From contig OX595992.1 in NCBI GenBank assembly GCA_951394045.1, positions 1,116,001 through 1,180,000 of the forward strand: 64,000 nucleotides of DNA. The letters are read 5' to 3'. Below, piece by piece: positions 1 to 64,000 of the stretch. Within the stretch, counting starts at the first letter, position 1. Each line of letters begins with the position of its first letter. Source of the stretch: Nitzschia sp. DOCU1. Taxonomy: Eukaryota; Bacillariophyta; Bacillariophyceae; Bacillariales; Bacillariaceae. A program made the position numbers and the translations under genes. The notes beneath the pieces were generated by a model. That model worked only from the letters and a program-made list of their open reading frames with translations. It was not told where the DNA came from and ran no database searches.

Positions 1-65
1 GAATAGCAGGTGGGACGGGGCTGGATGCCTTGAAGACGACCCGCCGCAAAATGAGAAACCACGTA

Positions 66-811
66 TTAATTTCCACCGATAATAAGGAACCCATGAACCA
101 ACGATACTGCGGGAAAAAGACTGGACCCATCATATATAACATGGCCACCAAATGATGCTATTATTTCATGAAACACGATCCGAAAAGCGCAAATGTTGAG
201 ACTTAATGTGCGGTAGACGAAGCAATGCCGAAAGCTAGCAGGGTTCCTACCTGAATAATCACTCCTGGACTTTTCACACAAAGAGGCACCGCAGCAACCC
301 ATACAAGATCCACAAAAAAATATAATAACACGGTCTGAAAATGACAACAGTGAGCTGGTGCAGTCATGACTGCAACGGAGCACAACCGTCGCATAGGATA
401 CGTACCGCCCAGTTCAACCAAAAGTGAACGCCGGAGTACCCCGTCGTCCAGAATCCAGATAAACTGCTGAAATCGTAGTTTACCGCCACTGTAGCAATAA
501 TAATAGGCTGCACAAACAAGAAAGCAACAAAAGAGTAAGAATCCAAGTCTCACCACGACTCGATGATTCGACCACCACCGTAGCACAACAATCGCCAAAT
601 TCTTCCACAAAGCGCAGATTCGTCTTACCATCACAACGAGATTAAAGTAATCATGCCAGTCTCGGGCTATATCTGCTTCCGTCTGATTCAGCGTGGATGG
701 TTTTCTCGTGGGGGCAGTGGCGACTCCTTTGTTGTTGCTTCGATCCGATGTCAGAGTCGACGACTCCTTTTCGTAATCGGCTCTTGCGACTATTCGTTGC
801 CGGGGAGCCAT
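66..811 (-). CDS. Hypothetical small membrane protein
   Basis: I do not recognise this protein. It starts at an ATG with a hydrophilic N-terminus of about 70 residues rich in Ser, Thr and Arg. A strongly hydrophobic Trp/Tyr/Cys-rich stretch follows (roughly residues 88-110) that should span a membrane. A GT-AG intron (335-405) joins in frame to a second hydrophobic, Cys-rich exon (251-334). A second possible intron (107-250) is 144 nt, a multiple of three with no stop, so both spliced and retained forms end at the same TAA. The spliced product is about 176 residues. It is divergent from the GH28 gene. That it is a gene rests on splice-site and phase agreement only. Confidence 0.45.
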
Positions 812-1416
812 TGTTGTGTATATTCGTAAACTAGTCCTGCTGCAGAGACTATTCTGATCGTCGTAACCTTCTGGTTAGACGTATTCCGGGAAATGCCGAA
901 AGCTTGTCGATGCGTGTAACACAAGAAGGGTTGTTTGGTTCCGTGTATGGGTGGCGTCGGAAGAAGGAAGGAGTGGAACAAGCGGCCGCCAAGGACAGCT
1001 CGATAGTTTGCTTTTGACGAATAATCATCGCTCTTTTTGCCGACGACGTTGGTTGAAGAGGAATGTCTCGTCATTGTCTTTGCACGTAGATCGCTGTAAA
1101 AAGTCTACCAAGCGATCGTGCCTGGCTTGGTTGGCTCGAGCGCGCGCGGAGAGGCGCGCGCGCATCGCATGCATGCATGCATATGCAATCGTGGGAACTG
1201 ACAAAGTCCTCCTCAAGACTTCTTCGACCTCACAAGGCGAAGTGAGAAAGATGATGACATCACGACGTGTCAACGCACAAATATTTCATCGCAAGAAGAT
1301 GGAAAATCGTCTTCTTCTCGTGTCACGCCTCCTTCCAACACCTTTCCATCTTTTTCTCACGACAGACCTCTACAAAAGACCGCTATCATAGCAATCACAT
1401 CAGCACATCTTTGACC
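812..1416. other. Intergenic region between divergent genes
   Basis: No convincing gene is seen. The region presumably carries the promoters of both flanking genes. Around 1138-1186 there is a run of alternating purine-pyrimidine sequence: CG-rich repeats, then GCATGC/ATGCAT repeats. Confidence 0.5.
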
Positions 1417-3257
1417 ATGTTAGACCGGCGCACTATTTTCCTTACTTTGGTTTTCTCTGGAAGAATATGGGGCTCGTCTCATCATGCCAAGCAGTATCTT
1501 CGAGAGAACGAGAAACGCCCGGCGCCATCAGGGAGAATTATCTCCATTGAGGAATACGGCGGTAAGTGATTCACGGGTGCAATGACTGACTGAGATATCC
1601 AATCCATCTAACGATTATTCACAGCTGTTCCGGATAGATCAATAGTTGAATGGTCGTTCCAGAATTTTATGGACGAGGAGAGTTTTCGTTGGACGGAAAT
1701 TCCATCATCCGATTTGTCTCTCAACGACTGGAACAATGAGCGGGCGATAAAGAACACCAGAGCCTTCAATATGGCCATTGAAGCCGCACAGTCAGGAGAC
1801 GTAGTGGTCGTTCCGGACCAAAAATCCTTCTCATTCACTGGGGGCATTATTGCGAATGGAAAAGAGGGCTTGGTTCTGGACTTTGCGGGCTCATCTCAAT
1901 TTGTGCCTGTGAAATCGATTTGGCCGTTTGCTACCACGCCAAACTCAACCTTTGATGTGAACTTTCGATACGATCCTGCCATTACAATCTATAACTGCAC
2001 AGGTGTCACATTGACCTCCTCTTCTCGAACGCGGGCTCGCGTCAAAGTAAACTATCGGACGAATACGGCCAATTTGGTCCGACCGTATCAATACTACGGA
2101 GGCATCATCAACGGAAACGGTGAGCCATGGTGGAACGAGATGCTTAAAGGAAAACACAAGGATCAACGCCCACGGCTCATACATGTCAAGGAATCGGCGG
2201 ATATGTTGGTGGAAAATCTTACCCTCCTGAACTCACCGTACTGGACGCTTTTGATTGAAGCCATTGATTCCGAGGTTCGGTATGTCAATATTCTGGTGGA
2301 CAGAAAGTACCAGTCCGATCCCGATGACAACAGTACTCGGTTGGAAATAGCCAGACGTCTTGATTCGCTGGAAATACCGTTTCCTATCGATGACTTGCCG
2401 GACTGGATAGGACGGAAGTTCCGTCAACCGCAGGATCTCAACACGGATGGGATTGATCCACTAGGACAGAATATTTGGGTGCACGACTGCATCATTCAAA
2501 ATGCCGATGATAGCGTGGCTGTAAAGCCAAGCCATGGGGGACGAGATCCTTCTAGAATTGGTGATTGCACTCGAAACATTACAGTGGAAAATATGATCCT
2601 CACCGGTTTTGGAGCGTCGGTAGGATCAGTTTCCCCTCATGACTTTCATCGATGCATTGACAATGTGACTTTTCGGAACATCACCATGCCTGGCACTGGA
2701 AAAGGTAACGATTTCTCGTGTATCGGGGTATCGATGGAAATCCTGTACTCACCGACACTTTTGCCGTTGCAGGTATCTATGTAAAGTCCGACTGGGGCCA
2801 CTACCAGTGCATAAATCAATCAGGACAAATCACAAACATCTTGTATGAAAACATCCGGCTTTATGAGCCATTTTGGTGGCCAATTTGGATAGGACCGCAG
2901 CAACAGCACCAGCCCAATAATAAGCATAAGCCAAACACGAAGTGTGCGCTCACCTGGCCCGTGGAACCCAACTGTCCAGCTCCTGGATGCATCCAAATGG
3001 AAAACATTACTCTGAGGAATATTCAAATCAAGGCTCCTGTCATTTCTCCGGCCGTCATCATGGGCAACAAGACGTTTCCCATTAGAAATGTGGTCATCGA
3101 AGATTTGAAAGTCACAGAGTCAAAGAAGAAGGTGTGGTTGGGTAAATGGCCCTTTCACGAGAAGCACTATCCTTGGCATGGGAGAATCAAGTGTGCCCAC
3201 GCCGACGGTTGGTACCACAATTCACAACCGGAGCCTGACTGCTTGACCCCTCGGTAA
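1417..3257 (+). CDS. Secreted GH28 polygalacturonase-like protein
   Basis: Glycoside hydrolase family 28 right-handed beta-helix protein, which in active members cleaves galacturonan-type polysaccharides. Exons 1417-1561, 1625-2704 and 2773-3257 join in phase to give 569 residues. The first exon encodes a short basic N-terminus and a hydrophobic segment that looks like a signal peptide. Family motifs are NTDGIDP near residue 320 and ADDSVAVKP near 340, which supply the three acidic residues. The next two motifs are altered: the usual GHG is GFG (GFGASVGS near 377), and the usual RIK is YVK (GIYVKS near 409). Pectin-type substrates are not known diatom wall components, so the target may be environmental or an exopolymer. 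Family assignment is firm. Catalytic competence is uncertain because the conserved His is missing. Confidence 0.88.
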
Positions 3258-3337
3258 CAACTTGGCGTTGGTGGCACCCTGATAATCGCAATACCAGTAG
3301 CAGATACGACCGTTATGCTAGTAGCAAATAACAATAT

Positions 3338-5620
3338 CTATGATTTTTTAGCTGCTGCTTGCGGCTCGGCAAAGTCCGGGAATTTTTCAACAAGATGTTT
3401 CACAAGAAACTCTGTCCCAGCACCTGGATGCGTTCTCATCCAATCCTCTTGCTCTGCCATAACTACTCGAAATGCTGGACCTACCGGAATACCGGGCAAT
3501 ATTTCCTTTATTGCTTTCCCATCCATAAGAGGTTTTTCGTCCCAAATCCCGACGACTCCTATCCGCTGTATTGCGGTAGCAAACGCATCGTATCGTTCCA
3601 TCTCTCCAAGACGCTGTTCTTCTTGACTTTCGTCAATGACATCGCCCTCGATAACGTAATCCAAGTCATCGCCGTAAATCTTCACCAATCGTTCTGACAA
3701 GCTGAGGAAAAGAGCTGCTCGCCACAGTGGGCCGAGCTTACTGACCAGCTTGGCACAGCGCAATCGGAACTCCATTGCATGCTGCCAGACAGGGTCGTCT
3801 TCCGATGCACTATAGACTCGTTTCCCCCGCATGTAGCATTTCAGTTTGCCTTCGCTCGCTGAGCTGTGATCGTCTTCGACTCGAATGTCACTCAGAAGGA
3901 CTGAAATAGCCGAGATGTCATATCCACAGTCCATGAGTTTCGTGAATTCAGAGGAGCCATCCATGATTCTTTCCACGGCTTCTGATTCCCGCACGGGTCG
4001 TTTCAGTTCATCCACGAGCAGGCGACAAATAATCGACCTGTTTGCCTTCTTTCCCTGTCGGTGACTCTTTTTGACTTTGTCCATTTGTTTGGAGTAATTG
4101 TAGACTGGCTTTAGAAACGACGCATACCAGAGAAAGCGACGTGCTTCGTCGTCTTCGGCAAGTGTTAGCTCTTTAACACCATGCGTGGTATAGGCTCCCT
4201 TTTTCTGACACCAATTGGGAGGAAATACCTTGCAATCTGCTAGATATTCGTGCGTTTCCGAAAGTAGCTCGAGGCCTTCGTCAAACAGCGACAAAGCACA
4301 GCCCTCATTTTCGAAGCAATTTTCGAAGGGGAATACGGTGCTTGCCAAATTCAGGTTGATCAGGAGACGCATTGCGCCAACTGGGTCGGGAGACCTGAGC
4401 ATCAAATCCACTTCGCCCCCTATTCGTTCCCGTGATACCTTTTCAGCCAGGGCTTTACGTACACGACTATCCATTGCTGCCTCAATCAAAGCATCATCCA
4501 TGGTGAACCGTAGCCGCGCTGCGAAGCGCACAGAACGCAACGCTCGTAGAGGATCGTCCAACAAAGTAGTCAGAGGAGCAAGTGGTGTGGCGACAATGCC
4601 CCTTCGCAAATCATCAAAGCCGCGGCCAGTCCAATCTTCCACCTGCCCATTATTGATGTTGTAAAAAAGGGCGTTGATAGTGAGGTCTCGTCGAAAGGCA
4701 TCCTCTGCTGGAGTACCGATACGCATCAGATCGGGGATGCGGCTATCCTGAGTATATTCTTCGGCGCGGAGATTCACAAAATCAATCCAAAAAGAGCCAA
4801 CTTTCATCGTGGCTGTCTCCAAGTGTTTTGACTTTTCTGGGTTCTTCAAAACCACTCCAACGCTATGCGTCTCCTCTCCCACTTGCTCCAAATAATCGTT
4901 CAGGCGTTCCGCGAACTCTCTACCCAACATATCGTCCAACGCAATATCAATATCTACGGGTTGGTGCTGATCGCTGTTCAGAATCTTGGTGCCCTGCCTT
5001 CCCATACTGGATTGCTTGTACTTTGCAGTTAATCTACCCTTGTCATGGTGAGTTCGGGCAAATTCAGGCGTCGCAAGCAGCTTGTCTCGAACCCAGCCCC
5101 CGGCTACTCGTAGAGTCGTAGATATCTCGGTTTCTTCTCGCGCCTTTCGCAATAGACGGAAAAGCTCCCGTTCTTCGGCTGATAACTTGATATAAAGCCC
5201 ATAGCTTCGCTTTGCCTCCGCGCGTTTGTTATTAGTCGAAATGGAAGCCATGAACGAGGACTGAATGCGCGCTGCCTTCTTTGTTGGTGTAGATGGGACG
5301 GTCTCGCCAACTATTATTTGTGCCAACAATGGTTCTGTGGCATGAACAAGGGAGGCCGGGAAAATGGACCTACTTAGGCTTTCCCAAAACGCGGGGAACC
5401 CTGCGCTAATGGTTGTGCTTTTGTCCTCATCCACATCATTATTGTAATTGCCATAAAACCTCAGTTGCCGCGAGTCGAGGGCGGCAAGTGCAGTGCTGGC
5501 TTGTTCCCGCGATGAAAGAGTCGCCTTACATGGGTTCACAAATGCATGTGTCCGCCTCGTCCAGACTGCCACCAACGATAGCGTTGTCATTATGCAGGTG
5601 GCTCGCAGAAACTTTCTCAT
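3338..5620 (-). CDS. CCA tRNA nucleotidyltransferase, plastid-targeted
   Basis: Class II tRNA nucleotidyltransferase/poly(A) polymerase family, which adds or repairs the 3' CCA end of tRNAs using CTP and ATP. It is a single 760-residue exon. The head domain has GGWVRD near residue 172, the metal-binding DIDIALDD near 221, the RRDLTINALFYN block near 310, and the ERhxxE-type region with LDDPLRALRSVRFAARL after it. A long helical C-terminal region follows. The N-terminus is a signal peptide ending in THAFVNP, an ASAFAP-like plastid motif with Phe at +1. Over 100 residues of low-conservation linker precede the catalytic head. It is convergent with the GH28 gene, with about 80 bp between the stops. 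Plastid localisation is predicted from the presequence. Dual targeting to mitochondria or cytosol from an internal start is possible. Confidence 0.9.
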   Translation of the reverse strand: MRKFLRATCIMTTLSLVAVWTRRTHAFVNPCKATLSSREQASTALAALDSRQLRFYGNYNNDVDEDKSTTISAGFPAFWESLSRSIFPASLVHATEPLLAQIIVGETVPSTPTKKAARIQSSFMASISTNNKRAEAKRSYGLYIKLSAEERELFRLLRKAREETEISTTLRVAGGWVRDKLLATPEFARTHHDKGRLTAKYKQSSMGRQGTKILNSDQHQPVDIDIALDDMLGREFAERLNDYLEQVGEETHSVGVVLKNPEKSKHLETATMKVGSFWIDFVNLRAEEYTQDSRIPDLMRIGTPAEDAFRRDLTINALFYNINNGQVEDWTGRGFDDLRRGIVATPLAPLTTLLDDPLRALRSVRFAARLRFTMDDALIEAAMDSRVRKALAEKVSRERIGGEVDLMLRSPDPVGAMRLLINLNLASTVFPFENCFENEGCALSLFDEGLELLSETHEYLADCKVFPPNWCQKKGAYTTHGVKELTLAEDDEARRFLWYASFLKPVYNYSKQMDKVKKSHRQGKKANRSIICRLLVDELKRPVRESEAVERIMDGSSEFTKLMDCGYDISAISVLLSDIRVEDDHSSASEGKLKCYMRGKRVYSASEDDPVWQHAMEFRLRCAKLVSKLGPLWRAALFLSLSERLVKIYGDDLDYVIEGDVIDESQEEQRLGEMERYDAFATAIQRIGVVGIWDEKPLMDGKAIKEILPGIPVGPAFRVVMAEQEDWMRTHPGAGTEFLVKHLVEKFPDFAEPQAAAKKS

Positions 5621-6424
5621 AACGAATCTCTCTTTCGATCTTTGCTTCGACTTCTTTTTCGGATTGTGTACAAAAGAAAATGGAAGAGGCTTAATCTTCC
5701 CTCCTTCTACAGAGATCTTCGGTGGCAGGGTCCAGCAAATGTTAACGGACCACCACTTGTGATAGCATCATCAGCGAGCGAGACGCTATGCACTTTGATT
5801 CGCAGGACTGTCTCGCGAATCTTATCTGCAGGTGGTATCGCGTGCCAGGTGGCACGCACGAACGAATCACATTGGCGATGGGTACGTGTTCAACGTCCGG
5901 GTCTTTTCTCGCGAACACTTTCTGCAGTTGGAGTCTCCGTATCCTTCGATAAGATTGGTGCAACCGAGAGGAAAAGGTCATCCTCACTCGATTTTGCGTT
6001 TTGCGTTTTGCGTTCCGAAAGATATGATAGTTCCCCAAGGACGGCACACGGGAAGGAACCCCCAAGCTTATCCTTGCAGTCTGGATATTATTTTTCCAGC
6101 ACAATGGGTCCACAAGCACCAATAGTAGCAACAACCCCGGCTCATACAGAACAACATGGCCGTATAGACTAACTATTGTTGCTGGAAGTAGTATTACTTA
6201 GGCGAACTAGGAAAGTACAAGCAGTTTGTGACCCAAGACAAACAACTACTTTATGCCGTACCTTGTAGTCGTCTTTGAACAAGATTTCTTTTAAGAATCG
6301 TTCGTCAGGCCATACATACAAACCTATTATCGGTAGTAGGTACCTGATTGGGTCAACGGTTGACTCTAGTAGCTACTACAACTAGCTACAATCCGCACTC
6401 GAATCAAAACAGAAATGGCAACTC
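5621..6424. other. Intergenic region with no supported gene
   Basis: Overlapping short ORFs on both strands show no recognisable protein. A short direct repeat (TTTTGCG units around 5993-6016) is the only visible structure. It is presumably the promoter and 5' region of the CCA-enzyme gene. Confidence 0.4.
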
Positions 6425-6456
6425 CTAGGAGCAGGTTTGTACTGTAGCACTGAAAC

Positions 6457-6460
6457 AAAA
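6457..6460 (-). terminator. Oligo-T, possible Pol III terminator
   Basis: A TTTT run on the minus strand begins 15 nt past the last mature nucleotide of the permuted tRNA's 5' half, directly after the trailer strand of the predicted processing helix. This fits RNA polymerase III termination. Confidence 0.5.
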
Positions 6461-6474
6461 TGTCTCCGGCGGTT

Positions 6475-6553
6475 CATAAGACCCCCACTCTGACCACTGA
6501 GTTACAGGAGCATTGTTTGCTCCAGGTGGGGTTCGAACCCACGACCAAGGGCT
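6475..6553 (-). tRNA. Circularly permuted tRNA-Ile(UAU) gene
   Basis: On the minus strand the 3' half of a tRNA lies upstream of its 5' half. The 3' half (6553-6518, 36 nt) gives position 38, the 3' anticodon stem, a TGGTC variable loop, a perfect T stem GTGGG/CCCAC with loop TTCGAAC, acceptor strand CTGGAGC and discriminator A. A 6-nt spacer (6517-6512) follows. The 5' half (6511-6475, 37 nt) gives acceptor GCTCCTG, TA, D stem ACTC/GAGT with an 8-nt loop containing GG, then the anticodon arm with loop CTTATG. Joining end to start gives exactly 73 nt: acceptor 6/7 pairs (one T-T mismatch), D stem 4/4, T stem 5/5, and an anticodon stem of three GC pairs plus two GT wobbles. The anticodon is UAU. 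The leader (6562-6568) and trailer (6464-6470) pair over 7 bp, and a CTT/AAG helix plus a 3-nt TCA bulge form a bulge-helix-bulge-like processing site at 37/38. G37 is unusual for an Ile tRNA. Confidence 0.82.
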
Positions 6554-6592
6554 GACTTGTGGCCGGAGTCGGAAAAATCGTAAAATATTAAG

Positions 6593-6600
6593 TATATAAA
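6593..6600 (-). promoter_or_regulatory. TATA-like element upstream of permuted tRNA
   Basis: The minus strand reads TTTATATA about 40 nt upstream of the tRNA 3' half and about 25 nt before the predicted leader helix. AT-rich upstream elements are common for Pol III genes. The internal box order here is reversed, B-box-like GGTTCGAAC before A-box-like TAACTCAGTGG. Confidence 0.35.
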
Positions 6601-6637
6601 ATCTGTTTGCTATTTCGTCAATCGCCACCAGTGTATC

Positions 6638-6754
6638 CTACCACAGATCATTCGGTTGGATGGACAGACGGTCCACCCAGCCCGCTCCGACCATGATGAT
6701 GGCAAACGCCGCCACTGCAAACAGGACTGTTTGCGTCATTGAGGCTGTAGGCAT
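6638..6754 (-). CDS. Possible 38-residue single-span membrane protein
   Basis: A short ATG-initiated frame encodes a polar N-terminus (MPTASMTQ), one clean hydrophobic helix of about 18 residues rich in Ala, Val and Ile, and a polar tail ending in PNDLW. The composition resembles small single-helix subunits of thylakoid or mitochondrial inner-membrane complexes, but I cannot assign a family. The start lies 98 bp from the divergent LSm2 start codon, and the stop lies 84 bp from the permuted tRNA. It could be a chance frame. The well-formed membrane helix is the main support. Confidence 0.45.
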   Translation of the reverse strand: MPTASMTQTVLFAVAAFAIIMVGAGWVDRLSIQPNDLW

Positions 6755-6852
6755 TTTGTGGCAAAAGCAGCTCACGAAGCAGGAAGATTGGCTACTTGAG
6801 CTACGCTAGAAAAGGGATTGTATTGCTGGTCACTTATTCCTTCGGCATTGTC

Positions 6853-7247
6853 ATGGTACGTTCACTGCTAAGTTTGGACACATATTTTGTCGGCTTCATT
6901 CATTCCAGCCGATATCTGACATACATTTCATTATCCTTGATTTGGCATCGCTGATGTTTCAGATATTTCTATCCTTCTTCAAGACACTGGTCGGAAAAGA
7001 GATTGCCGTCGAGCTGAAGAACGATGTTGTGTTGACTGGGACGCTGCATAGTGTTGATCAGTATCTCAACGTTAAGCTCCTGAACGTGAAAATTATCAAC
7101 CCCGACAAGTATCCGCAGCTCGTTGCCTTGCAGAATTGCTTCGTACGAGGCAGCGTCGTCAGATATATCCAAATCCCTCCGGAGCACGTCGATGTCGAAT
7201 TGCTGCAGGATGCTGCGAGAAAGGAAAATGCACCCGCGGGGAAATAG
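6853..7247 (+). CDS. LSM2: U6 snRNA-associated Sm-like protein LSm2
   Basis: Sm-like subunit of the LSm1-7 (mRNA decay) and LSm2-8 (U6 snRNP) heptameric rings. The sequence carries the Sm1 block around VGKEIAVELKND..GTLHSVDQYLN and the Sm2 block CFVRGSVVRYIQIP. Those spacings are characteristic of LSm2. The best model has ATG alone as exon 1 (6853-6855), a 107-nt intron (6856-6962), and exon 2 at 6963-7247. This gives 95 residues beginning MIFLSFFK, closely matching the usual LSm2 start and length. The alternative is an unspliced start at the ATG at 6954 (MFQIFLSFF). It is divergent from the small membrane ORF. Confidence 0.93.
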
Positions 7248-8274
7248 AAGAAATGTAAAGGGAATGTCACATCGGCAATTGAATCTGTTGGTTGATGGTC
7301 TTCATGAGCCTTGGCAACAAGATGAAAACTGGGATGATTGGCAGCAAACTACCCGAAAAATGAGGAACTTGAGTGCGGGGATATTGTGGTTGCTAATTGC
7401 AAGGGGTGTTATTACGAGATGCTTTCGTCCAAGGAGGAGATAGCAGTCCATGCGTGGCGCTGGCGACTGATGTTCAACGCAATATGTACTACTTGCTCAA
7501 AATAATGATTATGCTTAAAAGCTTTCTACTATTTTGTATCATCATCATCGTTGCTTCGACAAAGGGCCGCAACCGTTTCTCCCGAGTACGTAAAACCTAC
7601 CATAGATATGACAGATACACCCCTGCTTAACTATGATTCTGACATTTGACTCATTTGAGTGCAAGATTACCCCGCATGATGAGAAGGATCGATCGTGTGG
7701 TGTGAATGAAGGCCAAACTTTGTGTCATCGGCCTTCGGCGAATTTTGGCAGTTCTGCCGGCATTTTACTGTGGTGATATGCCACGGATTTTCTCACGAAT
7801 AGTGGGCAATTAATAGTACGAATTGCTACGACAGAGAATCTAAAGTTTGGGCTTTCACTACGAGCGTTCGGGGTTCGAGATATGCGTGATAGTCATGCCC
7901 AAATCCAATTCAATGTCGACAGGACAGTGACGAAAGAGTCTCATTATTATTGCCCTACACCATAATTCATATGGTCAGGGAATTAGGGAGAAAAGAGATT
8001 GTTGCTCAACTTCTCGGTGGTCTTCAGGAAGTTGAGAGTTGTCATCGAGGAGAAAGATGAGTGGTGCTTCTCCCTCCAACGTCGGAACCTTCCTTCGTTG
8101 CCGGGTGGCGCATGGGAGGAACATTTTCGATCAGGGAGCAAACACTTCTGTGTTGTTGCCATTTAAAGCCCTCTCAAGTTCTACCCAAACAAAAAAGTAT
8201 CGAAGGGCACAGTCACTACTTCGAGAACGTCTTTTGCAAGATCTCCTGTTTGACGATTGTCGTCGACGTTAACG
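7248..8274. other. Intergenic region with no supported gene
   Basis: About 1 kb between two plus-strand genes. Short frames here lack any recognisable domain. It holds the LSm2 3' region and the promoter/5' UTR of the cyclase gene. Confidence 0.4.
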
Positions 8275-11200
8275 ATGGCGCCTATGCCAAAGGGCGTGGC
8301 CAAGGACGACGCGGTGTCCGTTGCAAGCTCGTCGCAGTTTTCGAGTGATGTAGGGGGTCACTCAAGCAGCAGTGCTTCCAACAGAACTGGCGCCAAGCGC
8401 CAGAATCAGCCTCCTCCGGTCGAAGTGGACATTGAAACTCGAAATGTCTACTGTGCGAAGCTGTTGATGATCGGGGTGCTCTCGATGGCTGCAGTTGCGG
8501 CTTCAATGGCGACATTCTTATTCACAACCAACGACATCGAAAGAACGTTTCAGTCGAAGGTAGGCAACTATGCATTTCCCACCCCAACCACTTTTGGATG
8601 AACCAGTAAGAAAGGCTGACATTCGTTTTCTGTTTTGTAGTTCCAAGAGTACTCGATCGAACTGGTGACTGTTTCGCAAGCACGCACGGAAAATCATCTC
8701 CATAGCTTGACCGCCCTCTCCCAGGGGTTCACATCATTTGCTACTGGTGCCAATTCATCTTGGCCTTTTGTCTCTCTTCCTGTGTTTGAAGCTCAAGCTG
8801 GAAGTCTTCGTGAGGATATCAACGCTGCTTGGTTGGCGTTGGTTCCACTGGTAGACGAGGAGACCAGGGTTGGATGGGAGTTTTATGCTTCTGAAAATGA
8901 CATTTGGATTGCGGAAAGCAGAAAGTTGGCGGGCGAGCCGGCAGAAGGGGGTGGTATCTATCCGGTTATCTTCCGAAGAGACAGCGATGGGCAGCCTTAC
9001 CGTGATAATGTACCGCCTGATCCATATTATGCACCCATCTGGCAGATTACCCCTCCATCAGTCGCGCAGGACAACGTGAACTACAATCAATTCGAGTCTG
9101 AACCTGTTAATATGTTATACCAGGAGGTTGTGTCAAGCGGCAGGGGCACGTTTTCAGGCATTTTGGATACAGCATCGAACAAAACCGATTGGCCACGCAG
9201 CTTCATTGCGACCCCCGTGTACGATACGTTGTTGGATACCGAGGCTACGGAAATGGTAGCAATGCTTCTTTCGGAAGTGCCGTGGCACACAAACTTTGAA
9301 AACATTCTACCTGATGGTGCAAACGGGGTCGTTCTCGTCTTGACTTATTCGTGTGAAGGAGCGGCCGACGTTGAGCATACGTTTGGAGTATATGGTCCGG
9401 ATGTCATTTACATCGGCCCTGGTGATTTGCATGCCCATCCTCGCTGGACCTTTGACGAGTATTCAGCAGAGGCCCCCATTTTCTACACGGGTGGTACATG
9501 CTCCTACTCTCTACACCTCTTTCCATCTGACGAGCTCGCCAGCAGCTATGAATCAAACCGACCAGCTGTTTACACCAGCATCGTTGTCCTCATTTTCCTG
9601 GTAACTTCTACGGTATTCGTCTGGTATGACTGTACCGTAAATAAGCGCCAGGACAAAGTTGATAAAACGGCCGCGAAAACTTCGGCTATCGTCGAATCCT
9701 TCTTCCCTTCTCATATTCGAGACCGTATTATGCAAGCCGACGAAGGAGGAAATCATGCCACGGCCGCTGCCATTAGCAGAGTGTTTGACAACGATCTTCT
9801 TGCGACCAAACCCATTGCAGATTTGTTTCCGCATGCTACAGTCATGGTGAGCATGCATTGTTTCGTTACTCGTGCTCAAGTTGATGCGCTTCTCATTCTC
9901 AACTTTTTGTTTATACGCTAGTTCGCCGATATCGTCGGCTTCACCGCTTGGTCTTCTGTTCGAGAACCTTCGCAAGTTTTTACTCTCTTGGAAACGGTGT
10001 ACAAGTAAGTCTGCCTCAGTCGAATCGGGATTGTCGCCTTTCGTTCGTTTTCTCACCTTTTTTCCACTCTCCCAGCGCCTTTGACAAAATCGCAGCGCGA
10101 CGCCGCGTATTCAAAGTCGAGACCATTGGGGACTGTTACGTTGCTGCCGCCGGTCTTCCTGATCCCAGAGAAGATCACGCTATTGTGATGGCCAGATTTG
10201 CTCGGGATTGCTTGGAGACGATGGGAGACCTTGTGCACACCCTTGAAACAACACTCGGTCCTGATACAGCGGAGCTTCGAAGTGAGTCGGCTCGTTGCAT
10301 ATCTCAAATTTCGTCGCCACCCTACCCACGGACACATCTAACGTTTGTACCTTCTCTTCCTATTACCCAGTGCGTTTTGGGCTTCATAGCGGCCCTGTCA
10401 CTGGTGGCGTCCTTCGTGGAGACAAAAGTCGGTTTCAGCTGTTTGGGGACACTGTGAATACTGCAGCCAGAATCGAAAGCACTGGTCTCAAGAACAAAAT
10501 TCACTTGTCGAAAGAGACAGCAAATCTTCTTGTGGAAGCCGACAAGGCCGATTGGGTCCGAGAACGCGAGGACATCGTGGTTGCGAAAGGCAAAGGCGAA
10601 ATTAAGACATACTGGCTGGTTGCCGGGCTTGAAGCTTCCAATGTTGGAGGTAGCGACGAAAGTACTTCACCCGAGAGCGAAGAAGGCGTTTTGGGCTCGA
10701 CTCGTATCGGTGCTCCGTCCGTTTCCGGCCCGTTGAAGGCGAGCAATCGTCTCATTGGTTGGAATGTTGACGTTTTGGCAAGGTGTCTGAAACAGATCGT
10801 TGCCATGAGAGAACCGGGAATAAAAAGCGAAAATGATTCCCAGGAGGTCTACTACAACAAGCCCGGCCAGACGGTACTTGACGAAGTTCAAGAGATAATT
10901 GCCCTACCGGGTAAGCCCAGTAAATACAAAAGGGACCCTGAGGAAATTGATCTTGGACAAGAAGTAATGTCCCAGCTCACTGACCTTGTGAGTGAGATCG
11001 CCAACAAATACAGAGAAAATCCGTTCCATAATTTCCAGCATGCAGTAAGTTGTTGTTGCCTGCCACGTGCGGACTTCCGGGGATCCCGCAAAACTCACCA
11101 CTTCGTTGCGGCTTCCGCAGAGTCATGTGACACAAAGTTTGACGAAACTACTTTCGCGTGTCGTAGCACCGGAGGCCATTGACTACGATGAAATGACGTA

Positions 11201-12065
11201 TAAGAAGCTAAAGACGGCAACGCTTCACAAATTCACATTTGGGCTCACTAGTGATCCATTGACTCACTTTGCTTGTACCTTCTCGGCTCTGATTCATGAT
11301 GCTGACCACCCGGGTGTACCAAATGCACAACTCGTCAGGGAAGGCCTGGATATTGCCGAGATGTACAAGAACAAATCGTGTGCTGAGCAACATAGTGTGG
11401 ATTTGGCATGGGGTCTTTTAATGCAGCCCAAATACCGAGAATTGCGTGCTTGCATCTATACTTCCCAAGCTGAACTCGAGCGTTTTCGTCAGCTCGTGGT
11501 GAATTCCGTCATGGCCACGGACATTGTAGATAAGGAGCTGGGCGCACTGCGCAAGCGACGCTGGGAGAAGGCCTTTGCCGCGATGGAGGGAACTGAAGAA
11601 TCTGACGCGCAGACCGATGCGAATAGAAAGGCAACAATTGTAATTGAGCACTTGATCCAGGCAGCGGATGTCGCCCATACCATGCAGCACTGGCACGTGT
11701 ACCGCAAATGGAACGAGCGTTTCTTCCAGGAATGTTACAGTGCTTACCTCAATGGCCGCGCAGAGAAGGACCCCTCCGAGGGCTGGTATGAAGGAGAACT
11801 GGGCTTCTTCGACTTCTATATCATTCCTCTGGCCAAGAAGCTTGAGGAATGTGGCGTGTTTGGTGTTTCGAGCGACGAGTGCTTGAACTATGCGGTACGT
11901 TCAATATCTCTATTCACTAATTTGACATGTCGAGACCCTACTCTCACCCATTTTTGACGGCTATTATAGAAAGCAAATCGTAAGGAGTGGGAACAAAAGG
12001 GCAGGGCAGTTGTTGCTGCGTATCTTGAAGCGTACGGGACGAAGGACGAAGTTGCCCATGCTTGA
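8275..12065 (+). CDS. Receptor-like class III nucleotide cyclase fused to phosphodiesterase
   Basis: Makes and, in the same chain, probably degrades a cyclic nucleotide. Seven exons (8275-8559, 8641-9846, 9922-10004, 10076-10281, 10371-11044, 11121-11894, 11970-12065) join in phase to 1107 residues. The order is a Ser-rich cytosolic N-terminus, membrane helix 1 (about 66-88), an extracytosolic sensor-like region of about 290 residues, membrane helix 2, a linker, the cyclase catalytic domain (about 485-690), then a PDEase I domain (about 740-1080). The cyclase has FADIVGFT with the first metal Asp, VETIGDCY with the second metal Asp, and LFGDTVNTAARIES. The PDE has NPFHNFQHA and HDADHPG metal-binding motifs. 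VETIGD carries the Glu typical of guanylate cyclases, but Gln replaces the partner Cys before LFGD, so GTP versus ATP preference is open. An in-frame ATG also exists at 8257 or nearby context. Confidence 0.92.
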
Positions 12066-12289
12066 GGATATTGGCTAAACGATAATTCATCAAGGGGGAG
12101 GTGGCGATTATGAGCCTCTATTGTATGTATATGAAATTTTAACTAATGAATAGCAATTTTGAGCACGTCCTTCGTCACTACTAGCCTACCTAGTATCGTA
12201 AAAAGGAGCGTAAATTACGCATCCAGGGTAGAGTCTAGTTGCGCGAGGCAGGCTCACAGTGGTCGACAGAGGACCTTACCCTCTCGTTG

Positions 12290-13520
12290 CTACTTCCCCT
12301 TGCACGCGCCGTCTCCACCAGCCTCACAGAGATCCTTCTTGACGAAGCAAGAAGTAAATGGGGCTTTGCAGTCCGGACTCATCGATGCTGCTATTTTCTG
12401 TACAATCGGCGACAGTTTCAGACGATCCTTCGCTTGGTCTCCCACTGTCCAAAAGCTTTCACATGGCCAAGCGGTAAGATTCGATGATATCCGCATCTCC
12501 TCCAACAGAACACCATCAAATTCCTTCAAGAGGCTACGTTGCGTTGAGAGTTGCGCATGCGTCAACATTGATGCACCATAAGATGTCATGGCGAAGAAGA
12601 GACTCTCCAGATTATCGGGCGGAACCAAGTCATCCTCATCGGCGCCTTCCTTTTCTTCTATCTCCTCGAGGATGTCCTCTACTTCCAAGTCCAGAAAGAC
12701 TTGAATTTGTTCTATCAAATCTTCAAGGGACATGTCGATTAAGGACTCTAAATCGATACTCCACAACGCCGTATGAGCTGCGACATGACTGAGCCGACAA
12801 TGATAACGAATCTCTTGGCGGAGAACCGCTTTGATGTCTTCGACTGTGATACTTTCCATGGATCCTCCAATACCAAGTGCAGCCTGAATCGTACTGACAG
12901 TTCCTAGTAGAAGAGGCTGGGGCACCATACGGATTATCCTGGTCCAACCACTGCATTGGAGAAGAAAATCAGAATGGAGCGCTAAAGATAGTTCCAATCG
13001 TGACATGCCACCAGTCGCATGGTTCATCCAAATGTACTTACTGTGTTTTTCCGTATCCGTAAGGCGGTATGTGCGTGGTGAGAATCAAGTCTATTTCAAC
13101 CTTTATCTTTCGCTTCGCCCTTCCTACGACCACTTCCAACAGTCGAAAAAATACGCTGGCCATATCACCTGGAGGTGCGACCAATGCAACTCGTTGCGCA
13201 GTCGTATTCTCGGGAACGAAGAGCTTGCAAGATTTCTTTTGTTCTGGCAAACAGCTCTTGACAGTTGCCGTGAACATGTGTTCGTGCTCCAAAGGTTCTG
13301 TTCCCACTTGTCGGACCGGAACCGCGTGCGCATGTTCATGTTTGTCGGACGCGTGATTGTCGTGATGAAGCATTACCTCCATGGTTTTCCGCACCGAAAC
13401 GAAAATGGAGATTGTCAGACAAAGAAGAAATAGAGCAATGAATTCAGGTTTCGCTCGTTTCCCCGAGGAAGTTTTCTGAGCTTCTCTGTTTCGTGCGGTT
13501 TGCTTGTTGGGTAAAGTCAT
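12290..13520 (-). CDS. Type II membrane protein with PPYGYGKTHG motif
   Basis: Function unknown. Two exons (13520-13042 and 12950-12290) flank a 91-nt GT-AG intron and join in phase to 379 residues. An upstream ATG at 13601 in the same frame would add 27 residues. A short basic N-terminus is followed by one hydrophobic anchor (EFIALFLLCLTISIFVSV), then a lumenal domain with VALVAPPGD, a region of basic and hydrophobic residues, and PPYGYGKTHGWTRIIR rebuilt across the splice junction. The C-terminal part has an acidic helix and ends with a Cys-containing tail. The motif rebuilt at the junction supports the intron model. The topology fits a Golgi or ER resident enzyme, but no catalytic signature is visible to me. 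It is convergent with the cyclase gene. Confidence 0.72.
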
Positions 13521-13601
13521 TGTCACCTCCCAACAATGCTGCCAAGACAAAAAATGTGGATGGAGACTAAAATGAGCTGCACAAGTTTTCGATACGTGCA
13601 A

Positions 13602-14245
13602 GCGACATCTGCCAGGCTTCGTCGAGGGCTAGAACATCCCTAGTGAGACGATCTCTAATGAACAGGGAGCTTCGTTGTCATTCAAAGAGGTAATAGGTGC
13701 CCTCGAAGAGATCGGCCATGCATGCATCTCGTCGATGATGATCGGTCATTTTGTTCGAATGGTGAATCTTGTTGAAGTCGTGTAAGTCGAATTGTTCGAC
13801 TTGCTTGATCGTTTGATCCAGATTTTCGAAGCTACTGCGCCATTCTGCTACAGCTAGCTAGCTTTCCAACTTGTCACTAACTTACTACCTCTACTCCTAC
13901 TATCATAGAGCTCAGCTTCACAGTCTCGCGAGTACTTGCCGATGATTGATGTCGAACGAGAAGTGTCCGAGGAAAGTCGAAGAGGTTCACGGACGGCGGC
14001 GGACAAAACACGAACTATCAAACTCTATCCGTGCATATCCACAATTCTTTCGAAACCGTTTCGAACGATGGAAATGATCTTGCACGAAATAGCACTGCTG
14101 CCGTGTCGCGAAATTTCGACAACGGCAACTTGACAGCACAAATTTTCGCGTCGACGCAATCCAAGTTCACAAAACCGCTCGCCCGAGACCTCCACTATCG
14201 CATTCGCATCTATTGATTGTGATTCCTTGCATCCGCTCCAACAAT
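13602..14245. other. Intergenic region, divergent promoters
   Basis: Between divergent genes. A minus-strand frame at 14025-14333 overlaps the next gene and has no recognisable content. A GCTAGCTAGC palindromic stretch near 13853-13862 is the only visible structure. Confidence 0.4.
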
Positions 14246-15229
14246 ATGCTCTCGCCCATATCTTCCAACACTCCCGGCTCAAAGCTCGGAGATGTGGTTC
14301 ACATCGGCAACAAAGGTAGCAGTCCGATTCCATCCATCGATCCCGAAATCATCTTCGCAGCGAATCCCGCATTCGACGACACGGACAGCATGCTCCACGA
14401 AATCTCCGTGCGTAGCGCATCGATTGCGTCGTCTCCAAGCTCCATGACTCTTGTCGAAGAGGACATGAACAAACCTCGCGCTTGCCGAGACCTCCGTACT
14501 CTCATGACCAAAGACGAGCGCGGACGAAACTTTGTCAAGTTGCCGACGTCTCGAAGCATCCCACGCAACCGTTTGGAGTCGCTGGTGGACATTGAACACG
14601 AGGATAAGGACGAGGACCATCCCAACGGTGGTTTCGACAAGGAAAATCGTGCTGTCAATGCCGATGCAAATACGTCCAAGAAGCGTTTCCGATCCATACG
14701 TTTCCAAAAGGCCCAAAGCATCAAGAAGGCAAAGCACGCTGACCATTCGCCCGTTGTTTGGGTGATTGAACCAAGTCTCAACGAGGATGGAACTCTCCGC
14801 TTCAAGTTCACTACCGATGCTGGTGCCTGTCTGATCCTCCGGGAAGATGAGGCCCTCGAAAGCATCGAAATCATGAAAGCTTCCTCTCGCACCAATGCCT
14901 ACTTTCAAGTCTACTGCATCGAGGGAAAGGAATCCCGAGTGATCAAGCCCGAGCGGATCTCGAAAGCCATTGAAGAAATCATCGCCGAAATGAAACCAAA
15001 ACTGAAGGAGGAAGACGTGTTGACCGCAGAAGCTTCTGCCAAGACCAAACATTGGATCGGACACCGATTCTATCGATTTCTCTTACGCCGTCGCTGGAAA
15101 AAGCTAGTGCGTCGTCAAATCCGCATCGCAACCGGCGAGTCCAGAAAAGGCCGACGATTTGTATCCATGTTGTTCCCATATGCTTTGGTCTGGAAACGAT
15201 TGGACCGTCACAATCGCACTGCCGTGTAA
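14246..15229 (+). CDS. Hypothetical protein, basic C-terminus
   Basis: A 327-residue intronless protein starting at MLSPISSN. I recognise no family. The first half is low-complexity, Ser- and Asp-rich, with basic patches (KKRFRSIRF, QSIKKAKH) that could act as nuclear localisation signals. The second half looks folded: VVWVIEP, FKFTTDAGACLILREDEAL, an acidic helix, then a strongly basic region (FYRFLLRRRWKKLVRRQIR) ending near FPYALVWKRL. The long antisense frames at 14279-15064 are shadows. Length, composition and the codon pattern support a real gene. Confidence 0.6.
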   Translation: MLSPISSNTPGSKLGDVVHIGNKGSSPIPSIDPEIIFAANPAFDDTDSMLHEISVRSASIASSPSSMTLVEEDMNKPRACRDLRTLMTKDERGRNFVKLPTSRSIPRNRLESLVDIEHEDKDEDHPNGGFDKENRAVNADANTSKKRFRSIRFQKAQSIKKAKHADHSPVVWVIEPSLNEDGTLRFKFTTDAGACLILREDEALESIEIMKASSRTNAYFQVYCIEGKESRVIKPERISKAIEEIIAEMKPKLKEEDVLTAEASAKTKHWIGHRFYRFLLRRRWKKLVRRQIRIATGESRKGRRFVSMLFPYALVWKRLDRHNRTAV

Positions 15230-15401
15230 GCACGTCACCACCTGCATCCTATGATCCCGTACGATCGATCCCACTGGCACTCCAGATAGTCATAGTGATA
15301 AGCCACCAAGGTTCCCCGTTCAGTAATGATATAAAATTAACGTAACCTGCATGAGAAACAAAAAGGCATGAGACGTTTTGTTGGGTTGGACTTGTGTAAT
15401 C

Positions 15402-16026
15402 CTAGATTCCCTTGACAGCATCTCGGAGTTGTTCCTCGTCTTGTACTTCTAGAAACTGCCAATCAAGATGAGCCCGAACCGAGCACGCAGCTCTCACACA
15501 GAGACGTTTGGATACCCGAACCGTACCCGTCACCCAATCGCCGGAACAAGCCAAATGAGACAACCAATGGTCTCGACGCATTCCAACGACTGGGCTGAAA
15601 ATGACAGGACTGCATCCGAGCCGTCCCCTCCTTGGGGTTGTTCCCGAAAGAACAACCAGCCCAGGATATATCTTGAACAATTTCTAGAATGCGTCATTCT
15701 CCAAAACCGAATCGCCGCCAAGGACGTGCGAAGAACATTCAAGTTTAAAAAGAGAAAGCCAAGGACACTGCACATACTAACATCCATGCACGAAGCATGA
15801 AATGAGTATCTGCAACAGGGATCCACACGATGACCGTTCCTCCAATGGGAATCAAAGGGATCACGGCCACCAAAAAAGGATCCACAGTTCCTCGAAGTAC
15901 TGTTAGGGTTAAAGGCGCCCTCCCAAGGCCTGGATTTCGCCCAAGGGCCGTATCCAGTACCTTGATCGGGTACTCGAGGGCGACATTTCCGATTCGTTCT
16001 TGTTTTGGATACGAGCTGTGATGCAA
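15402..16026 (-). CDS. Candidate spliced membrane protein (5' end unclear)
   Basis: Two same-strand frames can be joined by a 106-nt GT-AG intron (15672-15777, phase 0): an upstream frame (15778 to about 16026) and a downstream frame (15402-15671). The joined product has a hydrophobic segment PFLVAVIPLIPIGGTVIVWI, then RAWML|IYPGLVVLSG, then a Cys- and Arg-rich soluble region ending in QLRDAVKGI. No ATG is present at the upstream boundary in this frame, so another 5' exon would be needed. No family is recognised. It could equally be chance frames. Confidence 0.33.
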
Positions 16027-17220
16027 TACTTCTCGTCATGGATGCCAACAATTGTGTCCGATTGATGATTAGGCGACATAATGACTTACTCAAATAACAA
16101 ACATCAACTCAACGTCACGTTTCCGAGAGAAGGCAGGGGTGCCTGCTTTTTTCAGATTTTTCGAGTGTCATATTGCTAAGTGCCAGAGCAACGTAGCCTT
16201 GTGATGAAGCTATGATATTGCTTCTGTCAATCTCTATAATATGTTCGAGTGTCGAGACTAATCTTGCTGCTTCTTGCAAGGAGTGAGTCATGATGGTTGA
16301 TGGTTGATGCTTCGATGATTTTGGTGGTTCCATGTTGAAATCTCTCGAGTCTGTACCTCGTCAGCTGAACTCTTGACTAGATTGACCACACTTGTCAATC
16401 GTCAATGATACTGCTCGTGTCCCTTGCAACTCGCTGCCAATGCAAAGGTCTCTACTTTTAGATAGTTTCTTTCACACACTTCGCTCCTTAGAGTTATGAC
16501 TACAATACTAGACTCTCTCCATCCATCGCTGCTTCCGACATTATCGCAAACGATCGCTCTTTGCTTTATTCAAGTCTTCCAACATGAAGACTTTTCTTAT
16601 CGCTTGTCTCCATGTAGTTGCTTAGCTAAATTAGCTTCACGTCAAGCTAGTTAGCGTCCGTTCCAAGATTCCAAATAGTGAATCTTTCCGTTGCCACTCC
16701 AAATGTTTTCTTCCTCTCTACTAATCCGAAATTGATAGTCGGGGACTCGGAGCGCAGACGACTAAACGGACTGTCGACTCGATGGACTCGGATGACGTCG
16801 GCACCTCATTTTCCAACAGTCAGTTCCATCACGTTGTCTTGGCGGCAGCAGCCCAGTGCGCGCGCGGATGGCAAGGTGGCAATTGACGAATTATTCAAAG
16901 CTGTAGATGAATATACTCAATTTGCTGCCTTAATTGAGGAAGGGCTCTATTCTATCGCATCTGCTCCTGGACTATGATAGGCATTAAAATTTTATGGTAC
17001 AGTAATTAATAGAAGAAAGAAAGTAAGCCTTATTTTGTTTATTGCGCAAGTTTAGGATTGGATGCAAAAAATAGCATATGTCATTTCGAGCCAGCGAATT
17101 CCATGACGCCTTCTTTCACGCGTACATTTAGAGTCGAGTCCTTCCAACGGATGAGAGAGGTCCATTTGGCGAAAAGTCTCCCTCATCGCGGCGCGCGGCG
17201 GCACATTACATTCTTGTAGC
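16027..17220. other. Intergenic region with no supported gene
   Basis: AT-rich and free of convincing coding frames. From about 17040 it contains diverged fragments of the tandem repeat that lies just downstream. Confidence 0.4.
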
Positions 17221-17745
17221 TTGGTCTCATTCAACTTCTTCCTTTTTTCCTCTTTTATTGCATCATTTCGCGAGAAGTCTCCCGCTCCCTCATCGCGGCG
17301 CGCGTCGCCACATTCTTGTGCCCTGGGAGAGTCGAGTCCCGTCTTGGTTCATTCAACTCTCGAAGTTTAGGAATTACATTCTTGTAGCTTGGTTCATTCA
17401 ACTCTCGACTGACGTTTAGGAATAGTTCTTCCTCTGCAATTTTTTAAATTGCATCATTTCGCGAGAAGTCTGACTCCCGCCCTCATCGCGGCGCGCGTCG
17501 CCACATACTTGTGCCCTGGGAGAGTCGAGTCCCGTCTTGGTTCATTCAACTCTCGAAGTTTAGGAATTACATTCTTGTAGCTTGGTTCATTCAACTCTCG
17601 ACTGACGTTTAGGAATAGTTCTTCCTCTGCAATTTTTTAAATTGCATCATTTCGCGAGAAGTCTGACTCCCGCCCTCATCGCGGCGCGCGTCGCCACATA
17701 CTTGTGCCCTGGGAGAGTCGAGTCCCGTCTTGGTTCACCACTCTC
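17221..17745. repeat. Tandem 193-bp repeat array upstream of MORN gene
   Basis: A unit of about 191-193 bp occurs nearly three times, shown by GCATCATTTCGCGAG recurring at 17260, 17451 and 17644 and ACTCTCGACTGACG at 17401 and 17594. Each copy contains a GC-rich core (CATCGCGGCGCGCGTCGCCA) followed by a GAGTCGAGTCCC element. The last copy is truncated where the MORN gene leader begins. A diverged partial copy lies at about 17100-17220. The array sits in the promoter region. Confidence 0.88.
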
Positions 17746-17858
17746 GAAGTTTAGGAATTGTACCTTCCTTCCTTCCTTTCATTTTATTGTTTGACCCAAA
17801 CATTGCACCTAATCAGGTCAGTGCTAGTATCATTGCAACAACTCTACCCTCGTGGAAA

Positions 17859-19109
17859 ATGAGCGCCAGTATCAGCACTGGAAGCAGCAGAAGTGCTGCG
17901 TTGGAAGAAGAGAATCGACATCTCAAGCAGGAAAACAAACGACTTCGTGACGAGCTCGTTCAGAAAAATGCTTTGATTACCTCCCTCGAGGCCCAGATCA
18001 AGAGTCTTATTAAAGATGGTGAATTATCACATGGGCGAAACGGCTCCGTCAGCGTCAACACGCGTACAGGACCCGGCGGATTGCCTCCAAAGGCCCCGAC
18101 CAAAACGCGTCCATCTATACAGGAGGACGACGATGACGAATCTACCAGGCCACCAAGCTTTCACAGCAATACATCCCGCCGTCCTTCCTTGGATCCCCCC
18201 AGTCGCAATGAATCTGAAATGGCTTCCCCACTTCCACGGCCCGATATGAAGGCCCCCCGTTTGCTCAATCGAGCAGATGTGCTGGAAAGTGGTGTCGGAA
18301 CAGTTCTCTCGGAATCAATTGCAGAGGAAGAAGAGGAAAACGAAGATGATGCTGAAAGCGACGGTGGAGTGGTGGAAGGACAAAAAGATGGGTCCGACAT
18401 CGGTGGTCGGGGTGGCCTCCGCCAAGTCAAGGGAGCCATCAAGGCCTTACCGCGCGAACTTTCCATTTTTAATTCCGACGATGACGACGTGACTAAATAT
18501 TCCATCGACGACAACATGCCCACTTATCACCTGGAATCGACTGAAATGCGAGATGCGTACAACGCTCGAGGATTATACACTGGTTCCGTAGCTCGAAAAC
18601 TGCAACTGCCACATGGTCGAGGAATAATGAAATACCATCACCAGGGACGAAGTTACGAAGGCGAGTGGGTCCATGGACACTGGCATGGTATGGGAAGAAT
18701 TCGAAATGCCAATGGAGATATCTATGAGGGACAGATGGTGAATGATCTGAGAGATGGAAAAGGCAAATTATTTTACGCTGATGGTCGTTTATTTGACGGC
18801 GACTTTCAGCAAGACGACCCCGTGAAAGGGACGCTGACATTTCCAGACGGGGCCAAGTACGTGGGTGAACTACACAACGGAGCCCGCCATGGATATGGTG
18901 TATACTACTTTACCGACAAAAGTAAATATGAGGGCTATTCCGTCATGAATATTTTCGAGGGCAAAGGCAAAATGACTTGGACCGATGGTGGATGGTACGA
19001 AGGAGAATGGCTGCAAGGAGAAATTCACGGATATGGCATAGAAATTCGAGCAGATGGGTCATTACGACACAAAGGCCAATGGAGCAAAGGTGTACCGATT
19101 CGGCTGTGA
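17859..19109 (+). CDS. MORN-repeat protein with N-terminal coiled coil
   Basis: A 416-residue intronless protein starting at MSASISTG. The N-terminus has a short leucine-zipper-like coiled coil (about residues 12-50). A long acidic and Ser/Pro-rich disordered stretch follows (about 60-230). The C-terminal 150 residues contain five to six MORN repeats: YEGEWVHGHWHGMG, YEGQMVNDLRDGKG, FDGDFQQDDPVKG, YVGELHNGARHGYG, YEGYSVMNIFEGKG and YEGEWLQGEIHGYG. MORN repeats bind phospholipids or serve as scaffolds at membranes and the cytoskeleton. No kinase or other enzyme domain is attached. The frame is open upstream of this ATG, back into the tandem repeat, but has no earlier ATG. Confidence 0.88.
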   Translation: MSASISTGSSRSAALEEENRHLKQENKRLRDELVQKNALITSLEAQIKSLIKDGELSHGRNGSVSVNTRTGPGGLPPKAPTKTRPSIQEDDDDESTRPPSFHSNTSRRPSLDPPSRNESEMASPLPRPDMKAPRLLNRADVLESGVGTVLSESIAEEEEENEDDAESDGGVVEGQKDGSDIGGRGGLRQVKGAIKALPRELSIFNSDDDDVTKYSIDDNMPTYHLESTEMRDAYNARGLYTGSVARKLQLPHGRGIMKYHHQGRSYEGEWVHGHWHGMGRIRNANGDIYEGQMVNDLRDGKGKLFYADGRLFDGDFQQDDPVKGTLTFPDGAKYVGELHNGARHGYGVYYFTDKSKYEGYSVMNIFEGKGKMTWTDGGWYEGEWLQGEIHGYGIEIRADGSLRHKGQWSKGVPIRL

Positions 19110-19439
19110 CGCAATCTATTGTGAGCTATTTTTTAAACACCCTTCTTTCGCGAAATAGTTTGTTGTAGTTTGTTGCTTGAACTTTTATAGCAACGCCGGA
19201 GGCTGTAATCGCGGATGGGGATGATGTCGGGTGAGTCCTTGGATTCGGAATAGTCGGACGAAGCACGGGCCGCCCCCACCCGCCCGCTCGCGCGCGCGCG
19301 TGCCACACGCGAACCCGTAGTAGAGAAATCCGAACCGCATTTTTGTTGCTTCGTCCTTCTACATCGAGGGAGAAGATGGCATTGTGTCCACACTACCACT
19401 TTCTCTTGCAAAGACCCACATCAACCGCAACTCGCAACG
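19110..19439. other. Intergenic region with TTTCGCGAAA palindrome
   Basis: A short gap between two plus-strand genes. The palindrome at 19146-19155 has the shape of a double E2F core. A CG-alternating run (CGCGCGCGCG) lies near 19290-19300. No gene is seen. Confidence 0.4.
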
Positions 19440-20800
19440 ATGAAGGCTTTTTGGCTATCGTCTCTCGTCCTTTGGAGTGTGCTTGTAAAGTGTGGGGCGA
19501 AACGTAAGTGCTTGCAGAACAAGGTAAATTGCTGCATACGTTTATAGCTAATCAGTTTTCTCAATTTGAATCGGATCCAATTTTTTCTCTAGGTCTTAAA
19601 CCCAGGTACACCGAAGAGCAACGACAAGCCGAGTACAAAAAACGCGGTCACACCTGGCCGCCCAAAATCTCCCCTGACACGGAAGGATGGAAACGCATTT
19701 TGAACCAGCGGTTCGCCCAAGTTCGAGCTTTGGATAACTCTCAACAAATGTGGGATGGATACATACAGACGCTCTCGTCGGCACTAATGCAGAATTATAC
19801 GGAATTTGGCTGGGGTCTAACGCATGCCCCCGAGGAACTTACAAACGAAATTCGACAAGCTATCTTTGATGGACTACCGACGGCGCGTAAAGAAGGAGAC
19901 ATTGATGTCATTGATGGCCCAATCCCTCTTTTTATCGATCGACCAGATCTGACGAAACGAGTACGTAGCAAATATGCGTCGAATGGATCGAATCGGTTAG
20001 CAATCCTCATGTTTTCCGGCAAACTTTGTAGGCACACCGTGAGCTCCAACCGATTTTGGAAGCATGGTCAGGAATCGATTTGATTCCTTCTCTGGCTTAC
20101 GGTTTTCGGTTGTATCAGAACCAATCGAGACTGTGGTACGTGAAACAACGGATACTGCCCTTCTAAATCTGATCAATAGTGTAGATACTGACCACGGTAC
20201 GTCATTTGTTGATGCTACCCGCCATTTTTGGTCTCGGCAAATGTCAGGATGCACGTTGACAAGACAAGCACCCATGTGATTTCGTGTATTTACCATATCG
20301 CTAGCTCAGACGACGCGGAGCCATGGCCAATAGTTATTGAGGATTATGCAGGGAAGACCAATTCGGTCGTCCTCAAGCCTGGTGATATGCTCTTGTATGA
20401 GAGTGCGAAAAATTTCCATGGCCGCCCGAGCTATTTCAATGGCAGTTGGTATACTTCATTATTTGTGCATTTTTATCCAGCGGATCCAGGGTGGATGGAA
20501 GCCGAGCACGAACTGGATTCGCATTACGCAATACCGCCGGATTGGTTCAAAGGAGAACCATCACATCTTCCAAAAGTTGTCATTTACGGCACTTCCATCA
20601 TGATGCCTGATTGTCCAGATTCTTGGTGTCCCCTTCTCCACGCCGATGAATACGAAGGACCGGGCGAATATGGTGTCGTGATGACGGGTGGAGGAAAAAA
20701 GTATTCTCTCGGACTAGAAAACGACGAAGAGGCGGACGAGGAGGAGGAGGAAGAAGAAGAAGACGACGCGGAGGAAGACGAAGAGGCGGAAGAATTGTAG
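19440..20800 (+). CDS. Secretory 2OG-Fe(II) oxygenase-like protein, acidic tail (copy 1)
   Basis: Prolyl-4-hydroxylase-like member of the 2-oxoglutarate/Fe(II) oxygenase superfamily. Exons 19440-19503, 19593-19960, 20032-20135 and 20248-20800 join in phase to 362 residues. Exon 1 is essentially a signal peptide. The iron-binding HxD is in MHVDKTSTHV, rebuilt across the last intron. The distal His is in NFHGRPSYFNGSW within GDMLLYESAKNFHGRP. The fold match with the copies at 26222 and 27443 is clear along the whole catalytic region. Unlike them it lacks a ShKT domain and instead ends in a run of Glu/Asp. Substrate is unknown. Secretory-pathway protein hydroxylation (wall or extracellular proteins) is an inference from the signal peptide and family. 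Confidence 0.82.
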
Positions 20801-20843
20801 AAATGGGTCAAAACGTTTTCAAATGTTTGTCTCCTTAGTGGTA

Positions 20844-22385
20844 CTATTCTTTTTGCTTACTGGGCTTGAACTCGGATAACTCTTGGAGTTCCCCGGATTT
20901 GGAGCTTGCAACAAAGACGGATCCCAGCATGAAGGGAATGATGAAAACTAACGCTGGGAGTCCAGAGGTAGAAATCAGTGGAGCGAATTCACATGCGATG
21001 CAGCCTAGCAAGTACCCAACCATTGAAATTGTAAATAGAGACAATCTGCCGTCCACATTTGCTTTCGAATCGTCAAATCGTTTGACGAAATTGACCAAAA
21101 GTGATGGGAAGACGGCGTCACCCAGCCCCAGGGACCCACCCAAACGATCGCCAATCTTAGTGACCAATAGTCCGGGCTGAAACGTCCCCGATGTCAGCTT
21201 CTGAATGGCCACGGAACCCATCGCTGAGCCTGCGGCTGTAGCTTCAGGTGCTGCTGCCAAAGCCGACGAAGTCGAAGTCAACGAGTCATCTTGGTGTAGA
21301 AGCAATTCACTGGCACCAGCAGCTGGGATCAAGAAAACCGATGTCGCATCATACAACATCAACAAGCTCAATGCGCCCACCACCGTCTGTAAGCTATCCA
21401 ACTGAATGGCTCTCGCAACAAGGATGGCCAGCGACATGTTGACAAAATTTTGAGCCGGCCACAATTGCGTCCAGCAGGCAAGTCCTGTAATAAATATAGC
21501 GGCAATCCACTCAAAAATGGCAGTATCTGGAATCACTTTTAATTCGGAACCAAGTCGTCGTATTTCTGAACGAGTAAACAATGCCAGGAGCCCCGTGTTC
21601 CATACCTGACTGATTGTTGGTAGAACTGTTGCTAGGAAATCCTTAATTTCCGGACCAATGACTGTGTCTCCACCGAGAGATGGGGCTCCCGACCAAAAAG
21701 GAAGAAAGAAGACAGAAAGGGCCAGTAGAAACGATACGAGCAGAGGTAATAACAACGCCTGTGTCTCGGTCGATACTTGGTCCAAAGATTCTTGTAGTCC
21801 ACTATCTGACAATGAGCGAATGAGGGATGGTTTTTCGTCTTTTCCTTGCTCCTTTGCTCCTGTTGGATTCGACGGTTTATTTAACGAAGGCCGATATAGT
21901 AACTCTTCGGTCAAATCCGTGACACGACGACCCAATTGCATGGAATCCTTGGATCCCCGAGTTGCCGCCAGCCCCACAATAGTGGCTGCCATGAGGTACA
22001 AATAGGCACGGTTGGACACAAACAGTGTTGTCACAGCTGCGAATTGTTCTGAGGAGTTGGGTGGTAGCGATCGGGCGAGTTGCAAAAGAGCAGGAAATAT
22101 TGCGCTGGCTAATGGAAGCAGAAACATTCCGAAAGACAATAGTTTGGGGGGTTGCGAAATATCGCTGGAGGATGGCTCGTCATCCTGAAGAGAGTATTGG
22201 AGTCTGAATGATTTGGAAAATGCCAAACCATCCAACCCGGACCCATATGTAGTTCTACAACACTCAGAGTGCCTCCCAATGTGCACAGTTCGAGTTGCTC
22301 GTCGGGCAGGCTGGTTAAATGCTCCGCTCGTCGAGAGAAGGGCTAGTATCGCGGCTAGCTTCTTTATGCAGTTCTTAGCCTCCAT
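20844..22385 (-). CDS. Signal-peptide-peptidase-like intramembrane protease, plastid-targeted
   Basis: Presenilin/SPP-family aspartyl protease that would cleave transmembrane helices within the membrane. It is intronless, 513 residues and multi-spanning. The catalytic motifs are YD in LLMLYDATSVF (about residue 344), GLGD in GGSLGLGDAVF (about 418) and PAL in SGLPALVF (about 474), in the right order and spacing for the family. The N-terminus is a hydrophobic signal followed by STSGAFNQP, an ASAFAP-like motif, then a Ser/Thr/Arg-rich stretch. This predicts import into the complex plastid. It is divergent from the helical-repeat gene at 23136, which also has a plastid presequence. Family call is firm; the location is predicted. 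Confidence 0.88.
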   Translation of the reverse strand: MEAKNCIKKLAAILALLSTSGAFNQPARRATRTVHIGRHSECCRTTYGSGLDGLAFSKSFRLQYSLQDDEPSSSDISQPPKLLSFGMFLLPLASAIFPALLQLARSLPPNSSEQFAAVTTLFVSNRAYLYLMAATIVGLAATRGSKDSMQLGRRVTDLTEELLYRPSLNKPSNPTGAKEQGKDEKPSLIRSLSDSGLQESLDQVSTETQALLLPLLVSFLLALSVFFLPFWSGAPSLGGDTVIGPEIKDFLATVLPTISQVWNTGLLALFTRSEIRRLGSELKVIPDTAIFEWIAAIFITGLACWTQLWPAQNFVNMSLAILVARAIQLDSLQTVVGALSLLMLYDATSVFLIPAAGASELLLHQDDSLTSTSSALAAAPEATAAGSAMGSVAIQKLTSGTFQPGLLVTKIGDRLGGSLGLGDAVFPSLLVNFVKRFDDSKANVDGRLSLFTISMVGYLLGCIACEFAPLISTSGLPALVFIIPFMLGSVFVASSKSGELQELSEFKPSKQKE

Positions 22386-23135
22386 TGAGCCGAACCAATT
22401 GCAAATCCTTTGTTCAATGAAAAAATAGGGACAGAACAGAGTGCTGTACTATGTAAGAAAGCTAATGACTTGGTGAGTGTTGTCAACAAGCCTTCGACCC
22501 TTGGTTGGTGGCCAAAAAGCACGTGTTTCCGGGTGAGGTCAAACGACCACCCACCACGCACCACTGTCGTCCCCCCCCCCCAAACTTCGTGCCTCAAATA
22601 TCCACGTCTGAGAAATCCTTGTGGGCTGGCTGGCGACTTGATGGGGGTGGTGAGGGGCGCGAGCCAAAGCGAGCGTCGACAGCTGTTTTCGCTTGGTTAG
22701 CGAGGGAAAACCACACGGTTTGGGTGTGACGGCGCGTGTCAAAAGTGCTCCCGACCCCGTGGTTTGAGTGTCCCCTTGACGTCACAGAATCCCCCCTTAA
22801 GTAAAGATTTCATCTTTAAGCCAATCAAAATGCATCACGCTCGTCGGACTGATGTTCTGAAGAATAGAACTGTGCCACTTTTTTCGCTTCTTTGACGGCG
22901 CGGCGTCTTGTTGTTCTGAAGTGAAATGTGATCGTCCTCCAACTCCCACTAGTAGTAGAAGGATGTTCTGAAGGAGCGAAAGTCATCGGTATCATATTCT
23001 TTCAATTCCTCAACCCCTTTCTGAAAGCCAATCGACTTGAGATTTGTCGTCGGACACCTGAAAGCAAATCCCAACAATCCATCCTTGTTCACATCATCTG
23101 GAATCCTTGGCATTGGTGAAACGACGAGCGAAATC
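22386..23135. promoter_or_regulatory. Bidirectional promoter region with palindromic CRE
   Basis: Lies between two divergent genes for predicted plastid proteins. It contains the perfect palindrome TGACGTCA at 22777-22784. In diatoms, TGACGT/ACGTCA elements (CCREs) mediate CO2/cAMP-responsive transcription of a plastid carbonic anhydrase via bZIP factors. A C-homopolymer of about 10 lies near 22571-22580. Whether this CRE acts is unknown. Confidence 0.45.
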
Positions 23136-23843
23136 ATGTTTACGAGAATGCAGTTCCGATTCGCTTTGTTCCTAGTCGCGGCATGGACTTGTCAACTGTC
23201 ATCGGCGTTTACATCACCAAGTGATTTGCCTGATCATGCAGTACCCGTCATCACTAGCCATGCTGATCAATTGCGCCAGCAATGGATTGAGAAGTCTGTG
23301 GACTATTACTCCAAAGTGATGAGGGAAGAACGTAGAAAGAACATGGGACAAATATCAGACGAAGTCTTTGAATCGGTTCAGTACCAAGAAGACTTTAGAA
23401 TCCTTGCTAAGAAGCACTACTTTGCTCTGCGAAAAATCAAGGATGGCAAGCATCGACATGCCGAGATGATCTATCGAAGAATCATTGACGAGATTATGCA
23501 CGAGGAACAAGATGGCCAATGCGATCATGCGAAGCTTGCCGTTACGACGCTGTTACTAGCTTTGCACTGCCAACGTATGGGAGATCTAAAGAAGGCTCGC
23601 GCTGTCTTTATTAACTTTTTTCGTGTTGTGGTGGTAAACAGTGACGAAGATCTTTCCGAGTGTGCTTGCAGCGCCAAAGTTCTTGGCGCCTATGCCCTCT
23701 TTGAGATGAAGCAAGGTCATATAAACAAGAGCTTGGAGATTGCTCAGAAAGCCGTAAAGTTCGACCATGCATTGGAGCCTGTATTGAACTGGAAGCAGTT
23801 CCGAGACGCACGTGATCGTCGAAACAATCGCCTGAAGCCGTAG
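23136..23843 (+). CDS. Plastid-targeted helical-repeat (TPR-like) protein
   Basis: Starts at MFTRMQFR, giving 235 residues. The N-terminus is a signal peptide ending in LSSAFTSP, a textbook ASAFAP motif, so import into the plastid is predicted. The mature part is almost all alpha-helical, with paired amphipathic helices resembling tetratricopeptide repeats: HAEMIYRRIIDEIM, LALHCQRMGDLKKARAVFINFF and GAYALFEMKQGHINKSLEIAQKAV. No enzyme motif is visible. TPR proteins usually act as assembly or scaffold factors. It shares a promoter region with the SPP-like protease, so joint expression is plausible. Confidence 0.78.
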   Translation: MFTRMQFRFALFLVAAWTCQLSSAFTSPSDLPDHAVPVITSHADQLRQQWIEKSVDYYSKVMREERRKNMGQISDEVFESVQYQEDFRILAKKHYFALRKIKDGKHRHAEMIYRRIIDEIMHEEQDGQCDHAKLAVTTLLLALHCQRMGDLKKARAVFINFFRVVVVNSDEDLSECACSAKVLGAYALFEMKQGHINKSLEIAQKAVKFDHALEPVLNWKQFRDARDRRNNRLKP

Positions 23844-24306
23844 TCGCGAGATGGAATTCGCGCGAAACTGTGGATATTGAACCATAGTTTTAACAACCAA
23901 ATTATAATAGATCCAACATTAGAGCACTCGTCTTGTGCTTCTTAGAAGAACTGTCACCACCAGAGTATCGAATGACTTGAAGATGGTGCAAAACGACTGC
24001 CACAAACTTACTCCACTCTATTACCGGCAGGCAAACCGAGCATCCATTGTTGGGCTTGGGCCTGGTTTTTTTGATTTTCAAGCTTTCAAGCTTGAAGGTC
24101 ATAGTGGTCATTTTGAGTCTTGGCAAGAACGTCACCGTGGATCTCATGGCACGATCTTCTATCTGCCCGCATCAAGTGCAAGAACGACCAAAACAACACT
24201 GCCTCATTTTGGCTCCTGTCCAACGTCTCCATTGTTGATAGACAAGCCTGGAGCATCCTTTTGTAGCCTATCCCCCATAGAATTTTTCTACCTACCTAGT
24301 TCGACC
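23844..24306. other. Intergenic region with no supported gene
   Basis: An open frame runs into the next gene upstream of its ATG, but its sequence (repeated FDFQAFKLEG-like stretches) shows no domain. The downstream ATG in a CGACC-ATG context is preferred. Confidence 0.4.
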
Positions 24307-25137
24307 ATGCCGACCGCTGACGAGCTTGCCAAACTTCGCATCCAAGAGGAGGCGAAGAAAGTTATCGAGACGACAGGTCGCGTCCGCAAACTGAAACAAC
24401 GCGAGTTGATCGGCCAGGAGGCGGAAGAAATCAAGGATCGTAAAGACCATGTCGAAGATGCCAAGAAAAACTGGAGCGCAAAAGGAACCGAAGGGCAAAC
24501 ACATGGAGCTGAAACGATCGAGGAGCAAATTGCCCGCAAGGCAAGGGAAGAATACGAGGAAAATTTGAAAAAGTTTACCGAAAAAGGAAAGAGCGAACCA
24601 ATTCAAGCAAGCGTTTTGCCCACGGATCTGAAGAAAAAATTCGACAAACCGGCAAATGTTCCTGCCTTGTTCAATAGTAAATCGGCCATCAAGCAACCCA
24701 AAGACTCGACTCCTTCCAACTCCACAGCGCATTCCGACGGTTTTGTTAAAATTGAAAAGCAAGAAACCAAAATGGTCGGCACGGCCAAGCATATTACTAC
24801 AACCGGCATAGATGCAGCAGGGCGACGGGTTACCAAGACTAAGATTATTTTGCCGGAGGTAGTCGGGGAGACCAAGGCACAGCATCAGCAAGGGGCGCCG
24901 AGTGCCAAAAGCGGGGCGGAGAGTAACAACCAACTCATGCCGACCAGCTGGGATGGAAAATATTATTCTCTGACGGATATTCGACAACGAAAAGTAGAAG
25001 GGATCGACAAGAATCATCGGGAGCAGTACTTGTCGCCGGAGGATTTTGAGGCAACCTTCAAAATGAGCAAAGAAGCGTTCTCCAAGCAGCCAAAGTGGAA
25101 GCGCGACAAAATGAAACAAGAGCTGAATCTATTTTAA
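24307..25137 (+). CDS. Villin-headpiece-domain protein
   Basis: A 276-residue intronless protein. The N-terminal two thirds is highly charged, helical and low-complexity. The last 40 residues match the villin headpiece, an F-actin-binding three-helix domain: YLSPEDFEATFKMSKEAF, KQPKWKRDKMKQ and the terminal ELNLF, with the hydrophobic core Phe residues and the C-terminal Lys-rich helix in place. No gelsolin repeats are attached, so it is not a full villin. Actin binding is likely from the domain. The role of the charged arm is unknown. Confidence 0.82.
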   Translation: MPTADELAKLRIQEEAKKVIETTGRVRKLKQRELIGQEAEEIKDRKDHVEDAKKNWSAKGTEGQTHGAETIEEQIARKAREEYEENLKKFTEKGKSEPIQASVLPTDLKKKFDKPANVPALFNSKSAIKQPKDSTPSNSTAHSDGFVKIEKQETKMVGTAKHITTTGIDAAGRRVTKTKIILPEVVGETKAQHQQGAPSAKSGAESNNQLMPTSWDGKYYSLTDIRQRKVEGIDKNHREQYLSPEDFEATFKMSKEAFSKQPKWKRDKMKQELNLF

Positions 25138-25372
25138 ATGATTGTGCGGAATGAGCGAACTTGCTTGGATACAGAGGCTGTGCGTCGTTTAATGCCGACC
25201 GAATTGGCGCCCAATGCCCTCCACGATGTTGACGAAAAAGTCGTCCTAGTTGAATTTAATGTAGCACAAAGCAACTGAAATTTTCCCACTGATTTCTTTG
25301 CCTCAATATATCTGAGAATTTCACAAGCCATGTCACCAGAGCTCCAATGCTGCGATAGTCTGGCGAGGTCGT

Positions 25373-25849
25373 TCACCGTTTCGGAGGGAAAATGGGAGCA
25401 AAGTAATGCCCAGGTCTTTCGTCACGTAATCTCACGAGAGCATCCCGCCATACACTCGATCCACAAGGGATCACAGTTCCCTCCGAGAGCAGCGACCCAT
25501 CTTTTGAGTAGGTGGCATAGTCAGATTCAATTTTCTTCCTCAGTGCCGATGCGGCGGCCGAATCACTGACCGAATTTTTGTCATATTTGGAATGAATCTT
25601 GGCGTCCATCTGGGTCATGTCGACTATTATCATCGGCTCGGATGGTTTTGATTCCTCTTGCACATGCTCTTTTTCTGGGAGAGCTTCCTTTGCTTTGGGT
25701 TCCACCTTCCAATAGTCCTCGTCCTCGCCCTGTGGATCGGCCTGATCGCCGTGCTTGCTAGGTTTGGCAGCATCCGCCGATGGAGGAATCACCAGTTCTT
25801 CCATGCCCCACTCGTCCGAGCCATCAGAGTCTTCGCTTCCATCTGCCAT
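25373..25849 (-). CDS. Hypothetical acidic protein
   Basis: Reads MADGSEDSDGSDEW at its start and gives 158 residues. The same frame is open to an ATG at 25954. Asp/Ser-rich and acidic in the first half. The second half looks more ordered, with MIIVDMTQMD, ALRKKIESDYATYS and VWRDALVRLRDERPGHYF, ending FAPIFPPKR. I recognise no family. A following short frame (25134-25376) might be a C-terminal exon, but I see no good intron. It is convergent with the villin-headpiece gene. Confidence 0.6.
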   Translation of the reverse strand: MADGSEDSDGSDEWGMEELVIPPSADAAKPSKHGDQADPQGEDEDYWKVEPKAKEALPEKEHVQEESKPSEPMIIVDMTQMDAKIHSKYDKNSVSDSAAASALRKKIESDYATYSKDGSLLSEGTVIPCGSSVWRDALVRLRDERPGHYFAPIFPPKR

Positions 25850-26221
25850 GTTCGTCGCTGCAAGTTTACTGTGGTTTCCTCGAAAATGAAAACATGGGGT
25901 TGCGATTACAGCCAACCCTGTTGCTGTCGTCATTGTCAATCTGCAAGGATGCATGCGCTTCGCCGACTAATGCGACATCTTTCTGCTGTCTGTCCGCCGT
26001 AAGATCATCTCGTACACATCGCCACAAGAGCCAAAGACCGTCCATCACCCGTCGCCGATGGATGGGAAGCCGAAGACCCCGCCGCCAAAGAAAATGCGAA
26101 GAAGTGAGAAGCGTCGGTCGTGATGTCGATGGCATGATGATGACCCGAACACGACAATGACCACATAATCCAATTCCTCCCTCATCATTTTCTATCCACT
26201 GCTTCGTACCCTTCTGTAACC
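25850..26221. other. Intergenic region with no supported gene
   Basis: The divergent gap between the acidic hypothetical gene and the second oxygenase copy. It is purine-pyrimidine mixed with no clear element. Confidence 0.35.
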
Positions 26222-27376
26222 ATGAGGATCTTCTACTTTATTTCGCTCCTTGTGCTGGGTTCCGCTTTTCTTTTGACTCCGGCAGAGGCTTATACTGAAG
26301 AAGAACGAATGAAAAACTACCACCTGAGAAACTACACATGGCCGATTCCGCAATTCAAGCCGAATACTCCCGGTTGGGACGCTTTGATGCGTCATCGGCT
26401 CCGCCAAGTGGAAGAGATTGAAGATCGGGGAGAACGTTTCGAGGGTTATGCCCAGACTTTGAGCGCTGCTTTGGTTCAGCCTAATTTTACAGAATATGGT
26501 TTTGGACTCGCTCGTGCACCCGACGAGTTAATGGAAGCTCTCCGACAAGGTATTCGCGATGGACTTGCCAAGGGACCTAAAGAAGAGTATTACATTGAAG
26601 CGATTGCTGGTTTGCGTCCCTGGTTTATTGATCGCCCTGATTTGACCCAGCGCGTCTTGAAAGAACTTCATCCCTATCCTGAAACTTGGGCGGGTGTGGA
26701 GTTGACACCAGAGGTTGCCTATGGCTTTCGGTTGTATCGAAATCAGTCGCAGCTGTTCGTCCACGTCGATAAGCCCGAAACGCATGTGATTAGTTTCATA
26801 TTGCACATTGATTCGTCGGAGGATGCGGAACCTTGGCCGATTCTCATTGAAGACTTCAACGGGGTCTCTCACGAAGTCATTTTGACGTCAGGCGATCTGC
26901 TCTTTTACGAATCTTCCAAATGTTTCCATGGCCGTCCCCGCAAATTCAATGGATCGTGGTACTCCAGCGTCTTTGTACACTATTACCCCAAGTATGGATA
27001 CAAGGGTCATGTCGACCCGATTGAAAAGGCATGGGCCCTTCCCAGTCACTGGGAGCAACAACCCACAACTCACTATGAAATTCCCATAAAAATGCATGGT
27101 ACCGCCATGGAAGAACCTGAGTGTCCCCACGGATGGTGCGGTACCGAAAACTCGTGGCATTGGAGTGGACCAGGGGAAGAAGGATTTGTGATTAATCCAA
27201 AGGGAGAAAAAATCCCGTTTCATCCGACGTTTTCCAAGTGCAGAGACAAGGATGATGCTTGCTCGTACTATTTGGAGCGAAATAGTGAAGAATGTGGTGC
27301 AAACCCCAGGTATATGCTTCAATACTGCACCAAGAGTTGCAAAGCATGTTCCCCAGATGCTCGCGATGAACTGTAG
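26222..27376 (+). CDS. Secretory 2OG-Fe(II) oxygenase with ShKT domain and RDEL tail (copy 2)
   Basis: Intronless paralogue of the gene at 19440, 384 residues. It opens with a signal peptide (MRIFYFISLLVLGSAFLL...). The catalytic region has HxD in LFVHVDKPETHV and the distal His in KCFHGRPRKFNGSW. Near the C-terminus is a six-cysteine ShKT module (CRDKDDACSYY...CGANPRYMLQYC..SC..C), a small disulphide domain often attached to prolyl hydroxylases of plants and algae. The last residues are DARDEL, a good KDEL-type ER-retention signal, which places the enzyme in the ER lumen. Hydroxylation of secretory proteins is inferred. The lack of introns contrasts with both paralogues. Confidence 0.88.
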   Translation: MRIFYFISLLVLGSAFLLTPAEAYTEEERMKNYHLRNYTWPIPQFKPNTPGWDALMRHRLRQVEEIEDRGERFEGYAQTLSAALVQPNFTEYGFGLARAPDELMEALRQGIRDGLAKGPKEEYYIEAIAGLRPWFIDRPDLTQRVLKELHPYPETWAGVELTPEVAYGFRLYRNQSQLFVHVDKPETHVISFILHIDSSEDAEPWPILIEDFNGVSHEVILTSGDLLFYESSKCFHGRPRKFNGSWYSSVFVHYYPKYGYKGHVDPIEKAWALPSHWEQQPTTHYEIPIKMHGTAMEEPECPHGWCGTENSWHWSGPGEEGFVINPKGEKIPFHPTFSKCRDKDDACSYYLERNSEECGANPRYMLQYCTKSCKACSPDARDEL

Positions 27377-27442
27377 CACAACAAACGAACACTACTACTA
27401 GTCGTTTTGAAACAAAATGGTTTCTCAAGCAAATGCGTCATT

Positions 27443-28762
27443 TTACGCTTCTGTCACTCCCATTCCAGGTGTACAGCGTTTACAACTTTTCTTGCAATTG
27501 ACCAGCATGAACTTCGGATTCCGCTGACATTCATTCGTATCCCAGCTAGCCCATTCGGGACACTGTTCGTTGAGATCTTCACACACCAAAGGCTTGGGCT
27601 CAAACGGTAGCTCGTCACCCCTCGGAGTCATCAATATGCCTTTTTTGCCCGGTCCGCTCCACTTTTTGGAATACTTCGTTTGGCACCATTGGTTGGGGCA
27701 TGTCGGCTCTAGCATTCCTGTCCCCACCATTTCCAACGGAATCTCAAATTTAGTTGTTGGTTCCACGGCCCATTCAGGCGGGATCGCATAGTGCTTCTCC
27801 AGGGTATGATCTACATCGTCCCATCCATACTTGGGATAGTAATGAACAAAGATACTGGAATACCATGATCCTTTGAATTTATGTGGTCTTCCATGAAGGC
27901 ATTTCGATGACTCGTACAATAGCATATCCCCACTCGTCAAAATGACTTCGTGCGTGACGCCATGAAAATCTTCTATTACAATCGGCCAGGGTTCGGCATC
28001 TTCCGACGAATCAATGTGTAAAATAAAACTAACCACGTGTGTGGAAGATCTGTCGACATGCATTCTTATTTGTGCATCAAAAGCAGAAATAGAATCAGCG
28101 TTTGACTTCGTACAAACAAAATCCATGACGCCCATTACGTACCTCAAAGTAGCGTTTTCTCGATACAACCGAAATCCATAGGCTGTAAAAGTAAGTATAG
28201 ACAATATCAGGAATGTTATTTTCGAACATGTTCGTCACGATGACCAGCACTTACCTCCCCAGGGCGTCAGTTCCGTATTCGACCAAGTTTCCGGATAGAA
28301 CTGCAGTTCACGTAAAACGCGCTGCGTCAAGTCGGGTCGGTTGATGAACCAAGACGGCAGCGGGGTTTCAATCACGTCAATTTCAGACTCGATTCCGGGC
28401 CCTTGTGCAAGTCCATCTCGGATTCCTTGTCGCAAGTCTTCCATTAAATCGTCGGGCGCTCGGACCAGTCCAAAACCATATTCCGTGAAATTAGGCGCCA
28501 CCAACGCTGTGTTGATGGCTTGAACATACCCCTCATAACGCTGCCTTGAGTCCTTGATTTCAGCAATTTGTCGAAAACGATGTTCATGGAGTTTGCGCCA
28601 TCCCGGGGTATCTGGCACGTAGTGGGGTAGAGGCCAAGTGTAATTTCTCGCGTGATATTCTCGAACCCGTTCGTGCTCCTGGAGCCGCGCCGACGCTAGT
28701 TGGCGGCCGCAGGCCAACAATAGTAGTGGTAGAGCAAGAAACAAGGGCTGGATAGATCTCAT
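27443..28762 (-). CDS. Secretory 2OG-Fe(II) oxygenase with ShKT domain (copy 3)
   Basis: Exons 28762-28255, 28182-28143 and 28064-27443 join in phase to 389 residues, starting at MRSIQPLF, which gives a clean signal peptide. An ATG at 28777 is an alternative. HxD lies in MHVDRSSTHV, rebuilt across the last intron. The distal His is in KCLHGRPHKFKGSW. A C-terminal ShKT module follows, and the protein ends GMGVTEA without an ER-retention motif. The last intron (28065-28142) is 78 nt, in frame and stop-free, so its retention would insert 26 residues just before HxD. It is convergent with copy 2; the two stops are about 65 bp apart. Confidence 0.85.
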
Positions 28763-29438
28763 GGTGGACTTGAGCATCTGTCTGCGTTCTAATAGAGCCT
28801 GAAGTTTTAGCATCGAGCTTCGACGCCGATGTTTTGAAAATGACCATCGTCGCAATGCGAACCGCGCCGCAGTCACGATGATGTCCGGTGCATGCCACCC
28901 CGCCGCCATGGCCAGACGAAAAAATGAATGGTGCGTCATCATTCCATTCTACCATTCGCGCCGGATGGGTGGCCCGGTGACTCCGATCGTTCAGAATCCT
29001 GCTTGGGTGGCTGGTGTCATTGAAGACTTCCAAAAGGATACTGGATACCGCTTTCTTCATCGATTTATCATGCGTAGTGGTGGTCAGACGCCTCTGAAAC
29101 AAATATGTCGTCCAAAGCAGTACAGCCACTACCAAGTACCTGAAAAACAGACGGAAACTAACATCCACACTGGGAATCTGCAGAAGGGCTTTGTACTCCG
29201 CTTCTACGTCTCGCCTACGTGGAATCTCGGCCACCACGTAGATCGAAACGATGATGGAGACAAGGAGACAAGCAGCAAGGACAAGTTTTACGATAGATTT
29301 ACGCGCATCAGCGTTGCTTTTGCTGAAACGCTGAACACAAAGACAAGCCAACAAGAAGAAGAAAAGCAAAAATCTCGCGACGGCTCCGTGGGCACCCATC
29401 AGCCACTTCCTTGGGCTATTTGCAAACAAGTGCAACAT
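28584..29438 (-). CDS. Possible multi-span membrane protein ORF
   Basis: An open frame starting at MLHLFANS has three strong hydrophobic segments (ARFLLFFFLLACLCV, VKLVLAACLLVSIIVSIYVV, YLVVAVLLWTTYLF) in its first 150 residues. It then loses protein-like character and overlaps the 5' coding part of copy 3 in another frame. If real, it probably ends earlier through splicing. No family is recognised. The antisense frame at 28878-29591 is an alternative reading of the same DNA. Confidence 0.33.
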   Translation of the reverse strand: MLHLFANSPRKWLMGAHGAVARFLLFFFLLACLCVQRFSKSNADARKSIVKLVLAACLLVSIIVSIYVVAEIPRRRDVEAEYKALLQIPSVDVSFRLFFRYLVVAVLLWTTYLFQRRLTTTTHDKSMKKAVSSILLEVFNDTSHPSRILNDRSHRATHPARMVEWNDDAPFIFSSGHGGGVACTGHHRDCGAVRIATMVIFKTSASKLDAKTSGSIRTQTDAQVHHEIYPALVSCSTTTIVGLRPPTSVGAAPGARTGSRISREKLHLASTPLRARYPGMAQTP

Positions 29439-29485
29439 CGAGTGAAAGTGTCCTTGGTGCTGATTAACATCGGGTACTTGTTTAA

Positions 29486-32400
29486 ATGGAAGATCAGGCA
29501 ACATTCCCTCACGAAACAGATCAGTCCGAGCAAGAACAACAACGCCAGATTGCAGAGCATAACGAGAATGATGGTTCCTTGGCGCAAGTAGAACCCGGGT
29601 CGACGACGGCGACCGGTGTGCAAGTTCCCGCCGTTGTAGCCGATGTTATAATGGACGAGATTGCGACTAGCGCATATGAAGGCTCCGCAGCGGACGTGCA
29701 TATTGCCATGGGAAGCACGCCTGACAATGTGGCTGGGGTCGACAGTTCGACAACCCCACATGCTGATGCTAGTGGGAATGCCGACCAAAGTCACGGGGAT
29801 GACGCGACGGGTCCAGCTGTCAAGCGCCAACGTTTAGATGAAGCTGGGACTTCCAATGGCATTGAAGAATCGGCGGCTGGCGCGTCGCTTAGTGCTGCCG
29901 AGGCTATTGCGCAACAGAACAAGAAGGTACACACTGAACAGTGGAATGAGATGCTGGAGCGTCTTAAGGCATACAAGGCTCAATACGGCGATACCCTCGT
30001 GCCAAAGCGTTTCGCCCAGGATCCAAGATTAGGGACCTGGGTAGAGACTCAGCGAGTACAGTACAAGCGATTGCCTCGCATCCATGACGAATCTGTGGGG
30101 CATGAAGTCCCCCAGCCGAACAAGCGATTAACAGCGGAACGACTGCAAAAGCTATCGGACCTAGAATTTTGCTGGTCCGCAAAACATATTCGTAAGACGG
30201 GAAGCACGGGTAGCTTGGGCTCAGCTACGGGAGCAGCCAAGACAGCTACCCCATCTTCTCCTGCTGTCAACGACACCATGATGGTGACGGAGGAACCGAC
30301 AGCCGAAACCTTAGTCCCTTCAACAGTCACTGTAACGATGCCAGGGCCGGCTGCTGCCCCTGCACCCGACCCTCGGCCTCCAGCTCCAATTGCCACCAAT
30401 CCTGCTGCTACTATCGCCAAAGCGGCAGCTGCCGTTGCCAGTGCTGATGCTCAGTGGGACGACTTTTATGAACGATTGGCGCGATTCCAGCAGATTCACG
30501 GTCACACTCTAGTTCCCCGAAAGTACGAAGCTGATCCAAAGGTACGTTGTTAGATTTGGTGGCTCGCCTGATTCGTGAATTTATTGTTGGCACTTACAAA
30601 TGCTCGTTGTCGACCCTTCAAAGCTTGGCGCCTGGGTTGAAACGCAGCGAGTGTTGTGGAATCGAGATTACAATCAAGGCAAGGACAAGTCACCCTGGCC
30701 AGTGGACCCCGCGACCGCTGTGGCCATTACTAAGCGTCTCTCCTTGGAGCGAAAGGAGAAACTAGATGCTCTGGGCTTTGTTTGGAGTTTACGAAGCAAG
30801 AGAATCGATGATCACTGGGACGAAATGTTTAAACAACTTGTCGATTACAAGAATGAGCATGGCGATTGTTTGGTTCCTTCACGATATGAAGCCAATTTGA
30901 AGCTAGGCAAGTGGGTCGAGACGCAGCGATACGAATATACCAAGCTACAGCGCTCTGCCTATTCTTCAGACAACGATGAGGCGGTGGTTGCCGCCCCGGC
31001 AGGCAGTAACTCGGGGTTGCGTCCTACGAATCCTCGTTTAACCCCCGAACGTTTACGGCGGCTTGAATCTATTGGATTCGAGTGGAAGGTGAAGAACAAG
31101 ATGAAACGATACTATGACAAGCAATGGGACGGCATGTTCCAAAAGTTGCTCGAATTTAAGGCACAATACGGGCACGGTAAGTAGAAGCCTAGCTTGGTGA
31201 ACAGAACCATAGTTTACATTGCAGGTTTGGCTAATGAGTCGTTTCTCTTTTTGTGCAGTGAACGTCCCAAAGAGATACCCTGAGAATATGAAGTTAGGTA
31301 CGTGGGTGCACACGCAACGCATTCAGTACCGCAAGCTGACGACCGGGAACGTGAAGGAAACGGGAAAGGACGGCAAGCCTGATGGTGGAGACGCGGCAAA
31401 GTCCGAAGATTCACCCGGCGCTTCGGATCCCAATGCGAGCCCACCCTATTCATTTCATGAAGAGGGAGAGGACATCGGGGGCAGCGGCACTAACTGGACG
31501 GCGGAGCAAGCCCAGAGCTACCGCTTGACCGATGCTAGGCGCCAGCGACTTGAGGAGGTGGGCTTTTGCTGGTCGGCACGAGAAGGCAACGAAAAGGCGA
31601 CGCTGGAAACTGCTGGACGCATCACTCGCAATTCCTATGATGATCAATGGGATGCTATGTTTGATATGCTCGCAAAATACAAGGAAGAGCACGGCCATAC
31701 CAATGTGCCGAAGCGTTACCAGGCAAACCCTAAGGTAAGTTGATAGATCTGGTGGCTCACACGATTTGTGCACTCAATGTTGGCACTTACAAATGCTCGT
31801 TGTCGACCCTTCAAAGCTTGGCACCTGGGTGGATACGCAACGTGTGCAATACAAAAAGTTGCAAAAGAAGATTGCCCAGCTTCAGCATCAGAAGCAGCTG
31901 GAAGCGAGTGGGCAGATGGCTGTTGATGACAATGCAAGTGTTGGTTCCACCGGTTCCACCACGGGAACACCTTTGGTGGGGCGGCTAACGCAGGAGCGAA
32001 TAAATCGCCTGCAAGGGTTGGGGTTTGTCTGGAGCCTCCGAGATGATTGGGCAAAGCATTATGAAGAACTCAAGGGTACGTTATTAGATCTGGTGGCTCA
32101 CATGATTTGTGGACTCAATGTTGGTACTTACAAATGTTCATTGTCGACCCTTCAGCGTATCGCGCGATCCATGGGCATTGCAATGTGCCCGCTAGATATC
32201 AGGAGAATCGCCGACTTGGAATTTGGGTGCGTCGTCGGCGTTTCACTGCGATTCGTTCGTCTTGCAGCTATATCTAACCCAATCCTTTCCGTCATATAGG
32301 TTTCAGCGCAGCGCCAGCAGTATAAGATTCTTCAGCAGCAGAAGCTTGCACCGGGTACTCTTAATCAGAATTCTGCCGCTGCCGTTGCCGTTGCCCTCCT

Positions 32401-33164
32401 CATGGACAACGAGACGGGTTCGGCTGATGGCTCCCCTCCCGTCGACGGTGCAAACAATGCCACAGCTTCCAACAATGATGCCAAAGCTCGTCGATCGGCT
32501 CCGCTCACGCAAGAACGAATTGATCTGTTGAACGCGATTGGCTTTACTTGGACCATTCGATCCAGGGATTCTATGGGTGAATCCTGGAACCAGCGTCTTC
32601 ACGAATTACGTCAATTCAAGCAGCAATATGGGCACTGCCTCGTACCCTCCCGCTATGAAGCGAATCCGGAGCTTGGAATATGGGTACGCGACTTGCCTTT
32701 TCGAGGATGCCCTCCGTCTTGTTTCGCCTGGCACTTACGTTTGTGTTTATCTCGTTGCTTTTCAGGTTGGAACGCAGCGAACCCAATATCGTCTTTTCAT
32801 GCGGTCCAAGGAGACCGGCGTCCCGGTATCCACTAGCATGAATAAAGATCGCATTCGAGACCTCGAAGAATTGGGATTCGTCTGGGCTCTACGATCTACT
32901 CTTCCGGATGAGACCGTCGCCGCAGCCGAGGCGGCTGCGGCCGCGGTGGAAATCGCAGATCAGATGGCTGGCGTCGCTGCCGCCCACGATCCCACCGCCT
33001 ATCACCACCATGCGCAGCATCTGGACGATCATAACCCTTTCGAGCTTCCGCACCAATCACATGTCCATGAAGCACCTGGACACCCGACGGAAGGAGGGAA
33101 TACGGATGTTTCCAACCACAATAACGGGGCGGGCTCTCACAACGATTATGGCATTGCCATTTGA
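29486..33164 (+). CDS. Seven-repeat helicase-associated (HA) domain protein
   Basis: Seven exons (29486-30541, 30624-31176, 31259-31734, 31817-32075, 32156-32226, 32300-32683, 32766-33164) join in phase to 1065 residues. The protein has no helicase core. It carries seven helicase-associated domains (Pfam PF03457 type), each with the pattern W...L..Y...HGH..VP.RY...P.LG.WV.TQR..Y, followed by L..ERL..L...GF.WS.R. Examples are EHGHTNVPKRYQANPK then LGTWVDTQRVQY. The N-terminus is acidic and Ala/Thr-rich with a basic patch (VKRQRLDE). Repeats are separated by low-complexity linkers. HA domains are thought to bind nucleic acid and are expanded in diatoms; the role is unknown. Introns 1, 3 and 4 are near-identical to one another. 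Confidence 0.88.
30542..30623 (+). repeat. Intron 1 of HA gene, member of an intron repeat family
   Basis: An 82-nt phase-0 intron. By hand alignment it differs from the intron at 31735 at about 11 of 82 positions. The last 37 nt, including a CACTTAC branch-site-like element and GTCGACCCTTC, are identical. Confidence 0.85.
31735..31816 (+). repeat. Intron 3 of HA gene, member of an intron repeat family
   Basis: An 82-nt phase-0 intron at the equivalent position of a different HA repeat (after PK, before LGTW). It is nearly identical to introns 1 and 4. Confidence 0.85.
32076..32155 (+). repeat. Intron 4 of HA gene, member of an intron repeat family
   Basis: An 80-nt phase-1 intron at a non-equivalent site, upstream of the GHCNVP motif rather than after it. 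It nonetheless differs from intron 3 at only about 8 positions plus a 2-nt gap. Confidence 0.85.
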
Positions 33165-33298
33165 GTGTAGCGAACCTCCATCCTACTTTTAGAATGTGAA
33201 TGGCAGCACGGGCGCTATCACTTGTTGTATAATTACTATTCTGTACTATTGGAACCACAATTCATTATATTTTTGAAGGAAGCTCTTTGGGGTTTCGA

Positions 33299-34345
33299 CT
33301 AGTCCATTTCTTCGATCGGCCCTCTGTCACTTTTTGGGCTTTCGACTAGTCGATTTCTTCCATCCAAGTGGCCGAGGTACGAATGTCGCCGCGTGCGGTC
33401 GCCGAGAACTCTTTGGCCCCATTCTCGGCAACGATCATTCGACGTTCTCATAAGCACCCATTCCATGGGAAGGTCCAGTCGTCCGTTCTTGGTTGTATTT
33501 TGAATGTGAACAATCATATCCCTGTAATATTGCAGCGTGCTGAGTTGATTATTGTCACTCCATCTCGCCGTCGCAAAGAAAGGAAGGCCATTGCGCTCAA
33601 AAACGGTCCCATTTTCCATTTCTAGACAGGGCGGGAAACGCCTCTGGTCTTGCACGTCATCATGATCTTTCGGGCCATAGTTATATCGGAATCGTATATT
33701 CCTAAGATCGTCGGGGTATTGCCGCATGGCTTCAATCAATTGCGTATGAGGGACAGAGCGTGTAAAGTACAAATCGTGTTGAAGTAGGTACACAAAATGA
33801 TTTGAGGGGTCGTGTTGCTTGTAGTGTTTGGCTGTGTACCTGGCAATATGGTTCAGAGCTTCGCTCACGCTCCCCGAAATGTGCCGGTGTTGATCCATGA
33901 CAAGTACTTTGACATTGGTGAATGGATAGAACGAGGCAGATCGAAGATTACGGATATACCTCGTTAAACGATGCTGATGTCTTGCTGTCATGTTGGGATC
34001 TTTGGCATTTGGCGGAATTCCATCGACCGTCACATAGATTGGCGTGTCCCCGGGAATACCGTCCAGCTTGAGCAACGAAGAAATCGTTTTGTTGATGAAG
34101 TTTATACTCGGATGTATCGGAATAAGACTGGAAGTAATGACAACACTCAAATGATAGTCTAAATCTGAAATGGTCGTGTTCTCCGGTACGCGTGGACCAC
34201 TTCTGTCAATGCCGTCACCACCCCAAATGATTCCGTTGCTCCCGCCGTTCCGATTCACTTGAAATGTTGGAAGTACCCTTTGGATGGAAGACAGTTGAAA
34301 GCCAGCCATCAAGCCGGTCAAAAATATGACAATACCGCGTTGCAT
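33299..34345 (-). CDS. Glycosyltransferase-like type II membrane protein
   Basis: A 348-residue intronless protein with an N-terminal hydrophobic anchor (MQRGIVIFLTGLMAGF) and a lumenal domain with a GT-A-like layout: SVVITSSLIPIHPSINFINKTI, then IYVTVDG, then VYLLQHDLYFTR in the place where GT-A enzymes carry the metal-binding DxD, and NGLPFFATARWSDNNQ. Several N-glycosylation sequons (NTT, NKT, NMT, NGT) fit a Golgi location. Donor and acceptor sugars cannot be told. A short duplication (TTTCGACTAGTC..TTTCTTC) at 33294-33363 flanks the stop codon. Confidence 0.6.
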   Translation of the reverse strand: MQRGIVIFLTGLMAGFQLSSIQRVLPTFQVNRNGGSNGIIWGGDGIDRSGPRVPENTTISDLDYHLSVVITSSLIPIHPSINFINKTISSLLKLDGIPGDTPIYVTVDGIPPNAKDPNMTARHQHRLTRYIRNLRSASFYPFTNVKVLVMDQHRHISGSVSEALNHIARYTAKHYKQHDPSNHFVYLLQHDLYFTRSVPHTQLIEAMRQYPDDLRNIRFRYNYGPKDHDDVQDQRRFPPCLEMENGTVFERNGLPFFATARWSDNNQLSTLQYYRDMIVHIQNTTKNGRLDLPMEWVLMRTSNDRCREWGQRVLGDRTRRHSYLGHLDGRNRLVESPKSDRGPIEEMD

Positions 34346-35067
34346 GGCAACTTCAACGTTCTCTTACAAAAGAAATCTTGAAAATGACGAGAGAATAACA
34401 AGGCTATCAATCGCGGTCTGGTGAAGTCAAAGTACTGTTCCGCTTTCACCATTCATGCGGCATGCATTGCTTTACGTTGCCGAAATAAGGGCATTTCTGA
34501 AAATCGTTGTTCGTTAATCCATCCATTTAAAAGGGCATGTTTCTGAGTTCATAGAACATTAGCTGGAGTCTTGTGACTGATTACCCGATGTTTGGAATCC
34601 TTGAAAAATGTGAGCATCCTGCCGTTGAGTTTATTGGTACCTCGGCCAGCGCGCCGGGGGGGGGGGGGGCATATTGCTTTTTGGCAAACTACCTTTCATA
34701 TCTACGAGTATTATTTATTATCATGTGTAAGGACCCATTTTGACCCATTTGACCTTTGTCCCATCCCAAGGACTATTGCGCCAAGGGTAATAGTAGACTT
34801 CCCAACCTTCTGTCTTTCGCATCCAATATCTGTCAGTTGTAACCAGGGCTGGAGGAGTAGCAGAAATCCGGTAGACGGCAACAGCTCGAAACAAGTAGAC
34901 TGGGAGCAACAAATGGCTGGCGAAAACATAATGGAAACGCGCGATAAAATGCAATTGACTCTATTAGAAGGAGTCTATCTTTTTTCATTCGACTACTGAT
35001 ATTGTTTGGGTAATCTGCGCTGATCGACGGAACACTGGCCCAGCAATAATATCTGTCGCGAACGGTC
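34346..35067. other. Intergenic region with a 14-G homopolymer
   Basis: No supported gene. A run of 14 G residues lies at 34656-34669. Short frames on both strands lack domains. Confidence 0.5.
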
Positions 35068-35649
35068 CTACAGAGTCTCCAATAAGGCGGCCTCTGGTCG
35101 GGTCAAGTCACAGTTCAGATAGTTGGATGCCTTTTCTGCTTGATCATGACTTAGACATAGTCCAAAGACGCCCGCTGCATCGCACCATACACACATTCCG
35201 CCCTGCGAGTCGGTAGTTGCATCGCAAATCTTGGCCGGATCATCATCGTCAGGCGAGGCATCGGATGGTGCGTTTAGACACTTGGTATCATAAGGGGCCA
35301 TCAGCTCGACTGGCGTCGTCTCTGTAGCACCACGAAGAAACAATGTGGCAGCCGAGCCTGCCTCCTCGCCCTCCTCCTTGAAGCATTTGACTTTTGGAAG
35401 TTTGCGTATCAGCGCCTTTTCTTGATATTCCGAAACGCAAATGCCGGGCAAGCCTTCCCCTTGACACCAGGCACATTTCTTAAGACCCACACATGTATCG
35501 TGATCATTGGCAGAAATGGTGCAACGAAATGGGTTCTTCTCCAAAGAATGATGATCGTCGGCGTCTTGGAGCGCAAATACCCCTGAGGATGAGTCGTGGA
35601 ATGAGAACAGGGCGAGTGATGCCAGAAGAAGGGCAAACGAGAATCGCAT
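35068..35649 (-). CDS. Secreted Cys-rich two-repeat protein
   Basis: Starts at MRFSFALL, giving 193 residues with a clear signal peptide. The open frame extends upstream, but the upstream part is low-complexity and unlike a protein. The mature protein has two related Cys-rich units: CVGLKKCAWCQGEGLPGICVS then QEKA, and GGMCVWCDAAGVFGLCLS then QAEKA. Each shares a CxWC..G..G.C(V/L)S pattern. A Pro/Asp-rich acidic linker lies between them. The units are PSI-like in size, but I would not assign a family. Secretion is likely; the function is unknown. Confidence 0.7.
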   Translation of the reverse strand: MRFSFALLLASLALFSFHDSSSGVFALQDADDHHSLEKNPFRCTISANDHDTCVGLKKCAWCQGEGLPGICVSEYQEKALIRKLPKVKCFKEEGEEAGSAATLFLRGATETTPVELMAPYDTKCLNAPSDASPDDDDPAKICDATTDSQGGMCVWCDAAGVFGLCLSHDQAEKASNYLNCDLTRPEAALLETL

Positions 35650-36053
35650 CTTGTGAAGAATTATCCAAATGCACAGGCACTTTATAAAAGAAATGTGATG
35701 GTAGTGGGGGGGACAGACACGGGAAAGTGTGGTTTCGGTTGTTGGTGGGGTGCAATGACTGTGAGAATGAGGTTCTTCCGCCTCTGGATCGTGTCTTGGC
35801 AGCAGTTCACCTTTTTTACTGGCGTAAAACCAAGATCTTCGACTGTTTTGACTAAAAGTCGGACGCCGACGAGAATTGAAAGTGGCATCACTCCAAGCAG
35901 ACAACGACAATACAATTGCATTTGATTAATGAGTCCATCATTACGCCAAAAGATTTGGTTCTAGGAACAACCAAGAAGCCGGCTGTCAAATCGGAGCAAT
36001 GCCAGCAACAGCTCCACAATTTGACATCGCTTACCCGGTTTACTAAAACGAAA
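35650..36053. other. Intergenic region, divergent promoters
   Basis: The gap between the secreted Cys-rich gene and the Popeye-domain gene. An in-frame open stretch precedes the Popeye ATG but contains no ATG of its own in good context. Confidence 0.35.
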
Positions 36054-37190
36054 ATGGTAGAAGTTGCACAAATCAGTCCTTTTCTCTATTGCTCCACCGC
36101 CTTCTTTGCATGCTCGGCAATCTCCTCGGATCTCCTATTCATTCGATTCTCTTTGGCTGGAGGCTTTCTGTTCTTGATACTGGCGTCGCTAAGCGGTCAA
36201 TCTTCCGATGGATCCTTTTCTGAAATGCCACTGTCCGACGGAATCCTTGACATTCCAATTTTTGTCAACATGATTCTCTTTTCACTGAATTCGTACATTT
36301 GCCTAAGGCTGATACGAGACGAACGTCCCTTCTACACCAAGTCCCTGAATGACGAAGAAATGGCTCTCTTTCGATTCTTTCAGTCTCGTTGCGGCTTGAC
36401 AGGATTACAATTCCAACATATTCTGGCCAATGGCGAATTTTTAGAATTGCCCGCCAACACGTCGGTACCGAATTGTGCGAGTAGCTTGTACTTGGTCTTG
36501 GAGGGAACGGTCACCTGCAAGGCCAAATTTCAGGGCAATGTCTTTGGTGACACTTTTGTCAAGCGAAGTGGCGAGTTCTTTGATTTGAAAATGTTCAATC
36601 TGTTTTCTCTTCCTGTCGGATTTGACGATGTGGAATTCCAAGCCAAGACGTTGAAAAAGACAAAATTCTTTTGCTGGAATGTGTACGGTATCATTGCCAT
36701 GCGTGAAGCCAAGTCCCCGTCGCTCAAGGAATATTGGGAGTACATGGTGATGCGAGCCTTGACGGGTGCCGCCATTCGGCATCATTTAAAACTCCGATCG
36801 ACTTTGTACGATTCACTCCTCATTCCAGAACATGAAAGTTGGTTGGAAGGTGCACCCTCCAGAGACTTTTGGAAGCAAGAAAAGTCGACGGGAAGTTGGG
36901 ACCACTGTCAACGTCAATGGCATCAAATTCGATCTTCTTTGATGAATGTGATTCCGCCTCGGGGAGTCCGACAACGACCCGGCATTCCCGATGGGCGAAA
37001 CCCCAAACAAGCCCACTTTGAGTTGTTGTGTAAGACTGCGGCAGCAGAGCCCAAGCAAGATGACCCTAACAACTTTGGATTCCTCAAGGATATGAAGGAT
37101 CTACGAGAAATCCCACCTGGGGATGACAGTGACAGGTCTGAAACGGACCAAAGTCCTCCATTTGGATTGTTCTGCAAGCCTAGCAAGTAA
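36054..37190 (+). CDS. Popeye-domain membrane protein
   Basis: A 378-residue intronless protein starting at MVEVAQIS. Three hydrophobic segments in the first 95 residues are followed by a Popeye domain: a beta-roll related to cyclic-nucleotide-binding domains that in animals binds cAMP. Support comes from ERPFYTKSLNDEEMALFRFF, GLTGLQFQHILANGEFLELPANTSV and LYLVLEGTVTC, which match the family's opening and first strands. The usual vertebrate phosphate-binding DSPE motif is not obvious, so nucleotide binding is not established. The C-terminus is Pro- and Asp-rich. Together with the cyclase/PDE at 8275, it suggests cyclic-nucleotide signalling, though the two genes are far apart. Confidence 0.75.
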   Translation: MVEVAQISPFLYCSTAFFACSAISSDLLFIRFSLAGGFLFLILASLSGQSSDGSFSEMPLSDGILDIPIFVNMILFSLNSYICLRLIRDERPFYTKSLNDEEMALFRFFQSRCGLTGLQFQHILANGEFLELPANTSVPNCASSLYLVLEGTVTCKAKFQGNVFGDTFVKRSGEFFDLKMFNLFSLPVGFDDVEFQAKTLKKTKFFCWNVYGIIAMREAKSPSLKEYWEYMVMRALTGAAIRHHLKLRSTLYDSLLIPEHESWLEGAPSRDFWKQEKSTGSWDHCQRQWHQIRSSLMNVIPPRGVRQRPGIPDGRNPKQAHFELLCKTAAAEPKQDDPNNFGFLKDMKDLREIPPGDDSDRSETDQSPPFGLFCKPSK

Positions 37191-37462
37191 GAAAGTGGAG
37201 CATGGTCAGAAAGTTTTTTTGGGCGGCCTCTAGACTTTGTCGACGAATCCTCGTCAATTATGTGTCTGTCTCTCAGTGCCCTCTAAAGCATAGAGGCCTT
37301 TCTTCGAGACGGGGCGCGCTCATGTCTAGACCTCTGAAATCGCCTCTGTGCAGGATCGTTCGGGTAGCCCAGTCTCGACTACCTACCTGCCTATGACCTC
37401 CTCGTAAGCAATGACAAGATATATAACACTGTCCGTGCACATTCGTTTCTATCATTATACTT

Positions 37463-38353
37463 CTATAGTTGCAATTCGACTTTACCTTCCCTCATGAATT
37501 CACGCATCGCACTGTACTTTGCCACCAAACAGTTTCCCTCCTCTTGCTCTACGTCATCCGCCACAAAGGCCTCATTGACCAGCCAAAAATGATACCCATC
37601 ATAATCCGGCTGATCAATCATGTTTCCTTCATCCAAACGTTGCCAGGCTTCCGGAATATGATCCAAGACAGTTTGACGCAAATGATCTTCCAACAATGCT
37701 CCATACTCTTTGAGGTATTCTAGTTCGGCTTCACTCAAGTGATCGACTTTTTCTCGCATATGCAACGGATGAGCTTCAATTTTCGCCAATCGTTCGGCCA
37801 TCCAGTTTGCCAAGACGTATTTGAGTCGATCCAAATCCACTTGCGCCAACGTGGCCAGCAAATGCTGGACGGACGCCTCGCCCGCATTCCAATTCGCCAC
37901 ACCCTCCAGCGCTTGATCAATCCACTCTTGACGAGCATCCATTTGAAGTTTGATTTGTTCTACCATGTCTGTATCGTACTCTAATAGCTCTGGGCAGTGC
38001 TTTTCTTGGTGCCAAAATTGATGCAACTTAGTGCACAATTCATTGAGTTGAAATTGATGCTGGCCGTCCTCGGCCGTGTCGCCAGTCAAGAAATCAAACT
38101 CTGCCGCCTCTTCTGCTTCTACCTCTTCGTCGTCGTCTTCACGACGTCGTTTGGCTTCTTGCAGAGCTACTGGCACATCAATGAACCGTCGGCTAGGAGT
38201 TTCCGCAGTGTCATCCCAGTCATGACTCGTCATAAGTTCCGTCGCGGCAGTTTCGACCGAGGGACGACCTGCGGCAGCCTTGTCATCGTCGTCGTCATAA
38301 AAGATCTCTTCTTCCTCTTCGAGTTCTCCTAGCAAGTTGTTGAGGTCCGCCAT
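37463..38353 (-). CDS. SLD5: GINS complex subunit Sld5
   Basis: Subunit of the GINS tetramer, part of the CMG replicative helicase that unwinds DNA at forks. It is a single 296-residue exon. An acidic, low-complexity N-terminus of about 90 residues precedes the conserved helical A domain (FWHQEKHCPELLEY, RLKYVLANWMAERLAKIEAHPLHM, LSEAELEYLKEYGALLEDHL) and a C-terminal B domain. The block HFLKNxxP-type end is diverged as HIPEAWQRLDE. It is divergent from the giant coiled-coil gene, with E2F-like sites between them. Confidence 0.9.
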   Translation of the reverse strand: MADLNNLLGELEEEEEIFYDDDDDKAAAGRPSVETAATELMTSHDWDDTAETPSRRFIDVPVALQEAKRRREDDDEEVEAEEAAEFDFLTGDTAEDGQHQFQLNELCTKLHQFWHQEKHCPELLEYDTDMVEQIKLQMDARQEWIDQALEGVANWNAGEASVQHLLATLAQVDLDRLKYVLANWMAERLAKIEAHPLHMREKVDHLSEAELEYLKEYGALLEDHLRQTVLDHIPEAWQRLDEGNMIDQPDYDGYHFWLVNEAFVADDVEQEEGNCLVAKYSAMREFMREGKVELQL

Positions 38354-39102
38354 GGTAATGCTGTGATAGAACTTCTAGAATAGCTACAGGAGAAGTTGCT
38401 GTTGTTGACCGAACGGTATATCGTACTGTAGATAAGGTCGTTAAAACCTCGAACAAACCCAATGATGCTTAATCCTTGCCATTGAGTACTGAGTCTACGC
38501 GAGTCTACGTGCATTGATGAGGGAAGTGGATTTATGGCGTGGATTTGATGTTGGATGTGCTGTCGGAGGGAGGAAAATGGCGCGAAACATTTGATTCAGT
38601 CATGCCAGTCAATTGAACGCCATCCCCGTAGACATTGTACCAATTTCTGCGCAAGTGTAAAGTTGTACTATCTCCACTGAAGACGTTTGGGCGGGTCCGA
38701 CCGGTCTAGGCCCACACGAGTCACATCTTCAGATTTGAAGATCTAAATAAAAGCCGGGCGGTCATTTGGCGCGTTGGGTGGAATGTCAAATCGCTGACCT
38801 CGCCCAAATTCAAACTCTTCCCTCGCCGTAATCCAGTCGTTCGCCAGACTGAAGGAACGCAATGAGCGAGGACAGTTTCACAGCATCCCGATACTATAAA
38901 CTATTGCAAAACGGCATTTGGGAGATTGTCGTCTCCACCAACCCTGGAGGTCCTTCGCTTTGTAGTCTTGGAACAGTCAGTGGGGGCACCACAGGGTTTT
39001 GAAATCGATCGTTTTGACGAGTCTTTCGATCGTTCTTTTTACTTGGAAGACTCGGGTATTAAGATCTTGGTCTGGCTGGGACTTGCACAATAAATAATCG
39101 CC
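38354..39102. promoter_or_regulatory. Bidirectional promoter region with E2F-like sites
   Basis: Separates Sld5 (minus) from the coiled-coil gene (plus). It contains GCGCGAAA at 38580-38587 (TTTCGCGC on the minus strand) and TTTGGCGC at 38765-38772. Both match the E2F/DP consensus TTTSSCGC, as expected for a replication gene. A short upstream ORF of 46 codons begins at the ATG near 38862. Confidence 0.55.
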
Positions 39103-42100
39103 ATGGCGTACGGATCTCTCCATGGATCCCTGCGGGAAGAAGTTCAGGCACTTCGAAAAAAGGTGGTAGCTTTAGAAACTGCCGAGGTTGAAAATGAAAA
39201 ACTTCGGAAAGAGTTAAACAAGCTACGGGTCGCCTCGTTGGAACAAAAGTCACAACTGGAGCTGGAGTTTATGAATCAATTAACAGGTGTGGCCAGAGAA
39301 AATGCCTTGAAACTTGAGGAACTTGAAGGCCGTCTCACGGAAAGTAACCATGTCAATCGGGCGCTGAGTCAACAGTTAAAGCAAACGCCATCGCCTGAAA
39401 TGGTGGAAAATCGTATCCAAGCATTGGAAGCCGAGCACCGAATGGAATTGGCGAGAACGATTGATGCCAACAAGGTCGAAATTGAACGAACAAGACAGCA
39501 ACTATCTAGTTTGATGGAGTCTAGGGATTATATTGCGGAACAGCTTGATGAGGCTAAAGCCAGTCTAGCTGCAAAAGAAAAGGAAATCGAGGAGTTAAAG
39601 TCCCAGCAATCCAATGAGGGGGCGAGCCAAGACGAGCTAGACGAAATAAGGCGACAGCTCTCCCAGCTACAAGCATCGCGAGATGAACTAGCCAAGGAGC
39701 TTCAGGAAACCAAAGCGAGTTTGGCGTCCAAGGAGTCTGAAATCAACACTTTGAAGATGCAACAAGAGGCCGCTTTGGACGCGATGAAGGCTAGGCTGGA
39801 GGAAGCCCAATGCGAAATCGAGACTCTGCGGGCGTCTCGGGAAGAGTTGGCAACCGAGCTTCAAGTGGCAAAGGTGGAGATTGACACTACCAAGCAGGCC
39901 CAACATAAAATGGGGGATGATAAACAGGCCAAGCTTAACGAAGCTCTTCAGCAAGTGTCGAGCCTTAGGTCTATACACGGGGATTCTTTGAAAGAGCTGG
40001 AAGAGGCCAAAGCCAGCCTGAAACAAAAGCAACTAGAAATCGATACTTTGAAATCTGCCGAGGTCTCTGTGGAAAATACGTTAAAAGAGACTCGGAATGA
40101 GATGGAGCAGCTCAAGTCCAGGATAAAGGAGCTCCAAAGTGATCTTGACCGGCAGTCTGCCTCATCCGATAGTGAAACCCAAATCCTTCGAGAGCGGGTC
40201 ACGTCTCGTGATGAAGAACTTAGTGTCAAGGCTAGTGCCGTTCATCGGCTGGAAACTCAAATTGCCGAATTGTCAAGCAAGTCTTCTCTTGGCCTGGAAC
40301 GAGCGAATGCTCTCGAAGCCGAAAAGACGGCCCTGGAAGCTGAAAAGACGGAATTGAAAAACGCTATCCAAAAGTTGGAGGCGGCTCGCGATGAAGAACT
40401 TAGTGCCAAGGCCAGTGTCATTCATCGGCTGGAAACTCAAATTGCCGAGCTGTCAAGCATGTCTTCTGTTGGACTGGAGCGAGCGAATGCTCTCGAAGCC
40501 GAAAAGACGGAATTGAAGAACATTATCCAAAAGTTAGAGACGGAAAAGATGCAGCAGGGTCTTTCGGTAGCGCGGCTGGAGCGATCCTATGCAGAGCTGA
40601 CCAAAAAGTACGTAACGGAGACTCGTATGCTAAAAGAGCGCCTCGACAGTCGCGACGACGAACTCAGCGAAAAATCAAAAGAGATCCGACGATTAGAATC
40701 AGAAGCCTCCGAATTCGTAGGAAAGCTTGAAGTTCGTGATGAGCAAATCAAGATGCTTCAAGAAGAAAATCTCAAGTTGAAGGATTCCTTGCAGCAAGTG
40801 GAAGCGTCGAAGGAACAAACGACTGCGATGGAGGAGCTGGAGACCCTCAACAAAGAACTAACGAAAAAGGTTGAGCGACTCGACCGCGAGAACAAAGACC
40901 TTCAAGTCTCGTTTCAATGGGCTACAAAGGAGATCGAACCAAAGCAACTTTTTGAGCGACAATCTTGGGCTCCTCCTTCCAGCCGCGATATTGACGCCGA
41001 GCTGGCAAAGAGCAAGGCCGACAAAGTCGACGCCACTGCCTCCCCGCAATTCAATGCCCACGAGAAAAGAACGACTCAAATTATTCGACTGCTGGAGCAG
41101 AATTTGAAAAAGGAGGGGCAAGCTAAGCAAACGTTGGCTGCTGGATTCAAGAATAAGGCAGCGTCAGAGGCTGAAGAGAAACGAATCACCGCCATGAAAG
41201 AGGAGATTGTTACTCTGAAGAAAAAGTTGGACGCGGAACGCGATCAAACAAATAACTTGCGCCGAGAAATGACAGAGCTCAAGGCGACTCAGGCACAGGC
41301 CATTTCTTCTGTTTCGGAACGAAAGAATTCTGTCCCTATGCCATCTACGCCCACTCGCAATGCTTCCAAATATTCACAAGACGAAATAGCACCAAGAACT
41401 CCGGTCCGAGGTTTGGTACAAAATTTTGAAATGTGGAAAATATCCAATGAAAGGAGACGTTCTGAGTCTGACTTCTCATTTTTCAACGCAGATAATATTG
41501 ACGAGCTCAAGGAAGCGCTTTACTTGGAGCAACAGCAGGTGTTTGAGCTCGAAGATGAGCTCACTCGTCAATGCGAAATCAACTGTACCCTCCTCAAAGA
41601 GATCGCCTCTTTGGGTACGGACATGGAGTCGTCCAGGACGCGTAATTCAAACGTCTTCCACGCTGGTAATGCTAGTGCCGATCGAAAGAGAGTCGAAAAA
41701 TTGACGGCCGACATTGAGCAGTTGAAGGCGGATCTGAAGGTTGCCGAGGAAGACAAGACGTATCTTTCTGCTCAATTTGAAAAGATTGCCAACTCGGACA
41801 AGAAAGAGATCGACCGACTGAACGGGGAACTTTCGATTCTCAAGAACAAACTTGCAAAGACTGAGGATGCGGTATCCTCCGTTGCGCGATTCGAATTGTC
41901 GTCGGTCAATGATCGTAAGGAAGTTGATCGTCTCAAGATTCAAGTTCGTGAGTTAGAAACGAGACTGCAGGAGAGCCAGCAAAAGCTCAAGACGCTGGAG
42001 GGCACCAAGGTTGGCGATAGGACCGAAATCGATCGATTGCAAACGAAGATTGCGACGTTGGAAGATGAGCGTCAATCGAAACGACGCCAAACCGAGGACC

Positions 42101-44088
42101 AAGAGATGCAGTTGTCACAGCTGCAAATGGAGGTCGAGCGACTTCGAGAGGATGCGTACCGTGCTTCAAGACTCGAGACGGAACTCGCTGAGCTTCAGGT
42201 TGTCAAGTCGGACTATGCGAGCCGCGGCAATGAAATCATCAGTCTCAAGTCTCTGGTTTCTGAGCTCGAATCTAGTTTGAAGGAATCCATGGGCTCCAAG
42301 GACGCTCTTGCGAAAGAAAAGAGTACGGTTACCCAGCTGACCAATCAGGTCGAACAGCTTAAGGTCGATTTGAGGATGGCCGAAGATAAGGTCGAAAGGC
42401 TCTCTGCCGAAATAACCAATGCCAAGCAGGCGGAACAGGATAGTATTTCCAGGCTTACAGCTCGGGTTGAATCGTTGACGCGCGAGCTTAAGCAATCCAA
42501 CGAGCAACGAGATGAACTGGAGCAGACCTGCAGAATCCATCACGTGGGCAAGATTCAGAGCTTGACCACGCAGGTCGACTCTCTCGAATACGAGTTGGAG
42601 CATGTAAAGGAGCAACGCGACAGGGCCGAGGCTCAGTCTTCGGAGACAATTGATCGCTTGACGACGCAGGTTGCTTCACTGTCCAGCGAGTTGAGAGAAG
42701 TTTCTGAGTCACATGATCGTTTGGAGCAGGAGGAGCTTGCAAAGAGCAAGAAGCACATTTCCGACCTCAATGTTCAGTTGGATAGCCTTTCACAAGAGCT
42801 TCGACGCGTTACCGAAGAACGAGATAAAATACAAGGCCAAGATCAAGTCTATCATTCCAAGATTTCCAGCCTCAATGATCAGTTGGATAGCCTTTCACAA
42901 GACCTTCGACGCGTCACTGAAGAGCGAGATCAGATGCTGGAGCAAAATCGATCCAAGTTTTCGGGCCTCAATCTTCAGGTGGATAACCTTTCGCAAGAGC
43001 TTCAACGCGTCACTGAGGAGCGAGATGAATTACAGGAACAGAATCGAATCCACCATTCCAAGTTTGACGCGGTACGGGACGAAATCGATCGAAAGGTGGA
43101 TGAGTTTGAACGCATTCATGTTGCCGATAAGGAGGAGATCGCTGGACTTCAGGAACAGGTGAAGACACTGGAGACCAGGCTGGAAGATAGCCTTGCTACG
43201 GTGGAAGACTTGCGACAAAGGCTGCAGCAGAAGGAAGTGGTGGAAGCGACCGTGGAGAATCTCCAGCGCCACAACCAGAACTCCTTGGACTCTCAAATCA
43301 CTAAGCTACAAAAGGAGCTTACCAATACCAAGTTGACCGAAGCCGAAACGGAAAGGAAGATCAAGACTTTGGAGAAGACCATTGCGACGCTAGAGGCGAC
43401 CCTAGAGGAAGAATCCAAACGCTCCCTGGAGGACAAGGATAACTCTCTGGCGGAATTAAAGAAGACATTGGGAGAACGGGAAAGTAAGATCGAACGTCTT
43501 CAGAAAGAAAAGGAGCAGCTTGTCCTTAGCATGAAGGACATGACGATTTCAAGACGTGATGAAATTGACGAGCTTCAAACAGAACTCATGGAAATGAGCA
43601 CTCGAGCTGCTAACCAAGCTCGAGAAGTCCAAACCCTCAAGGTACAGTTGGAAGATAGCGAATACCGCAAGGAAGAGGTCGATCGCCTCCGTACTCGTGT
43701 TCGTGAGCTCTCTGAGCAAATGGCAAATCAAGGCAAGGGCAGGAAAGGAGACAACGATCAAAAGAGTTCTGCTTTGCAAATGGAAAATAGTGAACTCCGC
43801 CAACGACTCCGCGATGCCAACTTGGCTCTCAAGGCCGCCGAAGACAAGATGCGAGATCTGGTGGCGGACAAGGCAAGCTCCAAGTCGATGCAAGTACTGC
43901 GTGACCGCAATGCATCTCTGAAATTCGAGGTCGAGAAATTGACCAAGAAGCTGAGAAAATTGGCCGAACGCAAGCAGATGATGCAAAGTAGTAATTCGGG
44001 ACGAGCCGAACGTACTGCGGATCGTCAGTCCGTGGCCAGTGAGCCTTCTCGAGGCGAAACGTTGGAGGCCACCCGTTTCATGATTTAG
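39103..44088 (+). CDS. Giant coiled-coil protein
   Basis: A single 1661-codon exon that is almost entirely heptad-repeat coiled coil from residue 10 to about 1600, rich in Glu, Lys, Leu and Gln with no globular domain. A break near residues 740-790 (Ser/Pro-rich, PMPSTPTRNAS..APRTPVRG) divides it. Internal duplications are visible: a unit around DEELS(V/A)KAS..HRLETQIAELSS is repeated at 40207-40530, and a unit of about 38 residues (LDSLSQELRRVTEERD) recurs three times at 42770-43040. Such proteins act as golgins, centrosomal/basal-body components or tethers. No GRIP, PACT or similar targeting domain is recognisable, so I cannot choose between these. The C-terminus is basic and Ser-rich. Confidence 0.9.
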   Translation: MAYGSLHGSLREEVQALRKKVVALETAEVENEKLRKELNKLRVASLEQKSQLELEFMNQLTGVARENALKLEELEGRLTESNHVNRALSQQLKQTPSPEMVENRIQALEAEHRMELARTIDANKVEIERTRQQLSSLMESRDYIAEQLDEAKASLAAKEKEIEELKSQQSNEGASQDELDEIRRQLSQLQASRDELAKELQETKASLASKESEINTLKMQQEAALDAMKARLEEAQCEIETLRASREELATELQVAKVEIDTTKQAQHKMGDDKQAKLNEALQQVSSLRSIHGDSLKELEEAKASLKQKQLEIDTLKSAEVSVENTLKETRNEMEQLKSRIKELQSDLDRQSASSDSETQILRERVTSRDEELSVKASAVHRLETQIAELSSKSSLGLERANALEAEKTALEAEKTELKNAIQKLEAARDEELSAKASVIHRLETQIAELSSMSSVGLERANALEAEKTELKNIIQKLETEKMQQGLSVARLERSYAELTKKYVTETRMLKERLDSRDDELSEKSKEIRRLESEASEFVGKLEVRDEQIKMLQEENLKLKDSLQQVEASKEQTTAMEELETLNKELTKKVERLDRENKDLQVSFQWATKEIEPKQLFERQSWAPPSSRDIDAELAKSKADKVDATASPQFNAHEKRTTQIIRLLEQNLKKEGQAKQTLAAGFKNKAASEAEEKRITAMKEEIVTLKKKLDAERDQTNNLRREMTELKATQAQAISSVSERKNSVPMPSTPTRNASKYSQDEIAPRTPVRGLVQNFEMWKISNERRRSESDFSFFNADNIDELKEALYLEQQQVFELEDELTRQCEINCTLLKEIASLGTDMESSRTRNSNVFHAGNASADRKRVEKLTADIEQLKADLKVAEEDKTYLSAQFEKIANSDKKEIDRLNGELSILKNKLAKTEDAVSSVARFELSSVNDRKEVDRLKIQVRELETRLQESQQKLKTLEGTKVGDRTEIDRLQTKIATLEDERQSKRRQTEDQEMQLSQLQMEVERLREDAYRASRLETELAELQVVKSDYASRGNEIISLKSLVSELESSLKESMGSKDALAKEKSTVTQLTNQVEQLKVDLRMAEDKVERLSAEITNAKQAEQDSISRLTARVESLTRELKQSNEQRDELEQTCRIHHVGKIQSLTTQVDSLEYELEHVKEQRDRAEAQSSETIDRLTTQVASLSSELREVSESHDRLEQEELAKSKKHISDLNVQLDSLSQELRRVTEERDKIQGQDQVYHSKISSLNDQLDSLSQDLRRVTEERDQMLEQNRSKFSGLNLQVDNLSQELQRVTEERDELQEQNRIHHSKFDAVRDEIDRKVDEFERIHVADKEEIAGLQEQVKTLETRLEDSLATVEDLRQRLQQKEVVEATVENLQRHNQNSLDSQITKLQKELTNTKLTEAETERKIKTLEKTIATLEATLEEESKRSLEDKDNSLAELKKTLGERESKIERLQKEKEQLVLSMKDMTISRRDEIDELQTELMEMSTRAANQAREVQTLKVQLEDSEYRKEEVDRLRTRVRELSEQMANQGKGRKGDNDQKSSALQMENSELRQRLRDANLALKAAEDKMRDLVADKASSKSMQVLRDRNASLKFEVEKLTKKLRKLAERKQMMQSSNSGRAERTADRQSVASEPSRGETLEATRFMI

Positions 44089-44650
44089 CAGAAGAGGACG
44101 ACAACAGAGGGTACCGATAAATGAACGGCCCGACGTTGCATCAGCCCATTGCTACTATTCCATTTCCCAACAACAACAACCGATTGTGATTTACACATCC
44201 CATGCCTCAGCAAGTTTCAGCGACTAAACGAAGTACACATACAGGGAAGTACTACCAGTGTACTATTCTTTTAAAAATTGTAATGATATTAGACCATGAA
44301 GTATTATTCAGAATATGCTATATGACTTTTGCTAGCCGCCACTATCATACTATGGAACGGATTTCAGAGACCAAGTCGTAGCAAACGTACCGTCGGTCCG
44401 TCATATCGACTAATTTGACCTGTATGGATTTGGACCCCGCCGGCGCTCAAATGCTAGGCTGGCCCGGCGCGTCACAAGATACGACTTCTCGTCGGCGGTT
44501 TTTTCCCGCATCGGTCGACCCGTCGCTGTTTTGTCGGTTGGATGTTTTGACCATGATCACACAAAACCCCGGCAAACAAACATCGTCGACTTGAGACAAT
44601 ACATTCAACAAACGTAACTAGTCCAGTGGTCAAGCAATTATTGTATCACC
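44089..44650. promoter_or_regulatory. Intergenic region with E2F-like TTTTCCCGC
   Basis: Holds the 3' region of the coiled-coil gene and the promoter of the BRCT gene. TTTTCCCGC at 44501-44509, 140 bp upstream of the ATG, matches the E2F consensus TTTSSCGC. Confidence 0.45.
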
Positions 44651-47600
44651 ATGAATTTTCAGACGCAAACGGAAACGCAAGCGTCGCAGTCGGAGCAGCA
44701 GGATGAAGCAGCAAGAACACAAGTCGAAGGCAAAGTTCACCAGCTTTGGTTGAGACGAGGACGATCGTCCGAGGCATACGAGCAGCAAGAAGAGGACGAA
44801 TGCAATGAATCGCATCGTTATTTCGAATTAGAGCAAGGGGAAAATAGATTGCGTCTCATCATGGTCAACAACAAAGCTACTCGCCATTCCATTTTGGATG
44901 ACACGCAAGACTTTGCGTCGTCTCAAGAGTCATTGGATGCCGACGACGAGGGCCAGCAGGCAAAGTATTATCCCAGTGTCTTGTCGCTTAACTCGATTGG
45001 ATATCATATTGAAGCCATGCAAGATTGTCGCTTCTACTTTGACGTTGATGACGATATTCTTTGCATCAAGGATATGCAATTGCCGCCTTCTCAGGCCAGT
45101 ACTGGCAACAGCAACAGCAGCAGTGTGGCAGGCGACAATGACGACGACGATGATGAAATCGAACACCGCCCTGCCACTTTGGACGCCAAGACTGCTGGGC
45201 CGACCACAGCAGCACCATCCTCCTCCGTGCTTCTACTACCTGCGGGCATTTGGCGCAAACAACACGCTCGGTGGGAAGTTTTGCCTTTGCGACAAATCCG
45301 TATCCTGCAGCCTGGAGATCGCTTTGTCACTGCGTTTGACAAGTACACGCAATTGCCAGCTCGGGGTGGACTTGTTCTGGAATACAAGTACTGTGAGCCG
45401 CCTCTTCGTCCCAAGAATAGTGGTGGTGGGCTTCTGGTCGACTCGGAACGAAACTCGCTCGGACTCTTGACACAACCGCTCGAGGAAGATGACGATGATG
45501 AAGAAACGGACACGGAACCTAGCCGTGCTCTTCTGAATTCTATATCAAGATCAGCAGCTGCTGACGCCACTACACAGCCGTCGCCCCCACCGCCACTCGC
45601 CCAGCCATCTAAGCAGAATGATGGAAATGTCATGGAGATTCATACGCAACCAGATGAGCCTGATACTGACGAAGATTCGGACAAGACCCAGGAAATGACA
45701 CAGCTGCCAAGTGTCCTTCCACCAGGGCAGCCCAGCCAGTATATCTCGACACAGCCGATATTAGAAGAAGAAGACAAAGAAGAAGATTCTGTGCAAGAAG
45801 ACGAGGAAGGTGCGTTGCCTGCATCTCAGGATTCCGAGGCTACAGAAGTCCCCGCAGAAGTGACTACCGGTGCTATCGATGAGCCGGTCAAGGAGGAAGA
45901 AGAAGACAGCGATGCCCGTCATTCTTCCAATGTATCTATTGAAAAGGTGGTCATGAATGGTGGCGAGCCTGCCGAATCCTTGGAGGCTACCGAAGTTCCT
46001 ACGGTGGAATATCAAGTATCGAATCCAATGGGAAACACTGAGGCCTCCCTATGTGACGGCACTGCACCATCCCAAGATTTAGAGGCTACTGAAGTTCCCA
46101 ATGTGGAATGTCGTGTAAACATTCAAATGGGAGACGTCAAGGTTCCCGTGGACTATGACGGCACTCAAAATTTGCCAGGGGCTACTACGAGCGAGGCTGT
46201 CACAATGAGTGGTGAGGATTCTACCGAACGACTGGCACTTCTTCCTGAGGAAACAGCACCATCCCAAGACTTAGAGGCTACCGAAGTGCCCACAATTGGA
46301 AAAGGATCAACGACAACTACTGGAGACGTCGAGGTGACCGCCAATGGCGACAATGAATCAACTCCAGAGGCTGTCTCACCAAGTGGTGAAAACCCGTCAA
46401 ATTTGGCCGCAACTCTTGGTGCCGTCCCAGAAAGGAACGAGGACGAGGCGACGCCCGATGCAAAGGCATCGTTACAGGCTATGGATGAAGAAACGAAAGA
46501 GGCTACGCCGTCTTTGCCAGTTGAGTCATTTGAAGGCGAGCCAGCTGTTTCCGAAGCTGTCGAAAAGCAGACCATACCGAGCCAGGAAATTAGCATCAGT
46601 ATGCTTCGAGAGACTGGTGAAGGGACTCCAGCAACGCAGGCTCGTAATTTGGCCACTGACGATCATAGTGAAATTACTGATATCGATGTCCCTGATGCGA
46701 AAGACGACCCCCCGTCAATGGCTATCGACAGTACAAACCGCGCCATGAAGGACGACGACAGCGAGCTCACTGATATTCCGGTCGAAAGCAAGGAGCCTTC
46801 TCAGGCCGCCGAGGAAGCCGAAGAAACAAATTTTCCAAGCATCCCCAAAGAGGATCCGGAGGCCCAAGTCCCAAGTGGGCTCAGCGGGAAAGTTGAAACC
46901 GCAAGTATTGGGACTGAAGAAGACTTGCAGGTCTCGGATGACGATCATGGCAACAACCGTCCTAAGCCCCAACGGTGCATTGTCCCAGATAATACTGAAG
47001 AATCAAAGGAAAATGTCTGTAACAACGAGGAAACCGTAGAAGTGGACGGGGACGAAGACAAGATTACTGCGAAGACGAAAAAGCAGAAGAGAGCGGAGGC
47101 GGGGACAAACACCGAATTATTGCCTGTGGAAAAAGCAGCAGTAGCACGAGAAGACTGGTTGAGCGGTGATGATTTATCTAATCAGCCATCGCCGGGTGCC
47201 AACGGTAATGAGAAAGACGCAGGAGTTGCCGTCAAGCGTTCGTCCAAGGAGTCTGGGTCGAACGAGATTGAAGCTGAAGTAAATCCCAAGCGAAGCACGA
47301 GAAAACCCAAGAGAAAGTCCGTCGACGAGGCGCCCTTGGTGCCTCCTTCTGCCGCAAAGAAGTCCCGTCGAAATCCCGTTGACGAGTCGCCGTCTTTCCC
47401 TCCTTCCGTCTTCAAGAACTCGAGTGGAAGGCAGTCGAAAGCTACTGCTACCCAGGAAAGGATGACTACGCCAACAAGCCAATCTCGGTCAACACGCAAG
47501 CGAAGCCGGGAAACTCCTCAGTCTGGCGATCTAGACTTTGACCCGCTGCCTTCGGAGCCCCGTATAATGTTCACGGGTGTGAAGTGTGATGGCTCAGCGA

Positions 47601-48298
47601 AGAAGGTGAGTGGTTTGATTTTCGTTTGCCTGCTGTCGTATCAATGTTTCTCAAGCCTTGTTTATTTGTAGATGGTCCATTGCATCGGTGGCCGACTCGT
47701 GGAGAATCTGGAAGATGCCGTGAACGCCACGCATGTAATCGCAGCTAGCGATGATGCAGAACTGAAACGCACTCCAAAACTCATGGTTGCGCTTTGTCGT
47801 ACGGGAAATATTGTACACTATGAATGGCTTGTTAAATCGGGCGAAGCAGGAAAGGCACTTCCGACAGATGTCTATCAGCTCATTACCAAGAATAGCCATG
47901 TCGTTGGGCAGAGTGTAAAAGCGGCCGAAAAGACCTACGAGTGCAACATGAAGGAAACGATCAGTCGAGGAAACAGACTGCGCGCCAAAGGAAAGCTTTT
48001 GTTCCACGGCCTGGACTTCTATTTGTGCGATGGCGTCGCAGGAAACAAGAGCAAGAAAAATCTGACACCCGACGCGAGCACCTTCCGTCTCATCTTGGAA
48101 GGGGCAGGGGCAAAGGTTGTCACAGAACTTCACACTCCACAACGTAGCATCATCGTCACCAGCAAGCTCGAAGGGGAAAAGAAGAAACAGCTCAAGAAGT
48201 TTGCCAAGGCAATGGAGGATGGTGCCATTGCAAAGACCACAGACGAAGTTTTCCACGCAATCATGACTCAGAAGTTCGAAGAGACGCCAAACAGCTAA
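44651..48298 (+). CDS. MDC1-like protein: SQ/TQ cluster with C-terminal tandem BRCT
   Basis: Exons 44651-47605 and 47672-48298 join in phase 0 to 1193 residues. The N-terminal part has a folded-looking stretch (about 100-270). The centre is long, acidic and disordered, with many TQ and SQ sites (TQPLEED, MTQLP, TQPILEEE, PSQDLEATEVP) typical of ATM/ATR targets. The segment (S/D)QD(L/S)EATEVP or SLEATEVP recurs four times (near 45820, 45970, 46060 and 46260). A Lys/Ser-rich basic region follows (about 840-960). The C-terminus has two BRCT domains: MFTGVKCDG..HCIGGRLVENLEDAVNATHVIA and LLFHGLDFYL..EGAGAKVVTEL. This is the layout of DNA-damage mediators that bind phosphorylated histone tails. 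Function is inferred from architecture. Confidence 0.82.
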
Positions 48299-48375
48299 AG
48301 TGACACGGGGGAAGGAAAGAAGCGCCGAAGTCGACTCCATGCAACTAGCCAGTAGCAATTAGGTCTACATAAATA

Positions 48376-50481
48376 TTATGCTGTTTCGATTGGCCATCCT
48401 ACTTCCTGCAGTTTCGAAATAAGTTTACCTTCTTCGTGCATCTTGGACGTTTGCTTGAAGCCACCAAAAAACTCTCCACCTATGTACAGGTTCGGAACGC
48501 TGCGTCGCCCCGATATTGTCATCATGTGGTATCGAATCTCCTGTGAAATTTCCTTGTAGTCATCCAAATCAATAATGTGGGGTATCTTAGCTCCAATGCT
48601 TGCCAAGAGTTCCAATGAATGTTTGCATTCGGGGCACCATTCCAGGGAGAACATGACAACGGGATACTTTTTGATAATTGCCTCGATACAAGATTGCTCC
48701 GCTAGATTGCAGTCTTCGTTCCCGCTATTCCCACCGTCTTCTTCGTCTCCGCTTCCTTCGCTGCTCGCATCTAGTGCTCCAGCTGCAACAAGGAGGGGAA
48801 CTAGCTTCCCTCGAGCTTGCAGTGCCGACGTCTCGTCCCCTCCACCAATGCTCTTACCACCAACGAACACATTGGGTACTGTCCGCCGACCTGTCATGGA
48901 ACCAAGGGTAGCTTGGACGGCTTGAGTGTTTGGATTTGCCGAAAGATCAACGACAAAGGGCTCCGGAACGCCAGCCGCGGCCAGCGCCTCCATGGCTTTG
49001 CGGCAATAAGGGCACCATGATTTTGAAAAGACGACCACGGTATGACTCGAGACAATCTGAGAAATACAATCTTGCTCTGTCATGTCGCATGTGACGGTGG
49101 CGTCGTCCTTTGCCTCTGGCTCTTCCGCCCTTCGTTCAACTTTTGGCCGGCTGTGCGTTTCCTCCTTTGCGACTGCTCGCTGGGGAACAGCAATATGTTT
49201 GTGAACTCCATGCGTCTCCCGAAGCCATCGTTCGGCATCAATTGCAGCTTGGGCTCCGGCCGCCGATGCCGTGATTGCCTGCTTGTAGACATTATCAGCC
49301 ACTTCCCCCACGGCAAATATCCCCGAGACAGATGTCTTTGTGGCACTACCTTCAAGTTTCACCAAGGCCTCGTCGTCTAACTCGACTACATCCTTGACCC
49401 ACTGAGTGTTCGGGTCGGCTCCAATCATAACAAAGGCCCCATCAATGGAAAGGACTCGTTCCTCCTGGTGTTTGTCGGTTCGATGTATTCTCGCTCCTAT
49501 CAGTTGGTTCTCCCCGTTGAGATCCCACGCTTGCACGACAAATGGCTGCAACAAATGAATATTCGGCGTAGTGCTAGCCACTTCTACAGCAACTTGATTC
49601 TTGCCTGATAATTGCGTCCCTCGATGCACCACATATACTTGGTTGGCATAACGTGCCAGTAAAATGGCAGCATCCATGGCCGAGTCGCCACCTCCCACGA
49701 CTAGGACATTCTTGTCGAGGTACAAGTGGCCATCGCAAATAGCACAACTGTGTAATGTCTTGCCCCACAGAAACTCTTCCTTGGGTAGTCCTAAATGACG
49801 AGGAGAAGCGCCCGTCGCCACAATGACCGACCAGGCATGAATCATTTGTTCTTTGGAATTCTGGGAATTTGTCGTCAGAGTGAATAATCCGCTCTCACTA
49901 CTTTGCTGTAACTCGGTTGCGAGTACTCCTGCCGTCGCAAATTTCGCACCAAACTGTATCGCTTGCTGCTTGGTTGCTTTAAGCCACGCGGGTCCATTTC
50001 CATCGGTATAACTTGGAAAATTATCCAAATGCTGCGTTTCCGACAACAGACCCGTTTCGGACCCTAGCACCATGACATCGAGGCCCGCTCGTGCTCCAAA
50101 CAAGGCTGCCGTCAGGCCCGCAGGACCCGCACCCGCAATGACAATATCATGAATCGGGCCTTCCACTCCCAGTGCTGCAGCATCGAGTAACGTCCTTGCC
50201 GTATTTTTGTGGTCGGTACTATTTGTGCCACGTAGTTGATAGTACGAACCTCCTCCCACCAGTCCAACCAAGACGAGTGCAGTGACAAGAAAGATCGTAG
50301 TTCGACCCCTCTGGAGTTTGCTTCTTGGTGAAAATATTCTTGACGACGAAACCCCGTTGGAGTAGTACATTGGCAAAGACGTTGTCGTCCCTGCAGATTT
50401 GCGTTCGGGCGTGGGGGAGCCATTACTGGAAGAATGAACACCTCCTCGGCGGCTTCGAAGTAACGTTGACGTATGACTCAT
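48376..50481 (-). CDS. Membrane-anchored thioredoxin reductase fused to two glutaredoxins
   Basis: A single 701-residue exon starting at MSHTSTLL. The N-terminus has one hydrophobic span (TTIFLVTALVLVGLVGG). A low-Mr NADPH-dependent thioredoxin-reductase module (about 110-430) follows, with FAD-binding GAGPAG, redox-active CAIC near residue 245, NADP-binding VVGGGDSAMDAA, and the FAD-binding GIFAVGEVAD. Two glutaredoxin-like domains come next: CPYC near 490 with RRTVPNVFVGGKSIGG, and CPEC near 614 with GRRSVPNLYIGGEFFGG. The TVP/SVP and GG glutathione-site motifs are intact in both. The protein could pass electrons from NADPH to its own glutaredoxin sites. Topology and compartment are open, because the single span follows a basic N-terminus. 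Confidence 0.93.
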   Translation of the reverse strand: MSHTSTLLRSRRGGVHSSSNGSPTPERKSAGTTTSLPMYYSNGVSSSRIFSPRSKLQRGRTTIFLVTALVLVGLVGGGSYYQLRGTNSTDHKNTARTLLDAAALGVEGPIHDIVIAGAGPAGLTAALFGARAGLDVMVLGSETGLLSETQHLDNFPSYTDGNGPAWLKATKQQAIQFGAKFATAGVLATELQQSSESGLFTLTTNSQNSKEQMIHAWSVIVATGASPRHLGLPKEEFLWGKTLHSCAICDGHLYLDKNVLVVGGGDSAMDAAILLARYANQVYVVHRGTQLSGKNQVAVEVASTTPNIHLLQPFVVQAWDLNGENQLIGARIHRTDKHQEERVLSIDGAFVMIGADPNTQWVKDVVELDDEALVKLEGSATKTSVSGIFAVGEVADNVYKQAITASAAGAQAAIDAERWLRETHGVHKHIAVPQRAVAKEETHSRPKVERRAEEPEAKDDATVTCDMTEQDCISQIVSSHTVVVFSKSWCPYCRKAMEALAAAGVPEPFVVDLSANPNTQAVQATLGSMTGRRTVPNVFVGGKSIGGGDETSALQARGKLVPLLVAAGALDASSEGSGDEEDGGNSGNEDCNLAEQSCIEAIIKKYPVVMFSLEWCPECKHSLELLASIGAKIPHIIDLDDYKEISQEIRYHMMTISGRRSVPNLYIGGEFFGGFKQTSKMHEEGKLISKLQEVGWPIETA

Positions 50482-51152
50482 GGATGACAACAGCGCTGCG
50501 ACAATCTCACGTTATGGTAGCTTTTGCAATAGTGGTGAGTATCTCGTTGGAAGCGGAATAGTTTGTGTACATCTTCCACAACCTTGTCATCTTGTTTCGG
50601 ATTGTCCAAAAAAAGGAGATGGTGAATGGCGCATATCGTCGTAGCCGTCACGTTGAAATGTGTACTACGGGTCGGAGGGAGAGACGTGCGATTGATGACT
50701 ACCGCGATTGATTGATGAGTTTATCCGACTGGTTCGATTTGTAGTTAGAACTGACGGTTGGCCTAGTACTACCGAACTATTCTAATGTGAGTCCCCTCTT
50801 GGGTACTCGTATACTTCTAGCTACTCTGAGACAGAAGTAGCATGTACAGTGAAGCAGATGTTAACTAGAGAGAACTCTCTAACAACGGACTGTCTACTAG
50901 CAAGAAAAGAGAATGAAAGCAAAGACCGGCCGTCAATCCGTAATGGAGGTGCAGCCTGGGCAAGCTTCGCTGGATTGGCTCACTTTTATCCTCTTATTGG
51001 CAATCCACAGCAACATCATACGGCTTCTGGGTCAAATGTTGATGGATTTTGTTTCTGCCCTGCTGCGTGTAGTCCTACGAAAAAGAATATCAAAGGTGCG
51101 GGGGATTCGACGCCAATAAACAAAATGATAAAGTAACCACAGAGCTCTAAAA
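50482..51152. other. Intergenic region with no supported gene
   Basis: Upstream of the reductase-glutaredoxin gene and downstream of EMC2. Two overlapping plus-strand frames at 50849-51136 show no domain. Confidence 0.4.
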
Positions 51153-52070
51153 CTAAAAGTCGTCCAGATTACCTGTGTAGTCATCCATGACTCCTTTCAC
51201 AATTGCCAGCATCTTGTGACCCTTATACGTTTTCAAAACTTGACTTGCCCCATACTTGACAAGCTCCTTTGCGACCAGGACTTCGTGCTCATCCACGTCC
51301 TTCTTGCCTGCCGCCGCCGATTCCTCTAGGTATTGATTTGCCACGGCCACCAGTCCAAATTGAGCTCGAACATTCGAAGCATCGAGTTCTAATGCTTGTG
51401 ACATGTGCTTGCGTGCCAGAGTCAAGTTTTCCAGCCCCCCAATGGTAGCGTAGACTTCTGCCAAGAGTCTATGCATGTCCGCGTCCAGCGGACTGCCCAG
51501 AATCACTTGTTCTAGAGCATACGCGGCGCCTTTGAAATCACAAAGTTTCATTCTCAGTTGCGCCATTTCGTACCATCCACTCACATCGGACATGTTCTGA
51601 GCGAGATATTCATTCAATACTTCCACCACCTTTTCCGGTTCCAGCTGCAGCGCCCGTGCAATACAGTATTTGCGTTGCAGAGCAACTAGATTGGCAGGAT
51701 TTTCCTTGAGCATGTCATCGTATATAGCCCCCGCACCTTCAAAATCGCTCGATGCTTCCAGACACCGAGCCAACAAACGTCGAAAGCGGACCGAATCCTT
51801 GTCCACACCGGACTTTTTCAGCTGATCCAAACACTTGTCGGCAAGATCATGATTCGCCACGTCCAGCGATGCCAAGCAAATTTGCTCCAAAGCCGCAAGC
51901 CGTGTCTCGTCATCACCAATGCCTCTTGTGAGATCTTTTCCTAAAAGACTTTGGCCGTGTTCTACCACCAACTTGGGTTCCCGGAGTTCATGGGATCGGA
52001 TGTATCGTAAGACGCCGAGATGATCCTTTCGTCCTACAAGCGTTGGCAAGTCGTCGCCTGGGCCCAACAT
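51153..52070 (-). CDS. EMC2: ER membrane protein complex subunit 2 (EMC2)
   Basis: A 305-residue intronless TPR protein, cytosolic subunit of the ER membrane complex that inserts tail-anchored and multi-pass proteins. The order of helices matches EMC2: DLADKCLDQLKK, GAGAIYDDMLKENPANLVALQRKYCIARA, VVEVLNEYLAQNMSDVSGWYEMAQLRM, AAYALEQVILGSPLDADMHRLLAEVYATIGG and ARKHMSQALELDASNVRAQFGL. Length is close to that of animal and fungal homologues. No membrane span is present, as expected. Confidence 0.88.
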   Translation of the reverse strand: MLGPGDDLPTLVGRKDHLGVLRYIRSHELREPKLVVEHGQSLLGKDLTRGIGDDETRLAALEQICLASLDVANHDLADKCLDQLKKSGVDKDSVRFRRLLARCLEASSDFEGAGAIYDDMLKENPANLVALQRKYCIARALQLEPEKVVEVLNEYLAQNMSDVSGWYEMAQLRMKLCDFKGAAYALEQVILGSPLDADMHRLLAEVYATIGGLENLTLARKHMSQALELDASNVRAQFGLVAVANQYLEESAAAGKKDVDEHEVLVAKELVKYGASQVLKTYKGHKMLAIVKGVMDDYTGNLDDF

Positions 52071-52752
52071 TATCGAAATTATAACTGGTAGGTGTTGTGA
52101 AAGAAGTAGGTGTGAACCTGAGAGGGGGTATCAATGCTGGAAGGCAAGGCCACAACAAATGAAAGGCAGTGGCTGCCATGGCCAAACCGTGGATATCGTT
52201 GTGAACGGCGCTCGCTGCGGCAGCAGTCGGACGGCGGTTTGACGACAATGATCATTTTAGTCGGCTTTAATGACTCACTCGATCTACTATGTACGTGTCA
52301 TGCCCCATCAACCCCGGTCCAAACATAGCAAGATAGATTCTGCCTACACAACGGCAGCTTTTCACTACAATGTACTATACGATATTCGTTGTGGCTAGTC
52401 GAGGACGACTTCTAGCTAGACCATTGGTGAAAAGTGTAGCTCTGTGCTAGGCATCCAATTTCTCGGCTTTCTATTAGTAGCAGTGCTACGTCAAGAGTTT
52501 GCAGGCACCGAACGAATCATAGTACTCACAACAAAAGTTCCAATTTCAATGCCAGTGCAAATGGAACGGACCCAGGACATATACAGGCTGGGGCTTTACA
52601 TTCAAAGTACTACAGTGTATGCTTTCTTTATGTTCGCGCCTACTGCAACTAATGCCGGGTACATGCAGCAGAACCCATTTCTTGCCTGGCCTCGGCGACC
52701 ATCGCCGCCGGCCGAACGTAGACCACCGGTACCATACAGGTATGTAAGTCTT
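52071..52752. other. Intergenic region with no supported gene
   Basis: EMC2 promoter and BTB-gene 3' region. The long plus-strand frame at 52444-53094 is mostly antisense to the BTB gene. Confidence 0.45.
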
Positions 52753-53625
52753 CTAGCTGAACGAGAAAGAACTTTCCTGTGGCTTGCTGGACGCCCCGCC
52801 AGTCTGGGAGTCAGGATTCCTGGGCTTTCCCTGAATCAATGCCACCATATCAAAGAAAAGCCCTTTAACATTCTTTACCAGATCTTCATTTTGTGCACCC
52901 AAGACAATTCCCAAACCACTGGATGCTACCAAGGCACGACGAATATTTGCAATGGCCTGAGAGGCGGCATAAAATGGATTTGTAGATCCAGATCCAAACC
53001 AACCCGCTGCTCTCGTGAACCAGTCAATACTGCACAGCAAGGCCTCCAATTCTTTGATCTTAAAGTATCTGGCTTCGACATACAAGTCCCTTAACGCTTC
53101 CTTTTTCTCTGGGAGCTGAATAAGGACATCATTTTTTCCAAAAATCTTCTTCTTGGCCGACAAAATGCCTCGGGGAACCGACGCGGCAAACATTCCGGTC
53201 GAGGATCGGAAGCTACTGGGATTGTGAAGCATGTCTGCACGGTTTCGCAAATGTTGCAATATCAAATGAAAATAAGTCGGGTCTCGGTCAATAAAGATTG
53301 CGCCTTTGGTAAATTCTTTATTCGCTTCGGCTGCCACCACACGATCGTATAGGACTGGATTGTTCTGAATCGTAGATCGCAGTGTAATAAATTCCTTCCC
53401 ACCAACATTGAGAGTTATCACTCCATCTCCTTCGCCATGGCGAGTGATCAAACTAGCTTCTTCCGCATTGATGACGGTCCCTTCTTCGGCGGCTTGGGCT
53501 TCGGTCGACTGCAAGCGTCGAGGCGCAGAGGTAGGATTCCTCGTCCTTGTGCCGCCGCCAAGCCATGGCGTCGAACGGCGGGAGGTGCAAAGTGCAAACC
53601 TGGAACCAGCTCTTTGCAAACTCAT
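52753..53625 (-). CDS. BTB/T1-domain protein with mitochondrial presequence
   Basis: A 290-residue intronless protein starting at MSLQRAGS. The first 45 residues are Arg-, Ser- and Pro-rich with no acidic residue (RFALCTSRRSTPWLGGG, then PRRLQSTEA), a typical mitochondrial presequence with a plausible cleavage site after RRLQS. A potassium-channel-tetramerisation-type BTB domain follows (about 68-165): VITLNVGGKEFITLRSTIQ, GAIFIDRDPTYFHLILQHLRN. After this is an ordered region with VEARYFKIKELEALL. KCTD-type proteins usually serve as CUL3 adaptors in the cytosol or nucleus, so a mitochondrial address would be unusual. The presequence is a prediction. Confidence 0.75.
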   Translation of the reverse strand: MSLQRAGSRFALCTSRRSTPWLGGGTRTRNPTSAPRRLQSTEAQAAEEGTVINAEEASLITRHGEGDGVITLNVGGKEFITLRSTIQNNPVLYDRVVAAEANKEFTKGAIFIDRDPTYFHLILQHLRNRADMLHNPSSFRSSTGMFAASVPRGILSAKKKIFGKNDVLIQLPEKKEALRDLYVEARYFKIKELEALLCSIDWFTRAAGWFGSGSTNPFYAASQAIANIRRALVASSGLGIVLGAQNEDLVKNVKGLFFDMVALIQGKPRNPDSQTGGASSKPQESSFSFS

Positions 53626-54558
53626 GATAGGCTGAGTGAAGCGTATGCAATATCGATGGGTAAAGGTCGAAGAAAGGAATTGAAGACAACGCAAGCAAGG
53701 TCAACAATGATTTGGAAACAACGTGAAATGACGTAAGGCGGCTTTTGGAAAGCGAACCAAGACGACAAAGAAAGGAGCAAAAGATACGAAGGAGTGAGTC
53801 GCCGCCTTCGCCTTTCATACGTATGATACAAGAGTACGATTCATACCCATCCACACCAGGCGACCATTCCATTCCGACCTACTAACTCTATCTTACAAGC
53901 TCTTCAGCGAAGCAACTCCGGTCTGCAAATGAGAGAACAACCGCTAGTTAATTACCTGTAGTAGTCTAGTAGTAGGGCTAGATAGTGATCAATGAAGGAG
54001 TACCGATGAAGTTACCCCGAACCAATTAGTTTTCACTATTAGCTCTTCAATTTGCCGAGGATATAACAATGAAGAATGCTCGTGGTCCTTCTGGATAGAA
54101 TTGTTTGTTTTCAGAAAGTTTTCAATTTCACATCTACTAGCATTTGTCTGCTCTCCAGAATTTCGAGCTAGTTTTCGCCACACCCGACGGGAGCGACAGC
54201 TCCAGCCGACAAAGTTCACCGTGCACTGAAATAGTATTTATCACCATGTCAAGCACATGGATAGACGGGAGCTACTGTACAGTTCATTCGCTACCAATGG
54301 AATTGTATTATTTCAACGGTGTAATGGATAACTTAAGGTAGCTAAAGATCTTGTCACACGGGGACATTGGAGCACGAACATGCATTATGTGAAGAATACA
54401 AGTTCACATGGAGTAATCGCAGCCTGAAACCATTCCAATTTTCGCCGTGAAGCGCCATGGAAGATGCAACGTGGTATTTCTCTGGTGGTGCCTAGTAGCA
54501 GTGGCACTTCATCACAGCAGCGAAAATGTTTTCTCCAGCTCTACTTCAACATAGATCT
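53626..54558. other. Intergenic region with no supported gene
   Basis: About 930 bp. Short frames on both strands have no recognisable content. Confidence 0.4.
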
Positions 54559-55032
54559 TCACCCCTCACCTTTATTTTCTGACGACGACTCGCACCCCCC
54601 AGCTGAGTCTTGCATTATAGCCTCCAACAATCGTCGTCGATTCTCTTCTGAAGCCTTGATGTAGAGCCGTCGATTGGCGGTGAGATGAATATGGTGCGTT
54701 ACAGAATGCTTTTGTTCCAGTGTATCAGGGTCTGCTTTGGAGATTTCGTTCTTTCCAACGATCGACCGGACTCTAACTGGTGCTTTCCCCCCACCAGGAA
54801 TGGGTGATTTGGAGCGTCCCCTAGACGCATTCACTGCACGCTTAGTGGCTGTCCAGCTTGGGCTTATCGGTACCATAGATTGTCGGGAGCCAGATTTCTG
54901 CCGTTCAAGCCTTCGTTCCCGAGATCTTTGAAGCCGTTTTTCTGATGCAAGCCCACCTAGAGAATGCGAGGAGCCGGCTCTCTCCACCCCTCTCTCCAGG
55001 GGAGGCGGTTCCTCCGAAAGTGAAAGGATCAT
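54559..55032 (-). CDS. Hypothetical basic protein
   Basis: A 157-residue open frame starting at MILSLSEE. Arg/Ser-rich and basic (RLQRSRERRLERQKSG, SRGRSKSPIPGGGK), then TANRRLYIKASEENRRRLLEAIMQDS with a helical character, then an acidic end. It probably belongs to an intrinsically disordered protein. No family is recognised, and further upstream exons are possible. Moderate doubt remains that it is a real gene. Confidence 0.45.
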   Translation of the reverse strand: MILSLSEEPPPLERGVERAGSSHSLGGLASEKRLQRSRERRLERQKSGSRQSMVPISPSWTATKRAVNASRGRSKSPIPGGGKAPVRVRSIVGKNEISKADPDTLEQKHSVTHHIHLTANRRLYIKASEENRRRLLEAIMQDSAGGCESSSENKGEG

Positions 55033-55556
55033 GGTCCCCCTACATGCAATTAGTGGATTCTTCCCTCCTCCTGAGTTTTGTTGCGAGCTGAAAATGAAAT
55101 GAAGAACGATAACAGCATGGATTTATCGATACGGATACGAACGACAACGCTCAGAACAGCACGCACAGGCAGACACGAGGAAGGGAGGACACGCGTGGGC
55201 CGCAAGGCAGGGGGACGAACAACGACGGGAGGACAGATGACGGACGGATGGAAAGAACAAGGTTCGACTACTTCGACCAAGAGATTCGAACGTCTCCCCG
55301 CGCCAGCCCGGTGTGTCCAGGCATAGCACAAGGGCAAGCGCGCCTGATGAGACACATGGAACAGATGGCTTGATCGGCGCCATCAATGTCCAGGAACCAG
55401 TATGGAGCAAAATGCCGCCTGTCGATCACGAGAAGGGAACTGGAATATCTTCTTTCCCATGCTTTTTTCCACTGAACCATTAACACCGACGGAACCATCA
55501 GAGCAGGTTGATTAGCAAAAGTTTCAACGTGGGTCACTGTTAACATCGATCCAACC
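55033..55556. other. Intergenic region, divergent promoters
   Basis: Between the basic hypothetical gene and the pseudokinase. It contains a tRNA T-loop-like TTCGAA at about 55286 that does not fold into a tRNA. Confidence 0.4.
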
Positions 55557-56900
55557 ATGACGAGCATACCTTTCGATCCGCCAAAGTTACTGCGAGCTAG
55601 GCGAATAATGGGATTTGTTGATGTCCCAGAGAGCAACGCCGAAGAAGATTGGACCGGACGAAAGGCATTCAGTGGTGATGCTTCCACATCATGTTTGTTG
55701 CCGGAGCCAGAAAAACCGCGATCGCCATCTTTAGCTGGACCGACACTTCTCAAACGAGAAAAGACAATGGCTGGGAATATCGTTGTCTTCGAGCCGGAGG
55801 GAAGCCCGTCAAAGGCGTTTTGGTTGTCACGGAAAATCGCCAGGACATCACATGCCGATTTCCGCCTGGGTTACCAGTTGCGACCGAACACGAAGCCTGA
55901 CGCTAAGGAGTCAGGGCAAGGATGGGAACTGGATGTGGGTGAAAATGAAGAAGCTATACTTGTTAAAATCATGATTCTTCACAGCAGTGTTCTAGAAATG
56001 AAGAGCGATGGAGAGGCGGGGCAGAGCCCCCTTGATGTGCTAAGTGCATTGCAGATGATAGCACAGCATATTCGATCCGATGACGCGCACGTTGTGGGTA
56101 CAGATCTTGTGGGGACTTGTCAATCTCATATCTACGCAGTTCTACCGTACTTTCCCAAAGGAAATCTCTTGGATTACTGCCTCAGCAGGGGGAATCTTGA
56201 GGAACCAGTTGCAAGATACCTGTTTTGTCAAATTCTGAAGGTAAGACACCTGCCAGATCAATCAAAGTCGAAACTCCCACTGACTCTTGTTCTTTGCATT
56301 TGAAAGGGTCTTCACACGCTTCAGGAAACGGGTTTGTGTCACCGAAATATGTCACTAGAAGTGGTGAAATTTAGTGGGGAGGACAAGTTGGTTCTGAGCG
56401 GACTGGATTGTTGTTTGCGGTTTCAGAAAAATGCTCCAATTGATGAAGACAAACCTATTCCTCTTCCTGGCGGAACCAATCCCCAGTTCGTTGCTCCTGA
56501 GTATTTTGGTACACTTACTAGTGTATGGGATGGATTCGCGGCGGACTTGTGGGCTGTTGGGTTGATGCTCTATAGCATGGTCGTCGGTGTAGATGCGCTT
56601 TTCCATGCCCCCATCCAAGAAGACAAAACCTTTTCCGAACTTTGCATCAAAGGAAATGTCGGAAGCTGCGTCCAAAAGTTCGCAAAGAACACTGGGAGGG
56701 ACATTGTGCTCAGCGATGAATTGTTAGATTTGCTCGGAAATATGCTTATTAGTGACCCAAAGCGACGGTACTCTTTGGAACAAGTCATGGACCACGCGTG
56801 GGTGAAAGACGGAAATTTCGTAGCTCCCAGTGCTTTGAATTCAATCGCCGCACAGGGGAGTGCTGGTTCTGACGAAGCCAGTATGGGCGACGTTCCTTGA
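55557..56900 (+). CDS. Protein kinase-like protein, probable pseudokinase
   Basis: Exons 55557-56240 and 56307-56900 join in phase 0 to 425 residues. The N-terminus (1-75) is Pro/Ser-rich. The kinase fold is visible from AILVKIMILHS (subdomain II Lys) through VLPYFPKGNLLDYCLSRGNLEEPVARYLFCQILKGLHTL, NPQFVAPEYFG (APE), FAADLWAVGLMLYSMVVG (subdomain IX) and LLGNMLISDPKRRYSLEQVMDHAWV (subdomain XI). Key catalytic residues are changed: HRD is HRN (CHRNMSLE), and DFG is replaced by SGLD. No glycine-rich loop is seen. It therefore looks catalytically dead and may act as a scaffold or allosteric partner. Subfamily resembles CAMK by the C-lobe, weakly. Confidence 0.82.
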
Positions 56901-57525
56901 GGCCGTTTCTTTCGAGTTCCTGGTATCGGCGTGTTTTGCTGTAGATAACTGTTCTAGTAAGCGTCAGTGGGGCCTTAGACATGGCCTTTTGGACAGATTT
57001 TGTCACTGGCTTTGGTACCGAGAGACATCTTCCAAAGGCGATACCTAGAGTGAGCTGGGGGCTTTGAAACATTTGGAACCCATGTCTGCTACGAGTGAGT
57101 GCGTCGTCATCAGATGAAGTCTACGTTTTAGTAGCAAATGCTGTTTTTATATATTTTTCATGGAGGGATTGACTCTTTGCTACTATGACCTGAGCATTCA
57201 AGCAGCTTAGGTTACTCATTGCATTCCCGCGGGACACTCCAAGAAAGCCGGCTGGTGCAATGCGCCCGAAGGCACGTCACAGCCCGCATTACTCTGCTGG
57301 CGGCAAATGGAAACCCAGAAAGTCATCTGCGCAGGCGGTGTCGTAGAAATCTACGTGGCGTATCGCTTCCGACTTTCCCATCGACGGAAGAGGCGCCTTG
57401 TGCCTTCCTTCTTCTTCCATGATCGACTTGCTTGTCATTTGATCCACATTTCATTCAACCCACAAAATAAGGTTCTCACCAATACGCTCGCTGTAAACAA
57501 AGTTCATTCTTTCGAATCAGAAACC
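56901..57525. other. Intergenic region with no supported gene
   Basis: Holds the pseudokinase 3' region and the SKP1 promoter/5' UTR. The frame upstream of the SKP1 ATG is open but has no recognisable domain. Confidence 0.4.
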
Positions 57526-58236
57526 ATGGAAGACGCTGGCTCAATTATTCGCCTTAAGAGCAGAGATGGTCAAATCTTTGAGCTGTCGGAACGTGCGGCT
57601 AGCATTTCCGACCTCATCAGGGATGCCACGGAGGGCAACGAGGATGTTGACGAACCGGAGCCAATTGAGATCAGTCGCGTCAGTACTGAGTGCCTTGATA
57701 TGGTCGTCAGATTCTTGACGCATTATGCTGAAGAGAAGATGAAGGATATCCCCACCCCGCTTGGAGGATCAACATTCAACGAGGTGAGTGATTGCAGTGT
57801 GTGACTGCAAGACCCGTGGGACTCCGTTGGCGAGAATCCCGTGCCAAAATGCGCTTTTTCAAGCCAATCTTTGCTTACACTTTTTGCTCGCTTACAACAT
57901 CGTCCCCTAGGTCATGGATCAAACCTGGTATCAGGAATTTGTTGCTGACGAGAACTTGAGTCGAGACATGCTCTTTGATTTGTTGACGGCGGCCAACTTT
58001 ATGGGGATCAAGCCGCTGTTGGATCTCACCTGCTTGAAGGTCACGTTTCAACTCACGGGCAAGAATGCCGAAGAGGTAAGCAGCTTAGAAATTTTGAAAC
58101 CAGTCAAGGCGAAGAAGAAATCTCACGTCGCCTCTTTTCTATTTAGATTCGACAAATCCTTCGACTTCCCGAGTTGACTCCCGAGGAGGAAGCGCAAGCA
58201 CGCGAGGACCACAAGTGGATCTTTGAAGATTCATGA
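57526..58236 (+). CDS. SKP1: SKP1, SCF ubiquitin ligase adaptor
   Basis: Links F-box proteins to CUL1 in SCF E3 ubiquitin ligases. Exons 57526-57783, 57911-58075 and 58147-58236 join in phase 0 to 170 residues, the usual SKP1 length. The N-terminal BTB-like fold starts IIRLKSRDGQIFELSERAA. The C-terminal F-box-binding part has WYQEFV, LFDLLTAANFMGIKPLLDLTC, then EEIRQILRLPELTPEEEAQAREDHKWIFED, all canonical. Both intron positions fall between conserved blocks. Confidence 0.96.
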
Positions 58237-58552
58237 GCTACCAGTATGTAGGGGTCTTGTTCGGACCGGGGCGTCTTGATATCAGTACGTTGTTTCGATC
58301 CGACTTTCGCATTTTCGAAAATGCTATCTTGACAATGCATCGAACGGATGCTGAAAGTCAACCATTGGAGAAACATATTTCTCGGCTTTACTTTGGTGCC
58401 GCAGATTAGTTTTTTTTGGAAGTATGTATCTCTTAGTAATCTGCACACCGCTTGTCATTTATCTTGTCTTGTTGAAATTTATTGAAATAGCCGAGCTGGT
58501 ACACTACTGGCAAAGGTTTTCGATATTCATTTCAAAGTTTTTCACGCTAGTT
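58237..58552. other. Convergent 3' regions
   Basis: The gap between the SKP1 stop and the bL21m stop. No gene is seen. Confidence 0.4.
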
Positions 58553-59515
58553 TTATATTGCGGAGCTAGTTTGCATCTTTCTTGGCTCTTCATTCGCCTC
58601 GCTCGCTCCAGCTTCAATCGATGCTTCTGCCGTACCGGGCGATTCTGAGATCTCAAAGTGCTCGTCCAAAGAATCCACAATCTCCCTTCCAATGTGCGTG
58701 TGGCTTCGATATTCCTCCGGCATTCGAATGTCAAGCACCCGCAGCAAAGTCACGTCCCGGCGGAACCCGTTCTTGCGTTGGGAGTGCTTTCTGCGCCGTT
58801 TCTTGAATACAATTACTTTTGCGTCTCGAGTTATTTCCTCGACCATGACGTCCACTTCGGCGCCAGACACAAATGGTACTCCAACCAAAGTCATGTGGGA
58901 GGATCCTACGAGCATCACATCCGTCAGGGTATGAACAGATCCAATCTTATACTTTTCCACTGGTTGGAGACGATTTACCACGATCACGTCATCCGTAGTC
59001 GCCTTAAATTGGGTACCACCTAGCTCGAAGACGGCGAACTGGCCTCCTGAAGGGAACCCTGCCCGCAGAGTCGCTAGAACAGACTTTTTCCGCTGCAAGA
59101 AGCCGTCTGGGCTATAGATACTTTCCAGTTCCATTTCGTCCTCCTCATCGTCTTCGTCCTCTTCTTCGTTAACATACTCAGCCTCCAGCATGTCGCCGTC
59201 TGATTCGACCTGGTCATCGCCTTCGAAATCCATAGCCGATAATTCTCCTTCTTCGTCTGTAAACGGATCAAAGGGTGGATCATCCTTTCCCACGCCTTCC
59301 AGCCGTGCAAGAGCAAGCTGTTTTCCATGCGGGCCTTGCATCGCCGATTCATAGGCACCCGAATGATCCACTGCCACAAAGGCACATCCTGGCAGAGTCG
59401 AGGTAAAGGAGCGAACCAATGGGGCTACAACTGCAGATGGGCGCGTCTCGCCAAAAGCAAGAGATACCACTCTTCTTCGAATCCCAGCGGATCTTCTTAG
59501 TTGACTTGATAACAT
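58553..59515 (-). CDS. Mitochondrial large ribosomal subunit protein bL21m
   Basis: A 320-residue intronless protein. The N-terminus is Arg-rich (MLSSQLRRSAGIRRRVVSLAF), a mitochondrial presequence. A long acidic linker (EEEDEDDEEDEMELES) precedes the L21 domain (about 165-275): FAVFELGGTQFKATTDDVIVVNRL, LVGSSHMTLVGVPFVSGAEVDVMVEEITRDAKVIVFKKRRRKHSQRKNGFRRDVTLLRV. The domain carries the family's KKRRRKHSQRKNGHR-like rRNA-binding loop with His changed to Phe. The extended acidic insert and C-terminal tail are lineage-specific. It is clearly larger than bacterial L21 (about 103 residues). Confidence 0.93.
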   Translation of the reverse strand: MLSSQLRRSAGIRRRVVSLAFGETRPSAVVAPLVRSFTSTLPGCAFVAVDHSGAYESAMQGPHGKQLALARLEGVGKDDPPFDPFTDEEGELSAMDFEGDDQVESDGDMLEAEYVNEEEDEDDEEDEMELESIYSPDGFLQRKKSVLATLRAGFPSGGQFAVFELGGTQFKATTDDVIVVNRLQPVEKYKIGSVHTLTDVMLVGSSHMTLVGVPFVSGAEVDVMVEEITRDAKVIVFKKRRRKHSQRKNGFRRDVTLLRVLDIRMPEEYRSHTHIGREIVDSLDEHFEISESPGTAEASIEAGASEANEEPRKMQTSSAI

Positions 59516-60084
59516 TACTAGCGATAAATCCGAGTGGGGGTTGGGTGGGTGGAAGGGGCAAAAACTGGAATGATTACTGCCTCGGAAAATACTCCCAAAA
59601 AGGTCTTTCCACTAGCTGCGGTTCTAGCTAAGGATCCAAAACAAAAGAACGCCAAGGTTCTCGCTATCTAGCGATGCCGGATGCAACTTCTTATCCAATA
59701 CGCTCACAGCCAAGCTAAACACAATCGATGTCAGCTTGATGCTCCTCGCAAGGGAAACGAGAGCACCGCACTCTCCTCTTCGTTCGACCACAACCACGAA
59801 AAACGGCTGATGAGAAAAGGCGCATGAACGAGCGCAAATAGAGTCGTACGGGTCGAATTCCTTACAATTGCAGTCCCTCGCTCTCGTCGATAGATTTGAT
59901 TTGGGTGGGCTCAATGGGAAAATCATATGTAAGAGCTAATATTTGTTGAACAAAGGCCTACTTGCAACGTGTTGGCAATATGGTTGGACGGATATACATT
60001 TCTCTAAGCTTAATAGGCAAAGTTGGTTTGTCCCTCTGTGTTGTCTATGGTGTTTCGTGCTTCATCATTGCCAAATACGACGCT
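59516..60084. other. Intergenic region with no supported gene
   Basis: The gap between bL21m (5' side) and the ClpB stop on the same strand. No domain is seen in short frames. Confidence 0.4.
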
Positions 60085-63000
60085 CTACTCGAACGAATAT
60101 GCGTTCGGGGTAGCTCCAATTTCCACATTTGCGTTGTCCCCATCGGCGGCGCTGATGGTCCTCTGCACGCTCAATCTTTCATTGACAATATCCACCAAAA
60201 GCGAATCGCCATCGCCGTACTCTCCTCCGAGAATTCCTCTTGCAATCACAGTTTCAAGTTCACGCTGGATAGTTCGTTTCAAAGGGCGGGCACCGTACAC
60301 GGGGTCAAAGCCAACCTCAGCCAAGAAGTCAAGGGCATCCTCTGTAACAACCATTTTGATATCGCGGTCGGCCATGCGCTTCTCGAGGCGACGGATCTCC
60401 AACTTGACAATTTCACGAAGCTGCTTCCTTCCAAGGCTGTTGAAGATGACGGGTTCGTCGATACGATTCAGGAATTCTGGTCGGAAGTGATCCCTCATGG
60501 CCTGTGTCACCTTGGCTCGCATCATTTCCTTCTGAGCTGCATCGTCACCTTGCAGTTCGAGAATGTCTTGGCTACCAATGTTGCTGGTAAAGATGACGAT
60601 GGTATTGCGGAAGTTAACATTGTTGCCCTTGCTGTCAGTCAAGCGGCCATCGTCAAGAAGCTGAAGCATAATGTTGTAGACATCGGGGTGGGCCTTCTCC
60701 ATCTCATCGAAGAGAAGAACGGAATAAGGCTTTCGTCTGACCGCGTCGGTTAGCTGGCCACCCTCATCGTAACCAACATAACCAGGTGGAGCACCCAGCA
60801 GACGACTGACAGTATGCTTTTCCATGTATTCACTCATGTCGAAACGAATGAGGGCATCCTCATCGTCAAACATGAACTCCGACAGCTTCTTACAAAGCTC
60901 CGTTTTTCCAACACCTTTGAACAGAAAAATGTGAGGATGATCGACACTGATTGCAATTGAACACGACATTGTAACGCAAAAACATACCTGTCGGTCCGAG
61001 GAAGATGAACGATGCAATGGGTTTCGAAGGATCGTTGAGGCCAGCACGGGAACGCTGGACAGCCTCCGTCACAACCTCGATCGCTTCATCTTGTCCAACC
61101 ACGCTTTGCTTAAGATTATCCGCCATGTTGAGGATACGGTCCCGCTCTGTCTCCAACAACTTATTTGGCGGGATGCCGGTCCAAACTGCCACCACGGCTG
61201 CAATGTCATCTGCAACCACTTCATCGCGCAACATCCGATCTCCAGCACCAATCTCACCCTGCTCTTCCACGATCGCCTCCAACTTGAGTAGCTCTTTCTC
61301 CAAAGCCGGCAGCTTGGAGTACTTCAGCTCAGCAGCCGTGTTCAAGTCGAACTCACGCTCACACTTTTCGATCTCGAGGTTCACTTCGGCGATCTCATTC
61401 TTGATGGTCTTGAGACGTTCCACGCCACCCTTTTCGGCCATCCATCGATTGTTCAAAGTCTCAGATTGACGGCGGAGCTGATCCAATTCTTTATCGATGC
61501 CAAGGAGGCGGTCTTCTTCGAACTTGGTGTTCCTGCTCTGGTCGCCATCTTTGTCAAAGTCGGACTGCAGAGAAAGGCGCTCCATCTCCAATTGAATGAT
61601 TCGTCGATCAATTTCATCCAAAACTTCAGGCTTGGAGGTCAATTCGTTCTTCAACTTGGCGCAAGCCTCATCGACGAGATCGATCGCCTTGAGACAAGAG
61701 TTAGAACAAAGAACAACAGACAAAGCTACTTGATGGCTAGCCATGATCTTACCTTATCGGGAAGGAAGCGGTCGGGAATGTATCGATGGCTCAGTTTGGC
61801 AGCAGCGAGCAAAGCTTCATCACGGATACGGACTCCGTGATGGACTTCATAACGGGGCTTGAGTCCACGAAGAATTGAGACAGTGTCTTCCGGAGTGGGC
61901 TGGTCGATCATTACCTGTTGGAATCTACGCTCCAGGGCCTTATCTTTCTCAATGTATTTACGGTATTCATTGATGGTAGTGGCACCGATGCAACGCAGCT
62001 GACCTCGAGCCAAGGCAGGCTTCAACAAGTTGGATGCATCCATCGATCCTTGGGCCGAGCCAGCTCCGACGACAGTGTGCATTTCGTCGATGAACAAAAT
62101 GATCTCACCCTCACTCTTGGTAACTTCCTCCAAGACGGCCTTAAGACGCTCTTCGAATTCACCCCGCATGCTTGCACCAGCCACAAGGGCGGCCAGGTCC
62201 AAACCAATGAGACGGCATCCCTTCAAACTATCAGGGACGTCCCCCTGAACAATACGCTGAGCAATACCTTCTGCAACCGCCGTCTTTCCAACACCTTGAC
62301 ACAAGTGTCAGTGCCGAGCATTTTATCAAGTCGCAATTCGACACATCATTCGTTCCTTACCTGGATCTCCAATCAAAACAGGATTGTTCTTGGTACGTCG
62401 ACTGAGAATCTGAATAGCCCGACGGATCTCGTCGTCACGACCAATCACAGGATCGAGCTTTCCAAGTTCTGCGCGTTCGGTAAAGTCAATACCATACTTC
62501 AACAAAGCATCGTACATGTTTTCAGCAGATCGCGAAATGACGGGTCCCGACTTTTCTCGAATTTGCTTCACCGATTTCAAAAGGTCTGTGTACGTAATGC
62601 CCTGTTTTTGCAGTGCCATGTTTGTGAATTGCACATCTTCCTTTGCCAGAGCTAGAATCAGAATCTCTGTCGACACAAAGCTATCACCCAGTGTCGACTT
62701 GATTTGTCTGGCAGCTTCCAACGTCTTGGGGAGCGTCTGCCCCATGTTCTTTTGCGTGGACCCAGTCTGGATCTTGGGTTGCTTGCTCAAATATTCTTCC
62801 AAATCCTGTCGAAGCTTGGTCGAGTCGACGCCCGACAAAACTAAAACCTTTTCGAGTGCTCGTTTTGCGGATTCGGCGTCGTCACCCGCATTGTGTTTCG
62901 AAGGATTCAACATGACATCGAGCAAGTGGAAACTCTCCACATTATTCGACTGGTAGTAGTCAGCGACCTTGGTCAGAGCGGCAATGGCTGCCCATGCCGC

Positions 63001-63267
63001 CTCTGTGTACTTCATTTGGTCGAAATCTTCCGTCGCCATTTTCAGCGCCGACGACGGTCGTGGTCCTCCCGTCTTTGGAAAGGCGTTGCCCTTGGAAGTG
63101 AAGGGGGAGACAAAGGTTCGCTTTCCGGCAACCGCTGAAGACGACGAAAACAAGGCGTTTCGGGGAGTGGAAGGAACAAAAGCATCCGTCGGATGGGATC
63201 CCCAGCTTGCTGCTGTTGCAATGAGCAATGCAAGCACGGCGGAACGATGACGGGACAAGATGATCAT
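60085..63267 (-). CDS. CLPB: Plastid ClpB/HSP100 disaggregase
   Basis: AAA+ chaperone that extracts polypeptides from aggregates with HSP70 help. Exons 63267-62361, 62294-61753, 61687-60988 and 60914-60085 join in phase to 992 residues, starting at MIILSRHR. A signal peptide ends in [14 protein letters not shown] sequence (TDAFVPS, ASAFAP motif), which predicts plastid import. Order: Clp N domain; NBD1 with GDPGVGKT (rebuilt across intron 1) and ILFIDE; the coiled-coil M domain typical of ClpB rather than ClpC; NBD2 with GPTGVGKT (rebuilt across intron 3), VLLFDE and the sensor-2 GARPLKR. No IGL/ClpP-binding loop is visible, as expected for a disaggregase. The C-terminus is a short acidic tail. 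Confidence 0.96.
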
Positions 63268-64000
63268 GGTCACTTTTCGTAGTTTATCGTGAAACGATAA
63301 TACTGAAGTTGCTGCGTCAAAAGTGCACGAGTGCACAGATTATGATCACAATCGGATGATTACTACAACCGCCACTTTTTACGATCGACCAGACCAGATC
63401 AGTCAGGATGCCATCAGCTCTTTCAAAAGGGGTCGGCGGTACGAGAATTTCGTAAAATTTGTACGTTGGCAAAGCATTCCTCTAAACAAATGCAGATGGT
63501 GTTCCCAACGGTGGGGCATTGTGGTTGGTGGAGGCAGTTCGAGCTCCATAATTCGGAAATTTCAAAAAGATTCTAGCGAATTTGTCGAATCCCATGGAAT
63601 TTATTGAGAAAAGAGCTCGAGACCCCATTGTGACACGTGGAGAGAATGACATTCCGGGGATTTTCTTCGAATTTTGGTGCAATCGTGACCAAGGGATCCC
63701 ATTAACCACGATGTTCATTGGTCGAAAGGAGGATCTTGCTGGCACGACTGTATTTCTTAACCGGCTGTGATCGGAGAAGCTACTAGAGCTAGAGTATACT
63801 TGAAAGCCATCTGCTAGGGCTGCTAGCTAGTAGGATTAGGTAATCGCATAATCCTTGACAAGCGTTTGTAGTCTAAAACTGGAGTCCGAGGAATCGATTC
63901 CAGGCAGTCCTGCCTACTGGTGCCTACAACTACAGAATGATAGTAGACCGCGTCAAAGCGGATAAGTATGAGGGACAAAATGCAGGTAAGTTGTAGTTGT
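63268..64000. other. ClpB promoter region and window edge
   Basis: No supported gene. Short plus-strand frames (63323-63607, 63582-63770) have no recognisable content. The last 150 bases have several TAGCTAG-type repeats. Confidence 0.4.

Follow-up and report, generated by a model that had tools for sequence, protein, structure and literature searches.

Probable circularly permuted genes for tRNA-Ile(UAU) and tRNA-Cys(GCA) in a diatom nucleus

The initial annotation of the DNA studied here proposed that a circularly permuted tRNA-Ile(UAU) gene lies in a diatom nucleus, and the question raised by the locus is whether it is such a gene, a decayed remnant or another kind of small RNA. We analysed a window of 64 kb (G000:C8:1116001-1180000), the whole stretch to which all positions without a contig name refer, and compared it with its genome of 52.1 Mb in 63 contigs. 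The locus is best explained, with a probability that we put at about 0.85, as a nuclear tRNA-Ile(UAU) gene circularly permuted at 37/38, in a diatom with at least one further permuted tRNA gene. Placement in the diatom nucleus, as first proposed, remains the best reading: the gene has a diatom-like CCA-adding enzyme as its neighbour and lies on a 2.8-Mb contig (C8), unlike C62 (41.5 kb) and C63 (125 kb), which contain many organelle-type tRNAs and look like the mitochondrion and the plastid.

Along the minus strand of the window, from 6553 to 6475, the 3′ half of the tRNA comes first, followed by a 6-nt spacer and the 5′ half. These coordinates are the same as in the initial annotation, which had left the strand unstated. 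The 3′ half (6518..6553, 36 nt) comprises positions 38-73, with the T arm and its B-box sequence, the 3′ acceptor strand and A73. The spacer (6512..6517, 6 nt; AACAAU, DNA AACAAT) leads from A73 to G1, and the 5′ half (6475..6511, 37 nt) provides positions 1-37, including the D arm with the A-box sequence, the anticodon UAU and, as its last base, G37. Joining the halves yields a 73-nt molecule that ARAGORN calls tRNA-Ile(tat), and the cloverleaf described earlier was reproduced in all respects, with complete D (4/4) and T (5/5) stems and six of seven acceptor pairs, the exception being a U6·U67 mismatch. The anticodon stem (5/5) includes two wobble pairs, G27·U43 and U31·G39, and A10 in the A box departs from the rule. 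An open reading frame of 67 amino acids (6425-6628, minus strand) overlaps the locus and has no sign of being a gene; from 5620 to 8665, no closed frame reaches 250 amino acids.

For comparison, a covariance model of a 37/38-permuted tRNA was built from 17 other nuclear tRNAs of the same genome, with the candidate left out; the tRNAs were cut at 37/38, their halves were exchanged and random spacers were inserted. This permuted model matched 6553-6475 end to end with 67.6 bits (E = 3.2e-20, a rough value from a short calibration), and no other match up to E = 10 was obtained on either strand of the 64-kb window. Conventional nuclear loci, among them the sources of the 17 training sequences, scored at most 28.8 bits (n = 26). 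On a conventional tRNA covariance model, in which the joined candidate was itself included, the linear Ile locus reached at most 24.5 bits. The prediction that a standard scan would miss the gene held: ARAGORN detected no tRNA gene in the linear locus or in the whole window, an Rfam scan of the window gave nothing above threshold, and the Rfam tRNA family (RF00005) scored 17.3 bits at the locus against a cut-off of 29 bits. The locus thus lacks the marks of a conventional gene, which has its 5′ half first and is found by standard models.

A second permuted gene was identified with the Rfam family RF02553 (YrlA). YrlA RNAs are bacterial, bound by Ro60 and not spliced to tRNA, and they resemble the Ile locus in having a T arm, acceptor and D arm in permuted order, closed by an outer helix; no paper describing YrlA as tRNA-like and permuted was found in the literature searched. 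In the genome search with this family, 46 of 1391 first-look candidates were scored and six matched up to E = 10, the two best being C5:3040013-3040114 (38.9 bits) and then the Ile locus. The former contains a permuted tRNA-Cys(GCA) gene (L086:1514-1591, equivalent to G000:C5:3040026-3040103) with 63.4 bits on the permuted model. Its joined halves are called tRNA-Cys(gca) by ARAGORN and form complete acceptor (7/7), D (4/4), T (5/5) and anticodon (5/5, with G27·U43) stems, followed by U73; the 6-nt spacer reads GUCUUG. Both loci have the traits of type II permuted genes, with the 3′ half upstream of the 5′ half on the same strand, 6 nt between them, and rejoined halves that give one full cloverleaf with a single anticodon. 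The Cys gene makes an isolated freak unlikely, and two permuted genes are a lower bound because only part of the RF02553 candidates was scored. Neither joined sequence has a second copy in the genome, BLAST returning only its own locus in each case. For tRNA-Cys, neither BLAST with the joined sequence nor an A-box pattern revealed a conventional gene, and the genomic RF00005 listing, itself incomplete, is also without one. The common D arm is rare among the nuclear tRNA genes: its A-box/D-arm pattern TAGCTCAG...AGAGC gave 12 matches, which are ten genes of the Rfam list, the permuted Cys gene and an intron-containing gene, L105, described below. From these searches, the nuclear tRNA set looks small and mostly low-copy.

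At the Ile junction, a fold in which the anticodon stem was enforced reproduced both the 7-bp pairing of leader and trailer and the 3-nt bulge at 37/38 noted earlier. Beyond the anticodon stem it consists of a UCA bulge (6553..6555), pairs of the anticodon-intron type between the leader AAG (6556..6558) and C32, U33 and U34, a C·A mismatch, CA/UG pairs and an AACC bulge in the trailer beside the 5′ cut (6471..6474), closed by the 7-bp outer helix of the leader strand CUCCGGC (6568-6562) with the trailer strand GCCGGAG (6470-6464). In this modelled structure the junction has the layout of a bulge-helix-bulge. By the rule that holds for 3′ bulges, the 3′ splice cut would fall within UC^A, just before A38 and between 6554 and 6553; the 5′ cut would lie between 6475 and 6474, after G37. 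Folded without constraints, the precursor takes another structure (−42.8 versus −39.0 kcal/mol, a difference of 3.8).

By itself, the leader/trailer helix is only moderately unlikely to arise by chance: under three null models, P lies between about 0.006 and 0.016. At least seven Watson-Crick pairs in the same register were seen in 0.57% of 50,000 random window pairs (0.31% of 50,000 when an A-I pair was required), and the duplex energy had P values of 0.008 against shuffles and 0.016 against the window. We dropped the helix as sole proof because, among 25 conventional genes, one has flanks whose pairing is almost as strong (−13.9 versus −15.0 kcal/mol at the Ile locus). The leader and trailer of the Cys locus pair no better than chance (P = 0.59 and 0.40), and its junction gave no clean bulge-helix-bulge fold.

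The genome also contains conventional tRNA genes with short introns. The Ile 3′ splice site, AAGUC^AGC, is identical to the intron end of a tRNA-Met(CAU) gene (L064, G000:C9:523091), whose 14-nt intron at 37/38 has AAGUC as its final bases and is followed by AGC. The intron of another tRNA-Met(CAU) gene (L065, C7:1623244) is 16 nt long and ends in UAGUU. The exons of the two Met genes are identical and their intron sequences differ; in the same fold test neither intron showed a bulge-helix-bulge layout. L105 (G000:C2:3698677-3698762, minus strand) is by our own reading a tRNA-Val(UAC) gene with a short 37/38 intron, which has 13 nt and the end AAGCA; ARAGORN puts the intron elsewhere and calls Cys(aca). 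Its fold has a 3-nt bulge at the 3′ site that resembles the bulge of the Ile locus. The end of the L105 intron pairs with the anticodon loop. The tRNA-intron endonuclease family (PF01974, cut-off 27 bits) has two genomic matches, of 45.7 and 27.2 bits, the stronger of which has two stops within its six-frame stretch.

The flanking signals of the initial annotation, a TATA-like element and a TTTT terminator, are in place: TATATA lies at 6598-6593, 45 nt upstream of position 38, and TTTT, a likely Pol III terminator, at 6460-6457, starting 15 nt after G37. We compared them with 25 conventional nuclear tRNA genes of the same genome. Between −50 and −21, 20 of the 25 have a TATA-like hexamer with up to one mismatch (54% of shuffles) and five have an exact one (7% of shuffles); six genes have their best match at −34, and in the others its position varies widely. 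An exact TATATA precedes both permuted genes (Ile, −45; Cys, −39), and the greater distance of the Ile element is what a longer leader would require. All 25 conventional genes are followed within 60 nt by a run of four or more T, starting at +1 to +11; the Ile run, at +15, is further off than any of these, and the Cys locus has a run of seven T from +7. Both permuted loci therefore have the TATA-like element upstream and the T run downstream, and neither signal between the halves. By analogy, this arrangement fits the TATA-led start that the available sections of PMC3978253 propose for Cyanidioschyzon merolae.

If the locus is a permuted gene, RNA polymerase III would start downstream of TATATA and stop at TTTT, and the leader and trailer of the transcript would pair and let the anticodon stem form. 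The tRNA splicing endonuclease would then remove both at 37/38 and tRNA ligase would join G37 to A38, giving a circle from which RNase P and tRNase Z would excise the 6-nt spacer. After addition of CCA, the product would be expected to read AUA codons, which make up 59 of the 387 Ile codons in 15 mechanically derived open reading frames of the window.

Judged by its sequence, the permuted tRNA-Ile(UAU) gene is genuine and probably functional. Of the other readings, the one that survives best, although we regard it as unlikely, is a permuted pseudogene that is no longer used, with AUA being read by an inosine-34 tRNA-Ile (from an AAU gene) or by an undetected conventional gene. Two tRNA-Ile(AAU) genes are indeed present in the genome, and G37, U6·U67 and A10 depart from the rule. 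G37 had gone unmentioned in the initial annotation. A37 is the rule after U36 and is present in all 11 U36 tRNAs of the 17-tRNA set, and G37 in this position is odd because the t6A modification requires A37, which weakens the case for AUA decoding by the permuted tRNA. A pseudogene is harder to reconcile with the score of 67.6 bits, with stems in which all other pairs are intact, and with the presence of both the splice-junction fold and the flanking signals. Among 16 other nuclear tRNAs, the closest to the joined sequence are Ile(AAU) (77%) and then Met (71%). The joined sequence and tRNA-Ile(AAU) have the same T arm, but we dropped this as a mark of identity because it is also found in tRNA-Lys(UUU).

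The lack of a detectable conventional gene also argues against a pseudogene. A standard tRNA-Ile(UAU) elsewhere in the genome, a point raised by the initial annotation, was found neither by BLAST of the joined sequence nor by genome-wide anticodon-to-B-box patterns, which cover genes with A37, an intron of up to about 25 nt and a usual B box. The broadest pattern, whose B box suits 23 of 25 known nuclear tRNAs (20 of 25 for the two narrower forms), gave 79 matches. Of these, 69 were tested with flanks, 11 of them from the narrower search and 58 further loci, each extended by about 57 to 75 bases in either direction. None of the 58 is a tRNA by the conventional covariance model or ARAGORN, both of which detected L105 as positive control, and the only tRNA among the 69 is an organelle tRNA-Ser on C62. 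The other ten matches are eight near-identical copies of a repeat (a ninth copy was tested), one locus whose matched letters are identical to those of a tested one, and one in which they are nearly so. The interspersed repeat itself consists of near-identical 53-base strings at nine places, such as G000:C4:450116-450168 and C11:901590-901642. A further pattern set, with 27 matches, can catch only genes with an intron of about 3 nt or more and says nothing of intronless genes; the known tRNA-Ile(AAU) genes escape it. Across the 27, 3 and 11 pattern matches, no conventional nuclear tRNA-Ile(UAU) was found by ARAGORN with introns allowed (all loci) or by the conventional model (38 loci; 24/27, 3/3 and 11/11), and the tRNAs that do occur among them are one nuclear tRNA-Gln and organelle tRNAs.

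A genome search with RF00005, in which 63 of 1655 candidates were scored, gave at least 25 nuclear genes, with tRNA-Cys and tRNA-Ile(UAU) not among them. Isotypes that must exist are missing from it as well, and we dropped this listing as the full nuclear set once L105 proved to be absent from it. As RF00005 missed this real gene, other genes may go undetected too, among them a conventional tRNA-Ile(UAU) if it had G37, a long intron or an unusual B box. Within what these searches cover, a conventional tRNA-Ile(UAU) is likely to be absent from the nuclear genome.

It is very improbable that the halves are chance neighbours, either as two unrelated tRNA remnants or as the unprocessed inner halves of a decayed tandem pair. 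A conventional tandem does score on the permuted model, the plastid trnI-trnA pair reaching 44.8 bits, and the sequence just past G37 resembles the next tRNA positions. This control, however, breaks four of seven acceptor pairs, whereas the two halves of the Ile locus both stop at 37/38, pair into a single acceptor stem (6/7) and a single anticodon stem (5/5), and have the junction fold on their flanks; the Cys locus has the same layout. Even less probable is a YrlA-type, Y-RNA-like small RNA with its tRNA-like part in the same permuted order: RF02553 is the best Rfam match at the Ile locus (34.8 bits, E = 2e-6 in a 201-base search) because YrlA contains such a part, and it also matches the Cys locus, but both lie far below its 69-bit cut-off (the Ile locus at about half), a six-frame genome search gave no match to a Ro60/TROVE protein (one of 14 control genomes, Deinobacterium, was positive), and joining yields a proper anticodon loop, of which YrlA has no need.

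The permuted Ile gene probably arose from a tandem tRNA duplication whose outer halves decayed. BLAST alignments of the joined sequences run past the junction, with 40 of 41 bases matching for Ile (positions 1-41), and 98% over 33-72 and 97% over 1-39 for Cys. Next to the cuts, leader and trailer are thus similar to the half that is no longer there, a pattern to be expected after loss of the outer halves of a tandem pair; this is the origin scenario given in the available sections of PMC3978253. The extensions comprise 3 to 4 bases with one mismatch each, and being so short they are only a hint of this origin.

The available sections of PMC3978253 (Soma 2014) tabulate 34 permuted tRNA genes from one red alga, four prasinophytes, a green-derived nucleomorph and one archaeon; in their accessible parts, PMC4494063 adds a second chlorarachniophyte nucleomorph and PMC12636532 the green alga Auxenochlorella. 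The type II genes of Ostreococcus, Micromonas and the Bigelowiella natans nucleomorph share with the diatom loci the order of the halves, the short spacer and the 37/38 junction (PMC3978253, in the sections available). They also have a bulge-helix at the junction, as at the Ile locus, and some have an AT-rich stretch upstream. Spacers in the known set of permuted genes span 1-74 bp, compared with 6 nt at both diatom loci. A permuted tRNA-Cys(GCA), like our second locus, is listed there for three prasinophytes. The host differs, being a diatom, and tRNA-Ile(UAU) is not among the 34 tabulated genes. According to the same sections, the permuted genes of C. merolae resemble the diatom loci in the upstream TATA-like element, the downstream T run and the inverted A and B boxes, and a circular intermediate has been demonstrated in this alga; its junctions, however, lie at several positions, whereas both diatom cases are at 37/38. 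The tRNA-Ile(UAU) of C. merolae has three introns (PMC9602550, in its accessible part) and does not appear in the permuted table of PMC3978253.

The literature searched, which was mostly open-access and had the 2010 Maruyama survey outside its range, contained no report of a permuted tRNA in diatoms. The words diatom and stramenopile are absent from the available sections of PMC3978253, and those of PMC8450103, PMC4090602, PMC13353863, PMC8975779 and PMC4247016 mention no diatom case. Viral contigs scanned for both permuted layouts gave none, a result of little weight as they form a virus collection. Permuted tRNA genes in diatoms are thus likely to be new to the literature.

Two permuted genes in a diatom nucleus would extend this arrangement to a lineage that combines a red-derived plastid with a different host nucleus. 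This bears on whether such genes are carried over by endosymbiosis or originate anew in any lineage that has 37/38 introns and an upstream promoter. Diatom tRNA sets obtained with standard tools may also lack needed members for a technical reason. More tentatively, and at slightly less than even odds, nuclear tRNA-Ile(UAU) and tRNA-Cys(GCA) may come from the permuted genes alone, and such genes may be more widespread in diatoms and overlooked by standard annotation; if so, all cysteine-containing cytosolic proteins of the diatom would depend on a circular tRNA precursor. Diatoms can be cultured and are hence open to a direct test.

The neighbour of the permuted gene, at 3338-5620 on the minus strand, encodes a CCA-adding enzyme (Pfam PolyA_pol) whose relatives are annotated as tRNA nucleotidyltransferase. 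Among the best 120 of 3998 matches, all those with a readable organism are from diatoms, including Cylindrotheca fusiformis, C. closterium, Nitzschia inconspicua, Fragilariopsis, Pseudo-nitzschia, Seminavis and Fistulifera. These matches mark the host as a diatom, probably a pennate one close to the Bacillariaceae. An enzyme that would finish the tRNA is thus encoded beside the permuted gene and on the same strand, which is probably a coincidence. Elsewhere in the window, a gene at 48376-50490 on the minus strand encodes a pyridine-nucleotide oxidoreductase, similar to thioredoxin reductase, fused to two C-terminal glutaredoxin domains.
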